NCBI GenBank assembly: GCA_039930045.1
Contig: JBDSQB010000005.1
Span: forward strand, 62,001 to 126,000
DNA length: 64,000 nucleotides
Source: Chthoniobacterales bacterium
Lineage (GTDB): Bacteria > Verrucomicrobiota > Verrucomicrobiia > Chthoniobacterales > DASVRZ01
Reading direction: 5' to 3'
Shown here: one piece after another, positions 1 through 64,000 of the stretch
How positions within the stretch are numbered: the first letter of the stretch is position 1
Layout: each line of letters opens with the position of its first letter
Notes under the pieces: model-generated
Told to the model about the DNA's origin: nothing
What the model saw: only the letters and a program-made list of their open reading frames with translations
Databases searched by the model: none
Translations under genes and position numbers: made by a program

Positions 1-1
1 T

Positions 2-547
2 TATCCGCTCAGCCTCAATTCCCTCACCGCCGCCTGCAACCAGACGACGAACCGCGAGCCCGTGGTGGATTTCTCGGAAAAACTCGTCGAGGAAACCCTG
101 GCCAACATGCGTGAGAAAAAAATCGCCACCGTTGTCTTCGGTGCTGGCTCACGTGTGCAAAAATATCGTCACAACCTCGGCGACCATTTCACCCTCACTC
201 CCGCCGAGATCGCGCTCCTCTGCATTCTTCTCCTGCGCGGCCCGCAAACCGTGGGCGAACTCCGCACCCGCAGCGAACGCATGACTCCGTGGGAATCCCT
301 CGCGCAAGTCGAGTCGGTGCTCACCGGCCTCGCGGCGGGCGACGAACCACTCGTCCGCCTGCTCCCGATGCGGCCCGGGCAAAAAGAGCAGCGCTACCTG
401 CAACTCCTCGGCGCGACCATGGAAATCGAAGTCCCGTTGGACACTCCGTCCGCTCCGGCGACTCCCACTCGAATGGACCGCATGGAAGCCGAACTCGCCA
501 GTCTCCGAGCCGAGTTTGAGTCGTTTCGGAAACAATTCGAGGGCTAA
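2..547 (+). CDS. YceH/DUF480 family protein (5' end outside window)
   Basis: The reading frame is open from base 2 and begins YPLSLNSLTAACNQTTNREP, the hallmark opening of the YceH (DUF480) family, so the true start lies upstream of the window. The visible part holds the two winged-helix-like halves, including SEKLVEETLANM and LTPAEIALLCILLLRGPQT. The C-terminal 25 residues or so form a short charged coiled coil (MDRMEAELASLRAEFESFR). The family is conserved in many bacteria but its biochemical role is not firmly known. It ends 9 bases from the convergent histidine kinase gene. The family call is confident; the function is not. Confidence 0.9.
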   Translation, partial: YPLSLNSLTAACNQTTNREPVVDFSEKLVEETLANMREKKIATVVFGAGSRVQKYRHNLGDHFTLTPAEIALLCILLLRGPQTVGELRTRSERMTPWESLAQVESVLTGLAAGDEPLVRLLPMRPGQKEQRYLQLLGATMEIEVPLDTPSAPATPTRMDRMEAELASLRAEFESFRKQFEG

Positions 548-555
548 AAGCTTTT

Positions 556-2850
556 CTAACTTTTGACGGCCTTGGCGCGCGGACGTTTGACTGGCTTCGG
601 CAGCGCGCGGGTGATTTTTTTCAACGGCTTGTTTGCCATCAGTGGAGTCACTTTCGAAAGCGGGCGCGACTGGCCGTTTTTCGCGGTCGGATGCGGGACG
701 ATGGCGTCGAGACAGGAGCGCACGGCGGCGGCCAGCTTGGCGGGAGGATAAGGTTTCGGCAGGAAATTTTGGCCGTCGCGCAGGGCATAACCTTTGGCGA
801 TGAGGTCGATGCTGTAACCGCTGGTGTAAATGACTTTGAGTTCGGGCCGCGTCTTCAGCATCCGCTCGGCGAGTTGCAATCCGGAGATGGCCTCGGGCAT
901 GACGATGTCGGTGAGGAGCAGGTCGATTTCGTTCTGTTTTTTGGCCCAGATTTTGAGGGCTTCGACGCCATTTTCCGCGCAGAGAGTTTTGTAGCCTTGC
1001 TCGGTGAGAATGGTGTCCACAAGCAGGCGGAGATTTTCCTCGTCTTCAACAATGAGGACGGTTTCGCGTCCGCGCGGCAACGTCTTGGGAGTGGTGAGCT
1101 TCGGCTCCTGCGGTTGTTCCGCCTGTGAACTGGTCGGGAGGAAAACGCGGAAAGTGGAGCCTTTGCCGACTTCGCTAACGACGTCGATCCAGCCGTTGTG
1201 CTGTTGGACGATGCCGTAAACGGTGGCGAGTCCCATGCCGGTGCCTTTGCCGACTTCCTTGGTGGTGAAAAATGGCTCGAAGATATGACCACGAGTCGCC
1301 TCGCTCATGCCGCAACCGGTGTCGGTGACAGAAAGGCAGATAAATTTGCCTGCGATGGCTTCGCGGTTGGCACGGCAATCAGCGGCGGTGATTTCTTTTT
1401 CCTCGGTCTTGATGATGAGTTGACCACCGTCGGGCATGGCGTCGCGTGCGTTGACCACGAGGTTCATGATGACTTGCTCGAGGCTGCCGTGATCGGCGTG
1501 AATCGGCGGAAGCTCTTGGCTGAATTCGGTCTTGAGCTTGATGTGCTCACCGATGAGGCGGTTCAGCATGGAGAGCAGTCCGGTGATGGCTTCGTTGAGG
1601 CCGAGACCGCGAAGTTGCATGATCTGCTTGCGGCTGAAGGCAAGGAGCTGCCGGGTGAGGGCGGCGGCGCGGTCGGCGGCGACGGAAATTTGCTCGAGCG
1701 ATTCCTGGGTCCGTTCATCGACGCTTTTCGAGAGCATGCTCAAACTCGCATGGCCCTGGATGACGGTGAGAATGTTATTGAAGTCGTGCGCGACGCCGGC
1801 TGCGAGTTGGCCGACGGCTTCCATTTTCTGCGACTGGCGAAGCTGCGCCTCGAGCCGGAGACGTTCGGAAAGATCCTGCCAGATGAGGATGGCGTAGGTT
1901 TGTTTTACGAGGGAAAAAGTCTCGCCGGAGAGCAAAGTGGACCGCGGCTGCCCAGCTTTGTCGAGAACGGTGATCTCGATATTCGTGAGGGAATGCTCGG
2001 CGTGCAGGCGCTGGCGGATGATCGACGGCGTCTGGTCGTCGTCCCAAAGACGGAACGCGGCGGACGTGTGATCGAGCACGTTGTCGCGCTCTTGGGAGGT
2101 CATTTTTAAGAAGGCGTCGTTGCAATCCTCGAAGTGATCCGTGCTCAAACAGACAATCGCCATCGGAAACGGGCTGGAGCGAAACGCCTTGGAAAAACGT
2201 TCCTCGGAGACGCGCAACGAGTCCTGGGCCGAGGTGCGCTGGACGATTTCCTCCTGGAGATGAGTCAGGGTGAGATTGAGGTCCTTCGTGCGCTGGGCGA
2301 CGAGGCGGTCGAGATTTTCGAGAGAGAGCCGAGCCTGCTTGGCGAGTGTCCATTTTTTCGTGAGCGCGTGGGCGAGCTGCACGACTTCGATGTTGTCGAA
2401 GGGTTTTTTGAGAATGAGCAGGCTGTCCGTCCGCTGCGGATTGGCGGTCATTTCCTCCCACGAATAATCGGAATACGCCGTGCAGATGACGATCTGGATG
2501 TCGTCATCGAACTCCCAAATATGGCGGATCGTCTCGATGCCGTCCCAGCCCGGCGGCATGCGCACGTCCACGAAGGCCATCGCGTAGGGACGTCCCTCGG
2601 CGAGAGCTTTTTTCACGAGTTCGAGCCCTTCCTTGCCCTGAAAAGCGGAGTCCATCTCGAAGACAGCGGTCGGTGCCGAGGAGCGACTGGCTGAAGCGGA
2701 TTCCTCGCCAAAAAGGGACGCTTCCGCATCGTTCAAGGCCGACGCATTGCTGCGGGTGCGGCCGAGAATCTTATTAAAATCCTCATGAATCGCCGGATTA
2801 TCATCAATAATCAGGATGCGGCGATTGGTCTCTGGAGGGGTGGCGGTCAT
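556..2850 (-). CDS. Hybrid histidine kinase, REC-PAS-HisKA-HATPase-REC
   Basis: A 764-residue soluble hybrid sensor kinase. An N-terminal receiver (about residues 11-165) has [10 protein letters not shown] and the phospho-acceptor D95 in [10 protein letters not shown] coiled linker (170-215) leads to a PAS domain (about 215-330). The HisKA domain carries H355 in [12 protein letters not shown], followed by an HATPase with N box [11 protein letters not shown]1 DTGCGM and the [18 protein letters not shown] region (about 455-575). The C-terminal receiver (598-715) has D648 in [10 protein letters not shown] basic proline/lysine tail ends the protein. There is no membrane segment. It starts 2 bases after the stop of the upstream membrane kinase gene, so the two are probably co-transcribed and may form a phosphorelay. 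The input signal is unknown. Confidence 0.95.
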
Positions 2851-2852
2851 GA

Positions 2853-4898
2853 TTAAGATTTTGCGGTGGCGACGGGCAGTTCCAGGATGAAGGAGGCACC
2901 CTGTCCGGGACCTTCGCTTTCGGCGCGGAGCGAGCCACCCATTTCTTGAGCAGCCAGCGCGCCAATGTGGAGTCCAAATCCGTGTCCGTCTGTTTTCGTG
3001 GTAAAACCGTGCGAGAAAATTTTCGTCAGATTATCCGGCGCAATGCCGCAGCCTTGGTCGCGCACGGTGATTTTGACTTTGTTGTTGCCGTTAAGGGCGG
3101 CGCTGACGGTGATTTTGCGATCTTTGCGCGGCACCTCCTCCATCGCATTCTTGGAATTGCGAAGCAGATTCACTAAAATCTGGAGCACTTTGTGTTTTTC
3201 GACCGCCACATTGGGCAGCGCATCGTCGTCTTTGCGGACGACTTTGATTCCATTCCGGGTGAATGACGGAGCGTTAATTTGCATCGCGTCCTCGACAAGA
3301 TCCTTGGGAGAACACGACTCGACCATGCCCGACACTTTTGCGTAGCTCTGCTGCATCGAGACGATGTGTTTAATGTGCTCGACGTTTTTGATCAGCATCG
3401 CCAATTCATTCACCATATCGACATGTTCCTCGCTGAGATGTTCAGTCAGGCTCACCAGATAAGTCGGGAGCTGCTTGCCTTTCGGATCGGAGGAAATGTA
3501 TTTGCCGAGATCGTTGGTGTGCTCGCGGAGGAGGGTGGTGACCTTTGCCAGACTGGCCAGTTTGGAGTTTTTGATCAGGTCGCTGAGGATGGTGGAGGAA
3601 ACGTTGACGCTGTTCAGGACGTTGCCGACGTTGTGTAGTACCCCCGTCGCCACCTCCGCCATGCCAGCCTGGCGCGAAATGTCGAGCAGCTGGAGTTGGA
3701 GCGTGTCGAGTTCCATTTCAGCCTGTTTCTGCTCCGTGACATCGAGCAGGAACCCGTGGGTATAGACCTGATTCTTCACCGGATCGCGCACGATGGCCGA
3801 CTGATCGCGGAACCAATGCAGGCGTCCGTAACGGTCGTAAACGCGGTATTCGCAGATGAATTGGTCGCCATTCCGATCCATCAACTGCGCCTTGGCCTTG
3901 AACGTCTCCTGATCGTCTGCGTGGAGCCGCTCGTCCCAGATTTTCGGATTTCCAACCCATTCCTCCTGGGTAAAACCGAGGATGCCCTCGATCTGCGGGC
4001 TCACATAAAACCACCCGCCGGACTGGGTGCTCTCGGCGTTGTAGGTGATCATCGGAAGCTGCTCAACCAAGGTGCGATATTTGATCTCGGCGGCGCGCAG
4101 ATTCTCCTCGACCCGTTTGCGCTCGGAGATTTCGTGCTCCATCGCCTCGACTTTTTTGTTCAACTCCTCGGGCACTTTCTGCAACGCCCGATCCTGACCC
4201 TGCACCTCGTCCAGCATTCGATTGAAAGCCGTGGTGAAAACCCCAATCTCGTCGTTGCCACCCTTCGGTGCGCGCAGTGTGTAATCGCGGCGCTCGGTGA
4301 TTCCCTGCGCCGTCCGCAAAAGCTCCAAAAGTGGCGCCGAGACGATGGCTTGGAGCCGCGACGCCAGAAAGATCGAAAGCGCAATCACCGCCGCCAAAAT
4401 CAGCAAAGTCGCCACGCTATGAAACCCGATCAGATGCTCTTGGGTGGATTGAAAATCATCGACGATCAGCAGCGTGCCGAGCCGGGACTTATTCTGCATA
4501 ATCGGCTGGCGCAGCACCAGATAAGGTCCATTGCGAACCATCCCATCCGGCGCGTCCTTCAGGATCAATGCCTTGTCTTGAGTCAGACTGCCAAACTCTG
4601 CAAAAATCGCATGGTTCGGGAGCTGGATTTGCGAGTAAACGATCCCCGGCTTGGCCGTCAGCGACTGGAGCAAGGCGTGCGCGACTCCCATGTTTCTGGT
4701 CTGGAGGAGCGGTGTGGCGTTTGCTGAAACCATCTTGCCCAGCACTTCGACATCGGTCTTGATCGTGGTGCGCAGGTTAAACCATTCGTAGGTAAAAAAG
4801 CAGGCCGAGGCCAGCGCCAGCGACGAGGTGCTGGCGACCAAAAGCATGAACATTAGCTTTTTGACCAAGGGTATGTTCCGAAATATCTGCATGTCCAA
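2853..4898 (-). CDS. Membrane sensor histidine kinase, HAMP-PAS-HATPase
   Basis: A 681-residue sensor kinase. TM1 is at about residues 12-36, followed by a periplasmic sensor region of about 115 residues and TM2 at about 158-180. A HAMP linker (180-235, ending NDEIGVFTTAFNRMLDEV), a coiled coil, a PAS domain (267-393) and then the kinase core follow. The likely phospho-acceptor is H422 in MAEVATGVLHNVGNVLNSV, a non-classical H box. The HATPase domain has NLLRNSKNAM, RDQGCGI and GHGFGLHIGALAAQEMGG. The short cytoplasmic N-terminus plus the TM-loop-TM layout resembles CHASE8-type sensors. It is the first gene of a two-kinase operon; the following hybrid kinase begins 2 bases downstream. No dedicated response regulator is seen nearby. 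Confidence 0.93.
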   Translation of the reverse strand: MDMQIFRNIPLVKKLMFMLLVASTSSLALASACFFTYEWFNLRTTIKTDVEVLGKMVSANATPLLQTRNMGVAHALLQSLTAKPGIVYSQIQLPNHAIFAEFGSLTQDKALILKDAPDGMVRNGPYLVLRQPIMQNKSRLGTLLIVDDFQSTQEHLIGFHSVATLLILAAVIALSIFLASRLQAIVSAPLLELLRTAQGITERRDYTLRAPKGGNDEIGVFTTAFNRMLDEVQGQDRALQKVPEELNKKVEAMEHEISERKRVEENLRAAEIKYRTLVEQLPMITYNAESTQSGGWFYVSPQIEGILGFTQEEWVGNPKIWDERLHADDQETFKAKAQLMDRNGDQFICEYRVYDRYGRLHWFRDQSAIVRDPVKNQVYTHGFLLDVTEQKQAEMELDTLQLQLLDISRQAGMAEVATGVLHNVGNVLNSVNVSSTILSDLIKNSKLASLAKVTTLLREHTNDLGKYISSDPKGKQLPTYLVSLTEHLSEEHVDMVNELAMLIKNVEHIKHIVSMQQSYAKVSGMVESCSPKDLVEDAMQINAPSFTRNGIKVVRKDDDALPNVAVEKHKVLQILVNLLRNSKNAMEEVPRKDRKITVSAALNGNNKVKITVRDQGCGIAPDNLTKIFSHGFTTKTDGHGFGLHIGALAAQEMGGSLRAESEGPGQGASFILELPVATAKS

Positions 4899-5022
4899 TC
4901 ATGAGACTAGCAGCTTTGGAGCCACTCCGGCTCATATCGGCGATTTGCCCGAAATTATTTCTTCGATTCCACGAATAAGGAACTTTTCGGCCCAACCAAG
5001 CCGCAAAAATGAGAAACGCGAC

Positions 5023-5304
5023 TCAGTCTTTGTTCTGCCGATCCCAGAGAAATTTAATGGAAACCAGGCAGGCCAGTCCCACCGCCACCAGCGCGTAGGC
5101 GAGGGGACGGGCCTGAAAGTCGGCCACGATTTTCTCCTCAATCTCGGCGGCGCGAGTTGCGCCATTTCGCAGTTGGTAACGCGCCCGCTTGGTCGCTTTT
5201 GCAGAATCGCTAAGGAGTTTTTCTGCCACGAGCGAGCCGAGATTTTGCAGCTTGCCGAGATCGTCAGAGGCGCGTTCGAGAAGTCGTGAAGCGGGAGTTT
5301 TCAT
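5023..5304 (-). CDS. Small DUF883/ElaB-like membrane-anchored protein
   Basis: A 93-residue protein counted from the ATG at 5304 (MKTPASRLLERASDD). An upstream in-frame start would add 13 poorly protein-like residues. An amphipathic, charged helical region of about 65 residues is followed by one C-terminal TM helix (PLAYALVAVGLACLVSIKFLW) and the basic tail DRQNKD. This layout matches the ElaB/YqjD/DUF883 group, tail-anchored inner-membrane proteins some of which bind ribosomes in E. coli. The similarity is by layout, not by strong sequence motif. It probably shares a transcript with the membrane protein gene upstream (5350-5850). Confidence 0.7.
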   Translation of the reverse strand: MKTPASRLLERASDDLGKLQNLGSLVAEKLLSDSAKATKRARYQLRNGATRAAEIEEKIVADFQARPLAYALVAVGLACLVSIKFLWDRQNKD

Positions 5305-5349
5305 GCGAGTTCCATTCGTATCGCACGACTGGGCCAGAGGCAAAACTAT

Positions 5350-5850
5350 TTACGGCTGCGAAGTGACCGGCACCGGCGGTGGACTTTGCAACGCCAGCGG
5401 CGTTTTTCGCAGGTAAAACATCGCCATGCCACCCTGGTAAAACACCGAGACCAGCATGAGCAGCGCATAGGCCACCTTCATCAGCGGCTGCAACGCGCCC
5501 GCCGCATCGCCCTCAAACCTTGGCAAACTCTGCAACTGGAGCAGCAAATTCTCTGGCAAATCATTCATCGGCAGAGTCGGCGGATGCGCCAGACTCCGCA
5601 GGCAATATGACAGAATCACTAGAAGCAATCCGAGTTGCGATCCGACCAGCCAGCCCGTGGCGCGAGTTTGCTGCTGATGGAGAAACCACCGGCCGCGGAG
5701 TTCGATTCCACCCAAAGTCACCAGTGCGACTCCGACCAAGGCCCCCGTGGCATCGCGCCAGATCGCGGCGCAAAGCAGACTGAGCGCGCCCATCAAGACG
5801 AGGCTCGTGCCGTCGAAAAAAGACAGCTTGGAAATTTTCTTCTGCAACAT
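5350..5850 (-). CDS. Unknown multi-pass membrane protein
   Basis: A 166-residue protein counted from the ATG at 5850 (MLQKKISKLSFFDG). Longer in-frame readings run into the tRNA-Pro gene and give the false N-terminus typical of such read-through, so they are rejected. There are about four hydrophobic segments: SLVLMGALSLLCAAIW, ALVGVALVTLGGIEL, GLLLVILSYCLRSL and KVAYALLMLVSVFYQGGMAMFYL. The C-terminal tail is proline-rich. I do not recognise the family. It lies directly downstream of the tRNA-Pro gene on the same strand and 45 bases upstream of the ElaB-like gene, so these may form a small operon. Confidence 0.65.
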   Translation of the reverse strand: MLQKKISKLSFFDGTSLVLMGALSLLCAAIWRDATGALVGVALVTLGGIELRGRWFLHQQQTRATGWLVGSQLGLLLVILSYCLRSLAHPPTLPMNDLPENLLLQLQSLPRFEGDAAGALQPLMKVAYALLMLVSVFYQGGMAMFYLRKTPLALQSPPPVPVTSQP

Positions 5851-5879
5851 TGGCTCACAAAGCCAGCTCCACTGAAAAA

Positions 5880-5953
5880 TCGGGGCGAAAGGATTCGAAC
5901 CTTCGACCTCCTGGTCCCAAACCAGGCGCTCTACCAAGCTAAGCTACGCCCCG
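5880..5953 (-). tRNA. tRNA-Pro (anticodon UGG)
   Basis: Read on the minus strand, the 5' end CGGGGCG pairs with CGCCCCG at the 3' end, and the discriminator is A (complement of 5880). The anticodon stem CCTGG/CCAGG encloses the 7-base loop TTTGGGA, giving anticodon TGG. The T arm contains GGTTCGAATCC and the D arm contains AGCTTGGTAG. No CCA is encoded. A short T-run follows directly downstream and could terminate the transcript. Confidence 0.97.
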
Positions 5954-6022
5954 TTTTTCAAAGAGTGGGCCTCACTATGGCCGTGGAAAATCGATTGGCA
6001 AGCGGAAAGGCGGGACTTCCAT

Positions 6023-7963
6023 TTAGTTCTGCGCTTTGTAAACCGCGCAGCCGGCCACAGTGAAATGCAACTCGGATGTGAGTTTTTCCACGTGGCCATT
6101 GCCGCCGAATCTTTCCTCGTTGCTGGAAAGAACCAGCTCCCATTTCCCGCCGTCGATCGCCGGGGAAATCGAGCCTTCCAACACCTGTCCGCCGTGGCCG
6201 CCGACGAGGTCGAAGAGCACCAGCCATTCGGTGTCCGATCCGCTGAGCCGGAGCGCGCCGATGCCGGTGGCAATTTCCTGCACGCCATAGGTCTCACGGT
6301 CCTGTGGACGAAAGGCCGTCTCCGCGCTGCGCAAGGCGAGGCAGGTGCGGTAAAGTGCTAACATTCCGGCATGTTCCTTCAGTTGAGTTTCATTCCAATC
6401 CAACTGCGAATTGCGGAACGTCGTTTCCGTCTGCGGATCAGGCAGGCGATCCAAGGTTTCCGGATGATTGAAGGCCTTGAAATCCTTAAACTCCTCGCGG
6501 CGTCCGGCGGTGATCAGGCGGCCCAGTTCGTCGTTGTGATCCGTGAAAAACTGGAACGGCGTCGAGGCATTCCATTCCTGGCCCATGAAGAGCAGCGGCG
6601 AATACGGCGAGAGCAGGAGCAGCACCGAACAAGCCCGGTAAGACTCGGGTGAAATCAGGTGCCCGATGCGCTCGCCAAAAGCGTGATTCCCGATCTGGTC
6701 GTGATTCGAAATGCAGTGGATGAACTTCACCGGCGGGATGTGACCCGCATGGCTGCCGCGATTTTTTCCCTGCACCCGCGAATACTGGCCGCAATAAAGC
6801 CAGCCGTGGCGCAGCGTCTCCAGCACGTCGCTCAGAGAGCCGGTGAAATCGCCGAGATACGACTCGTTCTCGCCCGTGTTGGAAACGCGCGCGCTGTGAT
6901 GAAAATCGTCGGCCCAGACGCCATCGAAGCCCATTCCGGTTTCCTCCTCGGGCAGGAGAAGATTCGACTCGTTGCGCGGGTCCTCGGCGATGGCAAATCC
7001 ATCGAGCTGATGAATGCTGCGCGTGAGTTCCTGCAAGAGGTGAGGGGACGATTCGTCGATGATCGCGTGAGTGGCATCGAGCCGGAATCCATCCACATGG
7101 AAGTCGCGCATCCAGTAGCCGGGATTCGCCGCGACGAACTCCCTCAGCGGACGAAAATCCGGGCTGCCATAACGAATCGCGCCGCCCCACGGCGTCTTGC
7201 AATCCTCGTCCAGATAGTCGCCGATGAAGGCCGCGAGATAATTTCCGTCGGGGCCAAAATGGTTATAGACCACGTCCAGAATCACCGCGAGCCCGAGACT
7301 GTGCGCGGCATCGACGAAGGCGCGAAAATCATCGGGAGTTCCATAGCATTCAGCGGGCGCGTAGAGATAAACGCCGTCGTAACCCCAGTTGCGTTCGCCG
7401 GGAAACGCAGCAATCGGCATCACCTCGATCGCGGTCGCGCCCAGGTCGCGAATGTGGGGCAGCCGTTCAATCGCCGAGAGAAACGTCCCCTCGCGGGTAA
7501 ACGTCCCGATGTGCATCTCGTAGATCACCAGATCGCGCAACTCGGGCCGCATCCAGTCGTCGTCATTCCAGGGAAAATGCCGCGCATCGACGACCATCGA
7601 CGGCCCGTGCACGCCGAGCGGCTGGAAGCGCGACGCCGGATCGGGGAAACTGTCGTTTCCATTCAGCCGATAACTATACAAGTCGCCTGCCGCCCCCAGT
7701 TCATCGAGCCCGGTGAAAAAACCGCCGCCGTCTTCGTTGAGCGCGATCCGACGCGCCGGTTCCGGCAACTGGCCGGGGAGAATCGTCTCCGCTGGCAGAT
7801 CGGTTGGATCGTAAATATTCACCTCCACCATTTCCACCTGCGGAGCCCAGACCCGGTAGCTCACGCCCGAGGTTTCCACTCGCGCTCCTGGACCAACGGA
7901 GTTGGGGGACGGAATCGATGGGGACAGGGACATTTCGGGCAGACTCGTTGCGTGCATCATCAC
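6023..7963 (-). CDS. treZ: Malto-oligosyltrehalose trehalohydrolase
   Basis: A 646-residue GH13 enzyme that releases trehalose from maltooligosyl-trehalose. An N-terminal CBM48-like domain (GVSYRVWAPQVEMVEVNIYD) precedes the (beta/alpha)8 barrel. The expected motifs are DVVYNHFGPDGN (region I), DGFRLDATHAI with nucleophile D296, AIAEDPRNESNL with acid/base E327, and ISNHDQIGNHAFG. The order and the PWGGAIRYG stretch before region II are typical of TreZ rather than of a branching enzyme. The start is GTG at 7963, with two ATG codons directly after it. No treY or treS is adjacent. Together with glgX at 29.4 kb it suggests glycogen-to-trehalose metabolism. No Shine-Dalgarno sequence is obvious. 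Confidence 0.92.
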   Translation of the reverse strand: MMMHATSLPEMSLSPSIPSPNSVGPGARVETSGVSYRVWAPQVEMVEVNIYDPTDLPAETILPGQLPEPARRIALNEDGGGFFTGLDELGAAGDLYSYRLNGNDSFPDPASRFQPLGVHGPSMVVDARHFPWNDDDWMRPELRDLVIYEMHIGTFTREGTFLSAIERLPHIRDLGATAIEVMPIAAFPGERNWGYDGVYLYAPAECYGTPDDFRAFVDAAHSLGLAVILDVVYNHFGPDGNYLAAFIGDYLDEDCKTPWGGAIRYGSPDFRPLREFVAANPGYWMRDFHVDGFRLDATHAIIDESSPHLLQELTRSIHQLDGFAIAEDPRNESNLLLPEEETGMGFDGVWADDFHHSARVSNTGENESYLGDFTGSLSDVLETLRHGWLYCGQYSRVQGKNRGSHAGHIPPVKFIHCISNHDQIGNHAFGERIGHLISPESYRACSVLLLLSPYSPLLFMGQEWNASTPFQFFTDHNDELGRLITAGRREEFKDFKAFNHPETLDRLPDPQTETTFRNSQLDWNETQLKEHAGMLALYRTCLALRSAETAFRPQDRETYGVQEIATGIGALRLSGSDTEWLVLFDLVGGHGGQVLEGSISPAIDGGKWELVLSSNEERFGGNGHVEKLTSELHFTVAGCAVYKAQN

Positions 7964-8111
7964 ACTGGCAACGGCGCAGCGTCGAGGGATGCGTGTCAGG
8001 TTAAAACCTTAGTCCCGCCTCCCGCCCGGCTCCGGGATCACGCCGCGCCCGCTTCCGCCGCCCGCGTCTTTTCCCCTTGAAGTCGCCGCCTTTCTTGAAC
8101 AGCTTCCCTGC

Positions 8112-8522
8112 ATGGCGCAGCTCCTCATCCCGGGCGACACAACCCCTCACGACCTCCCCCCGGAAGGCGTCACGATTGGTCGCGGGGACACCAACGACAT
8201 CGTCATCCCCGACGACGGAGTCTCTGGCCTGCACGCCGAAATCCGCCTCGACGGCGAAACGTATCAAGTCCGCGACCTCGGCTCGTCCAACGGCACACGA
8301 GTCAACGGCAACCGCATCAGTCAATCCGAATTGCGCGACCGCGACATCGTCGCCTTCGGCCCCATCCAATGCGCCTTCTTTTTGGCCGCGAAAACGCCCG
8401 CCGAAGTCCCTGTAGAGCCTGCCATGAAAGTTCCTGAACCGGAGCCCGCGCCAGCCAAAGCCAGCGTCGCTGCGAAACTAGGCGGCTTCTTCAAAGGCGT
8501 CCTCCGCCGCCCCGGCAAATAG
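8112..8522 (+). CDS. Small FHA-domain protein
   Basis: 136 residues. A forkhead-associated domain occupies about residues 18-90 with the canonical phosphothreonine-binding positions: GVTIGRGDTNDIVI (GR), GVSGLHAEIRL (S-x-x-H, here S-G-L-H) and DLGSSNGTRVNG (SSNGT). A proline/alanine/glutamate-rich linker follows, then a basic, glycine-containing C-terminus (AAKLGGFFKGVLRRPGK) that might touch membrane or nucleic acid. Such proteins read threonine phosphorylation, but no Ser/Thr kinase lies in this window, so the partner is unknown. It ends 17 bases before the Mpl-like gene and may be co-transcribed with it. A second FHA protein sits at the far end of the window. Confidence 0.85.
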   Translation: MAQLLIPGDTTPHDLPPEGVTIGRGDTNDIVIPDDGVSGLHAEIRLDGETYQVRDLGSSNGTRVNGNRISQSELRDRDIVAFGPIQCAFFLAAKTPAEVPVEPAMKVPEPEPAPAKASVAAKLGGFFKGVLRRPGK

Positions 8523-8539
8523 GCCCGGGCGGAGTCAGA

Positions 8540-10012
8540 TTGAGGCTGGACTTATTTGAACGGCGTCCCTATCTCCGGTTCGTGCTGATTCAGGAAAAAC
8601 CACACGTTCATTTCATCGGAATCTGTGGCAAGGCCATGGGCGGTATCGCCGCTGCCCTCATGCGGCAGGGCTGGAAAATCACCGGCTCCGACGAGGCGCA
8701 TTATTCGCCGATGAAAGAATTTCTGGAGGCGGCCTCTGTCCCGGTGAGCACGCCTTACAGCGTGAAAAACATTCCGCCCGACACGACGCTCGTGGTCGTG
8801 GGCAAACGCGTTTCCGAGGACAATGTCGAACTCCGCCACATCATCAAAAAAGGGCTGCCGTTCCAATCGTTCCCCGAGTTTCTCCACGGGCAATTTCTCC
8901 AGCACTCGCGCAACGCCGTCGTCGCCGGTGGCGTCGGAAAAACCACGACCTCGGCGATGCTCACCTGGATTCTGGAATCCGCCGGTCGCCAGCCGGATTA
9001 CCTCATCGGGGGACTCGCGAAAAACCTGGACCAGCCCGCCCGTTTTGCCGGGGAAAAATTCACCGTGCTGGAAGGCGACGAATACGCCTCCTGCTTCCAT
9101 GATTCGCGCCCGAAGTTTCTCCATTACCGGCCCGAGGTCGCGGTCGTGACTAACATCATCGAGGACCATCCCGATCTGTATCCGCAGCTCTCGGATTTGG
9201 TCGCGGTTTTTGCCCGCCTCACCGCGCTGCTGCCCGCTCACGGTTGTCTGATTCTTTCCGCTGACGATCCAAATGCAACTCCGCTCGCCGCGACCGCGAG
9301 TTGCGAAGTGATCACCGTCGGCACGGAGAAATCGGCCACGCAGCGCATCACCGGAATCGACTTAGACTCGCATCGGTCCTCCTTCCGATTTCTGAATACT
9401 CACTTCACGCTACCGCTCTGCGGACTCATGAACATTCGCAACGCCGCGATAGCCGCCGCCGCTGCCGCCCATTGGAATGTAACTCCCGCGGAATCCGCCG
9501 CGGCGCTGCGCACCTTTCGCGGAGTCGCCAATCGGCAGGAGGAAAAAAAGATCGGGAGTTGCAGTGTGATCCACGACAAGGCGTCGCATCCGTTTTCGCT
9601 AGTCGGATTGTTGCAGGCGCTGCGCCAGCGGCATCCGGATCGCCGCGTGGTTTCCATCATCCAGCCCCGCGCGACCGGCGGCAAAGGCTGGGTCTATCAG
9701 AAGGATTTGCCCGAGGCACTGGCGGGCTTCGACAAGGTCATCATCGCCGCCGCCTATGAGCACAAACCGCAGCGCCAGCAGGCTTGGGAAAATACGCCAT
9801 TTTGCACCGACTCTCTCGCCAATGATCTTGCCGCCCAGGGAACTGACGTAACCGTGGTGACGCCCCTCACTGAGGAAAGCCTGCTTCAGGAACTGCTGCC
9901 CGGAGACGTGATTCTCATCTCGATGTCCGAGCAGGCGGCGGCGCAAAAAGCCCTCGTGGAGAGAACGCTGCTAACATTGAAAAGGCGCGGGTTGGCTACG
10001 GTTTCCATTTAG
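8540..10012 (+). CDS. mpl: Mpl-like UDP-N-acetylmuramate:peptide ligase
   Basis: A 490-residue Mur-ligase family protein of the Mpl type, which reattaches recovered murein tripeptide to UDP-MurNAc in cell-wall recycling. An N-terminal Rossmann domain (HVHFIGICGKAMGGIAAAL) is followed by the ATP loop GVGKTTTSAML at about 131-141. The central domain motif VLEGDEYASCFHDSRPKFLHY and NIIEDHPDLYP are both typical of Mpl, and the C-terminal domain carries KASHPFS and QPRATGGKG. The TTG at 8540 is chosen because GGAG lies 5 bases upstream; a GTG at 8582 has no such signal. The P-loop reads GGVGKTTT where the family normally has a histidine before GKTTT. The exact substrate cannot be decided from sequence alone. 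Confidence 0.85.
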   Translation: MRLDLFERRPYLRFVLIQEKPHVHFIGICGKAMGGIAAALMRQGWKITGSDEAHYSPMKEFLEAASVPVSTPYSVKNIPPDTTLVVVGKRVSEDNVELRHIIKKGLPFQSFPEFLHGQFLQHSRNAVVAGGVGKTTTSAMLTWILESAGRQPDYLIGGLAKNLDQPARFAGEKFTVLEGDEYASCFHDSRPKFLHYRPEVAVVTNIIEDHPDLYPQLSDLVAVFARLTALLPAHGCLILSADDPNATPLAATASCEVITVGTEKSATQRITGIDLDSHRSSFRFLNTHFTLPLCGLMNIRNAAIAAAAAAHWNVTPAESAAALRTFRGVANRQEEKKIGSCSVIHDKASHPFSLVGLLQALRQRHPDRRVVSIIQPRATGGKGWVYQKDLPEALAGFDKVIIAAAYEHKPQRQQAWENTPFCTDSLANDLAAQGTDVTVVTPLTEESLLQELLPGDVILISMSEQAAAQKALVERTLLTLKRRGLATVSI

Positions 10013-10014
10013 GA

Positions 10015-10079
10015 GGCACTTAAGGACAAGTGCCGCTCCAGTAGGCGTCTCCATTGGAGGGCATCTGTCCTCAGATGCC
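10015..10079. repeat. Pair of short perfect hairpins between convergent genes
   Basis: Two inverted repeats fill the 75-base gap between the convergent Mpl and glycosyltransferase genes. The first is GGCACTT at 10015-10021 with AAGTGCC at 10028-10034. The second is GGCATCTG at 10060-10067 with CAGATGCC at 10072-10079 and a 4-base loop. A smaller CTCC/GGAG stem lies between them. There is no T-run, so this is either a bidirectional terminator-like structure or a REP-like element. Confidence 0.6.
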
Positions 10080-10087
10080 AGGATTTT

Positions 10088-11638
10088 TCAGACTCGCGTC
10101 AGCCAACGCCAGAGACGGGCGCGCAAGCTGCGGCCTTTTCCACGGCGCTCGTTTTCCGATTCGAGTTTGGTTAGTTTCTGCTCCAGACGTTTGCGTTGTT
10201 CCTGCAAGAAATCGATGCGCTCGCGCTGCTTGTGCAGTGTTTCCGTGAGGCGAATGTGAGTCGTGTCCAACTTCTCGGCAGCCACGTCCGGCGCGAGCCA
10301 GGCCGTTTGTTGAGTGTGGATGACCGTTTTTAGGAGCAGTTGCAGCGCGCGTTTGTCGCGTTCGAGTTCCATTTCCTCGGGTGGATTTTTTCCCGCGAGA
10401 ATATTTTCCAGCGTCCCGGCGAAGACGCGCGGGTGATGCGTTTTGTCGTAGGCGAGCCGCATCTCACGGGACAATTTCTCCAGCGTTTCGCGGTTGCCAA
10501 CCTCCCGCAAAACCGATGTCAGATTTTCCGGCGTGCTCCAGGTAAGTCCGCCTGGAATCTCGCTTCCGCAGCCCATCAGCGCCCGCTCGGGACGCTCCGA
10601 ATAACGCAGATGCGGCGTGGCCGACGCCAGCACCTCGGCATTGGTTCGCGCGCCATTCACCGGGAACGAGGAGAAGTAAACGTCGCACGCCTGCTCCCAG
10701 AGAAACGCGCTGAGCGACGGCGTCCATTCGACGTGAATGAACCGGTCGGCGGAAATATTTTCCCGAGCTAGAACCCTCGCAATTTCCCCTAGCATTTTGC
10801 CACCGAGCTGTCCCACGTGATAATGCCAGCCGCCGGTGCTGCGCAGGATCACGGCCACGATCTCGGCATAGCTGTGCGCGTGCAGCCGCTGATATTTGGC
10901 CGGCCCGCCGCAGGTGGCGGTGACGAGATTTCCCCGGGTTAGAAAACCCACCGGACGCGGCCCCGGATCAGGCGATGTTAGGAGGAGCAGATTCGACTTC
11001 AACCCGAGGAAGCGCGTGACGGAGGACGCAGTGGGATTGAGGTCGATGATTTGCACTCCGGGGAGGAAAAGTCCGAAGCTGGGGATGCTGTCCGCGTGAT
11101 GCACCAGGACGCGTTGCGATGCGATCCACGGCTGGCACGCGGCGACCGCCACCGGATCGTGCGGATGCTGGAATAAAAAAAGCCGTCGCGGCCGCAATGT
11201 TAGGAGGATTCGAAGCAATTCATCGAGGCGTTCCTCGAAGGACGCGCTGGTTAGAAACGTCGTTTTATCTGCGCCGATGCGGGTGCGCGACTGGGTGTTT
11301 TCCGGCAACGGCGACACGTTGAGCTGGAGGACATTCGTTACAATCAAATGCGACTCGACTGTGTTTCCCAGCGCCTCGACAAAGTCGCCGATCAGCGGAG
11401 TGTGACCTCCAAATGGATAGAGCTGTGTCGCGAGATAAACGTCGCATTTCCTCTCCGCATCGGACGCCTGACCAACCTCCTCCGCATGAGCCGCCAGCCA
11501 CTCCTGGCCGATCTGATAGAGCTGCGCGTCGAAGCTGGGAACACCGAGGCAGCGCGCGCCGAGCCCCGGCTGGTCGTGGAGCTTGCGCATCTGGAGGCTG
11601 AGCGTTTTCAGCGGACTGAATGGGGCGTGATCCTTCAC
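10088..11638 (-). CDS. Glycosyltransferase-like protein with C-terminal coiled coil
   Basis: 516 residues, GTG start at 11638 overlapping the previous gene's stop by 4 bases (GTGA), so translation is probably coupled. The N-terminal half contains AEERKCDVYLATQLYP-type beta-strand/loop segments and LYPFGGHTPLIGDFVEAL, resembling the donor/acceptor start of GT-B transferases. The middle has HVEWTPSLSAFLWEQACDVYFSSFPVNGARTNAEVLAS-like features, as in the nucleotide-sugar binding half. The last 80 residues form a long charged coiled coil ending in a basic patch (LRARLWRWLTRV), possibly membrane-associated. The specific reaction is unknown. The three linked transferase genes suggest surface glycan or glycoprotein synthesis. 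Confidence 0.6.
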   Translation of the reverse strand: MKDHAPFSPLKTLSLQMRKLHDQPGLGARCLGVPSFDAQLYQIGQEWLAAHAEEVGQASDAERKCDVYLATQLYPFGGHTPLIGDFVEALGNTVESHLIVTNVLQLNVSPLPENTQSRTRIGADKTTFLTSASFEERLDELLRILLTLRPRRLFLFQHPHDPVAVAACQPWIASQRVLVHHADSIPSFGLFLPGVQIIDLNPTASSVTRFLGLKSNLLLLTSPDPGPRPVGFLTRGNLVTATCGGPAKYQRLHAHSYAEIVAVILRSTGGWHYHVGQLGGKMLGEIARVLARENISADRFIHVEWTPSLSAFLWEQACDVYFSSFPVNGARTNAEVLASATPHLRYSERPERALMGCGSEIPGGLTWSTPENLTSVLREVGNRETLEKLSREMRLAYDKTHHPRVFAGTLENILAGKNPPEEMELERDKRALQLLLKTVIHTQQTAWLAPDVAAEKLDTTHIRLTETLHKQRERIDFLQEQRKRLEQKLTKLESENERRGKGRSLRARLWRWLTRV

Positions 11639-12741
11639 AATGTTAGTCGGTGTTTGACCATTTCCATTTGAGTTAGAAGCTGATGGACGGCGCTCGTTCT
11701 GGTGGAGTGGACTCCGTTTTGCAGTTCATCCGTGATCCTAACAATGGGAACCAGCCGACGCATGTAGTGCGAGAGTGCCAGAAGTTCCTCGCGCACGTCA
11801 ATTTTCGTCGTGCGGTGCCGCTCGATCACGCGCTCGTAGAGTGCGGTCAAAGTCCGCACCGCGTCGCGTGAGTCGGCTTCGATCCGTATCCGCTCCGTCA
11901 CAAGTTTGCAGCGCGCTGGAGAAAAGTGGAGGAGCTGGCGCGAGATTTCCTCCACAGACGGCGGTGGTGAATTCACAGCGATGGAGAAATTGACCTGCCG
12001 ATAGCGGTCGAAGTTTGCCGGTGTCACCATTTCACCGCAACTCGTGCGGCCCAGAACCACGACGGCGCAACCGCAGGCCAGCGCCTCGATGGCGGAGCGT
12101 CCCGAGGCGAAGACGACATCGTAGTTAGGAAGGATGTTTTCCGGGTCGCCGATCATCCTTTCGAAATTGCGTCCAATCCAATCCAACTCGATTCCCATTG
12201 CGGCGGCGGCGCTCTCGACCGCCAGCGCGTTCGGGCTGTTGCGGTGAGAAAATTTGTTGTAGAAAAGTCCCCGTCGCGGCCGCTGTGGAAGTTTCCTAAC
12301 CTGACAAAACCTCCGTGGATCGACGCCATTGAGAAAGACATCGACGCTGTCGGGAGTTAGATTGTATTCGATCATCATCCGCTCCCGCAGCGTGCGCGAC
12401 ATGGCCAGATAATGGTGGATGCGTGGGTGTTTCGGCACGCTCTCGCGCCAGACTGCACCATGGCAATGGTAGATCGCGGGAATGTTAGGAAGTGCCGTGA
12501 GCGCCGTCATTGCATCCATGTGGTGCTGGGCGTGAATGATGTCTGGCGGCTCCGGAAGATTCTCCAGATCATCAACCGATTGGATAACATCGATGCCTCT
12601 GAAATGATCCGCATCCTGCGGATCGGCGCTGTAAACCATCACGCTGTGGCCGCAGTTTTGCAGATCGCCTGCGAGGTCGCGCATGAAGGATTCCGCGCCG
12701 CCGCGCACGTGCAGGGTGTTGTTAGTAATGAGCACCCGCAT
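11635..12741 (-). CDS. Glycosyltransferase family 4-like protein, copy 1
   Basis: 368 residues, ATG at 12741. The N-terminus MRVLITNNTLHVRGGAESF is a GT-B nucleotide-fold opening with the glycine-rich acceptor loop. The second domain has VVFASGRSAIEALACGCAVVVLG, corresponding to the EALACG motif that holds the nucleotide sugar in GT4-type enzymes. No signal peptide or TM helix is seen, so it is probably cytoplasmic or peripheral. It is a clear paralogue of the gene just upstream: the two share many long identical strings, for example the HCHGAVWRE region and SAIEALACGCAVV. It sits 6 bases after that gene and overlaps the next by 4. The sugar and acceptor are unknown. Confidence 0.8.
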   Translation of the reverse strand: MRVLITNNTLHVRGGAESFMRDLAGDLQNCGHSVMVYSADPQDADHFRGIDVIQSVDDLENLPEPPDIIHAQHHMDAMTALTALPNIPAIYHCHGAVWRESVPKHPRIHHYLAMSRTLRERMMIEYNLTPDSVDVFLNGVDPRRFCQVRKLPQRPRRGLFYNKFSHRNSPNALAVESAAAAMGIELDWIGRNFERMIGDPENILPNYDVVFASGRSAIEALACGCAVVVLGRTSCGEMVTPANFDRYRQVNFSIAVNSPPPSVEEISRQLLHFSPARCKLVTERIRIEADSRDAVRTLTALYERVIERHRTTKIDVREELLALSHYMRRLVPIVRITDELQNGVHSTRTSAVHQLLTQMEMVKHRLTL

Positions 12742-12747
12742 GTGAAG

Positions 12748-13866
12748 TTAGCGTGGCTGGGCGAATTGCTCCATGACCCATGTTAGCTGCGCCTGAAGTT
12801 CGAGGGCGGCGCTGGCCGGCGACGCGGGCAGGCCGTCATTCTTCTGCAACTCGTCCGTGCTTTTGATCAGCGGCACGAGCCGTCGCAAATAACGCGAGAT
12901 CGCCAGGATTTCCTCGCAATGATCGGGCTCGCGCGCCTGATGCCGGGCGATGACTTGCTCGTAGATTTCCACGAGCGAATCGATGGATTTGCGGCAGTCG
13001 GCCTCGGTGCGCAGCCGGGCCGTGACTTCGCGGCAGCGAGTGGGGGAATAACGCTGCAACTCGCGCGTGATTTCTTCCGCAGATGGCGGTGCAGAATTGA
13101 CAGCGATGGAGAAATTGACCTCGCGAAAGCGGTCGAAGTTTTCCGGCGTCACCATTTCACCGCAACTCGTCTGGCCGAGAATCACCACGGCGCAACCGCA
13201 GGCCAGCGCCTCGATGGCGGAGCGGCCCGAGGCGAAGACCACGTCGTAGGTCGGCAGGACGATTTCCGGATCGTAAATGTAGTTTCCAAAGCGCTGGCCA
13301 ATCAAATCCAACTCGATTCCGGCCGCCGCCGTGGCTGCCTTTGCCGCGTGCACGGTCGCGCTGTCCGCATCGTGAACGCGGCTGTAAAAGATCGCGCGCC
13401 GTGGCGTTTCCGGAAGCTGGCGAATGTTAGGAAACAGTCGCGGGTTCACCCCATTCAGGAAAACATCCACATCGGAGGGATCGATGTTAGATTCGATCGT
13501 CATGCGTTCCGCGAGAGTGCGTGACATCGCTAGATAACGATAGATGCGCGGGTGCTTCGGCACGCATTCGCGCCAGACCGCGCCGTGGCAATGATAGATC
13601 GCAGGCACCCCAGGCAACGCCGTCAGCGCGGTCATGGCCTCAAGGTGATGCTGGGCATGAATGATGTCCGGCGGCATCGGTAGGTTGGCGAGGTCGGTGG
13701 TCACGGGAACGACGTCGCTCTCGAGGAGGCGCTCGCCTTCTTTCAAGCTGCTCGTGTAAGCCATGACGACGTGGCCAAGGTTTTGCAAATCGCGGGCAAG
13801 ATCACGCACGAAGGTTTGCGAACCGCCGCGCCGATGGAGGGAGGTGTTGGTGATGAGGACTCTCAA
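12748..13866 (-). CDS. Glycosyltransferase family 4-like protein, copy 2
   Basis: 372 residues if translation starts at the TTG at 13866, which gives LRVLITNTSLHRRGGSQTF and aligns exactly with the start of its paralogue. A longer in-frame reading to 14067 adds a low-complexity basic stretch that runs into the aldo/keto reductase remnant, so it is rejected. Key regions are the N-terminal Rossmann half, HCHGAVWRECVPKHPRIYRYLAMSRTL, and ASGRSAIEALACGCAVVILGQ in the donor-binding half. It is the first of three transferase genes in one tight cluster. No Shine-Dalgarno sequence is seen before the TTG, so the start rests on paralogue alignment. Confidence 0.78.
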   Translation of the reverse strand: MRVLITNTSLHRRGGSQTFVRDLARDLQNLGHVVMAYTSSLKEGERLLESDVVPVTTDLANLPMPPDIIHAQHHLEAMTALTALPGVPAIYHCHGAVWRECVPKHPRIYRYLAMSRTLAERMTIESNIDPSDVDVFLNGVNPRLFPNIRQLPETPRRAIFYSRVHDADSATVHAAKAATAAAGIELDLIGQRFGNYIYDPEIVLPTYDVVFASGRSAIEALACGCAVVILGQTSCGEMVTPENFDRFREVNFSIAVNSAPPSAEEITRELQRYSPTRCREVTARLRTEADCRKSIDSLVEIYEQVIARHQAREPDHCEEILAISRYLRRLVPLIKSTDELQKNDGLPASPASAALELQAQLTWVMEQFAQPR

Positions 13867-13912
13867 GGAGCCCAGAAAAACGACTTTAAACAGAAGAGTC
13901 CAGCCACTTCCC

Positions 13913-14221
13913 TCAGACCGCCTGCGTGGGGTAGCCGAGCCATTCCGGTTTCTTGGCGGAGCCGTCGAAAAAGGGCGTCGTCTTGTAAAGTTCGTAGGCT
14001 CCATGAGCCGCCGAGGCGCGCGTGCGGTCGAGGATTTTGGCCAGTTTCTCCTCGGGATAACGCTCAAAGGATTTCGCCGCCGTGATGGCTTGGTCGAGGA
14101 TTTCCATGCGTTCGCAACCGGTGATCACGACCGAAGTCGGCAACCCGAGCGCGTAATGCAGGCACTCGATGGCCGAGACGACAGTCAGCAAGATGGCGAA
14201 ACCATCCGAGTTGCATTTCAA
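13913..14221 (-). pseudogene. C-terminal remnant of an aldo/keto reductase
   Basis: The open frame gives about 88 residues that look like the end of an aldo/keto reductase: AIECLHYALGLPTSVVITGC, then MEILDQAITAAKSF, then ELYKTTPFFDGSAKKPEWLGY. The catalytic barrel (D-Y-K-H tetrad) is absent. The first 15 residues or so do not look like the family, and immediately upstream lies the intact end of another gene. I infer a deletion that fused the tail of an old aldo/keto reductase gene to the neighbourhood of the present gene at 14239. It might still be transcribed, but no complete enzyme can be made. Confidence 0.72.
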
Positions 14222-14238
14222 TCTGCTGCGCTGCTGCG

Positions 14239-16032
14239 CTACTGTTCCTGGCTTTCGGGAGATGACGCCTCAACCGGTGCTGTAGTCTCCTGACGAGGCG
14301 TTTCCGTGGCGGCTTTGGCTTCCGCCGCTGCCTCGGCCTGGATCGCTTTCGGACCCATCGGCAAATCGAATGTGCCGTCGGAAAACTCGATGACGTGTCC
14401 TTGACGAATGAGCCAGTAAAGATCGCCGATCAGACTGTGTTTCAGCGACAATTTTTCATCGTCGGTCGCGCCCACATTGTTGCCGAGAATTTTCTCGGCG
14501 AGACCTTTGCGGTCGATGCCGGGATGCGCGTGAATCGTTTGCAACACGGTTCGAATGGAACTCGAAAGCGACTCTGATCTGTCATCCAAAAACGACGGCT
14601 TCAACGACGAGATGAGCAGGACGCGTTTCTTGAATTTGAAGATGTGCAGATTCTGCTCGTTGAACTTCACCCGGATCGCATTGACCAGACCGAGCGGGTA
14701 ACGCATTTCGGCTTCCCAGGCCATGCGAACGGAGGCGGTGAGGCGGCGGTCCGTGAGGTTGCGCGCTTCCTGACCCGTCAACGTCTCGGCTTCGACTTCA
14801 GTGATCAAGTTTGGGAGAATTTCCTTACGGAAATAAGCCTCGGCCTCGGACTTACTGGCGAAAGTCAGGCCGCTGCTGGCCGGTGGTTCCGCGATTGGCG
14901 CTTCGTCGGCAGGCGCTTCTTCAACCGGAGTTTCAGCAGGCGTTTCCTCCAAGACCGGAGTTTCATCCGTATGGACGGAAAGCTCGGTGGTGTTAACCAC
15001 GGTTGTCTCTGTAACCACTTCACTTCCAACGGGTTCCTCGGGAGTTACATACGACTCAGTGACGGGCTGGACTTCGGCCTTCGGTGCTGACAGTTCAGCC
15101 TGCTCCCCGGGAGTGAGGAGAAGGTAGGTTTCGAGCCGGCGCGACTCGGTTTTCCATTGCTCGACGGCTTCCGGGTTGTTGGTCGTCTCGATGTTGCTTT
15201 TGTATTCCTGAAAGCTCATCCGGCGGCTGAAACGCTCCTCGTATTCCTTGTGCAGCGCGGGCTGGAACGAGTGGTGATTGGTTGGGCCAAAGATTTTGCC
15301 GGTGAGCCGGCTGCGGGCGACAGAGGCAAAATTTCCCTTGATCTCGGGGGCTTCCGTTACTTCGACGCGGAAGAAATTTTTCCAGAGTTCCTGAAAGGCG
15401 ATGCTCTCCAGGCGTCCGCGCTCGGTGGCGAAATGAGAGGTGTTTTGCAGCTTGAACAGCTTCGACTCCGGCAGTGGTTTGATGACAACATGATGACGCT
15501 CAGGACGTTGCAGGAACATTTTTGCGACGCCAAAAAGCGGATAGGCAATCGGGGCCGACTTGAGTTGCTCGGTGACTTTTTCGAGGGCGTGCTGCTCGGG
15601 CAGGAAGGTGATGGAGACCTTGGCCGGACGTTCCTCGGGCTGCGGCGGGCGCTGTTCCTGTCGGCGGTCGGGCGGACCATTGCGGCGGTCGCGGTTATCT
15701 GGACGACCCGAGTCACGGCGCGGTCCGCGATTTTCCGGAGGCCGGCTGCTTGGATTACTCTGCGGAGGACGAGAACCTCCGCCGCCCTGTGGACCCGAGG
15801 GACGCTGCGAATTGCGGCTGTTTTGATCGCGTCCGCCGCCGCCACCTTGGGCGGGACGTGGGCCGCGTCGGAAATCACCACCGCCATCGCGGCCACCCCG
15901 GCGCGGGGCACGATCTTCGCCGTCGAAGTTGGCGTAATTGGCCGGGGCGCTGTTTTCCTCTTTCAACCAGGAAGGCAAGAAACGGAGGTCGAGCGCATTG
16001 GACTCGGGGGCGGAATTTTCGGGGTCACTCAT
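14239..16032 (-). CDS. Unknown protein with disordered RG-rich N-terminus and winged-helix-like C-terminus
   Basis: 597 residues from ATG at 16032 (MSDPENSAPESNALDLRFLPS). A longer reading adds 43 residues of unlikely leader. Residues about 40-140 are a low-complexity Gly/Arg/Pro/Gln stretch (RRGGRDGGGDFRRG and similar), like RGG-type RNA-binding tails. A folded region of about 200 residues (ITFLPEQHALEKVTEQLKS onward) follows, then an acidic Val/Thr/Glu/Pro linker. The C-terminal domain includes TIHAHPGIDRKGLAEKIL and DLYWLIRQGHVIEFSDGTF, which looks like a winged helix. I do not recognise a named family. Single-strand nucleic-acid binding is a reasonable guess only. It is divergent from acpP. 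Confidence 0.7.
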   Translation of the reverse strand: MSDPENSAPESNALDLRFLPSWLKEENSAPANYANFDGEDRAPRRGGRDGGGDFRRGPRPAQGGGGGRDQNSRNSQRPSGPQGGGGSRPPQSNPSSRPPENRGPRRDSGRPDNRDRRNGPPDRRQEQRPPQPEERPAKVSITFLPEQHALEKVTEQLKSAPIAYPLFGVAKMFLQRPERHHVVIKPLPESKLFKLQNTSHFATERGRLESIAFQELWKNFFRVEVTEAPEIKGNFASVARSRLTGKIFGPTNHHSFQPALHKEYEERFSRRMSFQEYKSNIETTNNPEAVEQWKTESRRLETYLLLTPGEQAELSAPKAEVQPVTESYVTPEEPVGSEVVTETTVVNTTELSVHTDETPVLEETPAETPVEEAPADEAPIAEPPASSGLTFASKSEAEAYFRKEILPNLITEVEAETLTGQEARNLTDRRLTASVRMAWEAEMRYPLGLVNAIRVKFNEQNLHIFKFKKRVLLISSLKPSFLDDRSESLSSSIRTVLQTIHAHPGIDRKGLAEKILGNNVGATDDEKLSLKHSLIGDLYWLIRQGHVIEFSDGTFDLPMGPKAIQAEAAAEAKAATETPRQETTAPVEASSPESQEQ

Positions 16033-16195
16033 AACGGAAAGGGCGGTTGGGGCAACGAGGTTAACGGACAATCCGGGGAAAGGCGTGCGAAAAAGATGGG
16101 AAACCCGAAAATTTATATGTTGCCAAGGTGCCGGTTCGTTATTAAGCGTAGCCCCTGCCAATTAAACCCTAGAATTTAAACACCCTAAAAACATT

Positions 16196-16438
16196 ATGTC
16201 GGACAAAACAGTCGAAGAAAAAGTAAAAGACATCATCGTCGAGCAACTCGGCGTCAATCCAGAGCAAGTCGTCACCTCGGCTTCCTTCATTGAAGACCTC
16301 GGTGCGGATTCCCTCGATACGGTGGAATTGGTCATGGCTTTCGAAGAAGAATTCAACGTCGAAGTCCCTGACGAAGACGCTGAAAAACTTCAGAGCGTGG
16401 GCGATGTCGTCAAATACATCGAAGAGAAGGCCAAATAA
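16196..16438 (+). CDS. acpP: Acyl carrier protein
   Basis: An 80-residue acidic helical protein with the 4'-phosphopantetheine attachment serine S39 in [20 protein letters not shown], the textbook ACP motif. It carries growing acyl chains in fatty-acid synthesis as a cytoplasmic protein. Length and composition are standard. No fab genes flank it here: it stands alone, divergent from the RG-rich protein and followed by a strong terminator, so it appears monocistronic. Confidence 0.97.
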
Positions 16439-16462
16439 AGTTTTCTAAAAGATCATCATTTG

Positions 16463-16493
16463 AAAAAGGCACGGCTTCGGTCGTGCCTTTTTT
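16463..16493 (+). terminator. Rho-independent terminator of acpP
   Basis: GGCACG (16468-16473) pairs with CGTGCC (16482-16487) around an 8-base loop, flanked by A5 on the left and T6 on the right. The symmetric A and T runs would allow it to work for the convergent DUF2339 gene as well. Confidence 0.93.
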
Positions 16494-16507
16494 ATTGGGC
16501 AAATGGG

Positions 16508-18466
16508 CTAGAGCCACTCCTTCAGCTTGTCGGCGAATTTGTTGTAAATGAAGCCGAGCGAGAGCAGAACCACGCCGAGAACAATGAAACTCAGGATCTG
16601 GAAAATGAGGTCGAGCCCCCAGATATCGTGCAGGAAAACACGCCCAATCGCCAGCGCCAGAACGCCGAAGCCGCAGAGCCGGTAAGTGCGTTCGCGAATG
16701 GCGAGCCCCAGACCAAGCGCGGCGGCTCCGATGAGGGCCCAGGCGAGGGTTTTTGGAAATGGGGAGCCACTAAAATCGAGCCAGCGGCTGATGACGGCGA
16801 CGAAAAGCGCAAAGAAAACAATCTGGCCGATGTGCCACGGATCGCGGGTCTTTTGATGCTGCCACCAATGGGTCAGGAACAGCAAAATCGCCAGCAGCGC
16901 GAGGAAGATTACGCCGATGATCGGAGTCTGACTCGTCTCTAATAGATATGGAACCGCGACGTTCAGGATCAGAAGCTGGCTCGTGCTGGATAATTCCGGC
17001 AAGCGAATCGCCCAGCCGAGGGCCAGCAGGAGAACCACCGCCGTCAGTTGTTCGGGAATGACTCCGAAATGGATCGGCAGAAGCAGGGAAAGTTTCCAGA
17101 CCGCCAGCGCGCAATAACCGACCGCGGGCAAGTTCCATGTCGATGGAGCTTTTTTCCAGTTTCGGCTCAGCCATCCATCGACGATCAGCAAACTGAAAAG
17201 CGCCCAACTGGTCACCGCATTGTTGGTGAAGTCGGTCGAAAACGCCAAGAGCGTCACCGCCCCGGCGCTGAGTTCGCGAATCCAGCCGTGGCGGCCATTC
17301 ATTCCGCAGAGCAAAACCGTCCCCTGGATGGTGAGCGCGAGCGTCAGTTGATCGCCATGCAACTCGGTCAGCAGCCCGTAAGTCAGCACGCCGAGGCCTT
17401 GCGCGAGATAGGCGCCATCAAGGAACAAATCGCCGCTCTCGCGCCGCCTGGCCAGCCAGGCGAGCAGGAGCAGAATCGCACCGAACCCGAGCGAAAAACG
17501 GCCCGTCCATTCCGGGTGCTGTGAGTGCAGCAGTTGGAAAACGAGACCGTAAAAGGCGGCATTGTTCACCGTCAGAAAGGGCGTTCTTTCCTTCGATGAA
17601 AACGCTTCCGCCCGACTCAGAAAAACGGCGGCGGTGAATAGAATCCAGTAGCCCAAAAGAAAACCGGCGGCGGGCCAGATCGCTTCCATCGGACGATCCC
17701 AGCGCCAGAAAATGTAGCTGCCGTAAGTCCCTGCGAGACTGAGAAAACTGACCATCGTCCAGCGATGACGCAGCAGAAAATAGACGGCGGCCCCGGTTAG
17801 AATCAGACTCGAATAGAGCGAAAACCAGCCCAGCGGATTGATCGCCGACGTGTAATAGGAGAGCAAAATCGCCGTCAGTGCCACCGATTGTGCCTGACGC
17901 TTTTCCGCGAGCCACACGACGACCGCGCCGATGCCGAGCAGCAAAAATCCGCCGACGAGCGGGTTGTCGATCACGTGCAACTGACGAACAAAAGTCGCGC
18001 CATACGTCGTGTAATAGATCAGCGCCGCGCCGCCTGCGAGGAGCACGCGACCGTAATTGCGCAGCGCCTCGGTGTTTTTTTCCAGCCGTGCGCCGAACCA
18101 CGCGAGTCCACCGCCGAGGAAATAAAGCACCGCCAGTTTCACCCACGGGCTGAGTTGGGGAAGGATGTGGTGATAGGCGTAATTGCCCAGAAAAACGAGG
18201 CCGGTGAGCAGGATGACGATCCCGATGCGCACCAGCCAGACGGTGCCGAGCTGGAACTCCCACGAGGGCTTCGCGACCGTTGACGGCGCGGCGGAAACCA
18301 CAGTCGAGTTAGGTATCAATGGAGCCGGGGCGCTCGCGACGGGCAGGGGAGGCGGCGATGCCGTTGTCAGCGTTTCTATCTTCCGATCCAGTGCGGCGAG
18401 CCGGAGTCGCAACTCGTTTTGTTCACGCAGAATGCCCTGCAACTCGTCCGGGGAAAGGTCTGCCAT
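16508..18466 (-). CDS. DUF2339 multi-pass membrane protein
   Basis: 652 residues from ATG at 18466 (MADLSPDELQG); another ATG three codons upstream is also possible. A short coiled-coil N-terminus (ELRLRLAALDRKIETL) and a proline/alanine linker precede about 18-20 hydrophobic helices that fill the rest, starting WLVRIGIVILLTGLVFLGNYAYH. This is the layout of DUF2339 'predicted membrane protein' genes (WLVRIGI.. after the linker is a family feature). The function is unknown in the family. It converges on acpP and shares its terminator region; deoC is divergent upstream. Confidence 0.85.
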   Translation of the reverse strand: MADLSPDELQGILREQNELRLRLAALDRKIETLTTASPPPLPVASAPAPLIPNSTVVSAAPSTVAKPSWEFQLGTVWLVRIGIVILLTGLVFLGNYAYHHILPQLSPWVKLAVLYFLGGGLAWFGARLEKNTEALRNYGRVLLAGGAALIYYTTYGATFVRQLHVIDNPLVGGFLLLGIGAVVVWLAEKRQAQSVALTAILLSYYTSAINPLGWFSLYSSLILTGAAVYFLLRHRWTMVSFLSLAGTYGSYIFWRWDRPMEAIWPAAGFLLGYWILFTAAVFLSRAEAFSSKERTPFLTVNNAAFYGLVFQLLHSQHPEWTGRFSLGFGAILLLLAWLARRRESGDLFLDGAYLAQGLGVLTYGLLTELHGDQLTLALTIQGTVLLCGMNGRHGWIRELSAGAVTLLAFSTDFTNNAVTSWALFSLLIVDGWLSRNWKKAPSTWNLPAVGYCALAVWKLSLLLPIHFGVIPEQLTAVVLLLALGWAIRLPELSSTSQLLILNVAVPYLLETSQTPIIGVIFLALLAILLFLTHWWQHQKTRDPWHIGQIVFFALFVAVISRWLDFSGSPFPKTLAWALIGAAALGLGLAIRERTYRLCGFGVLALAIGRVFLHDIWGLDLIFQILSFIVLGVVLLSLGFIYNKFADKLKEWL

Positions 18467-18543
18467 ACGGCCCATCTTAACAGCTTTTGAACAGATTTGG
18501 AGAAACGTTTGCACGGCTTCTCCAATCTGGCTATTTTAACCGC

Positions 18544-19473
18544 ATGAGTGTGGTCCCCCTCCTGCGCAAACTAAGTGAAGTCGGTCCCGTGGACCAAGTC
18601 GGAATCGAGGAGAGGGTCGCCAAGTTCACCACGCGCAGCATCAAGAAAAAGTCGAAGCTCTGGGGGCTGATGCGCGCCGTCACGATGGTCGATCTAACCA
18701 CACTGGAGGGCAAGGACACGCCGGGAAAAGTCATTTCGTTGTGTCACAAAGCGCTCACGCCGTCGGATGATCGCGACGTGCCGCCCGCCGCCGCTATCTG
18801 CGTTTATCCCGCGATGGTGAAGCACGCACGGAAGGAGCTAGGAGCTGTCAGTCCGGTGCGAATCGCCTCGGTTGCGACCGCATTTCCGTCGGGTCAGAGT
18901 CCGCTCAAACTCCGCTTGGAAGAAGTGAAACGCGCGGTCGGCGATGGGGCGGACGAGATCGACATGGTGATTAATCGCGGCCTTTTTCTTTCCGGCCAAT
19001 ATCACGCGATGCAGGACGAAATCGTGGCCGTCGTCGAGGTCTGCGGCGAGGCGACTTTGAAAGTGATCCTGGAGGTCGGCGAATTGGAAACTTATGACCA
19101 CGTGCGCGTCGCGTCGTTTCTGGCGATGGAGGCGATTCGCGAGGGAGATTTCATCAAGACGAGCACGGGAAAAGTGACCGTGAACGCCACGCTCGCCAAC
19201 ACGCAGGTGATGTTGGAAGCGATCCGCGATTACTATCTGAATACGGGCCGCGCCATTTCGATGAAACCCGCCGGCGGCATTCGTACGGCGAAGCAGGCAC
19301 TGCATTTTCTCGTCGCGGTGAAAGAGACGCTCGGCGACGAATGGCTAAATAACTCGCGCTACCGTTTCGGAGCCAGCGCCCTGCTCAACGACCTCGTTCG
19401 CCAGATCAGTAAGGAACGCACCGGTGCCTATCAGGCCCCGTGGTATTTCTCCGAGGCCGCCACCGCTTACTAA
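18544..19473 (+). CDS. deoC: Deoxyribose-phosphate aldolase
   Basis: 309 residues from ATG at 18544. A class I aldolase that splits 2-deoxyribose-5-phosphate into glyceraldehyde-3-phosphate and acetaldehyde. Visible family motifs are DLTTLEG (LDxT-like strand 1), AAICVYPAMV, ASVATAFPSGQ, GADEIDMVINRG, LKVILEVGEL and the Schiff-base lysine in DFIKTSTGK. KPAGGIRT forms the phosphate-binding end. The protein is longer than E. coli DeoC (about 260), with extra N- and C-terminal segments. Seven bases separate it from the aldehyde dehydrogenase gene, which suggests that the acetaldehyde or another aldehyde is oxidised by the next gene products. Confidence 0.93.
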   Translation: MSVVPLLRKLSEVGPVDQVGIEERVAKFTTRSIKKKSKLWGLMRAVTMVDLTTLEGKDTPGKVISLCHKALTPSDDRDVPPAAAICVYPAMVKHARKELGAVSPVRIASVATAFPSGQSPLKLRLEEVKRAVGDGADEIDMVINRGLFLSGQYHAMQDEIVAVVEVCGEATLKVILEVGELETYDHVRVASFLAMEAIREGDFIKTSTGKVTVNATLANTQVMLEAIRDYYLNTGRAISMKPAGGIRTAKQALHFLVAVKETLGDEWLNNSRYRFGASALLNDLVRQISKERTGAYQAPWYFSEAATAY

Positions 19474-19480
19474 CATTCCT

Positions 19481-21016
19481 ATGAAAGTCAAAGAACGCCG
19501 CGCCAGCAAACCCTCCAAGGCTCCAGCGCCTCCGCAGTCGGCCACCAAACCTAACAAAAACGGAGCCGCGCTCATTTTTGGCGACCTGTGGGAGTACGAT
19601 CCCGCTCCAGAAACTGCCGACCCGAAAATCAAAGCGGATTACCCGCTCTTTATCGACGGGAAATTCGTTCCGCCAAAGGGTGGAAAATCTTTCGCCTCTA
19701 TCAACCCAGCGACGGAAAAAAAGATAGCTAACATTGCCTTGGCTGGAGCCGCCGATGTGGATGATGCCTATCAAGCCGCCAAGCGCGCCTACGACAAAAC
19801 CTGGGGCAAAATGCCTGGCCGTGAGCGTGGCAAATATCTCTTTCGCATCGCACGTCTGCTGCAGGATCGCGCCCGGGAATTTGCCGTAGCCGAGACCATC
19901 GACGGCGGCAAGCCGATCAAGGAGTCGCGCGACTTCGACGTGCCGACCGCTGCGGCACATTTCTTCTATCACGCAGGCTGGGCCGACAAGCTGGCCTATG
20001 CGATTCCTGCGCATAAAATCGAGCCGCTCGGAGTCGTCGGCCAAGTCATTCCCTGGAACTTCCCGCTGCTGATGTTAGCATGGAAGCTGGGCCCGGCTCT
20101 GGCCGCTGGAAATACCGTGGTGCTGAAACCATCGGAAACGACTTCCATTACGGCGATGAAACTGGCGGAGGTTTTGCAGGAAGCCGATCTGCCGCCGGGG
20201 GTTGTTAACTTCGTCACGGGCGCAGGCGAAACTGGGTCAGCGCTGGTGAATCATCCGCTGGCTGCGAAGATTGCTTTCACCGGCTCGACCGATGTTGGCA
20301 AACTCATCATTCGCCAACTCGCAGGTTCTGGAAAAAAGCTAACCATGGAGTTGGGCGGCAAGGCGGCAAACATCGTCTTTGAAGACGCTCCCATCGATCA
20401 GGCCGTCGAAGGTGTGGTCAATGGTATTTTCTTCAACCAAGGCCATGTCTGTTGCGCGGGCAGTCGATTGTTAGTCCAGGAATCCATAGCAGAGTTGTTT
20501 ATCGAAAAACTGCGCCGTCGCATCGACGTTTTGCGCGTCGGAGATCCGCTGGACAAGAACACCGATGTCGGCGCGATCAATTCCAAGGAACAACTAGGCC
20601 GGATCACTGAGCTGGTTAATCATGGAGTCATGGAAGGTGCCGATCTCTACCAATCTTCCTGCAAACTGCCGAGCCAGGGATATTATTTTAAGCCGACCCT
20701 GCTCAGCAACGTCACGCAAAGTCACCGCGTGGCGCGCGAGGAAATTTTCGGTCCCGTGCTATCCATTCTCACCTTTCGCACGCCCGAGGAAGCCATCGAA
20801 AAAGCTAACAATACGGCCTACGGACTTTCCGCTGGCGTGTGGACAGACAAGGGCTCGCGCATTTTGAAAATGGCGGCCTCCATTCAAGCCGGAGTCGTCT
20901 GGGCGAATACCTTCAACAAATTCGATCCCGCGTCGCCTTTCGGCGGCTACAAGGAGTCCGGTTTCGGCCGCGAAGGTGGTCGCCAGGGATTGTTCGATTA
21001 CGTCAAAATATCATGA
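19481..21016 (+). CDS. Aldehyde dehydrogenase (catalytic half of an ALDH16-like pair)
   Basis: 511 residues from ATG at 19481. An NAD(P)-dependent aldehyde dehydrogenase with every key element: PWNFPLLMLAWKLGPALAAGN with the oxyanion Asn, FTGSTDVGKLI for cofactor binding, general-base Glu in TMELGGKAANIVFED, catalytic Cys in FFNQGHVCCAGSRL, and EEIFGPVLSI plus PFGGYKESGFGREGG at the C-terminal end. A lysine/alanine/proline-rich N-terminal extension of about 25 residues precedes the fold. Its stop overlaps the next start (ATGA). The deoC neighbour and the partner gene suggest the ALDH16 group. The true substrate cannot be read from the sequence. Confidence 0.93.
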   Translation: MKVKERRASKPSKAPAPPQSATKPNKNGAALIFGDLWEYDPAPETADPKIKADYPLFIDGKFVPPKGGKSFASINPATEKKIANIALAGAADVDDAYQAAKRAYDKTWGKMPGRERGKYLFRIARLLQDRAREFAVAETIDGGKPIKESRDFDVPTAAAHFFYHAGWADKLAYAIPAHKIEPLGVVGQVIPWNFPLLMLAWKLGPALAAGNTVVLKPSETTSITAMKLAEVLQEADLPPGVVNFVTGAGETGSALVNHPLAAKIAFTGSTDVGKLIIRQLAGSGKKLTMELGGKAANIVFEDAPIDQAVEGVVNGIFFNQGHVCCAGSRLLVQESIAELFIEKLRRRIDVLRVGDPLDKNTDVGAINSKEQLGRITELVNHGVMEGADLYQSSCKLPSQGYYFKPTLLSNVTQSHRVAREEIFGPVLSILTFRTPEEAIEKANNTAYGLSAGVWTDKGSRILKMAASIQAGVVWANTFNKFDPASPFGGYKESGFGREGGRQGLFDYVKIS

Positions 21017-21873
21017 GCCGTCTAGCTATTACCAAAACCCCCAAAGCCTATGTCGGTGGCGCGTTTATCCGCTCCGAAAGTGGACGCGTGTTTCCGATTC
21101 AGGAAACCGAAACCAAGTCATTCTTTGCTAACATCCCGCAATGCACTCGCAAAGATCTCCGCAATGCCGTTGAGAGCGCAGCCAAAGCGGGCGCGGGTTG
21201 GGCTGCAAGGACTCCTTACAATCGCGGGCAGATACTTTATCGCCTCGGAGAAATGATCGAGGCGCGTTCTTCGGAAATGGTGGAGGCGCTCACCCATACG
21301 TCTGCAACTCCGATGGCCGCCGCGAAGGACGAGGTTGGCAGGACGATTGACCTGATTGTTCATTTTGCCGGCTGGGCGGACAAATACGATCAAGTGTTGG
21401 GAAACTCTAACACCGTTGCCGCGCCGTATTTCAACTTCACGATCAGTGAGCCCTCCGGCGTGATCGGGATCATCGCGCCGGATGCGCCAGCGTTGTTAGG
21501 TTTGATCGCACAGGTGATGCCAGCGATTGTTAGTGGCAACTCGGTGGTCGCGCTTGCATCCGAGTTAGCCCCTTATCCGGCCATCGTGTTAGGAGAAATG
21601 CTGGCCACTTCCGATCTGCCGGGTGGTGTGGTGAATATCATCACGGGTTTCCGGCAGGAACTGGTCGATACCTTTGCAACTCACACGCATTTGCGTGGGC
21701 TTGATGCGAGCGTGAATCAAGAGCAGGCGGTCAAGTTGGAAGTCGGCGGCGCGAGCAGTGTGAAGCGCGTGAAAATACGCAATGCCGACGGAGCTTGGGC
21801 GGACTCAGTGGGATTGCACGACATTCGGAGTTTCATCGAATTCAAAACGGTCTGGCACCCGGTCGGAATTTGA
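21013..21873 (+). CDS. Aldehyde dehydrogenase-like protein lacking the catalytic domain
   Basis: 286 residues, ATG overlapping the previous stop by 4 bases. The N-terminal two-thirds follow the cofactor-binding half of an aldehyde dehydrogenase: KAYVGGAFIRSESGR, then ISEPSGVIGIIAPDAPALLGL, then LPGGVVNIITG. The segment with catalytic Cys and Glu is missing, and the end is FIEFKTVWHPVGI. Standard enzymes are about 480-500 residues. In ALDH16 proteins a catalytic ALDH is fused to just such a non-catalytic second half, for a total near 800; here the two genes add up to 797. I infer a structural partner of the upstream enzyme. It could instead be a decaying duplicate, but the clean coupling argues against that. 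Confidence 0.8.
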   Translation: MSRLAITKTPKAYVGGAFIRSESGRVFPIQETETKSFFANIPQCTRKDLRNAVESAAKAGAGWAARTPYNRGQILYRLGEMIEARSSEMVEALTHTSATPMAAAKDEVGRTIDLIVHFAGWADKYDQVLGNSNTVAAPYFNFTISEPSGVIGIIAPDAPALLGLIAQVMPAIVSGNSVVALASELAPYPAIVLGEMLATSDLPGGVVNIITGFRQELVDTFATHTHLRGLDASVNQEQAVKLEVGGASSVKRVKIRNADGAWADSVGLHDIRSFIEFKTVWHPVGI

Positions 21874-21930
21874 GTGTTATCTAATCTGAGGAAGATTGAA
21901 CAACCTCTCCAGATACCAGTCTTACTCCGC

Positions 21931-22518
21931 ATGAAACCATCCCGCTTCTTCTCCGTTTTCGCCGCGTCGCTTGTTTTTGCCCTCACCGCGCAGGCGGGCG
22001 AGGTTTACAACTTCGATCCGAATCACTCGACCATCGGCTTCAAGATTCGCCACCTTTTCAGCGATGTCTCAGGCCGTTTCAATGAGTTCAGCGGGAATGT
22101 GAATGTGGACGCGGAAAAGCCGGAGAATTCGGTCGTGGATGTTACCATTCAGACCAAGTCGATCGACACCGCCAATGCCAAACGCGACGGGCATCTGCGC
22201 AGCGCAGATTTCTTTAACGTGGAGAAAAATCCCACGATGACTTTCAAGAGCAAAAAAGTTGTTCTGACGGGTGAAAAATCCGCCACGGTCACCGGCGATT
22301 TGACTCTCAATGGAGTGACCAAGGAAGTGCCGCTGACCGTTACCTTTCTCGGCAAGGGCAAAGGGATGGACGGCAAGGAAGTGACCGGCTGGAGCGCCAC
22401 CGGTGAGTTGAATCGAACTGAGTTTGGCCTCACTTGGAACAAGGCGGTCGAAGGCACCCAGATGGTGGGCGACACCGTGAAAGTAGAGATTCAAATCGAG
22501 GCCCACGCGGCGAAATAG
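21931..22518 (+). CDS. YceI-family periplasmic lipid-binding-type protein
   Basis: 195 residues from ATG at 21931. A signal peptide MKPSRFFSVFAASLVFALTA ends at AQA-G. The mature part is a YceI lipocalin-like barrel: YNFDPNHSTIGFKIRHLFSD, then NSVVDVTIQTKSIDT, then SADFFNVEKNPTMTFKS and the closing NRTEFGLTWN. Family members bind isoprenoid or other amphiphilic ligands in the periplasm; the ligand here is unknown. The chosen start gives a perfect signal peptide, and an in-frame upstream start would not. It converges with the Lrp-type regulator gene 2 bases away. Confidence 0.9.
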   Translation: MKPSRFFSVFAASLVFALTAQAGEVYNFDPNHSTIGFKIRHLFSDVSGRFNEFSGNVNVDAEKPENSVVDVTIQTKSIDTANAKRDGHLRSADFFNVEKNPTMTFKSKKVVLTGEKSATVTGDLTLNGVTKEVPLTVTFLGKGKGMDGKEVTGWSATGELNRTEFGLTWNKAVEGTQMVGDTVKVEIQIEAHAAK

Positions 22519-22520
22519 CG

Positions 22521-23108
22521 TCAGGCTTGCTGCCCCACGAAGATGGCCTCATCGGGCCAGTCTTTGCGAATGAAGCCTGCCTCCATGTTCACGAGTGGAA
22601 GATAATTTCGCATGATGCGGATCGGCGAGAGCAGGCGCATGGTGGAGATTTGCTCGATGGAATCCGGCCCGTGGTTTTTGAGCAGGCTGGGGATGATTTT
22701 TTCCTGAAACGTCTCCACGATTTCGCGATCGGTCTGGCCTTCGATGACCATGAGCAGAGCGAGTTTGCCGTCGATCTCGGCGATGTGACTTTCAAAAATC
22801 AGTTCGGTGAAGATCGTCCGCACATTGGTTTCCTGGCGGATGTCGTCGAGAATCTGCCGAAGCGTGATTCCGACGCGAAATTGCACGGTATAGAGATGAC
22901 GTGCCTGGAACTGGCCGTTGCCGTTTTCCGAGAGATCGATCTGGGTGTGATAGGAAATGGTGCCGGCCTCCTCTAGGCGTTGACGCTTGCGGTTCACCGT
23001 GCGGACATTCACGCCAGTCGTCTCGGAAATGGCCGTGTCGGATTGGCGCGGGTCGCGAACGAGCTGACGGATAATCAAAACTTCCTGTTCATCGAAGGGG
23101 GTCATCAT
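22521..23108 (-). CDS. Lrp/AsnC-type transcription regulator
   Basis: 195 residues. The N-terminal winged helix-turn-helix has DEQEVLIIRQLVRDPRQSDTA (helix 1-2) and the recognition helix in TGVNVRTVNRKRQRLEEAGTI. The rest fits an alpha/beta ligand-sensing domain but is longer and more divergent than a standard RAM domain. Lrp-type proteins bind amino acids and control nitrogen and amino-acid metabolism. The gene is divergent from gltB with a 192-base region between them that carries an inverted repeat, so control of glutamate synthase is the natural guess. A start one codon later (MTPFDEQ) is equally possible. Confidence 0.78.
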   Translation of the reverse strand: MMTPFDEQEVLIIRQLVRDPRQSDTAISETTGVNVRTVNRKRQRLEEAGTISYHTQIDLSENGNGQFQARHLYTVQFRVGITLRQILDDIRQETNVRTIFTELIFESHIAEIDGKLALLMVIEGQTDREIVETFQEKIIPSLLKNHGPDSIEQISTMRLLSPIRIMRNYLPLVNMEAGFIRKDWPDEAIFVGQQA

Positions 23109-23164
23109 GTGGTAATGGGAAAAGACTCATCCTTGCTGAAAAATGTCTTAAAACAAGCATAATC

Positions 23165-23189
23165 TGTCCAGAATGTAGCTCTTTGGACA
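23165..23189. promoter_or_regulatory. Inverted repeat in the lrp-gltB divergent region
   Basis: TGTCCA at 23165-23170 and TGGACA at 23184-23189 form a perfect 6-bp inverted repeat with 13 bases between. Its centre-to-centre distance of 19 bases would put both arms on roughly the same DNA face. It lies between the divergent Lrp-type regulator and gltB starts, so an operator for that regulator is plausible. No experimental or comparative support is available here. Confidence 0.45.
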
Positions 23190-23300
23190 AAAAGGCTCAG
23201 AATTCCGTCAAAAAAATAACTCTTGAAGGGAATATTTCCTATTGTCAGCCCCGGGCAACATCCGGTAAGTTACCGCCCGCAACCAGCCAGCTCCATTACC

Positions 23301-26300
23301 ATGAGACTCGACCAAAACGCCTTTGATATCGCTGCCGCCCATCGTGGGTCACTTTATCGTCCTGAAAATGAACACGACGCGTGCGGCGTCGGCCTGATCG
23401 CGGCCATCGATGGAAAACGCTCCAACTCGATTTTGCGCCATGGTCTGACTTCGATTTGCCGCCTGGCGCATCGCGGAGCGGTGGATGCCGACGAGAAAAC
23501 GGGCGACGGAGCGGGAGTGCTGACGCAGCTTCCCTACAAGCTTTTTCGCCGCGAACTCACGAAACTGGGACATCAACTTTACAAGGATGACGACCTTGCC
23601 ATCGGAGTAATTTTCTTCCCGCACGACAACGCTTATCAGCAGGAGCGCGCGCGTGAGATCATTGAAGAAGTCGTTGAAAAACGCGGCCTCTTTCTCTTCG
23701 GCTGGCGCGAGGTGCCGATCAACACGCACGTCCTCGGCACAAAAGCAGCGAGCACTTTGCCGCAGATCGAGCACGTCATGATGGGCCGGGCGGATGACAT
23801 GGATTCGGAGGAATTCGAGCGCCGCCTCTTTCTGGCCCGCAACGAAATCGAGAAAATCGCCGCCACTGACGGCATAAAGAATTTCTACATTCCGTCGTTT
23901 TCCTCGCGGACGATTTCCTACAAAGGGCTGCTGATTTCGCCCTCACTCGAGAAGTTTTTCAAGGATCTCTCCGACCCGGATTACGAGACGTCGATCTGCG
24001 TTTACCATCAGCGTTACAGCACGAACACCTTCCCGACATGGTCGCTTGGCCAGCCGTTCCGCATGTTGGCGCACAATGGCGAGATCAACACCGTGCGCGG
24101 CAACCGCAACTGGATGCACGCCCGCGAAGCCGAGCTCACCGCCGATTTCTGGGGTGCCGACATCGACTTGCTGAAACCCATCATTCAGCCGGGCGGTAGC
24201 GATTCTGCGAGTCTCGACAATGCGCTGGAAGTGCTCGTGCATTCGGGTCGCAGCCTCTTGCACGTAATGAAAATGCTCGTGCCGCCCGCCTGGCGAAGCG
24301 AGCCAGAGATGTCGCCTGAAATGACGGCGTTTTACCAGTATCACCGCTGTCTGAACGAGCCTTGGGATGGACCCGCCGCGCTCGTTTTCACGGATGGCTT
24401 GATTGCTGGTGCGTGCCTCGACCGCAACGGCCTGCGTCCGGCCCGCTATAAAATTACCAAGGACAACGTCTTCCACCTCGGCTCCGAAGTGGGTTGCGCG
24501 GATATTGACGACGCCAAGGTCATCGAAAAAGGCCGTCTCGCTCCCGGTGAAATGCTCGCCATTGACACTGTTTCCGGGAAACTCCTGCGCGAGAAAGACA
24601 TTCAGGCCACGCTTTCCACGCGCCAGCCTTACGGCAAATGGATCGCGGACAATCTTGTAGACCTCGCCTCTATTTCGCCCGGTCCAGTGACTGTGCCGAG
24701 CGATGAAATCGACATCCTCTCGCTCACCCAAAAGCAGATTTCCTTCGGCTACACGTCCGAGGAACTCGACTTCATTCTCAAACCCATGCTCAAGGAAGGC
24801 GCTGAGGGCATTGGCTCGATGGGCGACGATACGCCTCTCGCCGTCCTGTCGCTCCAGCCGCGTCTGCTTTACACGTATTTCAGCCAGCTTTTTGCCCAGG
24901 TTACGAATCCGCCGATTGACCCGATTCGCGAGAAACTCGTGATGTCTCTAGCCACCATTCTCGGGTGGCGTCGCAATCTTTTGGGAGAAACGCCGGAGCA
25001 CTCGAAGCTCATCGAATCCGCCAGTCCGATCCTGCTCGATCACGAATTGGAGACGCTGAAAAATCTCAACGACCCCGACCACAAACTCGTCACGTTGCAG
25101 ACCGTCTGGCCTGCGAACGAAGGCGCGGATGGCCTTGAGAACGCTGTAACTCGACTCTGCGCCGAAGCCGAGGCCGCTGTGGACTCGGGTGCGCGGATGA
25201 TCAATTTGTCCGACCGCAACGTGGACGCAGAGAATGTCGGCATTCCGATGCTGCTCGCCGTCGGCGCGATTCATTTTCATCTCACCAACGTCGGCAAACG
25301 CATGAAGGCCAGCATCTTATGCGAGACCGGCGAAGCGCGCGATGTGCATCAAGTCGCCTGCCTTATCGGCTACGGAGCCAGTTCCGTGAATCCGTATCTG
25401 GGTTTTGAAACCATCCGGGAAATGATTGAAAAAGCTCCCGCCGACACGCTCCCGGATTACGCGACCGCAGTTAAAAATTACCAGGGCGCTCTCGACAAGG
25501 GCTTGCTCAAGATCATGTCGAAAATGGGCATCTCGCTCATCAGCTCCTATCGCGGCGCGCAGATTTTCGAGGCCATCGGCATCTCGTCGGCGGTCATTAA
25601 GAAATGTTTCACCGGCACCTCGTCGCAGGTCGAGGGCATCGGCTACAAGGAAATTGCCGTCGAAAGCCTTACCCGCCATCAACTCGCCTTTGGCGAAGCC
25701 GTTCCTCAAGAACCAGCCAAGCCGCAAACGCTCGGCGACCCCGGTTATTATCGTTTCCGTCGCAACGGCGAAATTCACGCCATCAATCCGCCGGTCATCA
25801 AGAACTTCCACACCTTCGTCAAAACCGGCAGCGCATCCGACTACAAGGCGTATGTGCAGGCCGTGCTCGCCTCATCGCCGCACTCGTTGCGCAACATGCT
25901 CGCCTTCGTTCCGGCGAAAACGGGCCCCGTTCCGATCGAAGAAGTCGAGTCCATCGAGGACATCCGCCGCCGGTTCACCACCGCTGGCATGTCGCTCGGT
26001 GCGCTCAGCCCCGAGGCTCACGAATGTCTCGCCATCGCGATGAACCAAATCGGAGGCAAATCCAACTCCGGCGAGGGCGGCGAAGACCCCGAGCGGTTCA
26101 CCCGCCGCGCCAATGGCGACCTCGCCAACAGCGCGATCAAGCAAGTCGCCGCCGGACGTTTCGGCGTCAACGCCGCTTACCTCGCCAGCGCGAAGGAAAT
26201 CGAAATCAAAATGGCCCAGGGCGCGAAGCCCGGCGAAGGCGGCCAATTGCCCGGTCACAAAGTCACCGTGATGATCGCCAAGCTCCGCAAAACGGTGGTC

Positions 26301-27887
26301 GGAGTTACATTGATATCACCGCCGCCGCACCACGACATCTACTCCATCGAGGATCTGGCCCAGCTCATTTACGACCTCAAGCAGGTCAACGCCCGCGCCC
26401 GCATTTGCGTGAAACTCGTCGCAGAAGCCGGCGTCGGCACCATCGCGGCGGGCGTCGCCAAAGCCCACGCCGACATCATTCTCGTCAGCGGCCACGAGGG
26501 CGGCACCGGCGCGTCGCCACTCAGTTCTGTAAAACATTGCGGCAGCGCCTGGGAACTCGGCGTCGCCGAAACGCACCAGGTTCTCATGCTCAATGGCCTG
26601 CGCAACCGCGTCACCCTCCGCACCGACGGCGGCATGAGAACGGGCGAAGACCTCATCTACGCCGCGCTTTTGGGAGCCGAGGAATTCAACTTCGGCACCG
26701 CCGCACTCATTGCCACCGGCTGCGTTTACGTGCGCCAATGCCACACGAACACCTGCCCTGTCGGCGTCGCCACGCAGGACGAAAAACTGCGCGCCAAGTT
26801 CAAGGGCAAGCCGGAAAACATCGTCGCCTTCTTCAACGCCGTGGCCGAGGAAATGCGCGAAATCATGGCCTCGCTTGGCATTCGCACCGTCAACGAAATG
26901 ATTGGCCGCGTCGATCTGCTCGCGCAGAAAGAGATCCCCGGCCATCCGAAGGCGAACCTGCTCGACCTCTCGCCGCTCCTCGCCGACGTCTCGGGCGACG
27001 ACCCCTCCGCCCCGCGCCACGCCACCCGCGAGCGCAACGAAGGCCCTGCCGAACGTCCGCTCGACGACATCATTCTCCAAGACGCCAAGGACGCCATCAC
27101 CGACGGCCAGTCCATTTCGCTCTCTTACAAAGTCCGAAATATCAACCGCAGCGTCGGCACCCGCGTCTCGGGCGAACTCGGTTACCAATATGGCGAGGAA
27201 GGCCTCCCTGAGGGCACCATCGAACTCAAACTCACCGGCACCGCCGGCCAGAGCCTCGGTGCATTTCTCAGCCCCGGCATTCGCATGGTCCTCACCGGCG
27301 AGGCGAACGATTACGTCGGCAAAGGCATGAGCGGCGGCGAAATCATCGTCCGCCCGCCCAGCAAGCGCGGCTTCCTCCCGCAGGACAACGTCATCGTCGG
27401 CAACACCGTCCTCTACGGGGCGAGCGGCGGCCATTTGTTCATCAACGGACGCGCTGGCGAACGCTTCGCCGTCCGCAACTCCGGTGCCACCGCCGTCGTC
27501 GAGGGCATCGGCGACCACGGCTGCGAATACATGACCAACGGCACCGTCATCATCCTCGGCGGCACGGGCAAAAACTTCGGCGCGGGCATGACCGGCGGCG
27601 TCGCCTACGTGCTCGATTGGAACGACACCTTCCCGAGCCGTTACAACCTCGAGCTCATCAAACACGAGCGCTTGGATGCGATCAATGCGCCCGAGGAAAT
27701 CACCCTCGTCCAGGGCCTCATCTACCGGCACCTCGAGCAAACCGAAAGCCAGCGCGCCTGGGAAATCCTCGCCGACTGGCCCGGCCACCTCGCGAAATTC
27801 TGGAAAGTGAGCCCGAAGTCCAGCCCCGCCAAACCCGCGCCTCCCGTCGAGCCCATGATCGCCGCCGAGACCGCGAAACCGATCTAA
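23301..27887 (+). CDS. gltB: Glutamate synthase, large subunit
   Basis: 1528 residues from ATG at 23301 (MRLDQNAFDIAAAHRG); an upstream in-frame start adds 26 unsupported residues. GltB makes glutamate from glutamine and 2-oxoglutarate. A short propeptide precedes the N-terminal nucleophile C28 in HDACGVGLIAAIDG. The class II amidotransferase domain, central domain, FMN-binding synthase domain (SGEGGEDPERF, GHEGGTGASPLSSVKHCG) and C-terminal beta-helix (GGxxG repeats, GASGGHLFINGRAGERFAVRNSG) follow in order. The 3Fe-4S ligands lie in RQCHTNTCPVG. The length is standard. No gltD (small subunit) is adjacent, so the NAD(P)H or ferredoxin partner must be elsewhere. Confidence 0.97.
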   Translation: MRLDQNAFDIAAAHRGSLYRPENEHDACGVGLIAAIDGKRSNSILRHGLTSICRLAHRGAVDADEKTGDGAGVLTQLPYKLFRRELTKLGHQLYKDDDLAIGVIFFPHDNAYQQERAREIIEEVVEKRGLFLFGWREVPINTHVLGTKAASTLPQIEHVMMGRADDMDSEEFERRLFLARNEIEKIAATDGIKNFYIPSFSSRTISYKGLLISPSLEKFFKDLSDPDYETSICVYHQRYSTNTFPTWSLGQPFRMLAHNGEINTVRGNRNWMHAREAELTADFWGADIDLLKPIIQPGGSDSASLDNALEVLVHSGRSLLHVMKMLVPPAWRSEPEMSPEMTAFYQYHRCLNEPWDGPAALVFTDGLIAGACLDRNGLRPARYKITKDNVFHLGSEVGCADIDDAKVIEKGRLAPGEMLAIDTVSGKLLREKDIQATLSTRQPYGKWIADNLVDLASISPGPVTVPSDEIDILSLTQKQISFGYTSEELDFILKPMLKEGAEGIGSMGDDTPLAVLSLQPRLLYTYFSQLFAQVTNPPIDPIREKLVMSLATILGWRRNLLGETPEHSKLIESASPILLDHELETLKNLNDPDHKLVTLQTVWPANEGADGLENAVTRLCAEAEAAVDSGARMINLSDRNVDAENVGIPMLLAVGAIHFHLTNVGKRMKASILCETGEARDVHQVACLIGYGASSVNPYLGFETIREMIEKAPADTLPDYATAVKNYQGALDKGLLKIMSKMGISLISSYRGAQIFEAIGISSAVIKKCFTGTSSQVEGIGYKEIAVESLTRHQLAFGEAVPQEPAKPQTLGDPGYYRFRRNGEIHAINPPVIKNFHTFVKTGSASDYKAYVQAVLASSPHSLRNMLAFVPAKTGPVPIEEVESIEDIRRRFTTAGMSLGALSPEAHECLAIAMNQIGGKSNSGEGGEDPERFTRRANGDLANSAIKQVAAGRFGVNAAYLASAKEIEIKMAQGAKPGEGGQLPGHKVTVMIAKLRKTVVGVTLISPPPHHDIYSIEDLAQLIYDLKQVNARARICVKLVAEAGVGTIAAGVAKAHADIILVSGHEGGTGASPLSSVKHCGSAWELGVAETHQVLMLNGLRNRVTLRTDGGMRTGEDLIYAALLGAEEFNFGTAALIATGCVYVRQCHTNTCPVGVATQDEKLRAKFKGKPENIVAFFNAVAEEMREIMASLGIRTVNEMIGRVDLLAQKEIPGHPKANLLDLSPLLADVSGDDPSAPRHATRERNEGPAERPLDDIILQDAKDAITDGQSISLSYKVRNINRSVGTRVSGELGYQYGEEGLPEGTIELKLTGTAGQSLGAFLSPGIRMVLTGEANDYVGKGMSGGEIIVRPPSKRGFLPQDNVIVGNTVLYGASGGHLFINGRAGERFAVRNSGATAVVEGIGDHGCEYMTNGTVIILGGTGKNFGAGMTGGVAYVLDWNDTFPSRYNLELIKHERLDAINAPEEITLVQGLIYRHLEQTESQRAWEILADWPGHLAKFWKVSPKSSPAKPAPPVEPMIAAETAKPI

Positions 27888-28044
27888 GACGGCCTAGAAT
27901 TGGATGGAACTCGACTGAGGGACGGCAGGCAACGTGCGCCCCGGCTCGTCCGCGAACCGAAAGCGACTTGTGCCGCAGGAAACGGTGAGCCTATCGCAGG
28001 AAGTGGAGAGAAACAGACTTGGGACAATCCTAAGTTTGCTCTCC

Positions 28045-29070
28045 ATGAAATTGTCTCTCTCCATTGTCATCGCGGGGCTTGCCCTCCTTTCATTCAGCAC
28101 TTCAGCGTTCGGCTCCACGCTCTTTGGTAGCTTGAGCAACTTCGATGTAGTCAACGACACCGGAGTGATTACGCGAGGCTTCGAGATCGAACTCGAAGGG
28201 GTCAGTTCTACGGATATCGCATTCACCTTCGGCAACCCTTACATCCGCTACGGCGATCCAGTGATCGAGGCCACCGGGACGGGAACCATCGTGCGCTATG
28301 CCAGTGCGTTCACCGGGAGCGGCTGGGCGGTTGGTACCCCGGTTCCGGCAGGCCCTTTTCCCACAGGCGGGCACCAGGCTTTCTATCCCGCATATGGTGG
28401 TGATGCGAACTACGAAACGCTCGGTGGCGAACATTTCGGCATCGCTCTAAATGGCAACCCGACCAACACCATCTACCGCTGGCTGCTCGGCGACGACGCA
28501 GGCAATCTGAGCGCCGCTGGCTCGAATGTGAAGATACCGGCTCCCATCTGGAATGTTCAGGCGCCCGTGAACCCAGCCGCGCCGGCGGCCGTCCAAGTCG
28601 TGCTTCCGGCGCTTCCGAAAGAACATCCCACAGACCTTTTCGGTGAAGCGATGTGGGTAAAAGTCTTCGTCACCGAGGCCGGAGATCCCATTGAGTTGAA
28701 TCATCTCCTTCCGGGCGATCCCGGAGTGCCCGATGGCTCCGAACCCGCCGAAGTCGAAGTCGAGTGGCAGCTACTCCAGGATGGCAAAGATAGTTTGTCC
28801 GAAGTGGACAGCGGTCTGGCCGACTTGAAACTGAACTCGGAATCAATCACCCGCCGCTACGAGTTCTATAAATACACAGGCACATTCGACGTGGATGGCG
28901 AGGCACTGATCGAGGACGCGGCGGCCAACCCGTCTGCCGTGGGCGACTTCATCGGCGCCCAAAACGCCGCCCTGAACATCGCTCCATTTGCTGTTCCCGA
29001 GCCTAGGACGCTTGTGCTGCTATCTTTGGCCTTCTGCGGATTCGCCGCATGGGGGCGTCGTAAAGGATAA
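28045..29070 (+). CDS. Exported protein with PEP-CTERM sorting signal
   Basis: 341 residues from ATG at 28045. A signal peptide (MKLSLSIVIAGLALLSFSTS, cut near AFG) is followed by about 300 residues of beta-rich, Gly/Asn/Pro-containing sequence with no catalytic motif that I recognise. The C-terminus VPEPRTLVLLSLAFCGFAA plus WGRRKG is a PEP-CTERM tail: PEP motif, hydrophobic helix, basic end. Such tails are recognised by exosortase for surface or exopolysaccharide-linked sorting. No exosortase gene is seen in the window. The gene stands alone between gltB and glgX. Confidence 0.85.
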   Translation: MKLSLSIVIAGLALLSFSTSAFGSTLFGSLSNFDVVNDTGVITRGFEIELEGVSSTDIAFTFGNPYIRYGDPVIEATGTGTIVRYASAFTGSGWAVGTPVPAGPFPTGGHQAFYPAYGGDANYETLGGEHFGIALNGNPTNTIYRWLLGDDAGNLSAAGSNVKIPAPIWNVQAPVNPAAPAAVQVVLPALPKEHPTDLFGEAMWVKVFVTEAGDPIELNHLLPGDPGVPDGSEPAEVEVEWQLLQDGKDSLSEVDSGLADLKLNSESITRRYEFYKYTGTFDVDGEALIEDAAANPSAVGDFIGAQNAALNIAPFAVPEPRTLVLLSLAFCGFAAWGRRKG

Positions 29071-29375
29071 GGGAACGTCCGCTACCGTATTCCCCAGCGA
29101 GGAAGACGCCTTGCCCGACCTTGGAAACAGCCTTCAAGTCTTCATCTGGCTTGGCTGTGACGCAATACCATCCAACCCGGAGCCAATCAGGTATGTAGAA
29201 CCCGTAAAGAAGGAATGTGGATGGATTATTGAGGGGAATCGTGCGCTTCGTCCTGACCCGGACCTGAGCGGAGTTCCAGCGCGATGGCAGCAGGCGTGGG
29301 CTTATTTTATCAAAAAAACTACGCTGCACGGTTGTCTCTGGCGCGTTTGCTGTTTACAAATTTGCTTCTCTTAAA
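29071..29375. other. Non-coding gap before glgX
   Basis: About 305 bases without a gene I can support. Short overlapping frames are open on both strands (one of 128 residues overlapping the PEP-CTERM tail, one of 108 residues opposite), but neither has a start signal or recognisable motif. An AT-richer stretch at about 29300-29375 is a plausible promoter area for glgX. Confidence 0.5.
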
Positions 29376-31541
29376 ATGGAACTTACACCTCAAATCGGTT
29401 TACCTTACCCCCTCGGAGCCACTCTGCGCGATGGCGGCACGAACTTCACCCTCTGGAGTGATCATGCGACGAAGGTCGAGTTGTGTTTCTATGACGCCCA
29501 GGACCCGAAAATAGAAACGGATCGCATCGAACTCGTTGAGCGCACGGAGCACGTTTTCCATGCCTTTGTGCCCGGGATCGGAGCGGGTCAGCTCTACGGC
29601 TACCGCGTGCACGGTCTCTACGATCCGTCGGTCGGGGCGCATTTTAACCCGGCGAAACTGATGGTCGATCCCTACGCAAAGGGCATCGCGGGCGAGGTGG
29701 AATGGTGCGACGAGTTGCTCCCTTACCTGCCGCTCCCGGAGACGGCGGAACCGGATGATTTTCCGACGGAACCCGACTTGCGCGACAATGCCCACGCGGT
29801 GCCGAAGTCGTTGGTGGTGGATGACCGGGCGTTTGACTGGGGCGGTGACCGGCTGCTGCGCACGCCGTGGACGGAGACGGTGATCTACGAGATGCATGTG
29901 AAGGGGTTTACGAAATTGTGCGCGCAAATTCCCGAGCACGAGCGCGGGTCGTATGCGGGGGTGGGGAGTCCGGCGGCGATCGAGTATTTTCAGAAATTGG
30001 GCGTGACGGCGGTGGAACTGCTGCCGATCCATTATTTCGTGAGCGAGCCGATGCTGGCCGAGAAGGGGCTCTCGAATTACTGGGGTTACAACACGCTCGG
30101 GTTCTTCGCGCCAGCGGGGAAATATTCGTCCACCGGGACGACGGGTGGTCAGATCGCGGAGTTTAAGCAGATGGTGAAAAACCTCCACGCAGCCGGGTTG
30201 GAGGTGATTCTGGACGTGGTTTACAATCACACCTGCGAGGGCGGTCCGCTCGGGCAGACCTTCTGCTTCCGGGGGATCGACAACCAGTCTTTTTATCGGT
30301 CGCACCCGGATAATCCGGCGTTCTATTTCGACTACACCGGCTGCGGCAACACCCCGGACATGACGCATCCGCGCGTGCTCCAGCTCGTGCTCGACAGCCT
30401 GCGTTATTGGGTGGAGGAAATGCACATCGACGGGTTTCGATTCGACCTGGCTTCCGCTCTGACTCGCGAGGAACACCTCCCGGATATGAAAGGGAGCTTC
30501 CTCAAAGCGGTGCATCAGGACCCGGTCTTGTCGCGGGTGAAGTTGATCGCCGAGCCATGGGACATTGGTGAGGGCGGCTATCTGGTGGGCAATTTCCCGA
30601 TCCATTGGTCGGAGTGGAATGGCAAGTATCGCGACACTATTCGCCACTTCTGGAAGAGCGACGCCGGTCTCCTGCCCGATGTCGCCTACAAGCTGAGCGG
30701 CAGCCCGGAATACTACGAGATTTCCGGTCGCCGACCCTACGCGAGCATTAATTTCCTGACTGCCCACGATGGTTTTACGCTGACGGATCTGATTTCCTAC
30801 AACGAGAAGCACAACGAGGCGAACGGCGAGGACAATCGCGATGGCGACAACAACAATGCGAGCTGGAATTGCGGTGCGGAGGGTACGACCGAGGACGCCA
30901 AGGTGCTGGCGCTGCGAGCCCGGCAGCGGCGGAATTTTCTCGTCACACTTTTCCTCAGCCAAGGCGTGCCGATGCTGGTGGCCGGGGACGAGTTTGGGCG
31001 GACTCAGCAGGGGAATAACAACATTTATTGCCAGGACAACGAGCTCGGCTGGCTGACTTGGGAGCGCGATGCCGAGGCGCAAGGAATTCTGGATTTCACC
31101 AGCCGCCTGATCCGGCTGCGGCGGGAGCATCCGGTGTTTCGCCACCCCAAATTTCTCAACGGCCAGCTCATCGAGGGCGTCGGGCTGAAGGATGTGACGT
31201 GGTTTCACCCGGCGGGCAAAGAGATGACGGAGGCCGACTGGCACAATGCCGAGTTGCGCAGCATCGGGCTGATGCTCTGCGGCGATGCCCCGGCGTTGCG
31301 CGATGACCAAGGGCAGCCGTTTCACGATTCGACCTTTCTGCTTCTAATCAATGCTGGCCACCAGCCCCAGGAATTTCTCCTCGGAAGCCCTTACATGGGC
31401 AAGTGGATGCCGATCCTGGATACGGCGAAAGAGCCCGCGTTTGTGGAGCATGGCAAGGTGAAAAAAGTCGGGTCGAAGGTGACTCTGGCCGATCACAGCA
31501 TGCAGCTCCTAGAGTTGCAGCACATCGCGTCCAAGGCGTAA
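29376..31541 (+). CDS. glgX: Glycogen debranching enzyme (isoamylase type)
   Basis: 721 residues, GH13 subfamily 11, hydrolysing alpha-1,6 branches of glycogen. An N-terminal CBM48 domain (LGATLRDGGTNFTLWSDHATKVELCFYD) precedes the barrel. DVVYNHTCEGG is region I, HIDGFRFDLASAL carries nucleophile D357, LIAEPWDIGEGGY carries acid/base E393, and NFLTAHDGFTLTDL holds the third carboxylate. RTQQGNNNIYCQDNELGWLTW is characteristic of GlgX/TreX. The length is normal. It is followed after 6 bases by a small membrane-anchored protein gene. With treZ at 6 kb it points to glycogen turnover, possibly linked to trehalose. Confidence 0.95.
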   Translation: MELTPQIGLPYPLGATLRDGGTNFTLWSDHATKVELCFYDAQDPKIETDRIELVERTEHVFHAFVPGIGAGQLYGYRVHGLYDPSVGAHFNPAKLMVDPYAKGIAGEVEWCDELLPYLPLPETAEPDDFPTEPDLRDNAHAVPKSLVVDDRAFDWGGDRLLRTPWTETVIYEMHVKGFTKLCAQIPEHERGSYAGVGSPAAIEYFQKLGVTAVELLPIHYFVSEPMLAEKGLSNYWGYNTLGFFAPAGKYSSTGTTGGQIAEFKQMVKNLHAAGLEVILDVVYNHTCEGGPLGQTFCFRGIDNQSFYRSHPDNPAFYFDYTGCGNTPDMTHPRVLQLVLDSLRYWVEEMHIDGFRFDLASALTREEHLPDMKGSFLKAVHQDPVLSRVKLIAEPWDIGEGGYLVGNFPIHWSEWNGKYRDTIRHFWKSDAGLLPDVAYKLSGSPEYYEISGRRPYASINFLTAHDGFTLTDLISYNEKHNEANGEDNRDGDNNNASWNCGAEGTTEDAKVLALRARQRRNFLVTLFLSQGVPMLVAGDEFGRTQQGNNNIYCQDNELGWLTWERDAEAQGILDFTSRLIRLRREHPVFRHPKFLNGQLIEGVGLKDVTWFHPAGKEMTEADWHNAELRSIGLMLCGDAPALRDDQGQPFHDSTFLLLINAGHQPQEFLLGSPYMGKWMPILDTAKEPAFVEHGKVKKVGSKVTLADHSMQLLELQHIASKA

Positions 31542-31547
31542 TCGTCC

Positions 31548-32126
31548 ATGCAGGAATTTCACTGGCTGACCGCGATCGTGGCGGGACTGAGTTCCGGGCT
31601 GCTCGTCGCTGCGATCAATCACGGCGTGTCCCTTTACCGGGAGCATTTGGATTTCAGACAAGGGAAGCTGGAGGAGCTGCACAAGGCGGTCTTCACCCTC
31701 ACTTTCAAATTGGAAACGATCCTTTCTCCTCTCGGCGCGGAAGCGGGAATGTGGATCGCGCTCGAAAAAGAACGGCTTGCGGGCAAATATGTCGGGGACA
31801 AGCTCGATGTCATTTACAATAAAGTGCAAGTCCTCGCGGACGAGGTGCTTCGGGATCGAGGCGAGCTTTTGAGGGATCTGGAAACGGCCGTTCGGCTCAT
31901 TTCTATTCACTTCCCGGAGCTGACGAATGCGCGGCTGGAACTCACAGGAATGGTGCAGCAGGCGCTCCTTCTGGCGCGCAATCCAAAACTGTCTGCGACA
32001 GATGGTCCCAACAAAATTGCCGAACTCAGCACCGAAGCGAGCAGAATCGGACATCAACTGACCGAGCGAGTCTGGAACCTGCACCAGCCCGACCCGAAGT
32101 GGACGTGGCTGTTGGCCAAAAGATAA
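31548..32126 (+). CDS. Unknown protein with N-terminal membrane anchor and helical body
   Basis: 192 residues. One N-terminal hydrophobic helix (WLTAIVAGLSSGLLVAAINHGVSL) is followed by an almost wholly helical, charged body (DFRQGKLEELHKAVFTLTFKLETIL, DKLDVIYNKVQVLADEVL, LRDLETAVRLISIHF). No family is recognised. It begins 6 bases after glgX and is probably co-transcribed, but glgX partners of this type are not known to me, so a shared function is only a guess from position. Confidence 0.7.
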   Translation: MQEFHWLTAIVAGLSSGLLVAAINHGVSLYREHLDFRQGKLEELHKAVFTLTFKLETILSPLGAEAGMWIALEKERLAGKYVGDKLDVIYNKVQVLADEVLRDRGELLRDLETAVRLISIHFPELTNARLELTGMVQQALLLARNPKLSATDGPNKIAELSTEASRIGHQLTERVWNLHQPDPKWTWLLAKR

Positions 32127-32295
32127 GCACTCCGCGCAAAGACGAACGGGTGCGCGGTCAGAATCTGTCCGCCTTCCAAGTTCCTGTGAAAGCGTAAATT
32201 AGGAGATTTATGGCGGGAATCGAGATTTAAGAACCCGCCTAATCTGGGACATTGACGTAGTGAGCCCCCATTTCTTCCCCACAACGTTCAGCGAA

Positions 32296-32433
32296 ATGTT
32301 CAAAAAGCTGGGAAACTGGCAGACTGGCTTAATTTCTCTCCTGATCCACCTCATGCTGATTGTGTTGCTGGGGGAGACCATCTTTTACCAAGCGACTAAG
32401 GAGCCGGAAGATTTTTCCGCCCAAGGAGGCTAA
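32296..32433 (+). CDS. Possible 45-residue single-TM protein
   Basis: A short ORF with ATG at 32296: positive N-terminus MFKKLGNWQTG, a hydrophobic helix LISLLIHLMLIVLLGETIF, and an acidic tail ending SAQGG. It lies just ahead of the degraded pseudopilin cassette. It could be a genuine small membrane protein or the relic of a longer gene. No family is recognised. Confidence 0.4.
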   Translation: MFKKLGNWQTGLISLLIHLMLIVLLGETIFYQATKEPEDFSAQGG

Positions 32434-32679
32434 GAAGTATGCAAAAAATAGTGATGGCACCCCTATTCCGGCGATCTTTTCCACCCTTCCTCTGAACATC
32501 AAAAAATGCCACCCATCAAAAACGCTCCCAAGGTGGACGATACCGCTATCGTAATGACTCCGAAACGTAACGTCATGGGGTCGGACCTAATGTAAGTAGT
32601 ATCGCTGTGGTGTCAGCTTTTGCGTTGCTTAACAGCTGGGCGGACGCAGAAACCACCTATTGAGAAAGATGCCACGTCT

Positions 32680-33336
32680 GTGAATCCGGGTATATCCTCT
32701 TACGGTAAACTCGAATTATCAAAAAGGAGCCAATAAGCTACCTACATCAATCGCGCCACTGCTGTAAATGCGGCCATGAAAGCGGTTAAACTTGCTGTCG
32801 GATGATGCATGGAATGGAGTAGGGCAGTTTGGTTTGATTAATACTTCGATTCCCATTCGTTTTAATCTAAATCTCTCCTCCAGCGATGGAACCCTAAAGG
32901 CGTTCCAAGACCGCTTTGCCGCAGGCGACATTTTCCGCTCTGCTTCTGAAGTCTGCACCATCCCCTTGGTGGCTAGCGGCGAAACCAATTCCACAATGGC
33001 TAATTGGTGGAGCACTCGGAGACTAACAGGGACAACCTTCGCGAGTCTCCCTATAACGCCCTCTACTCACGCATTACGACCAAGTCGAACACGTTTACGG
33101 TTCACTACCGTGTGCAAGCACTCAAGCAAGTGCCCACTCCCGGACGCGCGTGGCTGCAATGGATTGAAGGCAAGGACCAGGTAGTGGGCGAATATCGTGG
33201 GGCCACTGAGATCGAGCGCTATTTGGATCCTAATGAAGCTGGGCTGCCTGATTATGCTGGAGCCTCGCTTCCTGCGGATCCAATAGATAAGTACTATCGT
33301 TTCCGCGTGCTATCCACTCGTCAATTTGCCCCATGA
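32680..33336 (+). pseudogene. Degraded Verru_Chthon cassette protein A (C-terminal part, frameshifted)
   Basis: Pieces of one protein continue across frames. Frame 1 has YINRATAVNAAMKAVKLAVG (about 32737-32796), preceded after a TAA by ISSYGKLELS. Frame 2 has AFQDRFAAGDIFRSASEVCT and NSTMANWWSTRRLTG (to about 33026). Frame 1 then resumes with NLRESPYNALYSRITTKSNT, ERYLDPNEAGLPDYA and YYRFRVLSTRQFAP. These strings resemble the end of the Verru_Chthon cassette A proteins known from Verrucomicrobium and Chthoniobacter, as I recall the family. At least two frameshifts and one stop break it. The last frame ends with ATGA overlapping the next gene, preserving the original coupling. Its upstream extent is uncertain; decayed sequence may reach back to 32440. 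Confidence 0.7.
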
Positions 33337-33947
33337 GTGCGCCTTTGATACAGTCCACTCGTGAGGGTAAGTCCAAGGGCTTTACGGTGGTGGAACTGCT
33401 CGCTGTTGTGGCGATCATGGTTCTCATGTTTGCTTTGATTGTGCCTGCGTTTCATGGCATCTCCAATGGAGTTAATATTACTGCAACCGGAGAGCAAATT
33501 TCCACCACCGTTGGGCTGGCGAGGCAGCGTGCGACTACCTTTAATCGCAATGTGGCTATTCGATTTTATCGGCAAAATTACTCCGACAAAGTAGCGGTCC
33601 CTTTTAAATCATATCAGCTTTGGGAGCAGGCAGATCTCTCTTCCAGTAATTGGACAGCAGTCGATAGCGAGCAGACACTTGGAGCAGGGATTATTATCGA
33701 TGCCGACGTCGCAAAATTTTCCCCCATTCTCGACCTCTCGAAAGCCACAGACACCAAAGGGCATCCATTTAGTGCAGTTTTATTTACTCCCAGCGGCAGC
33801 ATTACCGCGCCCTTTGCCCAGGCTTTCCTCACCATACATGCAGAGAACGCCCCAAAAAATGGAGGGTCAGTGGCAGGCTTGCCTGCCAATTATTCTGTGG
33901 TGGCCATCGAGCCTTTTAATGGACGAGCGCGAGTTTTCCGTCCGTAA
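33333..33947 (+). CDS. Verru_Chthon cassette protein D-like pseudopilin
   Basis: 204 residues with a prepilin-type N-terminus: a short basic leader ending GKSKG, then FTVVELLAVVAIMVLMFALI with the conserved Glu at position 5 of the mature form. The rest (ISTTVGLARQRATTFNRNVAIRFY, then FSAVLFTPSGS, ending NGRARVFRP) fits the D member of the Verru_Chthon cassette. Such proteins are processed by prepilin peptidase and are probably secreted or assembled. The frame is intact although the upstream A gene is broken and members B and C are missing, so this may be a survivor of a dying cassette. Confidence 0.8.
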   Translation: MSAPLIQSTREGKSKGFTVVELLAVVAIMVLMFALIVPAFHGISNGVNITATGEQISTTVGLARQRATTFNRNVAIRFYRQNYSDKVAVPFKSYQLWEQADLSSSNWTAVDSEQTLGAGIIIDADVAKFSPILDLSKATDTKGHPFSAVLFTPSGSITAPFAQAFLTIHAENAPKNGGSVAGLPANYSVVAIEPFNGRARVFRP

Positions 33948-34008
33948 TCGTCTCCATCTCCAGATTGGGCGATGTTCCTCTACTAGATTTCTAGTCTTGC
34001 TTGATGTC

Positions 34009-35094
34009 TTAACCGACCAATCGTTTGGCCTGTGCTTGGGCGATCAAACACAACTCGGCAGCTTTGAATGCGTGAGCTTGCGTCATGGCGTGCTCTGTCC
34101 GGTTTAAGCAATCCATAATGAGCTGCCCGAAAAACGGGAACCCCACCTTGCCGCTGAGGTCGAAACGCTTTTCTCCCTGCTCATTGACGAGAAGAAGATT
34201 GTCACCCTTCTGTTCCTCAGCCGCGATGTCGATATACTTGCGCAACTCGATGTAACCCTTGGTGCCGAGGATGATGGTGCGTCCATCGCCCCAGATTCGC
34301 AGCCCGTCCGGGGTCAGCCAGTCCACTCGGAAATAGTTTGAGACGCCATTGTCTGCAACTAGGGAGGCTTCGCCAAAGTCCTCTAACTCAGGATAGTCGG
34401 GGTTATTGTAGTTTCCGACTGCAGAATGGAGCACCGTGGCGTTAGTGGCCCCGGCAAACGAAAGGAACTGCTCAATCTGATGACTTCCAATATCGCAAAC
34501 AATGCCGCCGTATTTATCTTTTTCAAAAAACCACTTTGGACGACTTGGCGCATTTAGTCGGTGGGGCCCGAGCCCCAGCACTTGAACGACTCGACCAATG
34601 GCATCTTGTTTGATTAGATCGCCTGCGAAGACGGCACACTCCACATGCAATCGCTCGCTGTAATAGACCATGTATTTGCGATCTGTGCGGGCTGCAACTT
34701 CACGGGCTTTTTCAAGTTGTTCGAGCGTTGTGAAGGGAGCTTTGTCCGTGAAATAATCTTTGCCAGCCTCCATTATCCGGCAGCCTATGGGGCCGCGGTC
34801 GCAAGGCACTGCCGCGTTAGCTACGAGCTTGACTTCAGAATCGTTCAGGATTTCGTCGAGGCTGGCGGCCGGCTTTGCCTGAGGGTAGGCCTTTAAAAAG
34901 GCAGCGACCTTTGCAGGGTCAGAATCATAGACCCATTTTAGTTGAGCGCCGGCCTCCAGCAAACCGTTGGTCTGACCATAGATGTGGCCATGATCGAGGT
35001 GCGCTGCGGCAAAGACAAACTCCCCAGGCTTAACGACTGGCTTGGGCTTGCCTTGAGGCGCGTAGTTCATTCCGTCGGATTTTTGAAAACTCAT
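34009..35094 (-). CDS. Gfo/Idh/MocA-family oxidoreductase 1
   Basis: 361 residues. The N-terminal nucleotide-binding part is somewhat unusual: EFVFAAAHLDHGHIYGQTNG replaces the usual GxGxxG loop. DKAPFTTLEQLEKAREVAAR corresponds to the EKP-type catalytic strand (KAP here). GGIVCDIGSHQIEQFLSF holds the conserved D-x-G-x-H active-site motif. The C-terminal beta sheet dimerises in this family. Members oxidise or reduce sugars and their derivatives, sometimes with tightly bound NAD(H). It lies 15 bases downstream of a second Gfo/Idh gene, forming an operon in the sugar-use region. The substrate is unknown. Confidence 0.88.
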   Translation of the reverse strand: MSFQKSDGMNYAPQGKPKPVVKPGEFVFAAAHLDHGHIYGQTNGLLEAGAQLKWVYDSDPAKVAAFLKAYPQAKPAASLDEILNDSEVKLVANAAVPCDRGPIGCRIMEAGKDYFTDKAPFTTLEQLEKAREVAARTDRKYMVYYSERLHVECAVFAGDLIKQDAIGRVVQVLGLGPHRLNAPSRPKWFFEKDKYGGIVCDIGSHQIEQFLSFAGATNATVLHSAVGNYNNPDYPELEDFGEASLVADNGVSNYFRVDWLTPDGLRIWGDGRTIILGTKGYIELRKYIDIAAEEQKGDNLLLVNEQGEKRFDLSGKVGFPFFGQLIMDCLNRTEHAMTQAHAFKAAELCLIAQAQAKRLVG

Positions 35095-35109
35095 ATGATC
35101 ATTGGTAGG

Positions 35110-36276
35110 TTAGTGACTGAAAGAGGCAGTAAACTCTTCAACGGCATCCGTATGGGCGACATTTTTTTCTTTATGGCCAGAAGACGCGATTTTCTCTCGC
35201 AGCATGGCTTCATAGGCTGCCCCGTTTATTGGCAACTCGACGCTGCGGTCGAGGAAAGCCGACATCAGCATGGCATTGGCGAGTTCCACGGAATGAATGC
35301 CCTCCGAAGCTGGTGCAATTAGCGCCGCGCCATCGAGTATGGCGGCAACGAAGTTCTTTAAAATCCCAATGTGCTGCTCACCATTTCCACTCACGGGAAT
35401 TTCGATTTTCCATGTCGATGGGCCAGAAAATTTTGCTGATGTTGTTAATGAAAACTCAGTCATTGGAATTTCATTTCGAAACCACCGAATGGTGCCGTCC
35501 TCCAAGATGATGCGACCCCGCTCGGCGACAATTTCCAGCCGATTGGTTCCTGGACTTTCCCCCGTGGAGGTAACAAAAACCGCCGTGACGCCACCATCGT
35601 ATTCCATAACCGCAGTCACGTCGTCTTCTACTTCGATGTCGTGATAGCGCCCAAACTGACAAGTCGCGCGCAGCTTTTTGGGCATTCCGAACAGCCACTG
35701 GAAAAGGTCCAGATTGTGAGGGCACTGGTTCAGCAGCACCCCGCCACCTTCGCCGCCCCACGTCGCGCGCCAGCCACCGGAATTATAGTAAGCCTGTGTC
35801 CGAAACCAATCGGTGTTGATCCAGTTGATCCGGCGAATTTCCCCGAGTTCGCCACTCTGAATCAGCTCGCGCAAACGCGTATAGTGCGGATCAGTGCGCA
35901 AATTAAACATGGCACCGAAAATCTGCTTGGGATTCTTATGCGCATGGATCAGCCGTTCAGCATCCGCTTTGTGGACGGAAACCGGTTTTTCCACCAGCAC
36001 GTGCAATCCCTGCTCAAGAGCGTCGATGCCGATGGTTGTGTGTGAGTAATGCGGTGTCGCGATCAGGATCACATCGATCTCGCCAGAACGGATCATCGCT
36101 TCCGACGAGGTGAAAATCTTCGCATCTGGAGCGTAACGAGCGAGATCAACCTCAATATCGCAAACCGCCGAAAGCTGTGATCGAGGTACTCTGCCTTCCT
36201 TAAGCCATTGCGCGTGGGTGCTGCCCATGTTGCCAAGCCCTACAATACCGAAACGAAGTGGAGACTGGTTGATCAT
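35110..36276 (-). CDS. Gfo/Idh/MocA-family oxidoreductase 2
   Basis: 388 residues. The classic N-terminus FGIVGLGNMGSTHAQWLKEG binds NAD(P). VLVEKPVSVHKADAERLI carries the catalytic EKP lysine, and GGVLLNQCPHNLDLFQWLFG corresponds to the D-x-x-x-H active-site region, with Gln-Cys-Pro before HNLD. It is the first gene of the two-gene oxidoreductase operon transcribed away from the sialate esterase gene. Probably a sugar or inositol-type dehydrogenase, cytoplasmic, as no signal peptide is present. The divergent 780-base region upstream contains one copy of the shared palindrome, but that site lies closer to the opposite gene. Confidence 0.9.
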   Translation of the reverse strand: MINQSPLRFGIVGLGNMGSTHAQWLKEGRVPRSQLSAVCDIEVDLARYAPDAKIFTSSEAMIRSGEIDVILIATPHYSHTTIGIDALEQGLHVLVEKPVSVHKADAERLIHAHKNPKQIFGAMFNLRTDPHYTRLRELIQSGELGEIRRINWINTDWFRTQAYYNSGGWRATWGGEGGGVLLNQCPHNLDLFQWLFGMPKKLRATCQFGRYHDIEVEDDVTAVMEYDGGVTAVFVTSTGESPGTNRLEIVAERGRIILEDGTIRWFRNEIPMTEFSLTTSAKFSGPSTWKIEIPVSGNGEQHIGILKNFVAAILDGAALIAPASEGIHSVELANAMLMSAFLDRSVELPINGAAYEAMLREKIASSGHKEKNVAHTDAVEEFTASFSH

Positions 36277-37057
36277 GGAAGAGGGTGAAAGGGGTTAAAA
36301 TACTAGATGAGTAGTGGAGCCTAAGGTTGGCTGCATACAGTTAAATATAAATCCACGTTCCCGTTTTTAATTTCCTAATTCACGACGGAACTAAGGAATC
36401 ACCAAACTAAAGAATGTAGCTCAGGTGGTTGCGCGAACAATGAGATTAAATACGGCACGACGGATTGTTTCCAAAGCGAAGCGCTGGTCATGTTCAAGTT
36501 TGCTTTGCTGCGCCACATATTTAAACAGTGATCGCGGCTTTTGAAGCAGGCAGCATGTCCTTTCGAACTGCCCGTTGTTTCCACAGCGACCAAAGGCTTC
36601 GTCGATTCCGGCACCTCGGATGAATGATGGGTCCATCAAGATGAAACTCGAATCTAAATTTCTAGTTAATAACCACAGCTTTGTGTACCGCCGAGGATTT
36701 GGAAACCCGAGGAGACGTGTTGCTTTTTGCACAAGGGAACCGTTGGGAAAGTCGCTTACGTGCCTATCGATCCGCCGCCCTTTGTCTGCTTTCCGAACAT
36801 CCACTTGTTTCTTCAATCTCGTGCATTCGGCGGATAAACGCGACGCTGGATGCGACGGCGCGGACGCTGTTTCGAGAGCTGGTTCGTGGGATTTCGACCC
36901 ACTCCGTCGGCCTCGACGCACCCACCGTGTCCTCTTCCCTGCCTGCTGTTGCAGGTAAGTTTAACCGCCTTATCCGTTCAACTAATGGAACCAAGCATCA
37001 AAGCCCGGCGTTCCTCCGTTGACGAGACCTCGAACTGTTGTTCCATTCCTCCCACCA
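36277..37057. other. Long intergenic region, no gene supported
   Basis: About 780 bases between divergent genes. It is AT-richer than its neighbours near 36300-36420, fitting a promoter area for the oxidoreductase operon. Short open frames on both strands (for example 36421-36921 minus) show no start signal, no repeat and no family motif. A decayed gene is possible but I cannot identify one. The operator-like palindrome at 36976 is the only structured element I see. Confidence 0.5.
36976..36991. promoter_or_regulatory. Shared palindrome, copy 1 (putative IclR operator)
   Basis: GTTCAACTAATGGAAC: arms GTTC and GAAC around 8 bases. It differs at one of 16 positions from the copies at 44443-44458 and 46031-46046. 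It sits 66 bases upstream of the exported esterase start at 37058. Confidence 0.6.
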
Positions 37058-39121
37058 ATGAAATCTGTCCTATTTGCATTGGCAGCATTGACTGCTGAGT
37101 TCCTAGCTTCAACCGCTTTGGCGGATGTTAGACTCCCTGCAGTATTCTCGAACCATTTGGTCCTGCAGAAGGCTGCGCGGGTTCCCATGTGGGGTTGGGC
37201 CGATCCGGGTGAAAAAGTTTCCATCGCTTTAGATGGCCGGCAGGTGAGCGAGACAACTGCGGACCCGAAGGGAAAGTGGACGGTGTCGCTGGATTTGTCA
37301 GCTTTCGGACAAGGACCGTTTGAGATGATCGTTGAGGGGAAAAATCGGATCAGGATTTCTGATGTGGTTATCGGGGAAGTATGGGTGGCGAGTGGCCAGT
37401 CCAACATGGAATTCATCCTCAAGGATGCCATAGGAGCAGAGGCGGAGATTTCCCGCTCGAGCAATTCTCACATTCGCCAATTTCGGGTGGAGCGAGCCGC
37501 CACCGCCAATGTTCAGGTGGATTGCAAGGGGCAATGGCAGGTTGCCGATCCCGGCACAGCGGGAGAATTTACCGCGGTAGGCTATTACTTTGCCAAATCG
37601 CTCGAGAGTAATTTGCAAGTGCCAGTGGGATTGATCCATGCCTCGTGGGGAGGCACGACGGCTGAAGCCTGGACCGAACCTTCAGCCTTTGACTCGGACG
37701 CCGATCTTAATGCGGGGCGTGGGCGAGCCCTCAAGAGAATAGCGGAATATCCCCAGCTTCGAGCAGAATGGGTGAAGGCTTTTGGAACGTGGTTGAAGAA
37801 TACCAAGCGCGAGGATACGCCCACTGCAGACACAGCGGCCTTTGCAGGAAAAGCTATTTCGGAGGGCGAATGGACCCCGATTCAGTTTCCCGGCGTGCTA
37901 GAAGCTAATAACCTTCCTAACGCTGGAGCAGTCTGGATGAGGCGGCAGGTGGAAATTCCACCCAACCTGGCAGGCACTCGCCTTGGGCTTTCATTTGGTG
38001 CCTTCGATACATTCGATAGCGTGTATTGGAATGGAGAGTTGATTCATAGTATTCGCTTCGAGGATTTTCCAGGCACCGGCTTTCTCCGACGCGGAGGTGA
38101 TTATGTGATCCCCGCCAACAAGGTGTTAACCGGGTCAAACACTCTGGCACTTCGTTTTTTTCAGCCTGTCACGGCAACGAAGTCTGCGGCAGTTCCCAAA
38201 GTGGGCCCGATTATTATTTCTGGAAAATGGCTGGCGAAAGCAGAGTATGCCTTGCCTTCGCTTTCGGCAGAGGAAGCAGCCGCCGTCCCCAAGGCCCCGG
38301 CCATTCCTCCTCCGCCAGAATTATCTCCAAGCTATCTCTATAACGGAATGATTGCTCCAATGCTGCGGTATGGCATTAGCGGAGTGATCTGGTATCAGGG
38401 TGAGTCAAATAACTGGAGGGCGCATCAGTACAATGTTGCTTTTCCACTATTAATCGATGGCTGGCGCAAGGCCCGGCAACAAGGAGACTTCCCCTTCTAT
38501 TACTGCCAAATAGCCAACTACTTGGAGAAGAAGCCTGAACCGGGAGAGAGCTCCTGGGCGGAACTGCGCGAGGCTCAGAACAAGACGCTGGCGTTGGCCA
38601 ATACCGGTCAGGCCGTATTGATCGATATGGGTGAGGCAGATGATATCCACCCCCGTAATAAAAAGGAAGCGGGAGAACGTCTGGCCCGCATTGCGCTTGC
38701 GAAGACCTATGGCAAGGAAATCTCTTTCTCGGGTCCAGTATTTTCGAAAATGACGGTGGAGGATGGAAAAGCTCACCTGAGCTTCTCGATCACTGATGGT
38801 GGATTGGTGGCAAAGCCGCTCCCCAAGGAATACAACATCAGCACCCGCACGGGCGTAACAGCTCCACTGGTCCCCAACTCCCCTGGCAGTGAACTGGAAG
38901 GCTTCGCGATATTGGGCGATAACGGGAAATGGGTTTGGGCGAATGCAATGATAGAAGGTGAAACAGTCATTGTATGGTCTGACAAGGTGCCTAGTCCCAT
39001 TGCAGTCCGCTATGGCTGGGCCGATAATCCGACCTGTAACCTCTACAATGCCGCCGGGTTGCCAGCCTCACCATTCCGGACAGACGATCTTCCTGTGTCC
39101 ACCCTCAAGGAAAAATATTGA
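37058..39121 (+). CDS. Exported sialate O-acetylesterase-type esterase
   Basis: 687 residues from ATG at 37058. A signal peptide (MKSVLFALAALTAEFLASTA-LA) is followed by an N-terminal beta-sandwich and the catalytic SGNH-like domain. The nucleophile is S115 in VASGQSNMEF, with the later block GVIWYQGESNNWRAHQY and the catalytic His in DDIHPRNKKEAGERLA. A sugar-binding insert (about 270-400) interrupts the domain, as in long SASA (DUF303) proteins of Verrucomicrobia and Bacteroidetes. It probably removes acetyl groups from glycans in the periplasm or outside; the real glycan is unknown. Its upstream region carries the shared palindrome, linking it to the 44-46 kb genes. Confidence 0.9.
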   Translation: MKSVLFALAALTAEFLASTALADVRLPAVFSNHLVLQKAARVPMWGWADPGEKVSIALDGRQVSETTADPKGKWTVSLDLSAFGQGPFEMIVEGKNRIRISDVVIGEVWVASGQSNMEFILKDAIGAEAEISRSSNSHIRQFRVERAATANVQVDCKGQWQVADPGTAGEFTAVGYYFAKSLESNLQVPVGLIHASWGGTTAEAWTEPSAFDSDADLNAGRGRALKRIAEYPQLRAEWVKAFGTWLKNTKREDTPTADTAAFAGKAISEGEWTPIQFPGVLEANNLPNAGAVWMRRQVEIPPNLAGTRLGLSFGAFDTFDSVYWNGELIHSIRFEDFPGTGFLRRGGDYVIPANKVLTGSNTLALRFFQPVTATKSAAVPKVGPIIISGKWLAKAEYALPSLSAEEAAAVPKAPAIPPPPELSPSYLYNGMIAPMLRYGISGVIWYQGESNNWRAHQYNVAFPLLIDGWRKARQQGDFPFYYCQIANYLEKKPEPGESSWAELREAQNKTLALANTGQAVLIDMGEADDIHPRNKKEAGERLARIALAKTYGKEISFSGPVFSKMTVEDGKAHLSFSITDGGLVAKPLPKEYNISTRTGVTAPLVPNSPGSELEGFAILGDNGKWVWANAMIEGETVIVWSDKVPSPIAVRYGWADNPTCNLYNAAGLPASPFRTDDLPVSTLKEKY

Positions 39122-39182
39122 GCAAATTGAACGCCGGTTCCTGTGCTTGCGGTGCGGGAAACTTCATAGATAGGCCGTCTAA

Positions 39183-40544
39183 CTATCGCGTGGAAATAAG
39201 GATGGGATTGTGATTTTTCTCGGCAGCCTTCAATTCTCCAAGCCACGCTCCATCATTTATCAGACGTTTCTGTAGTAACCGCGTGTCCAAGGTGCGATTG
39301 GACGTGCCGGTTTGCAGGGCTAGTGCTGCTGCCGTACCGGCGGCTTGTCCCATGCCAATCGTATTGGCCATGCATCGAACGGCTGACAGCGCCTCATGGG
39401 TGGCACTCAGGCATCTTCCTGCAACCCAGAGGTTATCCACTTTGAGAGGAACGAGCGAACGGTAAGGGATGGTCCAATATTGCCCTCCATAAAAATGATC
39501 GACGGGAAATTCCGTGCCCGCACCCGTAGGGTTGTGGATATCGATGGGGTAGGAACCACAATTGATGACGTCGGGAAACTTGACGAAGTTCCAAATATCC
39601 TCCCGGGTTAGGACATATTCTCCCACGATGCGCCGGGATTCCCTCACGCCGATTTTGGCAGAAGTCCAGACGATGTAGGCGGATTCAAACCCGGGAATAC
39701 AGGGCCGCAGAAACTGCTCGATAAATTCCCAGACTTGCAGGCGTCCGTCGATCTCCGCGTTGGTTAGAGATTTTCCATCGGTGCCGTCGGCTCGCAGGAC
39801 GCGCGTCGCGTTGAAGGTATATTCCCCCGTCCGCGATTCCGGCCCCCAAATTTCAGCAAGCGATGCGCGACGGGGATTGCGGAATTGCTTCTCTTCTGAC
39901 ACTTGGGCATAGAGACGTTCCAAGGCTGGATAGCCTCCCCAGGCAGCGAAGCGTATTTTATCAATTCCTCCGACTCCGAACATCATTGTCATTGGCTGGG
40001 TCAGGCCATCACTTTTACGCCCTTTCTCGTAGGGGACACCGGCTGCGACTGCCACATCGGCATCTCCCGTGGCATCGACGAAGGCTAACGCCTCGACCGC
40101 CTGCCGACCGCCTTTGCCCTCAATGACAATCGAGGTGATCTTGTTGTCGGAAACGATTGCGCGGGAAAAAAGCGTGTGCAGCCGAAGGTCCACGCCTGCT
40201 TCTGCCAGTTTCTCCAAGAGGATCACCTTGAGCTTTTCCGCATCGATATTCAGGCCGGTTTGCTCCGCGGGATCTCCGTCGATCCCGCCTTTTTCCCGGA
40301 GGGCATCCACCAGCTCCTGAAGAATGCCTTTAACCACTTGTTTCTCGCCATCGTGACACCCAAGAATGGGCAATCCACTGGTTAAATTCCCACCTGGGAA
40401 GCCCGCTGGATCGATCAGCATTGTTTTCGCGCCCAGCCGCGCAGCCGATAGAGCTGCCGCCACGCCAGCACTCCCAGCTCCTATGACAACGACATCACCG
40501 CCAGAGAAAAGCGGAGTGCTTAAATTTTCTTCAAGTAGCTTCAT
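39183..40544 (-). CDS. FAD-dependent oxidoreductase (FAD_oxidored family)
   Basis: 453 residues. The N-terminal FAD fold VVVIGAGSAGVAAALSAARLG is followed by the acidic strand end MLID and the family-typical PGGNLTSGLPILGCHDG. VEALAFVDATGDADVAVAAGVP is the second FAD-contacting block, and ESRRIVGEY and DNLWVAGRCLSATHEALSAVRCMANTIGMG lie near the C-terminus. Proteins of this type occur often in planctomycete and verrucomicrobial glycan loci, but their substrates are mostly unknown. No signal peptide. It is the third gene of the operon headed by the large exported protein (44325), 8 bases after the pseudopilin gene. Confidence 0.88.
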   Translation of the reverse strand: MKLLEENLSTPLFSGGDVVVIGAGSAGVAAALSAARLGAKTMLIDPAGFPGGNLTSGLPILGCHDGEKQVVKGILQELVDALREKGGIDGDPAEQTGLNIDAEKLKVILLEKLAEAGVDLRLHTLFSRAIVSDNKITSIVIEGKGGRQAVEALAFVDATGDADVAVAAGVPYEKGRKSDGLTQPMTMMFGVGGIDKIRFAAWGGYPALERLYAQVSEEKQFRNPRRASLAEIWGPESRTGEYTFNATRVLRADGTDGKSLTNAEIDGRLQVWEFIEQFLRPCIPGFESAYIVWTSAKIGVRESRRIVGEYVLTREDIWNFVKFPDVINCGSYPIDIHNPTGAGTEFPVDHFYGGQYWTIPYRSLVPLKVDNLWVAGRCLSATHEALSAVRCMANTIGMGQAAGTAAALALQTGTSNRTLDTRLLQKRLINDGAWLGELKAAEKNHNPILISTR

Positions 40545-40552
40545 CGGTCTTG

Positions 40553-41173
40553 TTATTGAGCTGGCGTATCCCAGTATTCGCTGCCGAGCACAGGACTCAG
40601 AAGTTCGACATGGATATCTGCAAAAAGGTAATTGTATTTTTTCCCAGCATCAGAATAGATAAGTCCGCCGTTATCAGTAACCACCAAGCTGGCCGTGAGA
40701 TTGGGTCCGGTATGGCGAAGAAGGACGATCTTGGATGGAGAAACCAGGGATAACGTGGACTTATCTTGTAAATTCCGGTTCATGCAATAACTCAGAGAGG
40801 TCTGGGTATCGGTCCGCTTGGGAATGCTGTTTGGGCAATTCCACACCGGGCTGGCTATGATCCCCGTGGAACCCGGCTGAAGATAACCGTCTACGCTTCG
40901 TGCGAAGCTCTTTGCTGGATCTATCATGAAATTACTCACCGTGCCTGCCTGTGCGGGAAACTTGCCGTTGTTATCTGCGGCATAAAGGATAAAACCAGTC
41001 CCAATCTGGCGCAGATTAGCGGCGCATTTGGTCGTATTAGCCTTGACCCGCATCTTACTCATGACAGGGAGAAGGATGGCTGCGAGCACACCTATGATGA
41101 CGATCACAACCATGAGTTCGATAAGGGTGAAAGCCGTTTGACGCTGGCGGCGGAGGGGGTGGGGGGTATTCAT
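40553..41173 (-). CDS. Pseudopilin-type exported protein (H-x9-DG-like)
   Basis: 206 residues. A basic leader (MNTPHPLRRQRQT) precedes AFTLIELMVVIVIIGVLAAI, the prepilin cleavage and methylation segment with Glu5. The body has TTKCAANLRQIGTGFILYAADNN and a C-terminal YLFADIHVELLSP, which matches the degenerate H-x9-DG motif of verrucomicrobial and planctomycete pseudopilins. The ATG overlaps the stop of the large exported-protein gene by 4 bases (ATGA). It is therefore translationally coupled to a putative glycan-active enzyme, suggesting a job at the cell surface or in secretion of that enzyme rather than in a general pilus. Confidence 0.88.
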   Translation of the reverse strand: MNTPHPLRRQRQTAFTLIELMVVIVIIGVLAAILLPVMSKMRVKANTTKCAANLRQIGTGFILYAADNNGKFPAQAGTVSNFMIDPAKSFARSVDGYLQPGSTGIIASPVWNCPNSIPKRTDTQTSLSYCMNRNLQDKSTLSLVSPSKIVLLRHTGPNLTASLVVTDNGGLIYSDAGKKYNYLFADIHVELLSPVLGSEYWDTPAQ

Positions 41174-44100
41174 AATTTTTCAAATTCGATAATTCGGAGT
41201 TCGGCTGGGTGAATCGAAAGGGGGACTCCCTTGGCAAGAACTTGAGAAGAAAACGTCCCGATAGTCTGGTTGTCGGCAAGGTCCTTTGCTTTCCAAGTGG
41301 TTCCATCGGGAAAAGCGGTTGAGGAAAGTTGAATGGTGACTGGCTTTCCCGGAACATCATCGAGACGTGGATTGCCCCCGGCCCATGTTTGATTGAGTAG
41401 AATTCCCCAGTACTTGCGTCCGTCTAAAGAACGGCGCAAAGCCACCCGTACTTGAGCAATATCACTTTTAAGGGGCCGTTGAAAGCCAATCCACGAGCCG
41501 AAATCGCTACAGGCATCCTGACTTGCACTCCAAGAAATGGGACTTGGCAGCCATTGGACAAGACCTTTGCCGAGGGTGTGGATTTTTCCGTCGGCAGCAA
41601 TGCCAAGGAGAGTTCTCAAAGTCCACGTCTCCCTCCCTTCCTGATTGTAGCGCCCGGTCTCGCCCATGAGCATCAGTTTTCCTCCGTTTCTAACATATTC
41701 GAAGAAACGGTTCGCCCCCGCGTCGTCCAAGAGAGGGGCTTCGAGAAGCACGATGGCCGGCCAGCGCACCAGTTCCTCCGCCGGAGTTTTATCCGTGACG
41801 TAGCCCACTTGAGCGGAGTTCCGAACGGTTTGGCTGATCATCTCCGAAAATCCAAATGATTGCCGTGCCGTTGCCATCCAATCCGGCCACATAAAGGAGC
41901 GGGTCCGGTTGATGATGGATTGCACTCCCGTGGAAATGGCAACGGGTGCGTGGACCGGCTCGCTATCTACTAGATGACCCAGGGTGGTGGCAATTTGGGA
42001 GGTGTTTTTGGCCGCAGCTATGAAGTCGGCTCCGTCAGGACGGAACATTCTCCCCCACATCGAGTTGTAGCCTCCCTGGAGCGAGCCGTGAGAGAGCTTG
42101 TTAAACAAACACATCCGAATCATCGGCTCGTAGGGAGGTACCGCGCTGGCTTCGGCTTCCAAGGCTACTTTGCCCTGGCGGCAGATCGATTCAAAAAATG
42201 GACTAATCATGCCTTCACTTCCGCCAAAGCAGAGTGCTGCCTGGTGTCTTTTGAAGGTATCCAGTTGATACGTGGTGTCTCCCACACCCATCGTGCCGTA
42301 CTGGTAAATCGGTCTAATAGGGTCTTCCTTTCGAATCACAGAAAGCATCTCGTCGAAGAACCTGGACGGATACGTTTGTTTAAATTCCTGCCAGGCCAGC
42401 CAAATCCGGCGAAGATCCAGGCTGTCGTTGAAAATGGGCTGCGGAGGCACCACGTCACTCCAGGCAGCAAGGGGTTTGCCAAGGGCTTTCGCGGTCTCCT
42501 CCAAGCTCCAGCCTTTCTTTTGTAGAAACTCACCGAAAGCAGCTCCGGTGGTGGGGCTGTAGTCCACGACAAAGCCATTCCGGGCGGCGTCGCTCCAGAA
42601 ACTTTCCACGCCTTGGGAGAAGTTCCATCCCTCCACCACGCTGGCATCCTTGTATCTGTCGATGACGGCCCTGATGGTCTCGTAAAGAGCGGCCTTGATG
42701 CGGGCATCGGTTGGAGACCACTTTCGCAAGTAGCTGGCGACATGCTGGCGACTCTGGCCGTTTTGATCGCTCATCACATTGTACCACAACCAGCGAGGCA
42801 GACGATCCTGATCCTTCAGAAGCGTTAGGACTACGGGCGTCTTTGATTCAGCAGCTTGCTTCAGCCGTTCATCCAAGAAGCGAAACTGACGGAATCCTTC
42901 GCGAGGCTCCAGATCATCCCAGAAAAAGCAGAGAAAAGGAAGACTCCCAATCGCTGCGTTCATTTTCAGAAATTCACCACCCAGGGACACTTGATCCGGC
43001 AACACATTCCTGACGTCAGTCTGATAAAACTTGAACTGCCCGTGTAGTTTCGGTACTTGTGCAAAAACGGCCCGCTGGTCGGAACCCGGGTAGAAATAGG
43101 CAACACGGGCATCGATGACAGAGCCACTGCGGATTAATTCAAGGTCCAGTTCGATTCGCTGGCCGACAGATACATCTGTTGGCGCAGACGGGATGGAGAT
43201 AGAGTCTGAGTTTTCGACTTTAGCCCGCCCTTGTTGGAGGGAGTTTGAAGCTCCGTCACGCCAATTCCAGGAAACCACGTCACCCGGCAAAGCACCCTTC
43301 AATGGGACGCCAAGAGATTCCGACGGAGGCTTTCCCTCCAAAGCCACCACTGACTTGTCTGGCCAGAAAATATCAAAAGCCTTTTGGACAGGCGCTTCCG
43401 GCAAGTTGGTCGTTTTACTCTGCCGCACCAAGTAGCTTGCTTCGTAATGGGAGGCTAATGTTCCTGCCGTATCGAAGAGTTTATAACGCACCCAGTAAGC
43501 CCCTTCCGGGAGAGCTGGTAAAATTTGGGCAACGCCTTCCGACTGTTCGCCTTCAGCAAGGATGAGATCATCTTTACCGCGGATTTGCCATGTGATCTTC
43601 GATGCGTTCCTCGCCGGTGCCTTAAGCAGGTTGAAATCCACCGATGCCGGAAGCGTCTCACCGCTGGCTTGTATCCTGAATCCAGCGTAGCTCAACTGCT
43701 TCGAAAGACTTTCGTCCAGATCTCTTAACGACCAAATATACGTTTCTTCTATCTGGTTGCTGACGCGGGTTAGTTTAACATCGCTAATCAGGACATTTCC
43801 ACTCACATAAGGTGGGTACCTAAATATCAATCCGCGATAGCGCCAGCCCCCGCTCGCTTTCACCGATGGAAGCTGCCTGAGGGGCGCTCCGCGAGAATCC
43901 ATGCGTAGCCGATAGGGAGTCCATGGACTGTCTCCGATGGTGGCTGTGCGATACGCCTGAAGATCACCTTGGGGAGATTCCAAAACAACTTGTGTTTGAT
44001 GAGCCATCAACCCCCGGCTATACGCCCGCCATTCGATGTTTTGGATGTCTGGCGGCAGGGGGATGCTTTCCTTGAACCACACCTCCAGCCCGGAAGCCTT

Positions 44101-44325
44101 GGTTTTTAATGCTATATTGCTGACGTCATCCCCCTCTGGTCCTTGGTGCCCGGCGGTTTGGCAGGTGACATCCCCCCCGCCACTCAAAATCTGGATCTTT
44201 CCATCCATTACTGGATCGGAGTTACGTTCTGCCTCCGCATGGCAGCTAGGCTGGCTCAGAAGAACTAAGACAGCATTGAGCATGAGGGAAATACCCTGAC
44301 GGACTATCTGCGTTGAAAAACCCAA
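41170..44325 (-). CDS. Large exported TIM-barrel-like protein, probable glycan-active enzyme
   Basis: 1051 residues from TTG at 44325; ATG at 44283 is an alternative and both give a signal peptide (LMLNAVLVLLSQPSCHA). The N-terminal 400 residues are beta-rich modules. From about 430 the sequence resembles a clan GH-A barrel of the beta-galactosidase type: LGGEFLKMNAAIGSLPFLCF, RFLDERLKQAAESKTPVVLT, VEGWNFSQGVESFW (a possible acid/base Glu region), GEFLQKKGWSLEETAKALG. A later part (WPAIVLLEAPLLDDAGANRF, YVRNGGKLMLMGETG) looks like the class I amidotransferase-like domain of GH42 enzymes. I infer a glycoside hydrolase relative; the family number is uncertain. It is the first gene of the operon divergent from the IclR gene. 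Confidence 0.72.
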   Translation of the reverse strand: MGFSTQIVRQGISLMLNAVLVLLSQPSCHAEAERNSDPVMDGKIQILSGGGDVTCQTAGHQGPEGDDVSNIALKTKASGLEVWFKESIPLPPDIQNIEWRAYSRGLMAHQTQVVLESPQGDLQAYRTATIGDSPWTPYRLRMDSRGAPLRQLPSVKASGGWRYRGLIFRYPPYVSGNVLISDVKLTRVSNQIEETYIWSLRDLDESLSKQLSYAGFRIQASGETLPASVDFNLLKAPARNASKITWQIRGKDDLILAEGEQSEGVAQILPALPEGAYWVRYKLFDTAGTLASHYEASYLVRQSKTTNLPEAPVQKAFDIFWPDKSVVALEGKPPSESLGVPLKGALPGDVVSWNWRDGASNSLQQGRAKVENSDSISIPSAPTDVSVGQRIELDLELIRSGSVIDARVAYFYPGSDQRAVFAQVPKLHGQFKFYQTDVRNVLPDQVSLGGEFLKMNAAIGSLPFLCFFWDDLEPREGFRQFRFLDERLKQAAESKTPVVLTLLKDQDRLPRWLWYNVMSDQNGQSRQHVASYLRKWSPTDARIKAALYETIRAVIDRYKDASVVEGWNFSQGVESFWSDAARNGFVVDYSPTTGAAFGEFLQKKGWSLEETAKALGKPLAAWSDVVPPQPIFNDSLDLRRIWLAWQEFKQTYPSRFFDEMLSVIRKEDPIRPIYQYGTMGVGDTTYQLDTFKRHQAALCFGGSEGMISPFFESICRQGKVALEAEASAVPPYEPMIRMCLFNKLSHGSLQGGYNSMWGRMFRPDGADFIAAAKNTSQIATTLGHLVDSEPVHAPVAISTGVQSIINRTRSFMWPDWMATARQSFGFSEMISQTVRNSAQVGYVTDKTPAEELVRWPAIVLLEAPLLDDAGANRFFEYVRNGGKLMLMGETGRYNQEGRETWTLRTLLGIAADGKIHTLGKGLVQWLPSPISWSASQDACSDFGSWIGFQRPLKSDIAQVRVALRRSLDGRKYWGILLNQTWAGGNPRLDDVPGKPVTIQLSSTAFPDGTTWKAKDLADNQTIGTFSSQVLAKGVPLSIHPAELRIIEFEKL

Positions 44326-44438
44326 GGTGGCGAAATTAGATGGCGGCTAGTGCGGCAGATGGCTGGGGGTACGTTTTCATACAACGGTTTTAATCCCCGA
44401 AGTTGGTCTCGCATAGGCAGGAGTTGAAATCGCCGCGG

Positions 44439-44458
44439 TTGAGTTCACCTAATGGAAC
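44439..44458. promoter_or_regulatory. Shared palindrome, copy 2 (putative IclR operator)
   Basis: TTGAGTTCACCTAATGGAAC is identical over 20 bases to copy 3, and the likeness continues about 13 bases further left with few mismatches (44426-44458 versus 46014-46046). It sits 33 bases upstream of the IclR start and 114 bases upstream of the divergent operon, so it could serve autoregulation and operon control together. Confidence 0.68.
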
Positions 44459-44491
44459 GCGCATCGAATCGGCTTTGCGTGGGAAGCTGTT

Positions 44492-45289
44492 TTGCTTGAT
44501 GGTGAAGGTGTGGTGAGCCTCCCTCCTGTGGAAAAAAATTCGGATTCCTTGACGCGCGGGCTTGAAATCCTGCAGAACCTTGCCGTTTGCGGATCTTCGC
44601 TCGGTCTCACCCAGCTGGCGAAGAACATGGAATTGCCGAAATCCACCACACACCGGCTACTGAATATCCTCCGGGATCTGGGACTCATAGAGCAACACTC
44701 AAGGACTCTGCGATACTCCGCCAGTGCGCGGTTGTTTGCCTTGATGTATGGATGGACCCATCATTTCGGGCCGAATGCACTTCTCCATCAAGTGGTGCGT
44801 GACTCTGCGGCCGTTTATTCGGCAACGGTATATCTCTGCATGCTCGCGGATCGATCGACCCACGTAATTTCTGCGGCTGGGTTTCTGGGCGACACGGCGG
44901 CGCTCGGTTCGACCACACCGGTGTATGCGTCTTCGGCGGGGAAGATTCTAGTGGCTAATCGTCCGGAACCCGAGTGGGAAAATTATGCGCCTGCCAATAC
45001 GGATCTTCGGCTGACCGAGAAAACCAATCTCGATCCGCAATGTTTCTATCGTGAGTTGCGGATCGCTAGAAAAGAAGGCGTCGCGTGGAATCTCGCCGAG
45101 TCTGCAGATGCGATTGTCTCTGCGGCTGCACCTGTCCAGGAGCTTCTTTATGAACCGAGATTGGCGGTAGCTTTGGTAATTTCGGAACTCGATTTTACCG
45201 TGCAGACGCGAGTTAAAATGGCGCGGGATGTAAAAGCCATTGCAATGAAAATTTCGCGTATCCTCCGCAGGCAGGATGACGTCGCTTAG
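44492..45289 (+). CDS. IclR-family transcription regulator
   Basis: 265 residues from TTG at 44492, with GGAAG 5 bases before it; GTG codons at 44510 and 44513 are alternatives. An N-terminal winged helix-turn-helix has SLTRGLEILQNLAVCGSSLG and the recognition helix ELPKSTTHRLLNILRDLGLIE. The C-terminal ligand domain includes VYASSAGKILVANRPEPEW and REGVAWN/LAESADAIVSAAAPV-type segments (here KEGVAWNLAESADAI). IclR proteins act on catabolic operons, as repressors or activators, with small carbon compounds as ligands. The neighbours suggest a sugar-derived ligand. A palindrome shared with two other promoters lies just upstream. Confidence 0.92.
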   Translation: MLDGEGVVSLPPVEKNSDSLTRGLEILQNLAVCGSSLGLTQLAKNMELPKSTTHRLLNILRDLGLIEQHSRTLRYSASARLFALMYGWTHHFGPNALLHQVVRDSAAVYSATVYLCMLADRSTHVISAAGFLGDTAALGSTTPVYASSAGKILVANRPEPEWENYAPANTDLRLTEKTNLDPQCFYRELRIARKEGVAWNLAESADAIVSAAAPVQELLYEPRLAVALVISELDFTVQTRVKMARDVKAIAMKISRILRRQDDVA

Positions 45290-45930
45290 GGCGCAATCTT
45301 CAGAAAGGGGGCGGAATTAGGGTCGGATTGATCTGCAGAGTGAAAAACGAAGGCGTTTTGCAGCTCATCTTCGTTAGGAAGAGCATCGCCATCTTTTCGA
45401 GCCACCAGCTTCAATGCGACAAACGAGCTTTTCTTTGCCTGAGATTTCACAAAGGCAGTCACATCGATCTCCTGATAGGCGGCCGGTGAACGCCCGGTCA
45501 GACATCCCTTTTCCAAGAGTTCGCCGCTAGAATAATCCTCTTGTCCTGCGCCAATCGCATCGTGACCTGGCAGGCCATATAGATCGAGTTCCCAGTCTTT
45601 TACGTTGCTTTTCGAAAGGAGGCTTACATTCAAGGTAATCTGTTTTGCATCGACGATGGCTTTGCGATTTTCATCCGTGAGGAGGAATGGCAAAAATACT
45701 TGCGAGGAGTTCTTGTCTGGCGCTGTTTCGCCAGCTACGAGAATCGCCGCCTCTACACCGCCAAATTTGGCTTCCCCTAGAAGGTTTACGTCTCGAGCAA
45801 TCCCGTTGAAATCGCGATCTATAAAGACGGTGGTTTCGGCAGTAGCGTGAACCAAAGCCAGAGAAGAATAGGACAAAAAACAGCAGATGAGAAATGAGAG
45901 TCTCATCAAGAGAGATTGTGGGGTTTCCAT
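45286..45930 (-). CDS. Exported CBM96/DNRLRE-like protein
   Basis: 214 residues from ATG at 45930, or 206 from ATG at 45906. A signal peptide (MRLSFLICCFLSYSSLALVHA) precedes a single beta-sandwich: TVFIDRDFNGIARDVNLLG, then KQITLNVSLLSKSNVKDWEL, then YQEIDVTAFVKSQAKKSSFVALKLVAR and FVFHSADQSDPNSAPFLKI. The ending and the 'VTAFV...ALKL' strand match DNRLRE/CBM96-type carbohydrate-binding domains. No catalytic residues are seen. The gene converges with and overlaps the IclR gene by 4 bases. Its promoter faces the mannosidase gene across the best palindrome, so it may be co-regulated. Confidence 0.65.
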   Translation of the reverse strand: METPQSLLMRLSFLICCFLSYSSLALVHATAETTVFIDRDFNGIARDVNLLGEAKFGGVEAAILVAGETAPDKNSSQVFLPFLLTDENRKAIVDAKQITLNVSLLSKSNVKDWELDLYGLPGHDAIGAGQEDYSSGELLEKGCLTGRSPAAYQEIDVTAFVKSQAKKSSFVALKLVARKDGDALPNEDELQNAFVFHSADQSDPNSAPFLKIAP

Positions 45931-46023
45931 ATATTCCCAACCATTGTGGGCAGTAGAAATGATTTCATAGGACGGTCATACCACGCGAAGATGGTCTCTC
46001 AAGGCGGCGGAATGAGATCGCAG

Positions 46024-46053
46024 CGATTGAGTTCACCTAATGGAACTCAATCG
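46024..46053. promoter_or_regulatory. Shared palindrome, copy 3: perfect 11-bp inverted repeat
   Basis: CGATTGAGTTC (46024-46034), 8-base centre ACCTAATG, and GAACTCAATCG (46043-46053): a perfect inverted repeat. It shares its left arm and centre with copy 2. It lies 93 bases from the CBM-like gene start and 87 bases from the mannosidase GTG, between the two divergent genes. Confidence 0.72.
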
Positions 46054-46140
46054 AGTGGGGCTTAGTTATGGGGTTGACCAAAAATAGCGCAGGCGGGAAC
46101 GTGCCGACTCAAGACGGTCCTACCACTTTTATCTATTTTC

Positions 46141-48579
46141 GTGACGACTCCACCGCGGCTCATTTTTCACCTCCTCCCCAATGCCCACCTTGATCCAGTC
46201 TGGCTGTGGGATTGGCGCGAGGGACTGAATGAAGGGCTAACGACGGTGACCACAATCCTGGATTTGATGGATGAAGCCCCCGAGCTGACGTTCATCCGCG
46301 GCGAATCGTCGATTTATCAGCATATCCAAACGACTGCGCCGAAGGTGTTTGCGCGGATCCTGGCGATGATTGAAGCCGGACGCTGGGATGTGGTTGGCGG
46401 CACGTATGTGCAGCCGGATTCAAATTTGAGCTCGACGGAGACACTCTGCCGTCAGTTTGAGAAAGGTCTGGCTTATTTCGACAAGGAATTGGGCGTTCGT
46501 CCGCGAATTAGTTGGCAGGCAGATAGTTTCGGGCACGCACCCGGCTGGCCAAATGTTTTACGCAGTTTCGGGATGGAGGGTTTCACTTTTACCCGTCCGC
46601 AACAGGCCCAGTTTGCCCTGCCATCCCCGGCATTTTGGTGGGAATGCGACCATGACGACCGGCTGCTTTGTTACCGGCAGCATTACAAATGGTATTGCTC
46701 CGAACGCGACAACATGCACGAGGTGCTGGATAAAACGCTCGCCGGAGCGGCATCCCAGCCCGATCGCAATGTGGGCGTCCTCATGGGTCTGGGAAATCAT
46801 GGCGGCGGCCCGTCGCGGCGGAATCTCGCGGATGTGGTTTCGTGGGGAAAACTGCATCCCGAAGTGGAACTACGCTACTCGACGCTGCATCGTTTTTTCG
46901 CCGCCTTGCGGGCGGAAATCGAGGAGACGCAGAGGCCGGTGCCGTCGGTCTCTGGCGATCTCGGTTACTGCCTGCGGGGCTGCTATTCTTCGGTGCAGAA
47001 GTTCAAAAGCTTGTATCGCCACGCCGAAACCAGCCTGATGTCGGCGGAAATCTCGCAGTCGATGATTGGCCATCAGTTGCCAGTCACGCCGCGGCAATCG
47101 CTCGACGAGGCGTGGGACGCGGTGCTTTTCAACAGCTTCCACGACATTTTGCCCGGCTCGAGCATCGAGCGCGCCATGGAAGACCAGATGGCCTGGACCG
47201 GGCTGGCGATTCATCACGCGCAGAAGGCGCAATTTGCCGCGCTGAATGCCCTGGCGGAGCGCGTGGACACTCAGGTTCCGCCGCCCGAAGGTGCGGATCA
47301 GCCGGCGGACGTTCCACTTTTGCTCTGGAACCCTTCCTCAGAACCTTTTTGCGGGCAGGTCGAACTGGAGGCTTCGCTCGATTACCGCCCGATCTGGGAA
47401 TGGCAGCATCGCCGGCTCGAAATGCCCTTTCACGTCCTGGATGAAAACGGCGAACCGCTGCCGTTGCAGGAAATCGAGACGGAACACAATTCGATGGCCG
47501 ATGTGCCGTGGCGGAAACGCGCAGTCGTCGCGTTGGAGGTGCCGGCTTTCGGCTGGCGCGTAGTCCGAATGGGCCTCGCCAAAGAAAAAAATCCTCGCGC
47601 AGATTCCCCGATCAATTGCCGCGCCGAAAGCGGGGATGAACCGTCGATCACGAATGGCGAATGGAGCGTGGCCGTGACTGATGAAAGCCTCGCGATCCGG
47701 CGCCATGGCGGCAATTTTTTCCTCGGCGCGCAGCATTTCCGCATGGCCGTGATGGAAGATCCGTGGGGTTCCTGGGGTGGCATGAAGGAAGAGCCGGATT
47801 CCTATCAACTGGATCAGGTCCGCGAGGAATGGAAAATCACCGCCAGCGAGATCGTCGAAAGCGGACCCGAAAGAGCGAGTCTCTGGACGCGCTGGGAGGG
47901 CGCGCATTCGTGGGCGGAACTGACCTTTTTCGTCGCGCGCGACACTCCCGGCGTGAAGGTCCACGGACGTTTGCTTTGGAACGAACGCAGCGCCCGTCTG
48001 CAACTCATTCTGCCTTCGACCGGCCCGGCAAAATGTGACGTGCCAGGCAGCGTGGCCGTTCGCCAGCAACGTGGGCAGGTGCCGGTGGGACGCTGGTTTC
48101 AGCGGCAAAACAGCGACGGAGGTGTCGTCGGAATCGCCAGCGACGTATTGAGCGACGCGGATTTTTTAGAAAATGAAACGCGCCTGACGCTGGCCCGCGC
48201 CTCGCGTTACGCGGACGATCAAAAAACCGGACCGACCGAACGCCGGACCGCACCGGCGGTTGATTGCGGCGAACTGAAATTTCGCCTCAACCTATATGCG
48301 GATGGAGTCACCGGGGACCAGGCCGCGCATCAGCTGTTGAATCCGCTAGCGGTGCTCGCCGTCACTCCCGGACCGGGCGATCTGCCGAGGCAGGGTTCTT
48401 TCGGTTCATTGCAGCCCGCTGGCGTGCGACTGCTCTCCGTCCAGAAGGTGGACGGTCACTTGCACATCCGGGTGCAAAATCGCAACGCCAGATCGGCTGA
48501 AACGACTTTCCAACTCGGCGGCGTGACCCATTCGCTCGGGCTACTCGGACCGCAACAGATCGTCACTCGATCCATCTAA
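46141..48579 (+). CDS. GH38 family alpha-mannosidase
   Basis: 812 residues from GTG at 46141. The zinc-binding HLDPVWLWDW block has H16 and D18, the nucleophile is D128 in SWQADSFGHAPGWPNVL, and further metal and substrate contacts lie in MGLGNHGGGPSRRNL. The order and length fit GH38: barrel, three-helix bundle, then beta domains from about residue 400. There is no signal peptide, so it works in the cytoplasm on imported mannosides, consistent with the symporter gene 18 bases downstream. Closely related enzymes can act on other alpha-linked sugars. The shared palindrome upstream suggests control by the IclR protein. Confidence 0.92.
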   Translation: MTTPPRLIFHLLPNAHLDPVWLWDWREGLNEGLTTVTTILDLMDEAPELTFIRGESSIYQHIQTTAPKVFARILAMIEAGRWDVVGGTYVQPDSNLSSTETLCRQFEKGLAYFDKELGVRPRISWQADSFGHAPGWPNVLRSFGMEGFTFTRPQQAQFALPSPAFWWECDHDDRLLCYRQHYKWYCSERDNMHEVLDKTLAGAASQPDRNVGVLMGLGNHGGGPSRRNLADVVSWGKLHPEVELRYSTLHRFFAALRAEIEETQRPVPSVSGDLGYCLRGCYSSVQKFKSLYRHAETSLMSAEISQSMIGHQLPVTPRQSLDEAWDAVLFNSFHDILPGSSIERAMEDQMAWTGLAIHHAQKAQFAALNALAERVDTQVPPPEGADQPADVPLLLWNPSSEPFCGQVELEASLDYRPIWEWQHRRLEMPFHVLDENGEPLPLQEIETEHNSMADVPWRKRAVVALEVPAFGWRVVRMGLAKEKNPRADSPINCRAESGDEPSITNGEWSVAVTDESLAIRRHGGNFFLGAQHFRMAVMEDPWGSWGGMKEEPDSYQLDQVREEWKITASEIVESGPERASLWTRWEGAHSWAELTFFVARDTPGVKVHGRLLWNERSARLQLILPSTGPAKCDVPGSVAVRQQRGQVPVGRWFQRQNSDGGVVGIASDVLSDADFLENETRLTLARASRYADDQKTGPTERRTAPAVDCGELKFRLNLYADGVTGDQAAHQLLNPLAVLAVTPGPGDLPRQGSFGSLQPAGVRLLSVQKVDGHLHIRVQNRNARSAETTFQLGGVTHSLGLLGPQQIVTRSI

Positions 48580-48597
48580 AACCCTTCCCTCCCGAAC

Positions 48598-50595
48598 ATG
48601 CATCTCGTTGACTGGCTCCTCGTCGCGCTGCCGCTTGTATTCGTGATGGGCATCGCCATTTATACCCAGCGACAAATGAAAAGCGTCGCGGATTTCATGT
48701 CTGGCGGACGCATGGCCGGTCCTTATCTACTCGCGGTGGCCTCGGGTGAATTGCAGGCCGGAGCGGTAGTCTTCGTGGCCGGGTTTGAACAAATTGCCCA
48801 GGCGGGATTTACCACTTTGTGGTGGAGTTGGATGAGTATCCCGGCTGGATTGATTACCACGATTTTCGGTTTTGTTTATTACCGGTTTCGCGAAACGCGG
48901 GCGATGACGCTCTCCCAATTTTTTGAACTGCGTTACAGTAAATCGTTTCGCATTTTCACCGGCTGCCTCGGGTTTTTTGCCGGCATCGTGAACTTTGGCA
49001 TCATCCCCGCCGTGGGTGCCCGTTGCATGATCTATTTTTTCGGCCTGCCGGCCAAACTGACAGTCCTTTCCTTCACGTTTCCGACTTACATCCTTCTCAT
49101 GGCGGTGCTGCTCTCGATCGCGCTCTTTATGGCGCTGGCGGGCGGCTTGCTCACCGTCATGATCACCGATTGTGTGGAGGGAATGGTCTCCCAAATCTTC
49201 TATTTGATCATCATCGTCGCGTTGCTGACCATGTTTAGCTGGAACCAGATCAGCGAAGTCCTGCTGGATCGTTTGCCGACGCAATCGATGGTCAATCCCT
49301 TCGATTCGAAGGGGAACAAGGATTTCAACGGCTGGATAATTCTCATCGGCATGCTGGTGAACATTTACAGCACCGGCGCCTGGCAGAATTCGAGCGGGTA
49401 CAGATCGGCGGCGATCACCCCGCACGCCGCAGTGATGGGCGGCATCCTCGGCCGCTGGCGGGAAAGCGGAAAATGGGCGGTCATGATCCTCCTTGCCGTC
49501 TGTGCGATTACTTTTCTGAAACACCCGGATTTCGCCGCCCAAGCCGCGGCAGTACATGCCGAAGTTTCGCAAATCGACAGCCCTCAGATCCAAAAGCAGA
49601 TGGAGGTTCCGGTCTCTCTCTCTCATCTGCTGCCCATCGGGATCAAGGGAATCCTTTGCGCCGTTTTGCTGATGGGTATTTTTGGCGGCGACGCCACGCA
49701 TTTACATTCTTGGGGCGGCATTTTTGTGCAGGACGTGTTAGTGCCCTTGCGGAAAAAACCCTTCGGCCCGGAGCAACATATTCGAGTTCTGCGCTGGTCC
49801 ATCGTTGGCGTGGCGGTGTTTGCTTTTCTCTTCGGGGCGCTCTTTCAGCAGACGGAATACATTTCCATGTGGTGGTCGGTCACCATGGCCATCTACGTCG
49901 GAGGCGCCGGAGCGGCGATCATCGGCGGACTTTATTGGAAAAAAGGGACCACCACCGGCGCGTGGACGGCCCTGATCGCCGGTTCGTCGCTGTCGGTCAC
50001 CGGCATCCTCCTGCGGCAGATTTACGGCAACGCTTTTCCGCTCAACGGCGTTGAGATTTCCTTCTACGTCACCCTGCTGGCCATCGCGCTCTACGTCGGA
50101 ATCTCCCTCCTGACGAACCGCGAGGATTACAACATGGACCGGATGCTGCATCGCGGTAAATACGCCGCCGTGATCGAAAAGGTCGGTGACGAAATGGAGG
50201 CCATCGTTCCAGCGGAAAAAAAGTTCACATGGGGACGGATCATTGGCTTCGACGAGAATTTTTCGCGCAGCGACAAATGGATCACCGGCAGCGTCTTTGC
50301 CTGGGGCATGGTCTGGTTTTCCCTGTCAATCATCGGCACCATTTGGAACCTGATCGCTCCGTGGCCGGTCTCGTTCTGGACGCAATTCTGGAGGGTGTCC
50401 GGTATCGGCATTCCCATCGTGATCTCCGTCGTCACGGGCATTTGGTTTACCTGGGGCGGTGTGCGCGACATCAAAAGCCTCTTCCAACGGCTGAAAGCCC
50501 AGCGCATCAATCACCTCGACGACGGCACCGTGGTCAACAACATGAATCTCGATGAGACCACCGCGATTCGCGAAATTCCGCAGTCGAAGAAGTGA
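48598..50595 (+). CDS. Sodium:solute symporter family transporter
   Basis: 665 residues with about 14-15 hydrophobic helices, starting WLLVALPLVFVMGIAIYTQR. The SSS family shows in the early strings SVADFMSGGRMAGPYLLAVA, the GLLTVMITDCVEGMVSQIFYL helix (a D-x-x-Q-type site near the sodium position) and YISMWWSVTMAIYVGGAGAAIIGGLYW. The C-terminal 120 residues include cytoplasmic loops and two more helices. It probably imports a sugar or glycoside with sodium. It is co-transcribed with the GH38 gene, which suggests uptake of the mannosidase substrate. Confidence 0.9.
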   Translation: MHLVDWLLVALPLVFVMGIAIYTQRQMKSVADFMSGGRMAGPYLLAVASGELQAGAVVFVAGFEQIAQAGFTTLWWSWMSIPAGLITTIFGFVYYRFRETRAMTLSQFFELRYSKSFRIFTGCLGFFAGIVNFGIIPAVGARCMIYFFGLPAKLTVLSFTFPTYILLMAVLLSIALFMALAGGLLTVMITDCVEGMVSQIFYLIIIVALLTMFSWNQISEVLLDRLPTQSMVNPFDSKGNKDFNGWIILIGMLVNIYSTGAWQNSSGYRSAAITPHAAVMGGILGRWRESGKWAVMILLAVCAITFLKHPDFAAQAAAVHAEVSQIDSPQIQKQMEVPVSLSHLLPIGIKGILCAVLLMGIFGGDATHLHSWGGIFVQDVLVPLRKKPFGPEQHIRVLRWSIVGVAVFAFLFGALFQQTEYISMWWSVTMAIYVGGAGAAIIGGLYWKKGTTTGAWTALIAGSSLSVTGILLRQIYGNAFPLNGVEISFYVTLLAIALYVGISLLTNREDYNMDRMLHRGKYAAVIEKVGDEMEAIVPAEKKFTWGRIIGFDENFSRSDKWITGSVFAWGMVWFSLSIIGTIWNLIAPWPVSFWTQFWRVSGIGIPIVISVVTGIWFTWGGVRDIKSLFQRLKAQRINHLDDGTVVNNMNLDETTAIREIPQSKK

Positions 50596-50758
50596 GTTCC
50601 ATTTCCACGCTGCCAACCTGACGCGGCAATAAATCTCCCGCGACTTTACCACAGTGTTTGGCGCGAAACTAAACGAGCGAAAGTCGACCACATTCATTCG
50701 CCGTCTGGACGGATTACTTCCGTGGCTGCCCCTCTTAGTCGTGTTTAGATCGCGAGGA

Positions 50759-52375
50759 TCATTGTACGGGAACTGGGATCACGCGTACACCGTCGGCGAC
50801 GACATATCCGTTGGTTCCATTGGTGCGAAACTTCACTTCGGCGTTGGCGGGAGCGAGGGTGTAGGTGCCGAGAAGGTTCCAGCTGTTGCTATTAGTCTGC
50901 TGATTGACGGTCACTGTGGACACTGAGCCATTCGAGGTAACGATATCGACCGGCACGTTAGTCGCGCGATTGATTTCGGCCGGCCAACGGGCGTAAACCA
51001 GATAGCTGTCAGTCGCGGGCAGGGCAGGCTTGAAGGAGAAGCTCTTGGTGCCTTTGCCGGTGTTGCCGTCGTGAACGTAGTTGGTGCCCAGATAGCCTGG
51101 AGTACCGGTGGAGGGCGACCAGGTGCCGACGATGGTCACGGCGGCATCGGTGTTGTCCACGGTGGTCCCGACGGCTGGTAGCAGGCTCACAGCATCGGCA
51201 ATCACATAGCCATTGGTGCCGGTGGTGCGAATTGTAATTTCGGCAGTGGCGGCGGAAAAGTTATAGTAGCCGAGGAGATTCCAAGTAGAGCCGTTGAGTT
51301 GCTGATTAACGGTGACAGTCGAGGTGCCGGAGGTGGTGACGATGTCGATGGGAACATTGGTCGCGCGATTGGGAGTGGCCACCCAGCGGGCGAAGACGAG
51401 GCAATCGCCGTCCGCCGGTAGCGTCGGCAGGAAGGCGAAGGACTTGGTGCCTTTATCGATGTTATTATCGTGGTGATAATTCGTGCCGTAGTAACCAGGC
51501 GAGGCGGTGGAGGCGAACCAACTACCAGTGAGGAAGACATCGGCGGTTTGGGCGTTGTCCACCGTTATCGCTTCGGGATCGAGTACGGACTTGATGGCGT
51601 TAAAATATACCGTGGCGAGATGTTCTTCACCGACAAGATTGGGATGAATGCCGTCGTAGCGGGCGTTGGCCGGCAGGTTGGAGTTAATATCTGCCAGCAC
51701 GACCCGCGAGGCGGGCGTGTTTTTCGAAGTGACTACGCCGGAGATCGCGGTGTTGAAGCTGGCGCAGGCCGTCTCGTGATTGATGAATACCATGATGTTG
51801 GACAGGATGATTGTGATGTTAGCATTCGATGCCCGGAGCTTGTCGATGACGCTATTTAGCTGCGAGGTATAAGTGGCAGTGGAGATATTGTTCGCGTCGT
51901 TTGTGCCGATATTCAGGACAACTAGATCCGGTTTGTCGGTGGCGGACAAGCCGGCCAGCCAGGTATTAATGTTCTGGTCTAAATAGAGAGTGGTCTTTCC
52001 CCAGTGACCTTCGTGATCGCGATCAAAAGTCGTCGAGTAGTTCGGATAATTCGCCGCGCTTGGCGTTGGGGTAGTCGGGCTGGTGACGTTGAGGGAACCG
52101 ACCATGTTCACCGCGTAGCCAGCATTCTTAAGTTTGAAATAAAGGGCGTAGCGGTAGGACGCATAATAAGTGCTGCCGATACTGCTTTTCCCACCTTGCG
52201 TGATGGAGTCGCCCAGCGGCATGATATTGATAGCCGCCTGCGCGGGGTCGGCGCAAAGAATGGCGAAGATGAAGCCGAATAAAGCCACGATCGATCGGAT
52301 AAATGCAGGTTGAAACGCGGTGAGACGTGGCAATGATTGTTGATCTAGGTTCATAGTCTTGGGGGGTAGGTTCAT
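50759..52375 (-). CDS. Exported SGNH hydrolase with two golvesin-like C-terminal domains
   Basis: 538 residues; a start at 52354 is also possible. A signal peptide ends near PAQA. The SGNH/GDSL esterase domain (about 48-265) has the nucleophile S57 in PLGDSITQGG, block III LVVLNIGTNDANN and block V YDGIHPNLVGEEH. Two similar modules of about 125 residues follow, each with VDN, GxxGTNYxHDxNxxKGTKSF, NRATNVPxDIV, TVNQQ, W(N)LLG and GTNGYVxADxV. These match the golvesin C-terminal/xanthan-lyase-type binding domain. It probably deacetylates or de-esterifies an extracellular polysaccharide to which the C-terminal modules bind. Almost the same parts recur in the adjacent larger gene. Confidence 0.82.
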   Translation of the reverse strand: MNLPPKTMNLDQQSLPRLTAFQPAFIRSIVALFGFIFAILCADPAQAAINIMPLGDSITQGGKSSIGSTYYASYRYALYFKLKNAGYAVNMVGSLNVTSPTTPTPSAANYPNYSTTFDRDHEGHWGKTTLYLDQNINTWLAGLSATDKPDLVVLNIGTNDANNISTATYTSQLNSVIDKLRASNANITIILSNIMVFINHETACASFNTAISGVVTSKNTPASRVVLADINSNLPANARYDGIHPNLVGEEHLATVYFNAIKSVLDPEAITVDNAQTADVFLTGSWFASTASPGYYGTNYHHDNNIDKGTKSFAFLPTLPADGDCLVFARWVATPNRATNVPIDIVTTSGTSTVTVNQQLNGSTWNLLGYYNFSAATAEITIRTTGTNGYVIADAVSLLPAVGTTVDNTDAAVTIVGTWSPSTGTPGYLGTNYVHDGNTGKGTKSFSFKPALPATDSYLVYARWPAEINRATNVPVDIVTSNGSVSTVTVNQQTNSNSWNLLGTYTLAPANAEVKFRTNGTNGYVVADGVRVIPVPVQ

Positions 52376-52432
52376 GGTTTTTGGGGGCTTTGGAGTTAGG
52401 TTTGTATGATTGTTGATTGAGTCGTTGCCTGT

Positions 52433-55400
52433 TCATCGGCTTATTTTCAGGCGTAGAAACCGTCGCGTTGCTTGGGTGGGGGGTAATGAATCACGCACTT
52501 CCACGTTTTTGAGAGTGCCTGCGCCCGGCGTTTCGCTTGTGAGCGTGTCGGTCACCAGCGGCGTAAGCGCTGCGCCATTCGTGCCGGAAGCGATGTCGAT
52601 CCAAGAATTGGGCATGTCCAGCGTGCTTGTTGCCTGCACCGTATAGATCAGATCGTAGAGGTTCGTGTCGCGTTGAAAGCTCAAAGTCAGCCGCCCCGCA
52701 TTTGTGCTGACGCGTGGCAATACCGAGGCATCGGGATTGAGTGGGTCACCGCCAAGGCCATATTCGAAAATATTCATCACACCGTCGCCATCTGGATCAG
52801 TGAGGTCACTGCTGATCGAGGGATCGTTCATTTCCGTTAGGCTGAAGAATTGTGCTCGCCACGACCCAAAGGGGCTGGAATACATCACAGCGGGAATCGG
52901 GATCACGCGCACACCGTCTGCGATGACGTAACCGTTGGTGCCCGCGGTGCGGAACTTCACTTCGGCGTTGGCGGGGGCAAGCGTGTAGGTGCCGAGGAGA
53001 TTCCAAGTATTACTGTTTGTCTGCTGATTGACGGTCACCGTCTTTACCGCCCCGCTGGAAGTGACGATATCCACCGGCACGTTGGTCGCGCGATTGATTT
53101 CAGCAGGCCAGCGGGCGTAAACCCGATAGTTGCCGATCGCGGACAAGACGGGCTTGAAGGAGAAGCTCTTGGTGCCTTTGCCAGTGTTGCCGTCGTGAAC
53201 GTAGTTGCTGCCAAGATAGCCGGGAGTTCCGGTGGAAGACGACCATGTGCCGACGATTGTCACGGGCGCATCGGTGTTGTCCACGGCAAAGCCGGAAACA
53301 TGGACGAGGCTGACCGCGTCAGCGACCACATAGCCATTGGTGCCGGTAGTGCGAATCGTAACGGAAGCGGTGGAGGCGGAAAACGTATAGCAGCCGAGAA
53401 GATTCCAAGCAGAGCCGTTGAGTTGCTGGTTGACCGTGACGGTAGAGGTCCCGGAGGCGGTAACGATGTCGATCGGCACGTTAGTTGCGCGATTAGGCGC
53501 AGCTACCCAGTGTGCATAGACGTAGTAATCACCATCCGACGGAAGTGTCGGAGTGAATGTGGCACCCTTTGTCCCCTTGCCGGTATTATTGTCGTGGATA
53601 TAGCTGTTTAGGTAGGCGTCAGGGTTGGTGCTCGAGTTCCAAGCTCCCGTGAATGTGACGCCGCTCGCGTCTGCGTTGTCCTTGATCAGCGTCAGGTCGG
53701 AAGCGGTTACCAGCTCCGTGGAATTCCACGAGGAGCCGGTGTCGTTCTTAGCCGTAATGAGATAATAATAAATCGTGCCAGCGACGACGGTCGAGTCGGT
53801 GTAGCTGCATGTCACCGGGCTGGCCAAGGTCGTGTAAGGGCCGCCGCTTCGGGTGGCGCGTTTTACCTCAAACCGGGTCGTGCCCACGGGGAAGTTCCAG
53901 GTCAGTGAGACCAGCCCGGGAGTGGGCGTGGCACTCAGGGCGAAATTAACAGGGCCCAAGACCGGCGGCTCCATTCGGAAGGGCAGGACGGGCAGCGGTT
54001 GGCTCTCGGCATTAAAGAGATTGCCGGTGAATAGATTGCTCATTGCATAGCGCACATAGAGCGGGGCAGGCACCGATGTGCTGGCCACTCGGATCGAGGA
54101 CGACGACTCCAGCACCGTTGTAGTGGCTGGGTAATACACTCCATCGCTACCGGCGACTTCGAGCCCGGTGGGAGCGGCGTTGCCGGTGGTAGTCAGGGCG
54201 GCGGAGCCCTTCATATCGAAGGAGACGCGAAGCACTCCGGGCGAAGCCAACTCGACGCCGAGCGGCGCGGGGCCTTCGGAGACCAGACCTGTTGCGCCGT
54301 CGAACTTCGCCCGGACAAGCGTGGCAAGACGCCGACCCAGCTCGACCTTCGTGCGCGGGTGCAATTCCCGATCGGCGTCGCCGAGATCCGTCAGACTGGA
54401 ACCCAAGTCGATGGAGCCGAGGACGGCGGTGGAGGGCTCTTGCAGAGTAGTAGTCTGGGCATCGCGCAGCCACGGCCAGTAGATCGGTTCGCCAGTATGA
54501 GCGAAGCCGGGCAATTGCACAGTAACCCACGGGCGGGCGGTACCACCCCAGAGTGTGCGCCAGCTCTGGATAAGGAGTCGCTGGGTGATCGGATAAGTGA
54601 GCACACCGGCCGCGTTGGCGTTGCTCTCGCCTTGATACCAAAGGAAGCCGCGGAGAGCGAAACGACGCAGCGGATAGATCATGCCGTTGTAGCAGACAGC
54701 GGGCTGACGCTGGCGTGTGCCCTGCACGTCGGGAGCGTTGGCGGGATCAGCCGCGATGACGGCAGCGCGCGCGGCGAGGTCGGGGCGCGAGGCCTGCGTT
54801 TCGGCGCTTAACCACGATTCGATCAGAGTCGAGCCCCAGGCGGCCTTGATGATGCCGATCGGCACGCCCGGGTTGGCGGCGCGATAGCTTCGCGCGAAGA
54901 AAAACCCAGATGCTGTGAATCCATCTACGGCGGGGACGGCGGTGCTTTGCCACTGGTTGCCCGTTTCGTCTGCGCGGTCGCCGAGCGTCTCCTGTGGCGC
55001 GGCGTTGTAGAGATGCTCGACGGAAAAATGCCGGATGAGGTCGTCGGTGGCGGGGTTAAGAGCAGTGAAGGCCGTGTTCGCGTTATTTTCCTTCACTGTC
55101 AGATCCATGTTGGACTGGCCACTGCACAGCCAGACATCGCCTACGAGCACGTTGTCATGGGTAATCGTTTGCGTGCCGCTCGCGATGGAGAGCACAAAGG
55201 GACCTCCAAAGGTGTTGACCGCCGGCAAGGTGACGATCCATTGGCCGGTGCCGTTGACTTGCCCGGTGCCGGAGGTGAGCGTGGTCGCTCCATTGCGGAG
55301 AGCCACTGTCACGGTCGCTCCCGGGGCACCGGTGCCCCAGACATTAATCGGCTGCGAGCGCTGCAAAACCATGTTTGGGCCGAAAATTTTGTCGACCGTA

Positions 55401-56176
55401 AACGAAAACGCCGGACCGAGCAGGGACTGGATGGCGGCGAAATATACGGTCGCGAGATGCTCCTCGCCCACCAGATTAGGATGGATGCCGTCGTAGCGCG
55501 CGTTGGTCGGCAGGTTGGTGTTGATGTCCGCCAACACGATGGGCGATGCGGCTGTGCTGAGTGAAGGTGCGAGTTGCGCGAGCGCCGCGTTGAAATCGAT
55601 GCACGCTGTCTCGTGGTTGAGGAACACCATGATGTTCGAAAGGACGATTTTCACGGACGGGTTGGCGGCCCGTAGTTTGGCGATGACGCTGGTCAGCTGC
55701 GAGATAAAGGTGGAAGTAGGGATGTTGTTGGCGTCGTTGGTGCCGATGTTCAGAACGACTAAATCCGGTTTGTCGGCGGCGGGCAGGCCAGCCAGCCAGG
55801 TGGTGATGTTTGAATTCGGGTTCGAATTCAAATAGGCGGTGGTTTTGCCGAAATGTCCCTCGTGGTCGCGGTCGAAACTGGTGGCGTAGAGCGGATAATT
55901 CGTCGCGCTTGGCGTCGGGGTGGTCGGGCTGGTGACGTTGAGGGAACCGACCATGTTCACGGCGTAGCCGGCGCTCTGGAGTTTGAAATAAAGCGCGTAG
56001 CGGTAGGACGCGTAATAGACACTGCCGATGCCGCTTTTTCCACCTTGGGTAATTGAGTCGCCCAACGGCATAATATTGATAGCTGCCTGCGCTGGCGCTG
56101 GGACGAGAACGGCTAAAAGGAGGCCAAACAGAGCCGCTAGAGATCGAATGAACGCGGGCGTCAGGGGGCGCAACAT
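52433..56176 (-). CDS. Giant exported double-esterase: SGNH + SASA + FN3 + two golvesin-like domains
   Basis: 1247 residues. Signal peptide to about A31. SGNH domain (32-253) with S41 in PLGDSITQGG and H232 in YDGIHPN. A second, sialate O-acetylesterase-type domain (about 258-740) has S355 in CSGQSNMD, FLWYQGESNANAAG and H606 in DRELHPRTKVELG. FN3 (about 746-822), two golvesin-like modules (832-958 and 965-1094), and a C-terminal 150 residues with a DPDGDG calcium-type loop follow. Both esterase active sites look complete. The first half-gene is a near copy of the 538-residue neighbour. It is probably a cell-surface or secreted enzyme that removes ester groups from complex glycans. Confidence 0.85.
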   Translation of the reverse strand: MLRPLTPAFIRSLAALFGLLLAVLVPAPAQAAINIMPLGDSITQGGKSGIGSVYYASYRYALYFKLQSAGYAVNMVGSLNVTSPTTPTPSATNYPLYATSFDRDHEGHFGKTTAYLNSNPNSNITTWLAGLPAADKPDLVVLNIGTNDANNIPTSTFISQLTSVIAKLRAANPSVKIVLSNIMVFLNHETACIDFNAALAQLAPSLSTAASPIVLADINTNLPTNARYDGIHPNLVGEEHLATVYFAAIQSLLGPAFSFTVDKIFGPNMVLQRSQPINVWGTGAPGATVTVALRNGATTLTSGTGQVNGTGQWIVTLPAVNTFGGPFVLSIASGTQTITHDNVLVGDVWLCSGQSNMDLTVKENNANTAFTALNPATDDLIRHFSVEHLYNAAPQETLGDRADETGNQWQSTAVPAVDGFTASGFFFARSYRAANPGVPIGIIKAAWGSTLIESWLSAETQASRPDLAARAAVIAADPANAPDVQGTRQRQPAVCYNGMIYPLRRFALRGFLWYQGESNANAAGVLTYPITQRLLIQSWRTLWGGTARPWVTVQLPGFAHTGEPIYWPWLRDAQTTTLQEPSTAVLGSIDLGSSLTDLGDADRELHPRTKVELGRRLATLVRAKFDGATGLVSEGPAPLGVELASPGVLRVSFDMKGSAALTTTGNAAPTGLEVAGSDGVYYPATTTVLESSSSIRVASTSVPAPLYVRYAMSNLFTGNLFNAESQPLPVLPFRMEPPVLGPVNFALSATPTPGLVSLTWNFPVGTTRFEVKRATRSGGPYTTLASPVTCSYTDSTVVAGTIYYYLITAKNDTGSSWNSTELVTASDLTLIKDNADASGVTFTGAWNSSTNPDAYLNSYIHDNNTGKGTKGATFTPTLPSDGDYYVYAHWVAAPNRATNVPIDIVTASGTSTVTVNQQLNGSAWNLLGCYTFSASTASVTIRTTGTNGYVVADAVSLVHVSGFAVDNTDAPVTIVGTWSSSTGTPGYLGSNYVHDGNTGKGTKSFSFKPVLSAIGNYRVYARWPAEINRATNVPVDIVTSSGAVKTVTVNQQTNSNTWNLLGTYTLAPANAEVKFRTAGTNGYVIADGVRVIPIPAVMYSSPFGSWRAQFFSLTEMNDPSISSDLTDPDGDGVMNIFEYGLGGDPLNPDASVLPRVSTNAGRLTLSFQRDTNLYDLIYTVQATSTLDMPNSWIDIASGTNGAALTPLVTDTLTSETPGAGTLKNVEVRDSLPPTQATRRFLRLKISR

Positions 56177-56214
56177 AAAAGGGGTTTAATGGAAAGAATG
56201 TCCTTTGGCGGAAA

Positions 56215-57999
56215 CTAGGCCTTTTTTCTCCTAAAGTAGAAAGATGCGGCAATGCCCGAACAAAAAATGCCCATGATCACAGTGGATGGCTCGGGAACCA
56301 CAGCCACATAAATATCTCCCGCTTGGGCTCCAAAACTTACCCCATCGCCCACAAAGAGGGTGCCGGTCAATCCAGCGCCGAGGTTCGTCACAGTGAGTCC
56401 GCTAGTAATTTCTCGCCCGGATGCTCCACCCAAGACCAGACCCTGCCAAGTGTCTGCAGCTTCGGTAGAAGTCGCTAACCCATCGAAGAGCCGATAGACA
56501 CCCGCAGCACCGGTGCCTAGGAAGTTAATCGCATTACCGTTGAAGGCCACATCATCAACCGCAGAGTTGCTAATCACCAAAAGATCGCTGGCTCCGGGTA
56601 TCAGGAACGTTCCGGCCGCACCGAGGGCGAACAGAAAGTCTGAGCCGGAAGCCATTGAGAGAATGTTAGCAGCCGTGCTCCCTCCACTATCTAGCGTCAG
56701 AGTGCCGATGCCAGCCCCCGGAGTGCCTGCGACAACTCCCGGAGCGAGGTGACCGCCGCTGGATACTGAGACAAATTGCTGGGTAGATCCGAGAACAGTC
56801 GGCCGAATTTGACCGGTGCCGCCGAGCGTCGCTCCGACCGTAATACTCCCGGTGCCTGTCGCTGAATTGGTACCACTTACCGCAGTGTTAGCCTCCAACG
56901 TGCCTGCGTTGATGAAGGTTCCGCCGGAGTAGGTATTGACGCCGCTTAATTTAACCACGCCGTTACCGACTTTCTTAATGAACTGATTGGTGTTCCCCGC
57001 TGAGCTGGAGATCACGTTGGTGAACGACACAGTGCCTCCAGAGGCGGAGGTGAGATTTAGACCGTTGTTCGCAGCCCCAATATTCGCGAGGTTAACGGTG
57101 CCGGAGTAAATCGAGGTCCCGGTCGTTTGTGAGCCTCCCACGGTGTATGAGCTGTTTGCACCAGCGTTGAAAGCGATGTTGGCAGGGGTCGAGAAGGCTC
57201 CGGTGGTGAACAGGCTTGCCTGAGTACTCACAGCACTACTACCCAAAGTTATATTCTGGCCACCCAAGGCTCCATTGTTGGCAATCTCAAGCGTTCCACC
57301 CCTCCAAACTGTAGTCGCTGAAAATGCATTGCTCCCCTCGAGTCTCAAAGTGCCGGTGTAAGGCGTAGTTGATGATTCAAGTTTGACGACAGCGAACCCG
57401 GACCCTGAGGCAATGCTGCCCGTGACAGTCATGCTACCGGTGCCCTGAATGGAAAGCACATCCGTAGTGGCACCAGTTCCGTTGGTCGTGTTTACACTAC
57501 TGACGACAACAGGGGTGCTATTGGTAAGCGTCAACAAAGGACCCGTGGCATTAAGACTAATGCCTCCATTTAAATTCAAAACAGTCGTGCCGTTGTTAAT
57601 GGTGCGCGCACTACTTGAAGAAAAAACAATTCGGGGAGCGATGTTGGTTGTCCCGCCGCCCGTCGTGATGATCGAAGTATCAATGGTAAAGACGGAAGAG
57701 GTCGCTGTGGTTATATTATAGTCGGCTTGGCTGTTGTCGATGTTAAGCGTCGCGATCTGAATATTGACATCTAGATTGGGATTCACGGCGGTGGCGACCG
57801 CCGCGAGGGTCGCATTGTCACCACCTGCGGATCCTGGATAGGGGGAAGCGCTCCAATTAGCATTGGTGTTCCAGTCAGAACCGGTGTTTAGCCAAGTGCC
57901 GGTAGCTGCCTGGGCCAGCGGAGAAAATGCGGTGATGAAAAGCCCGAGGCTGAGGGCGACGCATTTGGCGAGGGACGAGGTGGAATATTTGTTTTTCAT
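56215..57999 (-). CDS. PEP-CTERM surface protein with autotransporter-type beta-strand repeats, copy A
   Basis: 594 residues from ATG at 57999; a longer in-frame start adds 46 residues lying in the conserved leader region and is rejected. Signal peptide (MKNKYSTSSLAKCVALSLGL.. cut near AQA). The body is a Thr/Ser/Gly/Asn-rich beta-helix with the repeat hallmark KVGNGVVKLSGVNTYSGGTF and GTLEAN, as in autotransporter-associated beta-strand repeats. The C-terminus is a PEP-CTERM tail: VPEPSTVIMGIFCSGIAASF then YFRRKKA. Probably an exported surface or matrix protein. It is a paralogue, equally long, of the gene at 58486. No Shine-Dalgarno sequence is visible. Confidence 0.87.
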   Translation of the reverse strand: MKNKYSTSSLAKCVALSLGLFITAFSPLAQAATGTWLNTGSDWNTNANWSASPYPGSAGGDNATLAAVATAVNPNLDVNIQIATLNIDNSQADYNITTATSSVFTIDTSIITTGGGTTNIAPRIVFSSSSARTINNGTTVLNLNGGISLNATGPLLTLTNSTPVVVSSVNTTNGTGATTDVLSIQGTGSMTVTGSIASGSGFAVVKLESSTTPYTGTLRLEGSNAFSATTVWRGGTLEIANNGALGGQNITLGSSAVSTQASLFTTGAFSTPANIAFNAGANSSYTVGGSQTTGTSIYSGTVNLANIGAANNGLNLTSASGGTVSFTNVISSSAGNTNQFIKKVGNGVVKLSGVNTYSGGTFINAGTLEANTAVSGTNSATGTGSITVGATLGGTGQIRPTVLGSTQQFVSVSSGGHLAPGVVAGTPGAGIGTLTLDSGGSTAANILSMASGSDFLFALGAAGTFLIPGASDLLVISNSAVDDVAFNGNAINFLGTGAAGVYRLFDGLATSTEAADTWQGLVLGGASGREITSGLTVTNLGAGLTGTLFVGDGVSFGAQAGDIYVAVVPEPSTVIMGIFCSGIAASFYFRRKKA

Positions 58000-58121
58000 A
58001 GGGAGGGAAGACAAAGCGGATAAGTATTGAGGCTTGGGTTCAGATGAAACTGAGCCAGTTTCCATCGACGCTGCGGCAGAAGTTGATCTAGGGAACGAAT
58101 GTGTAACGACCATAGCAACCG

Positions 58122-58190
58122 CTTGGTTGGCAACCAAGAGATGGAGGTATCCCTATTTCGACATTGTATGATCTGTTTTTAAACATCCAG
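58122..58190 (-). promoter_or_regulatory. Conserved promoter/leader of copy A
   Basis: On the minus strand, AGATCATACAATGTCGAA (58157-58174) is identical over 18 bases to the copy in front of the other 594-residue gene, and the flanks are similar. TACAAT fits a -10 box. Downstream lies ACCTCCAT and a perfect inverted repeat, CTTGGTTG/CAACCAAG around one base (58122-58138), which would form a hairpin in the 5' leader. Confidence 0.55.
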
Positions 58191-58431
58191 GAAGCTCAAC
58201 GGAGTGAAGTAAACCTAAAATCCAAGAAGGACTTTCGACTTTGGAGAACTTGTTAACATTCCTGGGACGAAGAGGATAAACACAGTCTGCGCGGATTAGA
58301 GCGCGCGCATTGTGTCGTCAGAATCCAACCGTAGCTTACGGTGCCAAAAGACTTCCCTTCATCACTGCTAAAGCGACAGTTATAACAACCGCTACAATTC
58401 CATAGTTCCAGTTGGTTAGTAGCCGTCTAAA

Positions 58432-58463
58432 GAAAAGCGCCTCCCCACGCGAATGGAGAAGCG
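58432..58463 (-). terminator. Terminator of the copy B gene
   Basis: On the minus strand CGCTTCTCC (58463-58455) pairs with GGGGAGGCG (58446-58438), with two G-T pairs, around an 8-base loop, and is followed by CTTTTCT. It lies 23 bases after the stop of the gene ending at 58486. Confidence 0.75.
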
Positions 58464-58485
58464 TTTTCGATTTAGCCTTTATGTT

Positions 58486-60270
58486 TTAGAGGCTGCGACG
58501 GCGGGCGCGCTGCACGCCGATTAAAATCCCGAATCCGCCGATTATCATCGCATAGGTGGATGGCTCGGGGACCGCAACGACATTGAGATAAATATCTCCA
58601 GCTTGAGTTCCAAAACTTCCCCCATCGCCCACAAAGAGGGTGCCGGTCAATCCCGCAGCGAGATTCGTCACAGTAAGTCCGCTAGTGATTTGACGAGTGG
58701 ATACTCCACCCAGAGTCAAACCCGCCCAAGTATCTGAAGCTTCAGTAGAAGTCGCTAGCCCATCGAAGAGCCGATAGACACCCACCGCTCCAGTGCCTAG
58801 GAAATCAATCGCGTTCCCATTGAAAGCCACATCGCTAGCCGCAGAGTTGCTAATCACTAGAAGATCGTTGGTTCCATCTACTGCAAACGTTCCGGCAACA
58901 CCGAGGGCAAACTGAAAGTCTGAGCCGGAAGCCATTGAGAGAATGTTAGTAGCCGTGCTCCCTCCACTATCTAGCGTCAGAGTGCCGATGCCAGCCCCCG
59001 GAGTGCCCGCGACAACTCCAGGAGCGAGATGACCGCCGTTCGATACCGAGACAAATTGCTGATTCACGCCTAGAACACCTGGCCGAATCTGGCCAGTGCC
59101 GCCGAGCGTCCCCCCAATGAAAACCGTTACATTCCCCGTGCCTGTCGACGAGTTAGTGCCGCCTACTACAGTATTAGCCTCCAACGTGCCTGCATTGATG
59201 AGGGTCCCGCCGCCGTAGGTATTTACGCCGCTTAACTTGACCACGCCGTTACCAATTTTCGTGATGAAGTGAGCGGAATTTGCCAGGCTGGATATCACGT
59301 TGGTGAACGATACTGTGCCTCCAGTGGCGGCGGTGACATTTAGACCGTTGTTCACAGCTTGAAGAGCCGTGAGGTTAACGGTGCCGGAGTAAGTCGATGT
59401 CCCGCTTGTCTGCGAACCTCCAAGAGTAAATGAAGTGTTTGCACCGCTGAAAGTGATGTTGGCAGGGGTCGAGAAGGCTCCAGTTGTGAGCAGGCTTGCC
59501 TGAGTACTTACAGCGCTACTACCCACAGTTATATTTTGGCCACCCAAGGCTCCATTGTTGGCAACCTCGATCGTTCCACCCCTCCACAATGTAGTCGTCG
59601 AAAATGTATTGCTCCCCTCGAGTCTCAGAGTGCCGGTGTAACCCGCAATTGGTACAGCAAGACTGATGGTATTGAACCCAGCCCCTGGGGCAATGCTGCC
59701 CGTGACCGTCATGCTGCCGGTGCCCTGAATGGAAAGGACATCGTCCGCTCCGGGGCCGTTGCCCGTGGTTATACTACTCACGACAATAGGCGTGCTATTG
59801 GTGAGCGTCACCACAGGCCCTTGGCCAATAAGACTAATGCCACCATTCAAGTTTAGAGTAGTCGTACCGTTGTTAATTGTACGTGCACCAGATCCAAAAA
59901 GGATTTGGGGAGCGATGTTGGTCGTCCCGCCGCCAGTCGTGACGATCGAAGTGGCAATGGTAAAGACGGAGGAGGTCGCCGTGGTAATATCATAATCGGC
60001 CTGGGTGTTATCGATGTTAAGTGTATTGATCAAAATACTAACATCGAGATTGGGATTCACGGCGGTGGCGGCCGAAGGGAGCGTAGCAGTCTCACCACCA
60101 GCGGTTCCAGGATAGCTGGCACCACTCCAATTCGCATTGGTGTTCCAGTCAGAACCTATATTGAGCCAATTGCCGGTAGCTGCCTGCGCCAGCGGAGAAA
60201 ATGCTGTGATGGAAAGCCCGAGGCTGATGGCGACGCATTTGGCAAGGTCCAAGGTGGAATTATTTTTCAT
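58486..60270 (-). CDS. PEP-CTERM surface protein with autotransporter-type beta-strand repeats, copy B
   Basis: 594 residues. A signal peptide from MKNNSTLDLAKCVAISLGLS ends near PLAQA. The repeat-rich beta-helix body carries KIGNGVVKLSGVNTYGGGTL and GTLEANTVVGG. The body is very similar to copy A along its whole length, and both are exactly 594 residues. The C-terminal sorting tail differs: VPEPSTYAMIIGGFGILIGV then QRARRRSL, so the anchors have diverged or been exchanged while the bodies stayed alike. It is divergent from an AraC-type regulator gene, which is the obvious candidate controller. The role is structural or adhesive by inference; no enzymatic motif is seen. Confidence 0.87.
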   Translation of the reverse strand: MKNNSTLDLAKCVAISLGLSITAFSPLAQAATGNWLNIGSDWNTNANWSGASYPGTAGGETATLPSAATAVNPNLDVSILINTLNIDNTQADYDITTATSSVFTIATSIVTTGGGTTNIAPQILFGSGARTINNGTTTLNLNGGISLIGQGPVVTLTNSTPIVVSSITTGNGPGADDVLSIQGTGSMTVTGSIAPGAGFNTISLAVPIAGYTGTLRLEGSNTFSTTTLWRGGTIEVANNGALGGQNITVGSSAVSTQASLLTTGAFSTPANITFSGANTSFTLGGSQTSGTSTYSGTVNLTALQAVNNGLNVTAATGGTVSFTNVISSLANSAHFITKIGNGVVKLSGVNTYGGGTLINAGTLEANTVVGGTNSSTGTGNVTVFIGGTLGGTGQIRPGVLGVNQQFVSVSNGGHLAPGVVAGTPGAGIGTLTLDSGGSTATNILSMASGSDFQFALGVAGTFAVDGTNDLLVISNSAASDVAFNGNAIDFLGTGAVGVYRLFDGLATSTEASDTWAGLTLGGVSTRQITSGLTVTNLAAGLTGTLFVGDGGSFGTQAGDIYLNVVAVPEPSTYAMIIGGFGILIGVQRARRRSL

Positions 60271-60317
60271 AAGGGGGAAACGGGGGGAAGTGGTTAATGT
60301 GTACGATCAATAGCGAC

Positions 60318-60385
60318 CTTTTGTTTGAAAACAAGGTATGGAGGTTTCCTATCTTCGACATTGTATGATCTCTTTTTCTACATTC
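60318..60385 (-). promoter_or_regulatory. Conserved promoter/leader of copy B
   Basis: Minus-strand AGATCATACAATGTCGAA (60354-60371) matches the element before copy A exactly, again followed by ACCTCCAT and an inverted repeat (TTGTTT, 2 bases, AAACAA at 60321-60334). The inverted repeat keeps its position but not its sequence, which suggests that structure or a divergent operator matters. Confidence 0.55.
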
Positions 60386-60566
60386 TCGAAACTCAAGGGC
60401 GGCAAATCACTAGATCCGATGGGCAATTGGGCCTAAAAGAACTGCAAAGGAGTGCGCACCTAATGGACGCCAAATTTCCAAAAATTCTCCAAAGCCGCAC
60501 GCAATCCAGTTTGCGGATTATGTCGACATCAGATAACCAAAAGGGTAAGTTTGTCGCACCCCCCCC

Positions 60567-61514
60567 ATGAATTCGTTTCGCCCCCCCGATTATTCTACCC
60601 CTGCTCTGCGTTGGAGCTGCCTCCGCACAGATATACTCTGGATCTACGACGGCCCTGTGGCGGCAGAGTCATTATACGTAGCAGCAGATCATCGTTTTGC
60701 GGAATGGGTCTGGCTCATTAGAGCTGGCAGCGTGAGTTTGAAGATGGGCAACCAGACCACTGTCGCTCACGCCAATCAATGGCTGGTGTCTCCCCATGGC
60801 TCGACGCTTCAAGAATTTTCTTCCGATGCCCACATCCTCTCTGTTCATTTCCGATGCCAATGGCCTTCCGGAGAGAATTTGTTCACGGAAAACAATGCGG
60901 TCGTCCTTGATGCCGAGAAGTTTCCTCGTCTGGAGAGAAGCGCTTACCGATTGGAAAGGCTGGTTCGCAAACACTTTCCCGGGGTACGCCTGGAGTTTCT
61001 TCAGCAGACGACGGAATATCCGGTGTTTCTGAAAATCCAGCAAAGATTCCTGCAATGGATGATCGATTATTACGATGCCATGTCACACGAAGGGAAGATT
61101 CTTTCTCGTGCGGGTGGGGGAGATGAACGTCTTTGGCGCGCTGCAGAATGCCTGCACACCGTGCCTCTCGACAGCTCGTTTCCCGCCGCTCATCTCCAGC
61201 GCGAGACCTCGTTGGGAAGAGCCCAACTGGATCGTCTATTCCTCAAGGAATTCAACACCACACCCTACGAATACTGGGAACAATTGAGGCACGAATCAGC
61301 GGTCAGGAGCCTCGAGGCAACGACCATGTCCATTAAGGAAATCGGCTATCGGCTGGGATTCAAACAACCCTCCCACTTTACCAAATGGTTTTCCCGACGC
61401 ATGGGGTCCGCACCGCAAGATTATCGCCTGCACGCAGCAAAATCGCCTCACCATAAAATAGAGACCAGACCTCCAGCCTTTCTCGTCGAGAAATTTCCAA
61501 AAATACCTGTTTAG
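60567..61514 (+). CDS. AraC-family transcription regulator
   Basis: 315 residues, ATG at 60567 after a C-run. The N-terminal half is a cupin-like sensing domain (DHRFAEWVWLIRAGSVSLKMG, ANQWLVSPHGSTLQEF). The C-terminal 100 residues hold two helix-turn-helix units: FPAAHLQRETSLGRAQLDRLFLKEFNTTPYEYW and MSIKEIGYRLGFKQPSHFTKWFSRRMGSAPQDYR, the AraC signature. Such proteins usually activate transport or degradation genes in response to a sugar. It is divergent from the copy B surface protein, whose promoter element recurs before copy A, so it may control both. A DNA-binding site cannot be assigned. Confidence 0.92.
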   Translation: MNSFRPPDYSTPALRWSCLRTDILWIYDGPVAAESLYVAADHRFAEWVWLIRAGSVSLKMGNQTTVAHANQWLVSPHGSTLQEFSSDAHILSVHFRCQWPSGENLFTENNAVVLDAEKFPRLERSAYRLERLVRKHFPGVRLEFLQQTTEYPVFLKIQQRFLQWMIDYYDAMSHEGKILSRAGGGDERLWRAAECLHTVPLDSSFPAAHLQRETSLGRAQLDRLFLKEFNTTPYEYWEQLRHESAVRSLEATTMSIKEIGYRLGFKQPSHFTKWFSRRMGSAPQDYRLHAAKSPHHKIETRPPAFLVEKFPKIPV

Positions 61515-62084
61515 CCATTGTCTGCCCTTTAGCCCCTGTTCTTGGACCCTCCAAGGATCTGGGATGGCTTTATTCTTGAGTGCATATTTGGGTGCACGAG
61601 GCTGAAGATGCTACCCGCCGCTTGAAGGAGTCACTGACAGACTGACTCTCATCTAGAGACCGTAACGGCTTGATTGCATCGGAAGATGTTAGCTTTGAGT
61701 GTCACGGCCATTCAAGCTATCCGGTCTTCGCACCAGAAATCTTTCGGCTCGACTGGTCCGGAAGGACAGGAGGAGGCTACGGGCACTGGTGCTGAAACAG
61801 GCCGAGGCGCTGGCAGACTCGTGGACCCTTGGCTTGAGCCATAGAACACCGCTGCCCGAAAATCGATTATGGTAGCGCGGCTCATCGAGCAGTCACGAGA
61901 TACAAGCTGGCTTGAGGTTTCAAGAAAACATGACATGCTCCGATTCATTGAAGGACAAAATTAAGACTGATCCTACCCGCAATATGTCTGCGCACATGGC
62001 CGAACGTCAGTGAATATGCCTTAACTATTGCCTTAAGATAAGCATTCAAAACGCTGATAATCGACGCAGGTCGTTCAAATCACT
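61515..62084. other. Intergenic region before tRNA-Arg, no gene supported
   Basis: 570 bases with scattered stops in all frames apart from a 78-residue minus-strand frame (61712-61948) that has no recognisable motif. It may contain a decayed gene. I see no integrase, no clear direct repeat of the tRNA 3' end and no strong hairpin. Confidence 0.5.
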
Positions 62085-62156
62085 GTCTCCATAGTTCAAC
62101 GGATAGAACGAGGGTTTCCTAAACTCTAGATCTGGGTTCGATTCCCGGTGGAGACA
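62085..62156 (+). tRNA. tRNA-Arg (anticodon CCU)
   Basis: Acceptor stem GTCTCCA (62085-62091) pairs with TGGAGAC (62149-62155); A at 62156 is the discriminator and no CCA is encoded. The anticodon stem AGGGT/ACTCT (with one G-T pair) encloses the loop TTCCTAA, giving anticodon CCT. The T arm reads CTGGG-TTCGATT-CCCGG. Confidence 0.95.
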
Positions 62157-62283
62157 CTCTTTTGGATTGTTTTCCACTCATTCGTGAGAAAGATCAGCCA
62201 TTTTTCCAAAAAAACATTTGTCACAAACGAGAATCGGTGGTTTATAGCTCGAACTCCCCAGTTACTTCATATTCTCCCCGACT

Positions 62284-62418
62284 ATGTTCATCATGTTTTC
62301 CCTCATCGGAGCTGTCTTTTTGACCGGCTCCCTAATGCTCTTGTGGGCCAATTTCAATGCTGTCGAAGGCTACGAAGACGAAGAGGGTTTTCATACTGGC
62401 CGCCGTTCCAAGCGCTAG
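62284..62418 (+). CDS. Possible 44-residue single-TM protein
   Basis: A short ORF with ATG at 62284. A hydrophobic helix (MFIMFSLIGAVFLTGSLMLL) is followed by WANFNAVEGYEDEEGF and the basic end RRSKR. The clean order of hydrophobic, acidic and basic parts makes it look like a genuine small membrane protein. It overlaps the end of the convergent ubiE/menG gene by 4 bases. No family is recognised and no clear ribosome-binding site is seen. Confidence 0.5.
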   Translation: MFIMFSLIGAVFLTGSLMLLWANFNAVEGYEDEEGFHTGRRSKR

Positions 62419-63104
62419 GCACTTTTTCTCGCCTGATAAAGGCTAACGATGCCGCCCGCCAGTTGCCGTGATTCGGATGCAACTCCGCCCACTTGCTCCA
62501 TGAGACCGGTCATTTGCCTGCCGCTCGGAAAAGCCTCGATGGATTCGCCCAGATAATCGTAGGCGCACTTTTCTCCAGTTAGCAGGCCAGCGAGACGCGG
62601 GAGAAAATGCCGCAGATAGAGGCGATAGGGGAGCCTGAGAAAATTGCACGGCATCGAGAAATCCAGAACGAGTAAGAGTCCGTTGGGCTGGAGGACGCGC
62701 AGGAATTCACGCAGCGCCGTCTCGTAGGACGCCATGTTGCGGAGCCCAAAGGCCACGGTGAGCACGTCGAATGTGTCATTGGCAAAAGGCAGCCGCGTGC
62801 CATCGGCACCTGTGAGATTCGGCACGTTTTTCAACTTGGCTTCGGCGAGCATGGGCAGGCAAAAATCGGCCGCGACGACTTCCGCTTCCGGGCAATATTT
62901 TGCCAGGGTCAATGCCAGATCGCCGCTGCCTGTGGCCAGATCGAGGATCAGACGGGGCCGGTGGGCCGCTGCGATTTTGCCAATCCGCCGACGCCAGCCG
63001 TAGTCGAGGCCGAGACTAAGAACATGATTCGCCAGGTCGTAGCGCCGGGCGATTTTCCCGAACATCGTCTGAATGAAGACCGGATTCTGCGGGTGGGCTT
63101 CCAT
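62415..63104 (-). CDS. ubiE/menG: Demethylmenaquinone/ubiquinone methyltransferase
   Basis: 229 residues, class I SAM-dependent methyltransferase. FIQTMFGKIARRYDLANHVLSLGLDYGWRR is the UbiE/MenG N-terminal block. LILDLATGSGDLALTLAKY holds motif I, DVLTVAFGLRNMASYETALREFLRVLQP the family signature, and LLLVLDFSMP the next strand. It methylates the quinone ring in menaquinone or ubiquinone synthesis, acting in the cytoplasm near the membrane. The length is normal. It lies one base after the FHA-cyclase gene stop region and may share its transcript. Confidence 0.93.
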   Translation of the reverse strand: MEAHPQNPVFIQTMFGKIARRYDLANHVLSLGLDYGWRRRIGKIAAAHRPRLILDLATGSGDLALTLAKYCPEAEVVAADFCLPMLAEAKLKNVPNLTGADGTRLPFANDTFDVLTVAFGLRNMASYETALREFLRVLQPNGLLLVLDFSMPCNFLRLPYRLYLRHFLPRLAGLLTGEKCAYDYLGESIEAFPSGRQMTGLMEQVGGVASESRQLAGGIVSLYQARKSA

Positions 63105-64000
63105 TCAATTCGAGGGCTGGGAAAGAAGCGTGTCGGCTTGCGGCGTGCGCCAGTCGGCGAGACCGAAGACGCGCACGCGCTGGTTTTTGCCTTTGAGTTG
63201 ACGCTCCCCGAGGTCGTTCAGGGCGGGTTGCGGACGAAGTTCATTCGCAAAATCTTCGGAGAGAACGATGTCCTGGTTTAGCTCCTTCATCACCGATTCG
63301 AGCCGGAAAGCCGTGTTCACCGCATCGCCGATAATCGTGGCATCGCGCTGGGCCACGAGTCCGATATTTCCACAAGTGACCGGGCCAAAGTGCAATGCGA
63401 CTCCCACGCGAAACCGTGCATCCGTCTCCAGCCAGGTGCGCTTCTCGGTTGCCGCGAGAAACTTCTGCCCCACAGCCAGCGCGGCGGCGCATTCGACCCC
63501 TGAGATCGTGCCCTGACTCGGCTTCGGCCAGTAGGCGAGAATGGCGTCGCCGATAAATTTATCAATCGTGCCGCCGGAGAGATTGACGATATTTCCCGCC
63601 TCCGCAAACCAGCTCCCGAGGCCGCGCGCCAGCAGATCGGGAGTCGTCGTTTCCGCCACGGTGCTGAACCCCCGGATGTCGCAGACGAGGATCGCCACGT
63701 GCTGGATCGACGAATCCGTGCCCGCTCCAGTCGTGCCAATGGTCACATCGACGACGCCATCGCCATCTGAGTCGCCTTCTTCAAAGGTCTCGAAACGCAG
63801 CTCGTGATTGGAAATGCGGATCACGGCATTTTGCTCGAGCGTCACCGGAGTAACAACGCGATGGCCGTTGACATAGGTCCCGTTGCGACTGCCGAGATCC
63901 ATCAATTGATATTGAACTCCGTTGAAGCAGCGAATGAGCGAATGCTGCCGCGAGACGCGCGGATCGGACGACAGACAGACCGTGTTGTCCGGCGTGCGGC
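63105..64000 (-). CDS. FHA-domain class III adenylate/guanylate cyclase (N-terminus outside window)
   Basis: The frame is open to the window edge, so the start is missing. The visible N-terminal part continues an FHA domain: PDNTVCLSSDPRVSRQHSLI followed by LMDLGSRNGTYVNGHRV. After a short acidic linker (GDSDGDGVVDV) comes a class III nucleotide cyclase domain with metal Asp in VAILVCDIRGFSTV, the second Asp in DKFIGDAILAYW and VALHFGPVTCGNIG. It ends with the family-typical LKGKNQRVRVFGL. It makes cAMP or cGMP under control of a phosphothreonine partner. FHA-cyclase fusions occur in several phyla. The substrate choice cannot be decided from what is visible. Confidence 0.9.
   Translation of the reverse strand, partial: RTPDNTVCLSSDPRVSRQHSLIRCFNGVQYQLMDLGSRNGTYVNGHRVVTPVTLEQNAVIRISNHELRFETFEEGDSDGDGVVDVTIGTTGAGTDSSIQHVAILVCDIRGFSTVAETTTPDLLARGLGSWFAEAGNIVNLSGGTIDKFIGDAILAYWPKPSQGTISGVECAAALAVGQKFLAATEKRTWLETDARFRVGVALHFGPVTCGNIGLVAQRDATIIGDAVNTAFRLESVMKELNQDIVLSEDFANELRPQPALNDLGERQLKGKNQRVRVFGLADWRTPQADTLLSQPSN

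Follow-up and report, generated by a model that had tools for sequence, protein, structure and literature searches.

Tandem PEP-CTERM paralogues with shared promoter, leader and body and unrelated sorting tails: probable tail replacement at the PEP codons in a Chthoniobacterales genome

Introduction

PEP-CTERM is a protein module of about 24 amino acids that has undergone paralogous expansion within lineages, and in Proteobacteria a sigma-54 promoter motif is found upstream of PEP-CTERM genes, as described in the main text of Haft et al. (2006; PMC1569441). That main text makes no mention of recombination, gene conversion or transposons, so that a junction in the DNA at the PEP codons is not described there in those words. 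Likewise, the literature covered here on PEP-CTERM in connection with gene conversion, tandem duplication, domain shuffling, recombination or mosaics, which lies mostly outside the subscription journals, yielded no account of tail exchange at these codons. The modularity of PEP-CTERM is already known at the protein level, and the DNA-level junction described below is an added detail. As regards translation initiation, the table on Shine–Dalgarno (SD) sequences in a 2024 study gives a value of 10 for Spartobacteria, a class of Verrucomicrobiota (PMC10783764).

Here, we focus on two tandem PEP-CTERM genes, termed A and B (the twins), both on the minus strand of a window of 64,000 nucleotides, this being the whole stretch of DNA analysed. 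The surrounding genome comprises 3.52 Mb in 23 contigs, and its family has no other member in the compared genome set. An earlier note on this DNA had dwelt on the promoters and leaders of the twins as well as on their proteins. In regulatory terms there is nothing remarkable about the twins; it is their tails that are of interest.

The twin genes and their proteins

Table 1. Features of the twin locus (positions in the window).
Feature	Position	Strand	Remarks
Gene B	58486..60270	-	594 aa: signal peptide, PATR beta-strand repeats and PEP-CTERM tail
Gene A	56215..57999	-	594 aa; paralogue of B, 80% aa identity in body; PATR and PEP-CTERM
Sorting tail of B, PEP codons to stop	58486..58569	-	unrelated to A tail beyond the first 14 nt
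Sorting tail of A, PEP codons to stop	56215..56295	-	no DNA relative past the PEP word in the tail comparison
Promoter/leader block of B, common to A	60296..60412	-	60296-60399 in a narrower delimitation; 18-mer 60354-60371; inverted repeat 60321-60334
Promoter/leader block of A, common to B	58098..58215	-	58098-58202 in a narrower delimitation; 18-mer 58157-58174; inverted repeat 58122-58138
Terminator-like hairpin directly 3' of B	58438..58463	-	pattern match only
AraC-type regulator gene	60567..61514	+	divergent from B; HTH_18, 70.8 bits

Both genes begin with an ATG, at 57999 in A and at 60270 in B. The frame of A is open further, up to a TTG at 58137 (640 amino acids), and the ATG was chosen as its start because it is homologous to the start of B. 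The twins had been described as equally long paralogues, and they are: each open reading frame (ORF) has 594 residues, and the alignment of the bodies bears out their shared ancestry. The equality of length is partly a coincidence, since the alignment contains compensating gaps. Two esterase-like genes with golvesin-type domains follow on the same strand 38 nt after A. Terminator-like sites such as the one 3' of B are fewer in the window than in shuffled sequence, hence there is no enrichment.

Judged by eye from the translations, each protein has an N-terminal signal peptide and a C-terminal hydrophobic stretch with a basic end. The PATR repeat (PF12951) scores 40.3 bits in A and 30.4 bits in B against a curated Pfam cut-off of 27, and in both twins the curated TIGR02601 cut-off is exceeded as well. 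At the C-terminus, PEP-CTERM (PF07589) reaches 25.8 bits in A and 23.4 bits in B (cut-off 20.7); for TIGR02595, B scores 15 against a cut-off of 16 and A is absent from the matches listed. No autotransporter barrel domain was matched in the twins by Pfam or NCBIfam. A structure model built on an alignment of two sequences is mostly beta, at a mean pLDDT of only 38.3. Exosortases are represented by four matches over the PF09721 cut-off at three loci of this genome, one of which is split over two frames.

Body and tail of the twins

The bodies of A and B are 80% identical in amino acids over 558 codons, with a dS of 0.41 and a dN of 0.13, and about 69% identity is kept at their synonymous sites (pS 0.31). 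In the last 31 aligned codons amino acid identity is 42% and pS is 0.70. The DNA similarity of the two genes forms one block of 82.4% identity over 1741 bp, which ends 14 nt into the Pro-Glu-Pro-Ser-Thr codons. Past the PEP codons, DNA comparison finds nothing alignable between A and B, either in the tail or in the 3' flank. Tail identity is 0.344 against a shuffle mean of 0.364–0.366 (P=0.76–0.78, offsets up to 15 nt), and these offsets rule out a frameshift as the source of the difference. Where similar bodies and clearly different tails had been claimed, the contrast is sharper still, since homology of the tails could not be detected.

PEP-CTERM tails are not known to be constrained in more than hydrophobicity and charge, and weakly constrained tails might simply have drifted apart after duplication. 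Such ordinary divergence has some precedent in an orthologue pair from two related genomes (G085_C2:3401543 and G087_C1:339075), the tail of which is more divergent than both flanks. For the twins we hold it to be very improbable: with some 69% of body synonymous sites identical, tails derived from one ancestor ought to be alignable even if under no constraint, and tails at shuffle level are not explained by drift alone. From these comparisons, the A and B tails are most likely not of common origin.

We favour, as the probable course of events, a duplication followed by the replacement of one sorting tail. One PEP-CTERM surface-protein gene would have been duplicated together with its promoter and leader, and in one copy the C-terminal tail, comprising the transmembrane helix and the basic end, would have given way to the tail of a different PEP-CTERM gene, by a recombination event in or close to the Pro-Glu-Pro-Ser-Thr codons. 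The PEP-Ser-Thr codons, a short DNA word in most such genes, could have been used as a microhomology junction without disrupting the sorting signal. Export of both proteins, recognition of their PEP motif by a resident exosortase and display at the surface would all be retained; with three exosortase loci in the genome, one twin may have changed its sorting partner. Among the PEP-CTERM genes examined, none could be recognised as the donor of either tail, and past the PEP word the A tail matched none of the other tails in the DNA comparison. The coding bodies also contain a 57-nt identical run (P=0.0036), which may be the trace of a later gene conversion.

A separate swap would be dispensable if the duplication breakpoint itself had fallen at the PEP codons, a unit from promoter to PEP being inserted upstream of a resident PEP-CTERM tail. 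The similarity indeed forms a single stretch that starts at the promoter and ends at the PEP codons, the flanks being unrelated on either side, and the same-strand genes shortly after A are consistent with a resident 3' end. This route, with which the data agree as they do with a later swap, requires the same PEP-codon junction, and we regard it as rather unlikely, if worth serious consideration.

Mosaic PEP-CTERM genes

The probable tail replacement at the PEP codons has counterparts among the other PEP-CTERM genes of this genome, which holds 25 matches, 22 of them over the cut-off. Genes C10:71754 and C9:150655 have 80 bp of DNA in common at 90% identity, between -8 and +71 as counted from PEP, while the 60 nt ahead of PEP are at chance (27%) and the last 400 amino acids of the bodies give short weak matches only. 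Past PEP-Ser-Thr, identical codons encode 13 of the 20 identical residues, against a background of 389/1254 (P=0.0018), which argues that the two genes share tail DNA beyond amino acid likeness. The pair is the mirror image of the twins, with closely similar tails on unrelated bodies. The same tail-only pattern joins C17:156523 to C9:150655 (72%, -7 to +70), and the body similarity between C10:71754 and C17:98689 breaks off at +18. On contig C17, another tandem pair of PEP-CTERM genes matches at 85% for 724 nt, after which the two genes differ, so that mosaic structure extends beyond tails too. The word CCCGAGCC opens 16 of the 25 PEP segments in this genome and is plausible as microhomology.

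A search of the class at E<=1e-25 returned 2 of 384 genomes, namely this one and G442, in which the similarity (42% over residues 224–564) is accompanied by a third kind of tail. A peptide-pattern scan of genome contigs gave 61 stretches, of which none was a relative.

These patterns invite a wider reading, which we offer tentatively and with some doubt: sorting tails may be exchangeable DNA cassettes, swapped at PEP-Ser-Thr microhomology between unrelated surface proteins and possibly re-assigning them between the three exosortase loci. If true, tail swapping at the PEP codons explains how a short domain spreads to many unrelated bodies per genome. It would also provide a countable DNA signature in any PEP-CTERM-rich genome, in which body homology ends, or tail homology starts, at PEP.

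Orthologue tails in related genomes

How often tails part from their bodies was gauged in two related genomes from a single genus, G085 and G087. The PEP-CTERM genes compared were those listed, 62 of 100 matches in G085 and 59 of 96 in G087. Among them were 33 reciprocal-best body pairs, of which six with a body identity below 60% in amino acids were left out, leaving 27; tail homology was assessed as ungapped identity against shuffles. Tails were homologous in 26 of these 27 orthologue pairs among the matches listed (identity 0.64–1.00, P<0.01 each) at body identities of 62–98%, which further argues against ordinary divergence as the source of the twins' tails. Tail and body DNA diverged alike across the orthologue pairs (Wilcoxon P=0.41). 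From both results it follows that tails normally travel with their bodies and that exchange is rare.

The one pair with non-homologous tails, G085 C2:1346355 and G087 C13:335731, has bodies 89% identical in amino acids and a tail identity of 0.45 (P=0.097). As in the twins, the likeness of its DNA ends at the PEP codons; its 3' flank differs as well, and the pair may represent a wider rearrangement. On this evidence the twins are an exception of a rare but recurring kind. A counter-example is provided by a tandem PEP-CTERM pair in G085 that is alike through body and tail, from -940 to +156 around PEP. Tail-only matches in G085 could partly reflect a common amino acid constraint.

Promoter, leader and regulator

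The twins can also be read in regulatory terms, as carrying a conserved promoter and a structurally constrained leader hairpin that sets mRNA stability or translation, perhaps together with the AraC protein. We consider this decidedly unlikely. It draws on the 18-mer AGATCATACAATGTCGAA, which the earlier note had placed in both promoters and which is exact at both sites, with a chance expectation in the window of 0.04 at up to three mismatches. As a run of identity it is mildly unusual (P=0.034), less so than the 57-nt run within the body. The promoter/leader blocks as wholes, 83/117 identical (71%), have diverged to about the extent that the twins' synonymous sites would lead one to expect (P=0.33), which tells against the special conservation that had been claimed for them. 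The likeness of promoter and leader looks mainly due to descent from the duplication.

A search for further copies of the 18-mer before other PEP-CTERM genes had been suggested; its two matches genome-wide, at up to three mismatches, are both at the twins. A PEP-CTERM promoter regulon was rejected, as TACAATGTCGAA occurs in the 300 nt upstream only at the twins among the 21 of 25 genes with an assignable start (C23:52434, C6:24618, C9:150655 and C2:333599 were left out). Nor does the motif recur across the order, where a longer pattern built on the 18-mer is found in one of 213 genomes, namely this one. Searches of other genomes by blastn gave matches of 14–31 nt at E>=0.02, and the one exact match seen when species genomes were scanned lies in an unrelated Lokiarchaeota MAG, at about the estimated chance level.

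The promoters of the twins have no good -35 hexamer, a lack compatible with an activator, and the AraC gene is divergent from one twin, as the earlier note had reported. Against a role for its product, no upstream repeats typical of AraC half-sites were found. For sigma-54, no -24/-12 site lies upstream of A or B at up to two mismatches, and the total in the window is at chance.

The leader inverted repeats are present where they had been described, with 8-bp arms and a 1-nt loop in A and with A-T-rich 6-bp arms and a 2-nt loop in B. As drawn, the B repeat would scarcely form a stable RNA stem, because of its short loop and its A-T richness. Shuffled leaders contain an inverted repeat of at least 6 bp in 5% of cases, and random mutation of the leaders leaves one in place in 3%; its preservation at the same place despite sequence changes (P ~0.03, calculated after the fact) is a point in favour of the regulatory reading. 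On the other side, the leaders fold no better than shuffles (z-scores -0.85, -0.15, 0.03 and 0.01), and Rfam 15 gives no match at gathering score and, at E<=10, one irrelevant match of 15.1 bits, inside B. The structural or compensatory constraint proposed for the hairpin thus finds no excess fold stability behind it, and two sequences cannot show covariation.

The lack of an SD sequence, which had been taken to lend weight to the hairpin, holds for both A and B and is nothing special, as it is genome-wide. Core SD tetramers at -20 to -5 precede 25 of 346 gene starts here (first ATG of long ORFs), compared with 37 and 40 for two control windows lying upstream; the absence of enrichment over 346 starts indicates that the lack of SD is general in this genome. 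The same script gives 16/37 in Escherichia coli against 0 and 3 in the control windows, and thus the first-ATG rule is good enough to detect SD sites. In G085 the counts are 23, 23 and 23 of 151 starts. A search for the anti-SD in this genome, in which the 16S gene runs off the contig end, gave no clean match.

Comparison with known systems

The twins resemble the PEP-CTERM/exosortase system in the order of their parts, namely a signal peptide, a body, the PEP motif, a hydrophobic stretch and a basic end, and in their genomic setting, with many copies per genome and exosortases present. They differ from the PEP-CTERM genes of Proteobacteria, as these are described in the main text of PMC1569441, in that the sigma-54 motif is not found upstream of them. 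The genome, which presumably belongs to Spartobacteria, is like the SD-scarce lineages in the table of PMC10783764 in showing no SD enrichment. In their bodies, the twins resemble the PATR, or autotransporter-associated beta-strand repeat, proteins (PF12951, TIGR02601), both scoring over the cut-offs. Unlike autotransporters, they are without a matched barrel, and anchoring would instead be via the PEP-CTERM tail.

Sequences upstream of gene starts

Shine-Dalgarno enrichment is absent genome-wide in the Chthoniobacterales genome, as judged from 346 starts in the window and at the loci L081-L100, and it is likewise absent from the related genome G085. Among those 346 starts, core Shine-Dalgarno tetramers become rarer close to the start, with 25 at positions -20 to -5 against 37 and 40 further upstream. 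The 20 nt 5′ of the ATG have a pyrimidine fraction of 0.64 in PEP-CTERM genes (n = 21), compared with a background of 0.555 (P = 0.004), and the two highest values of the 21, 0.95 and 0.90, belong to the tandem twins A and B.

Features in the window and elsewhere in the genome
Feature	Location	Strand
Pyrimidine-rich 20 nt before ATG of B, extreme of set	60271-60290	
Pyrimidine-rich 20 nt before ATG of A, extreme of set	58000-58019	
Esterase-like gene, smaller	50759-52375	-
Esterase-like gene, larger, adjoining	52433-56176	-
Exosortase gene in two frames (L250, L251)	contig C2, 142528-143311	
Second tandem PEP-CTERM pair (L076)	contig C17, 97386-98760	

Duplicated genes and exosortases

The coding sequences of A and B are 80% identical when aligned, and contain a 57-nt run without differences (approximately columns 1278-1335; P = 0.0036), where gene conversion may have taken place between the two copies. 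In the second tandem pair, DNA identity is 85% over 724 nt of the 5′ half, beyond which bodies and tails differ. The split exosortase gene may be a pseudogene, or the split may come from an error in sequencing; the two other exosortases of this genome are both intact. Both esterase-like genes begin with GDSL and finish with a golvesin-type end, the larger additionally carrying a SASA esterase domain, and they look as if they were another local duplication with domain gain.
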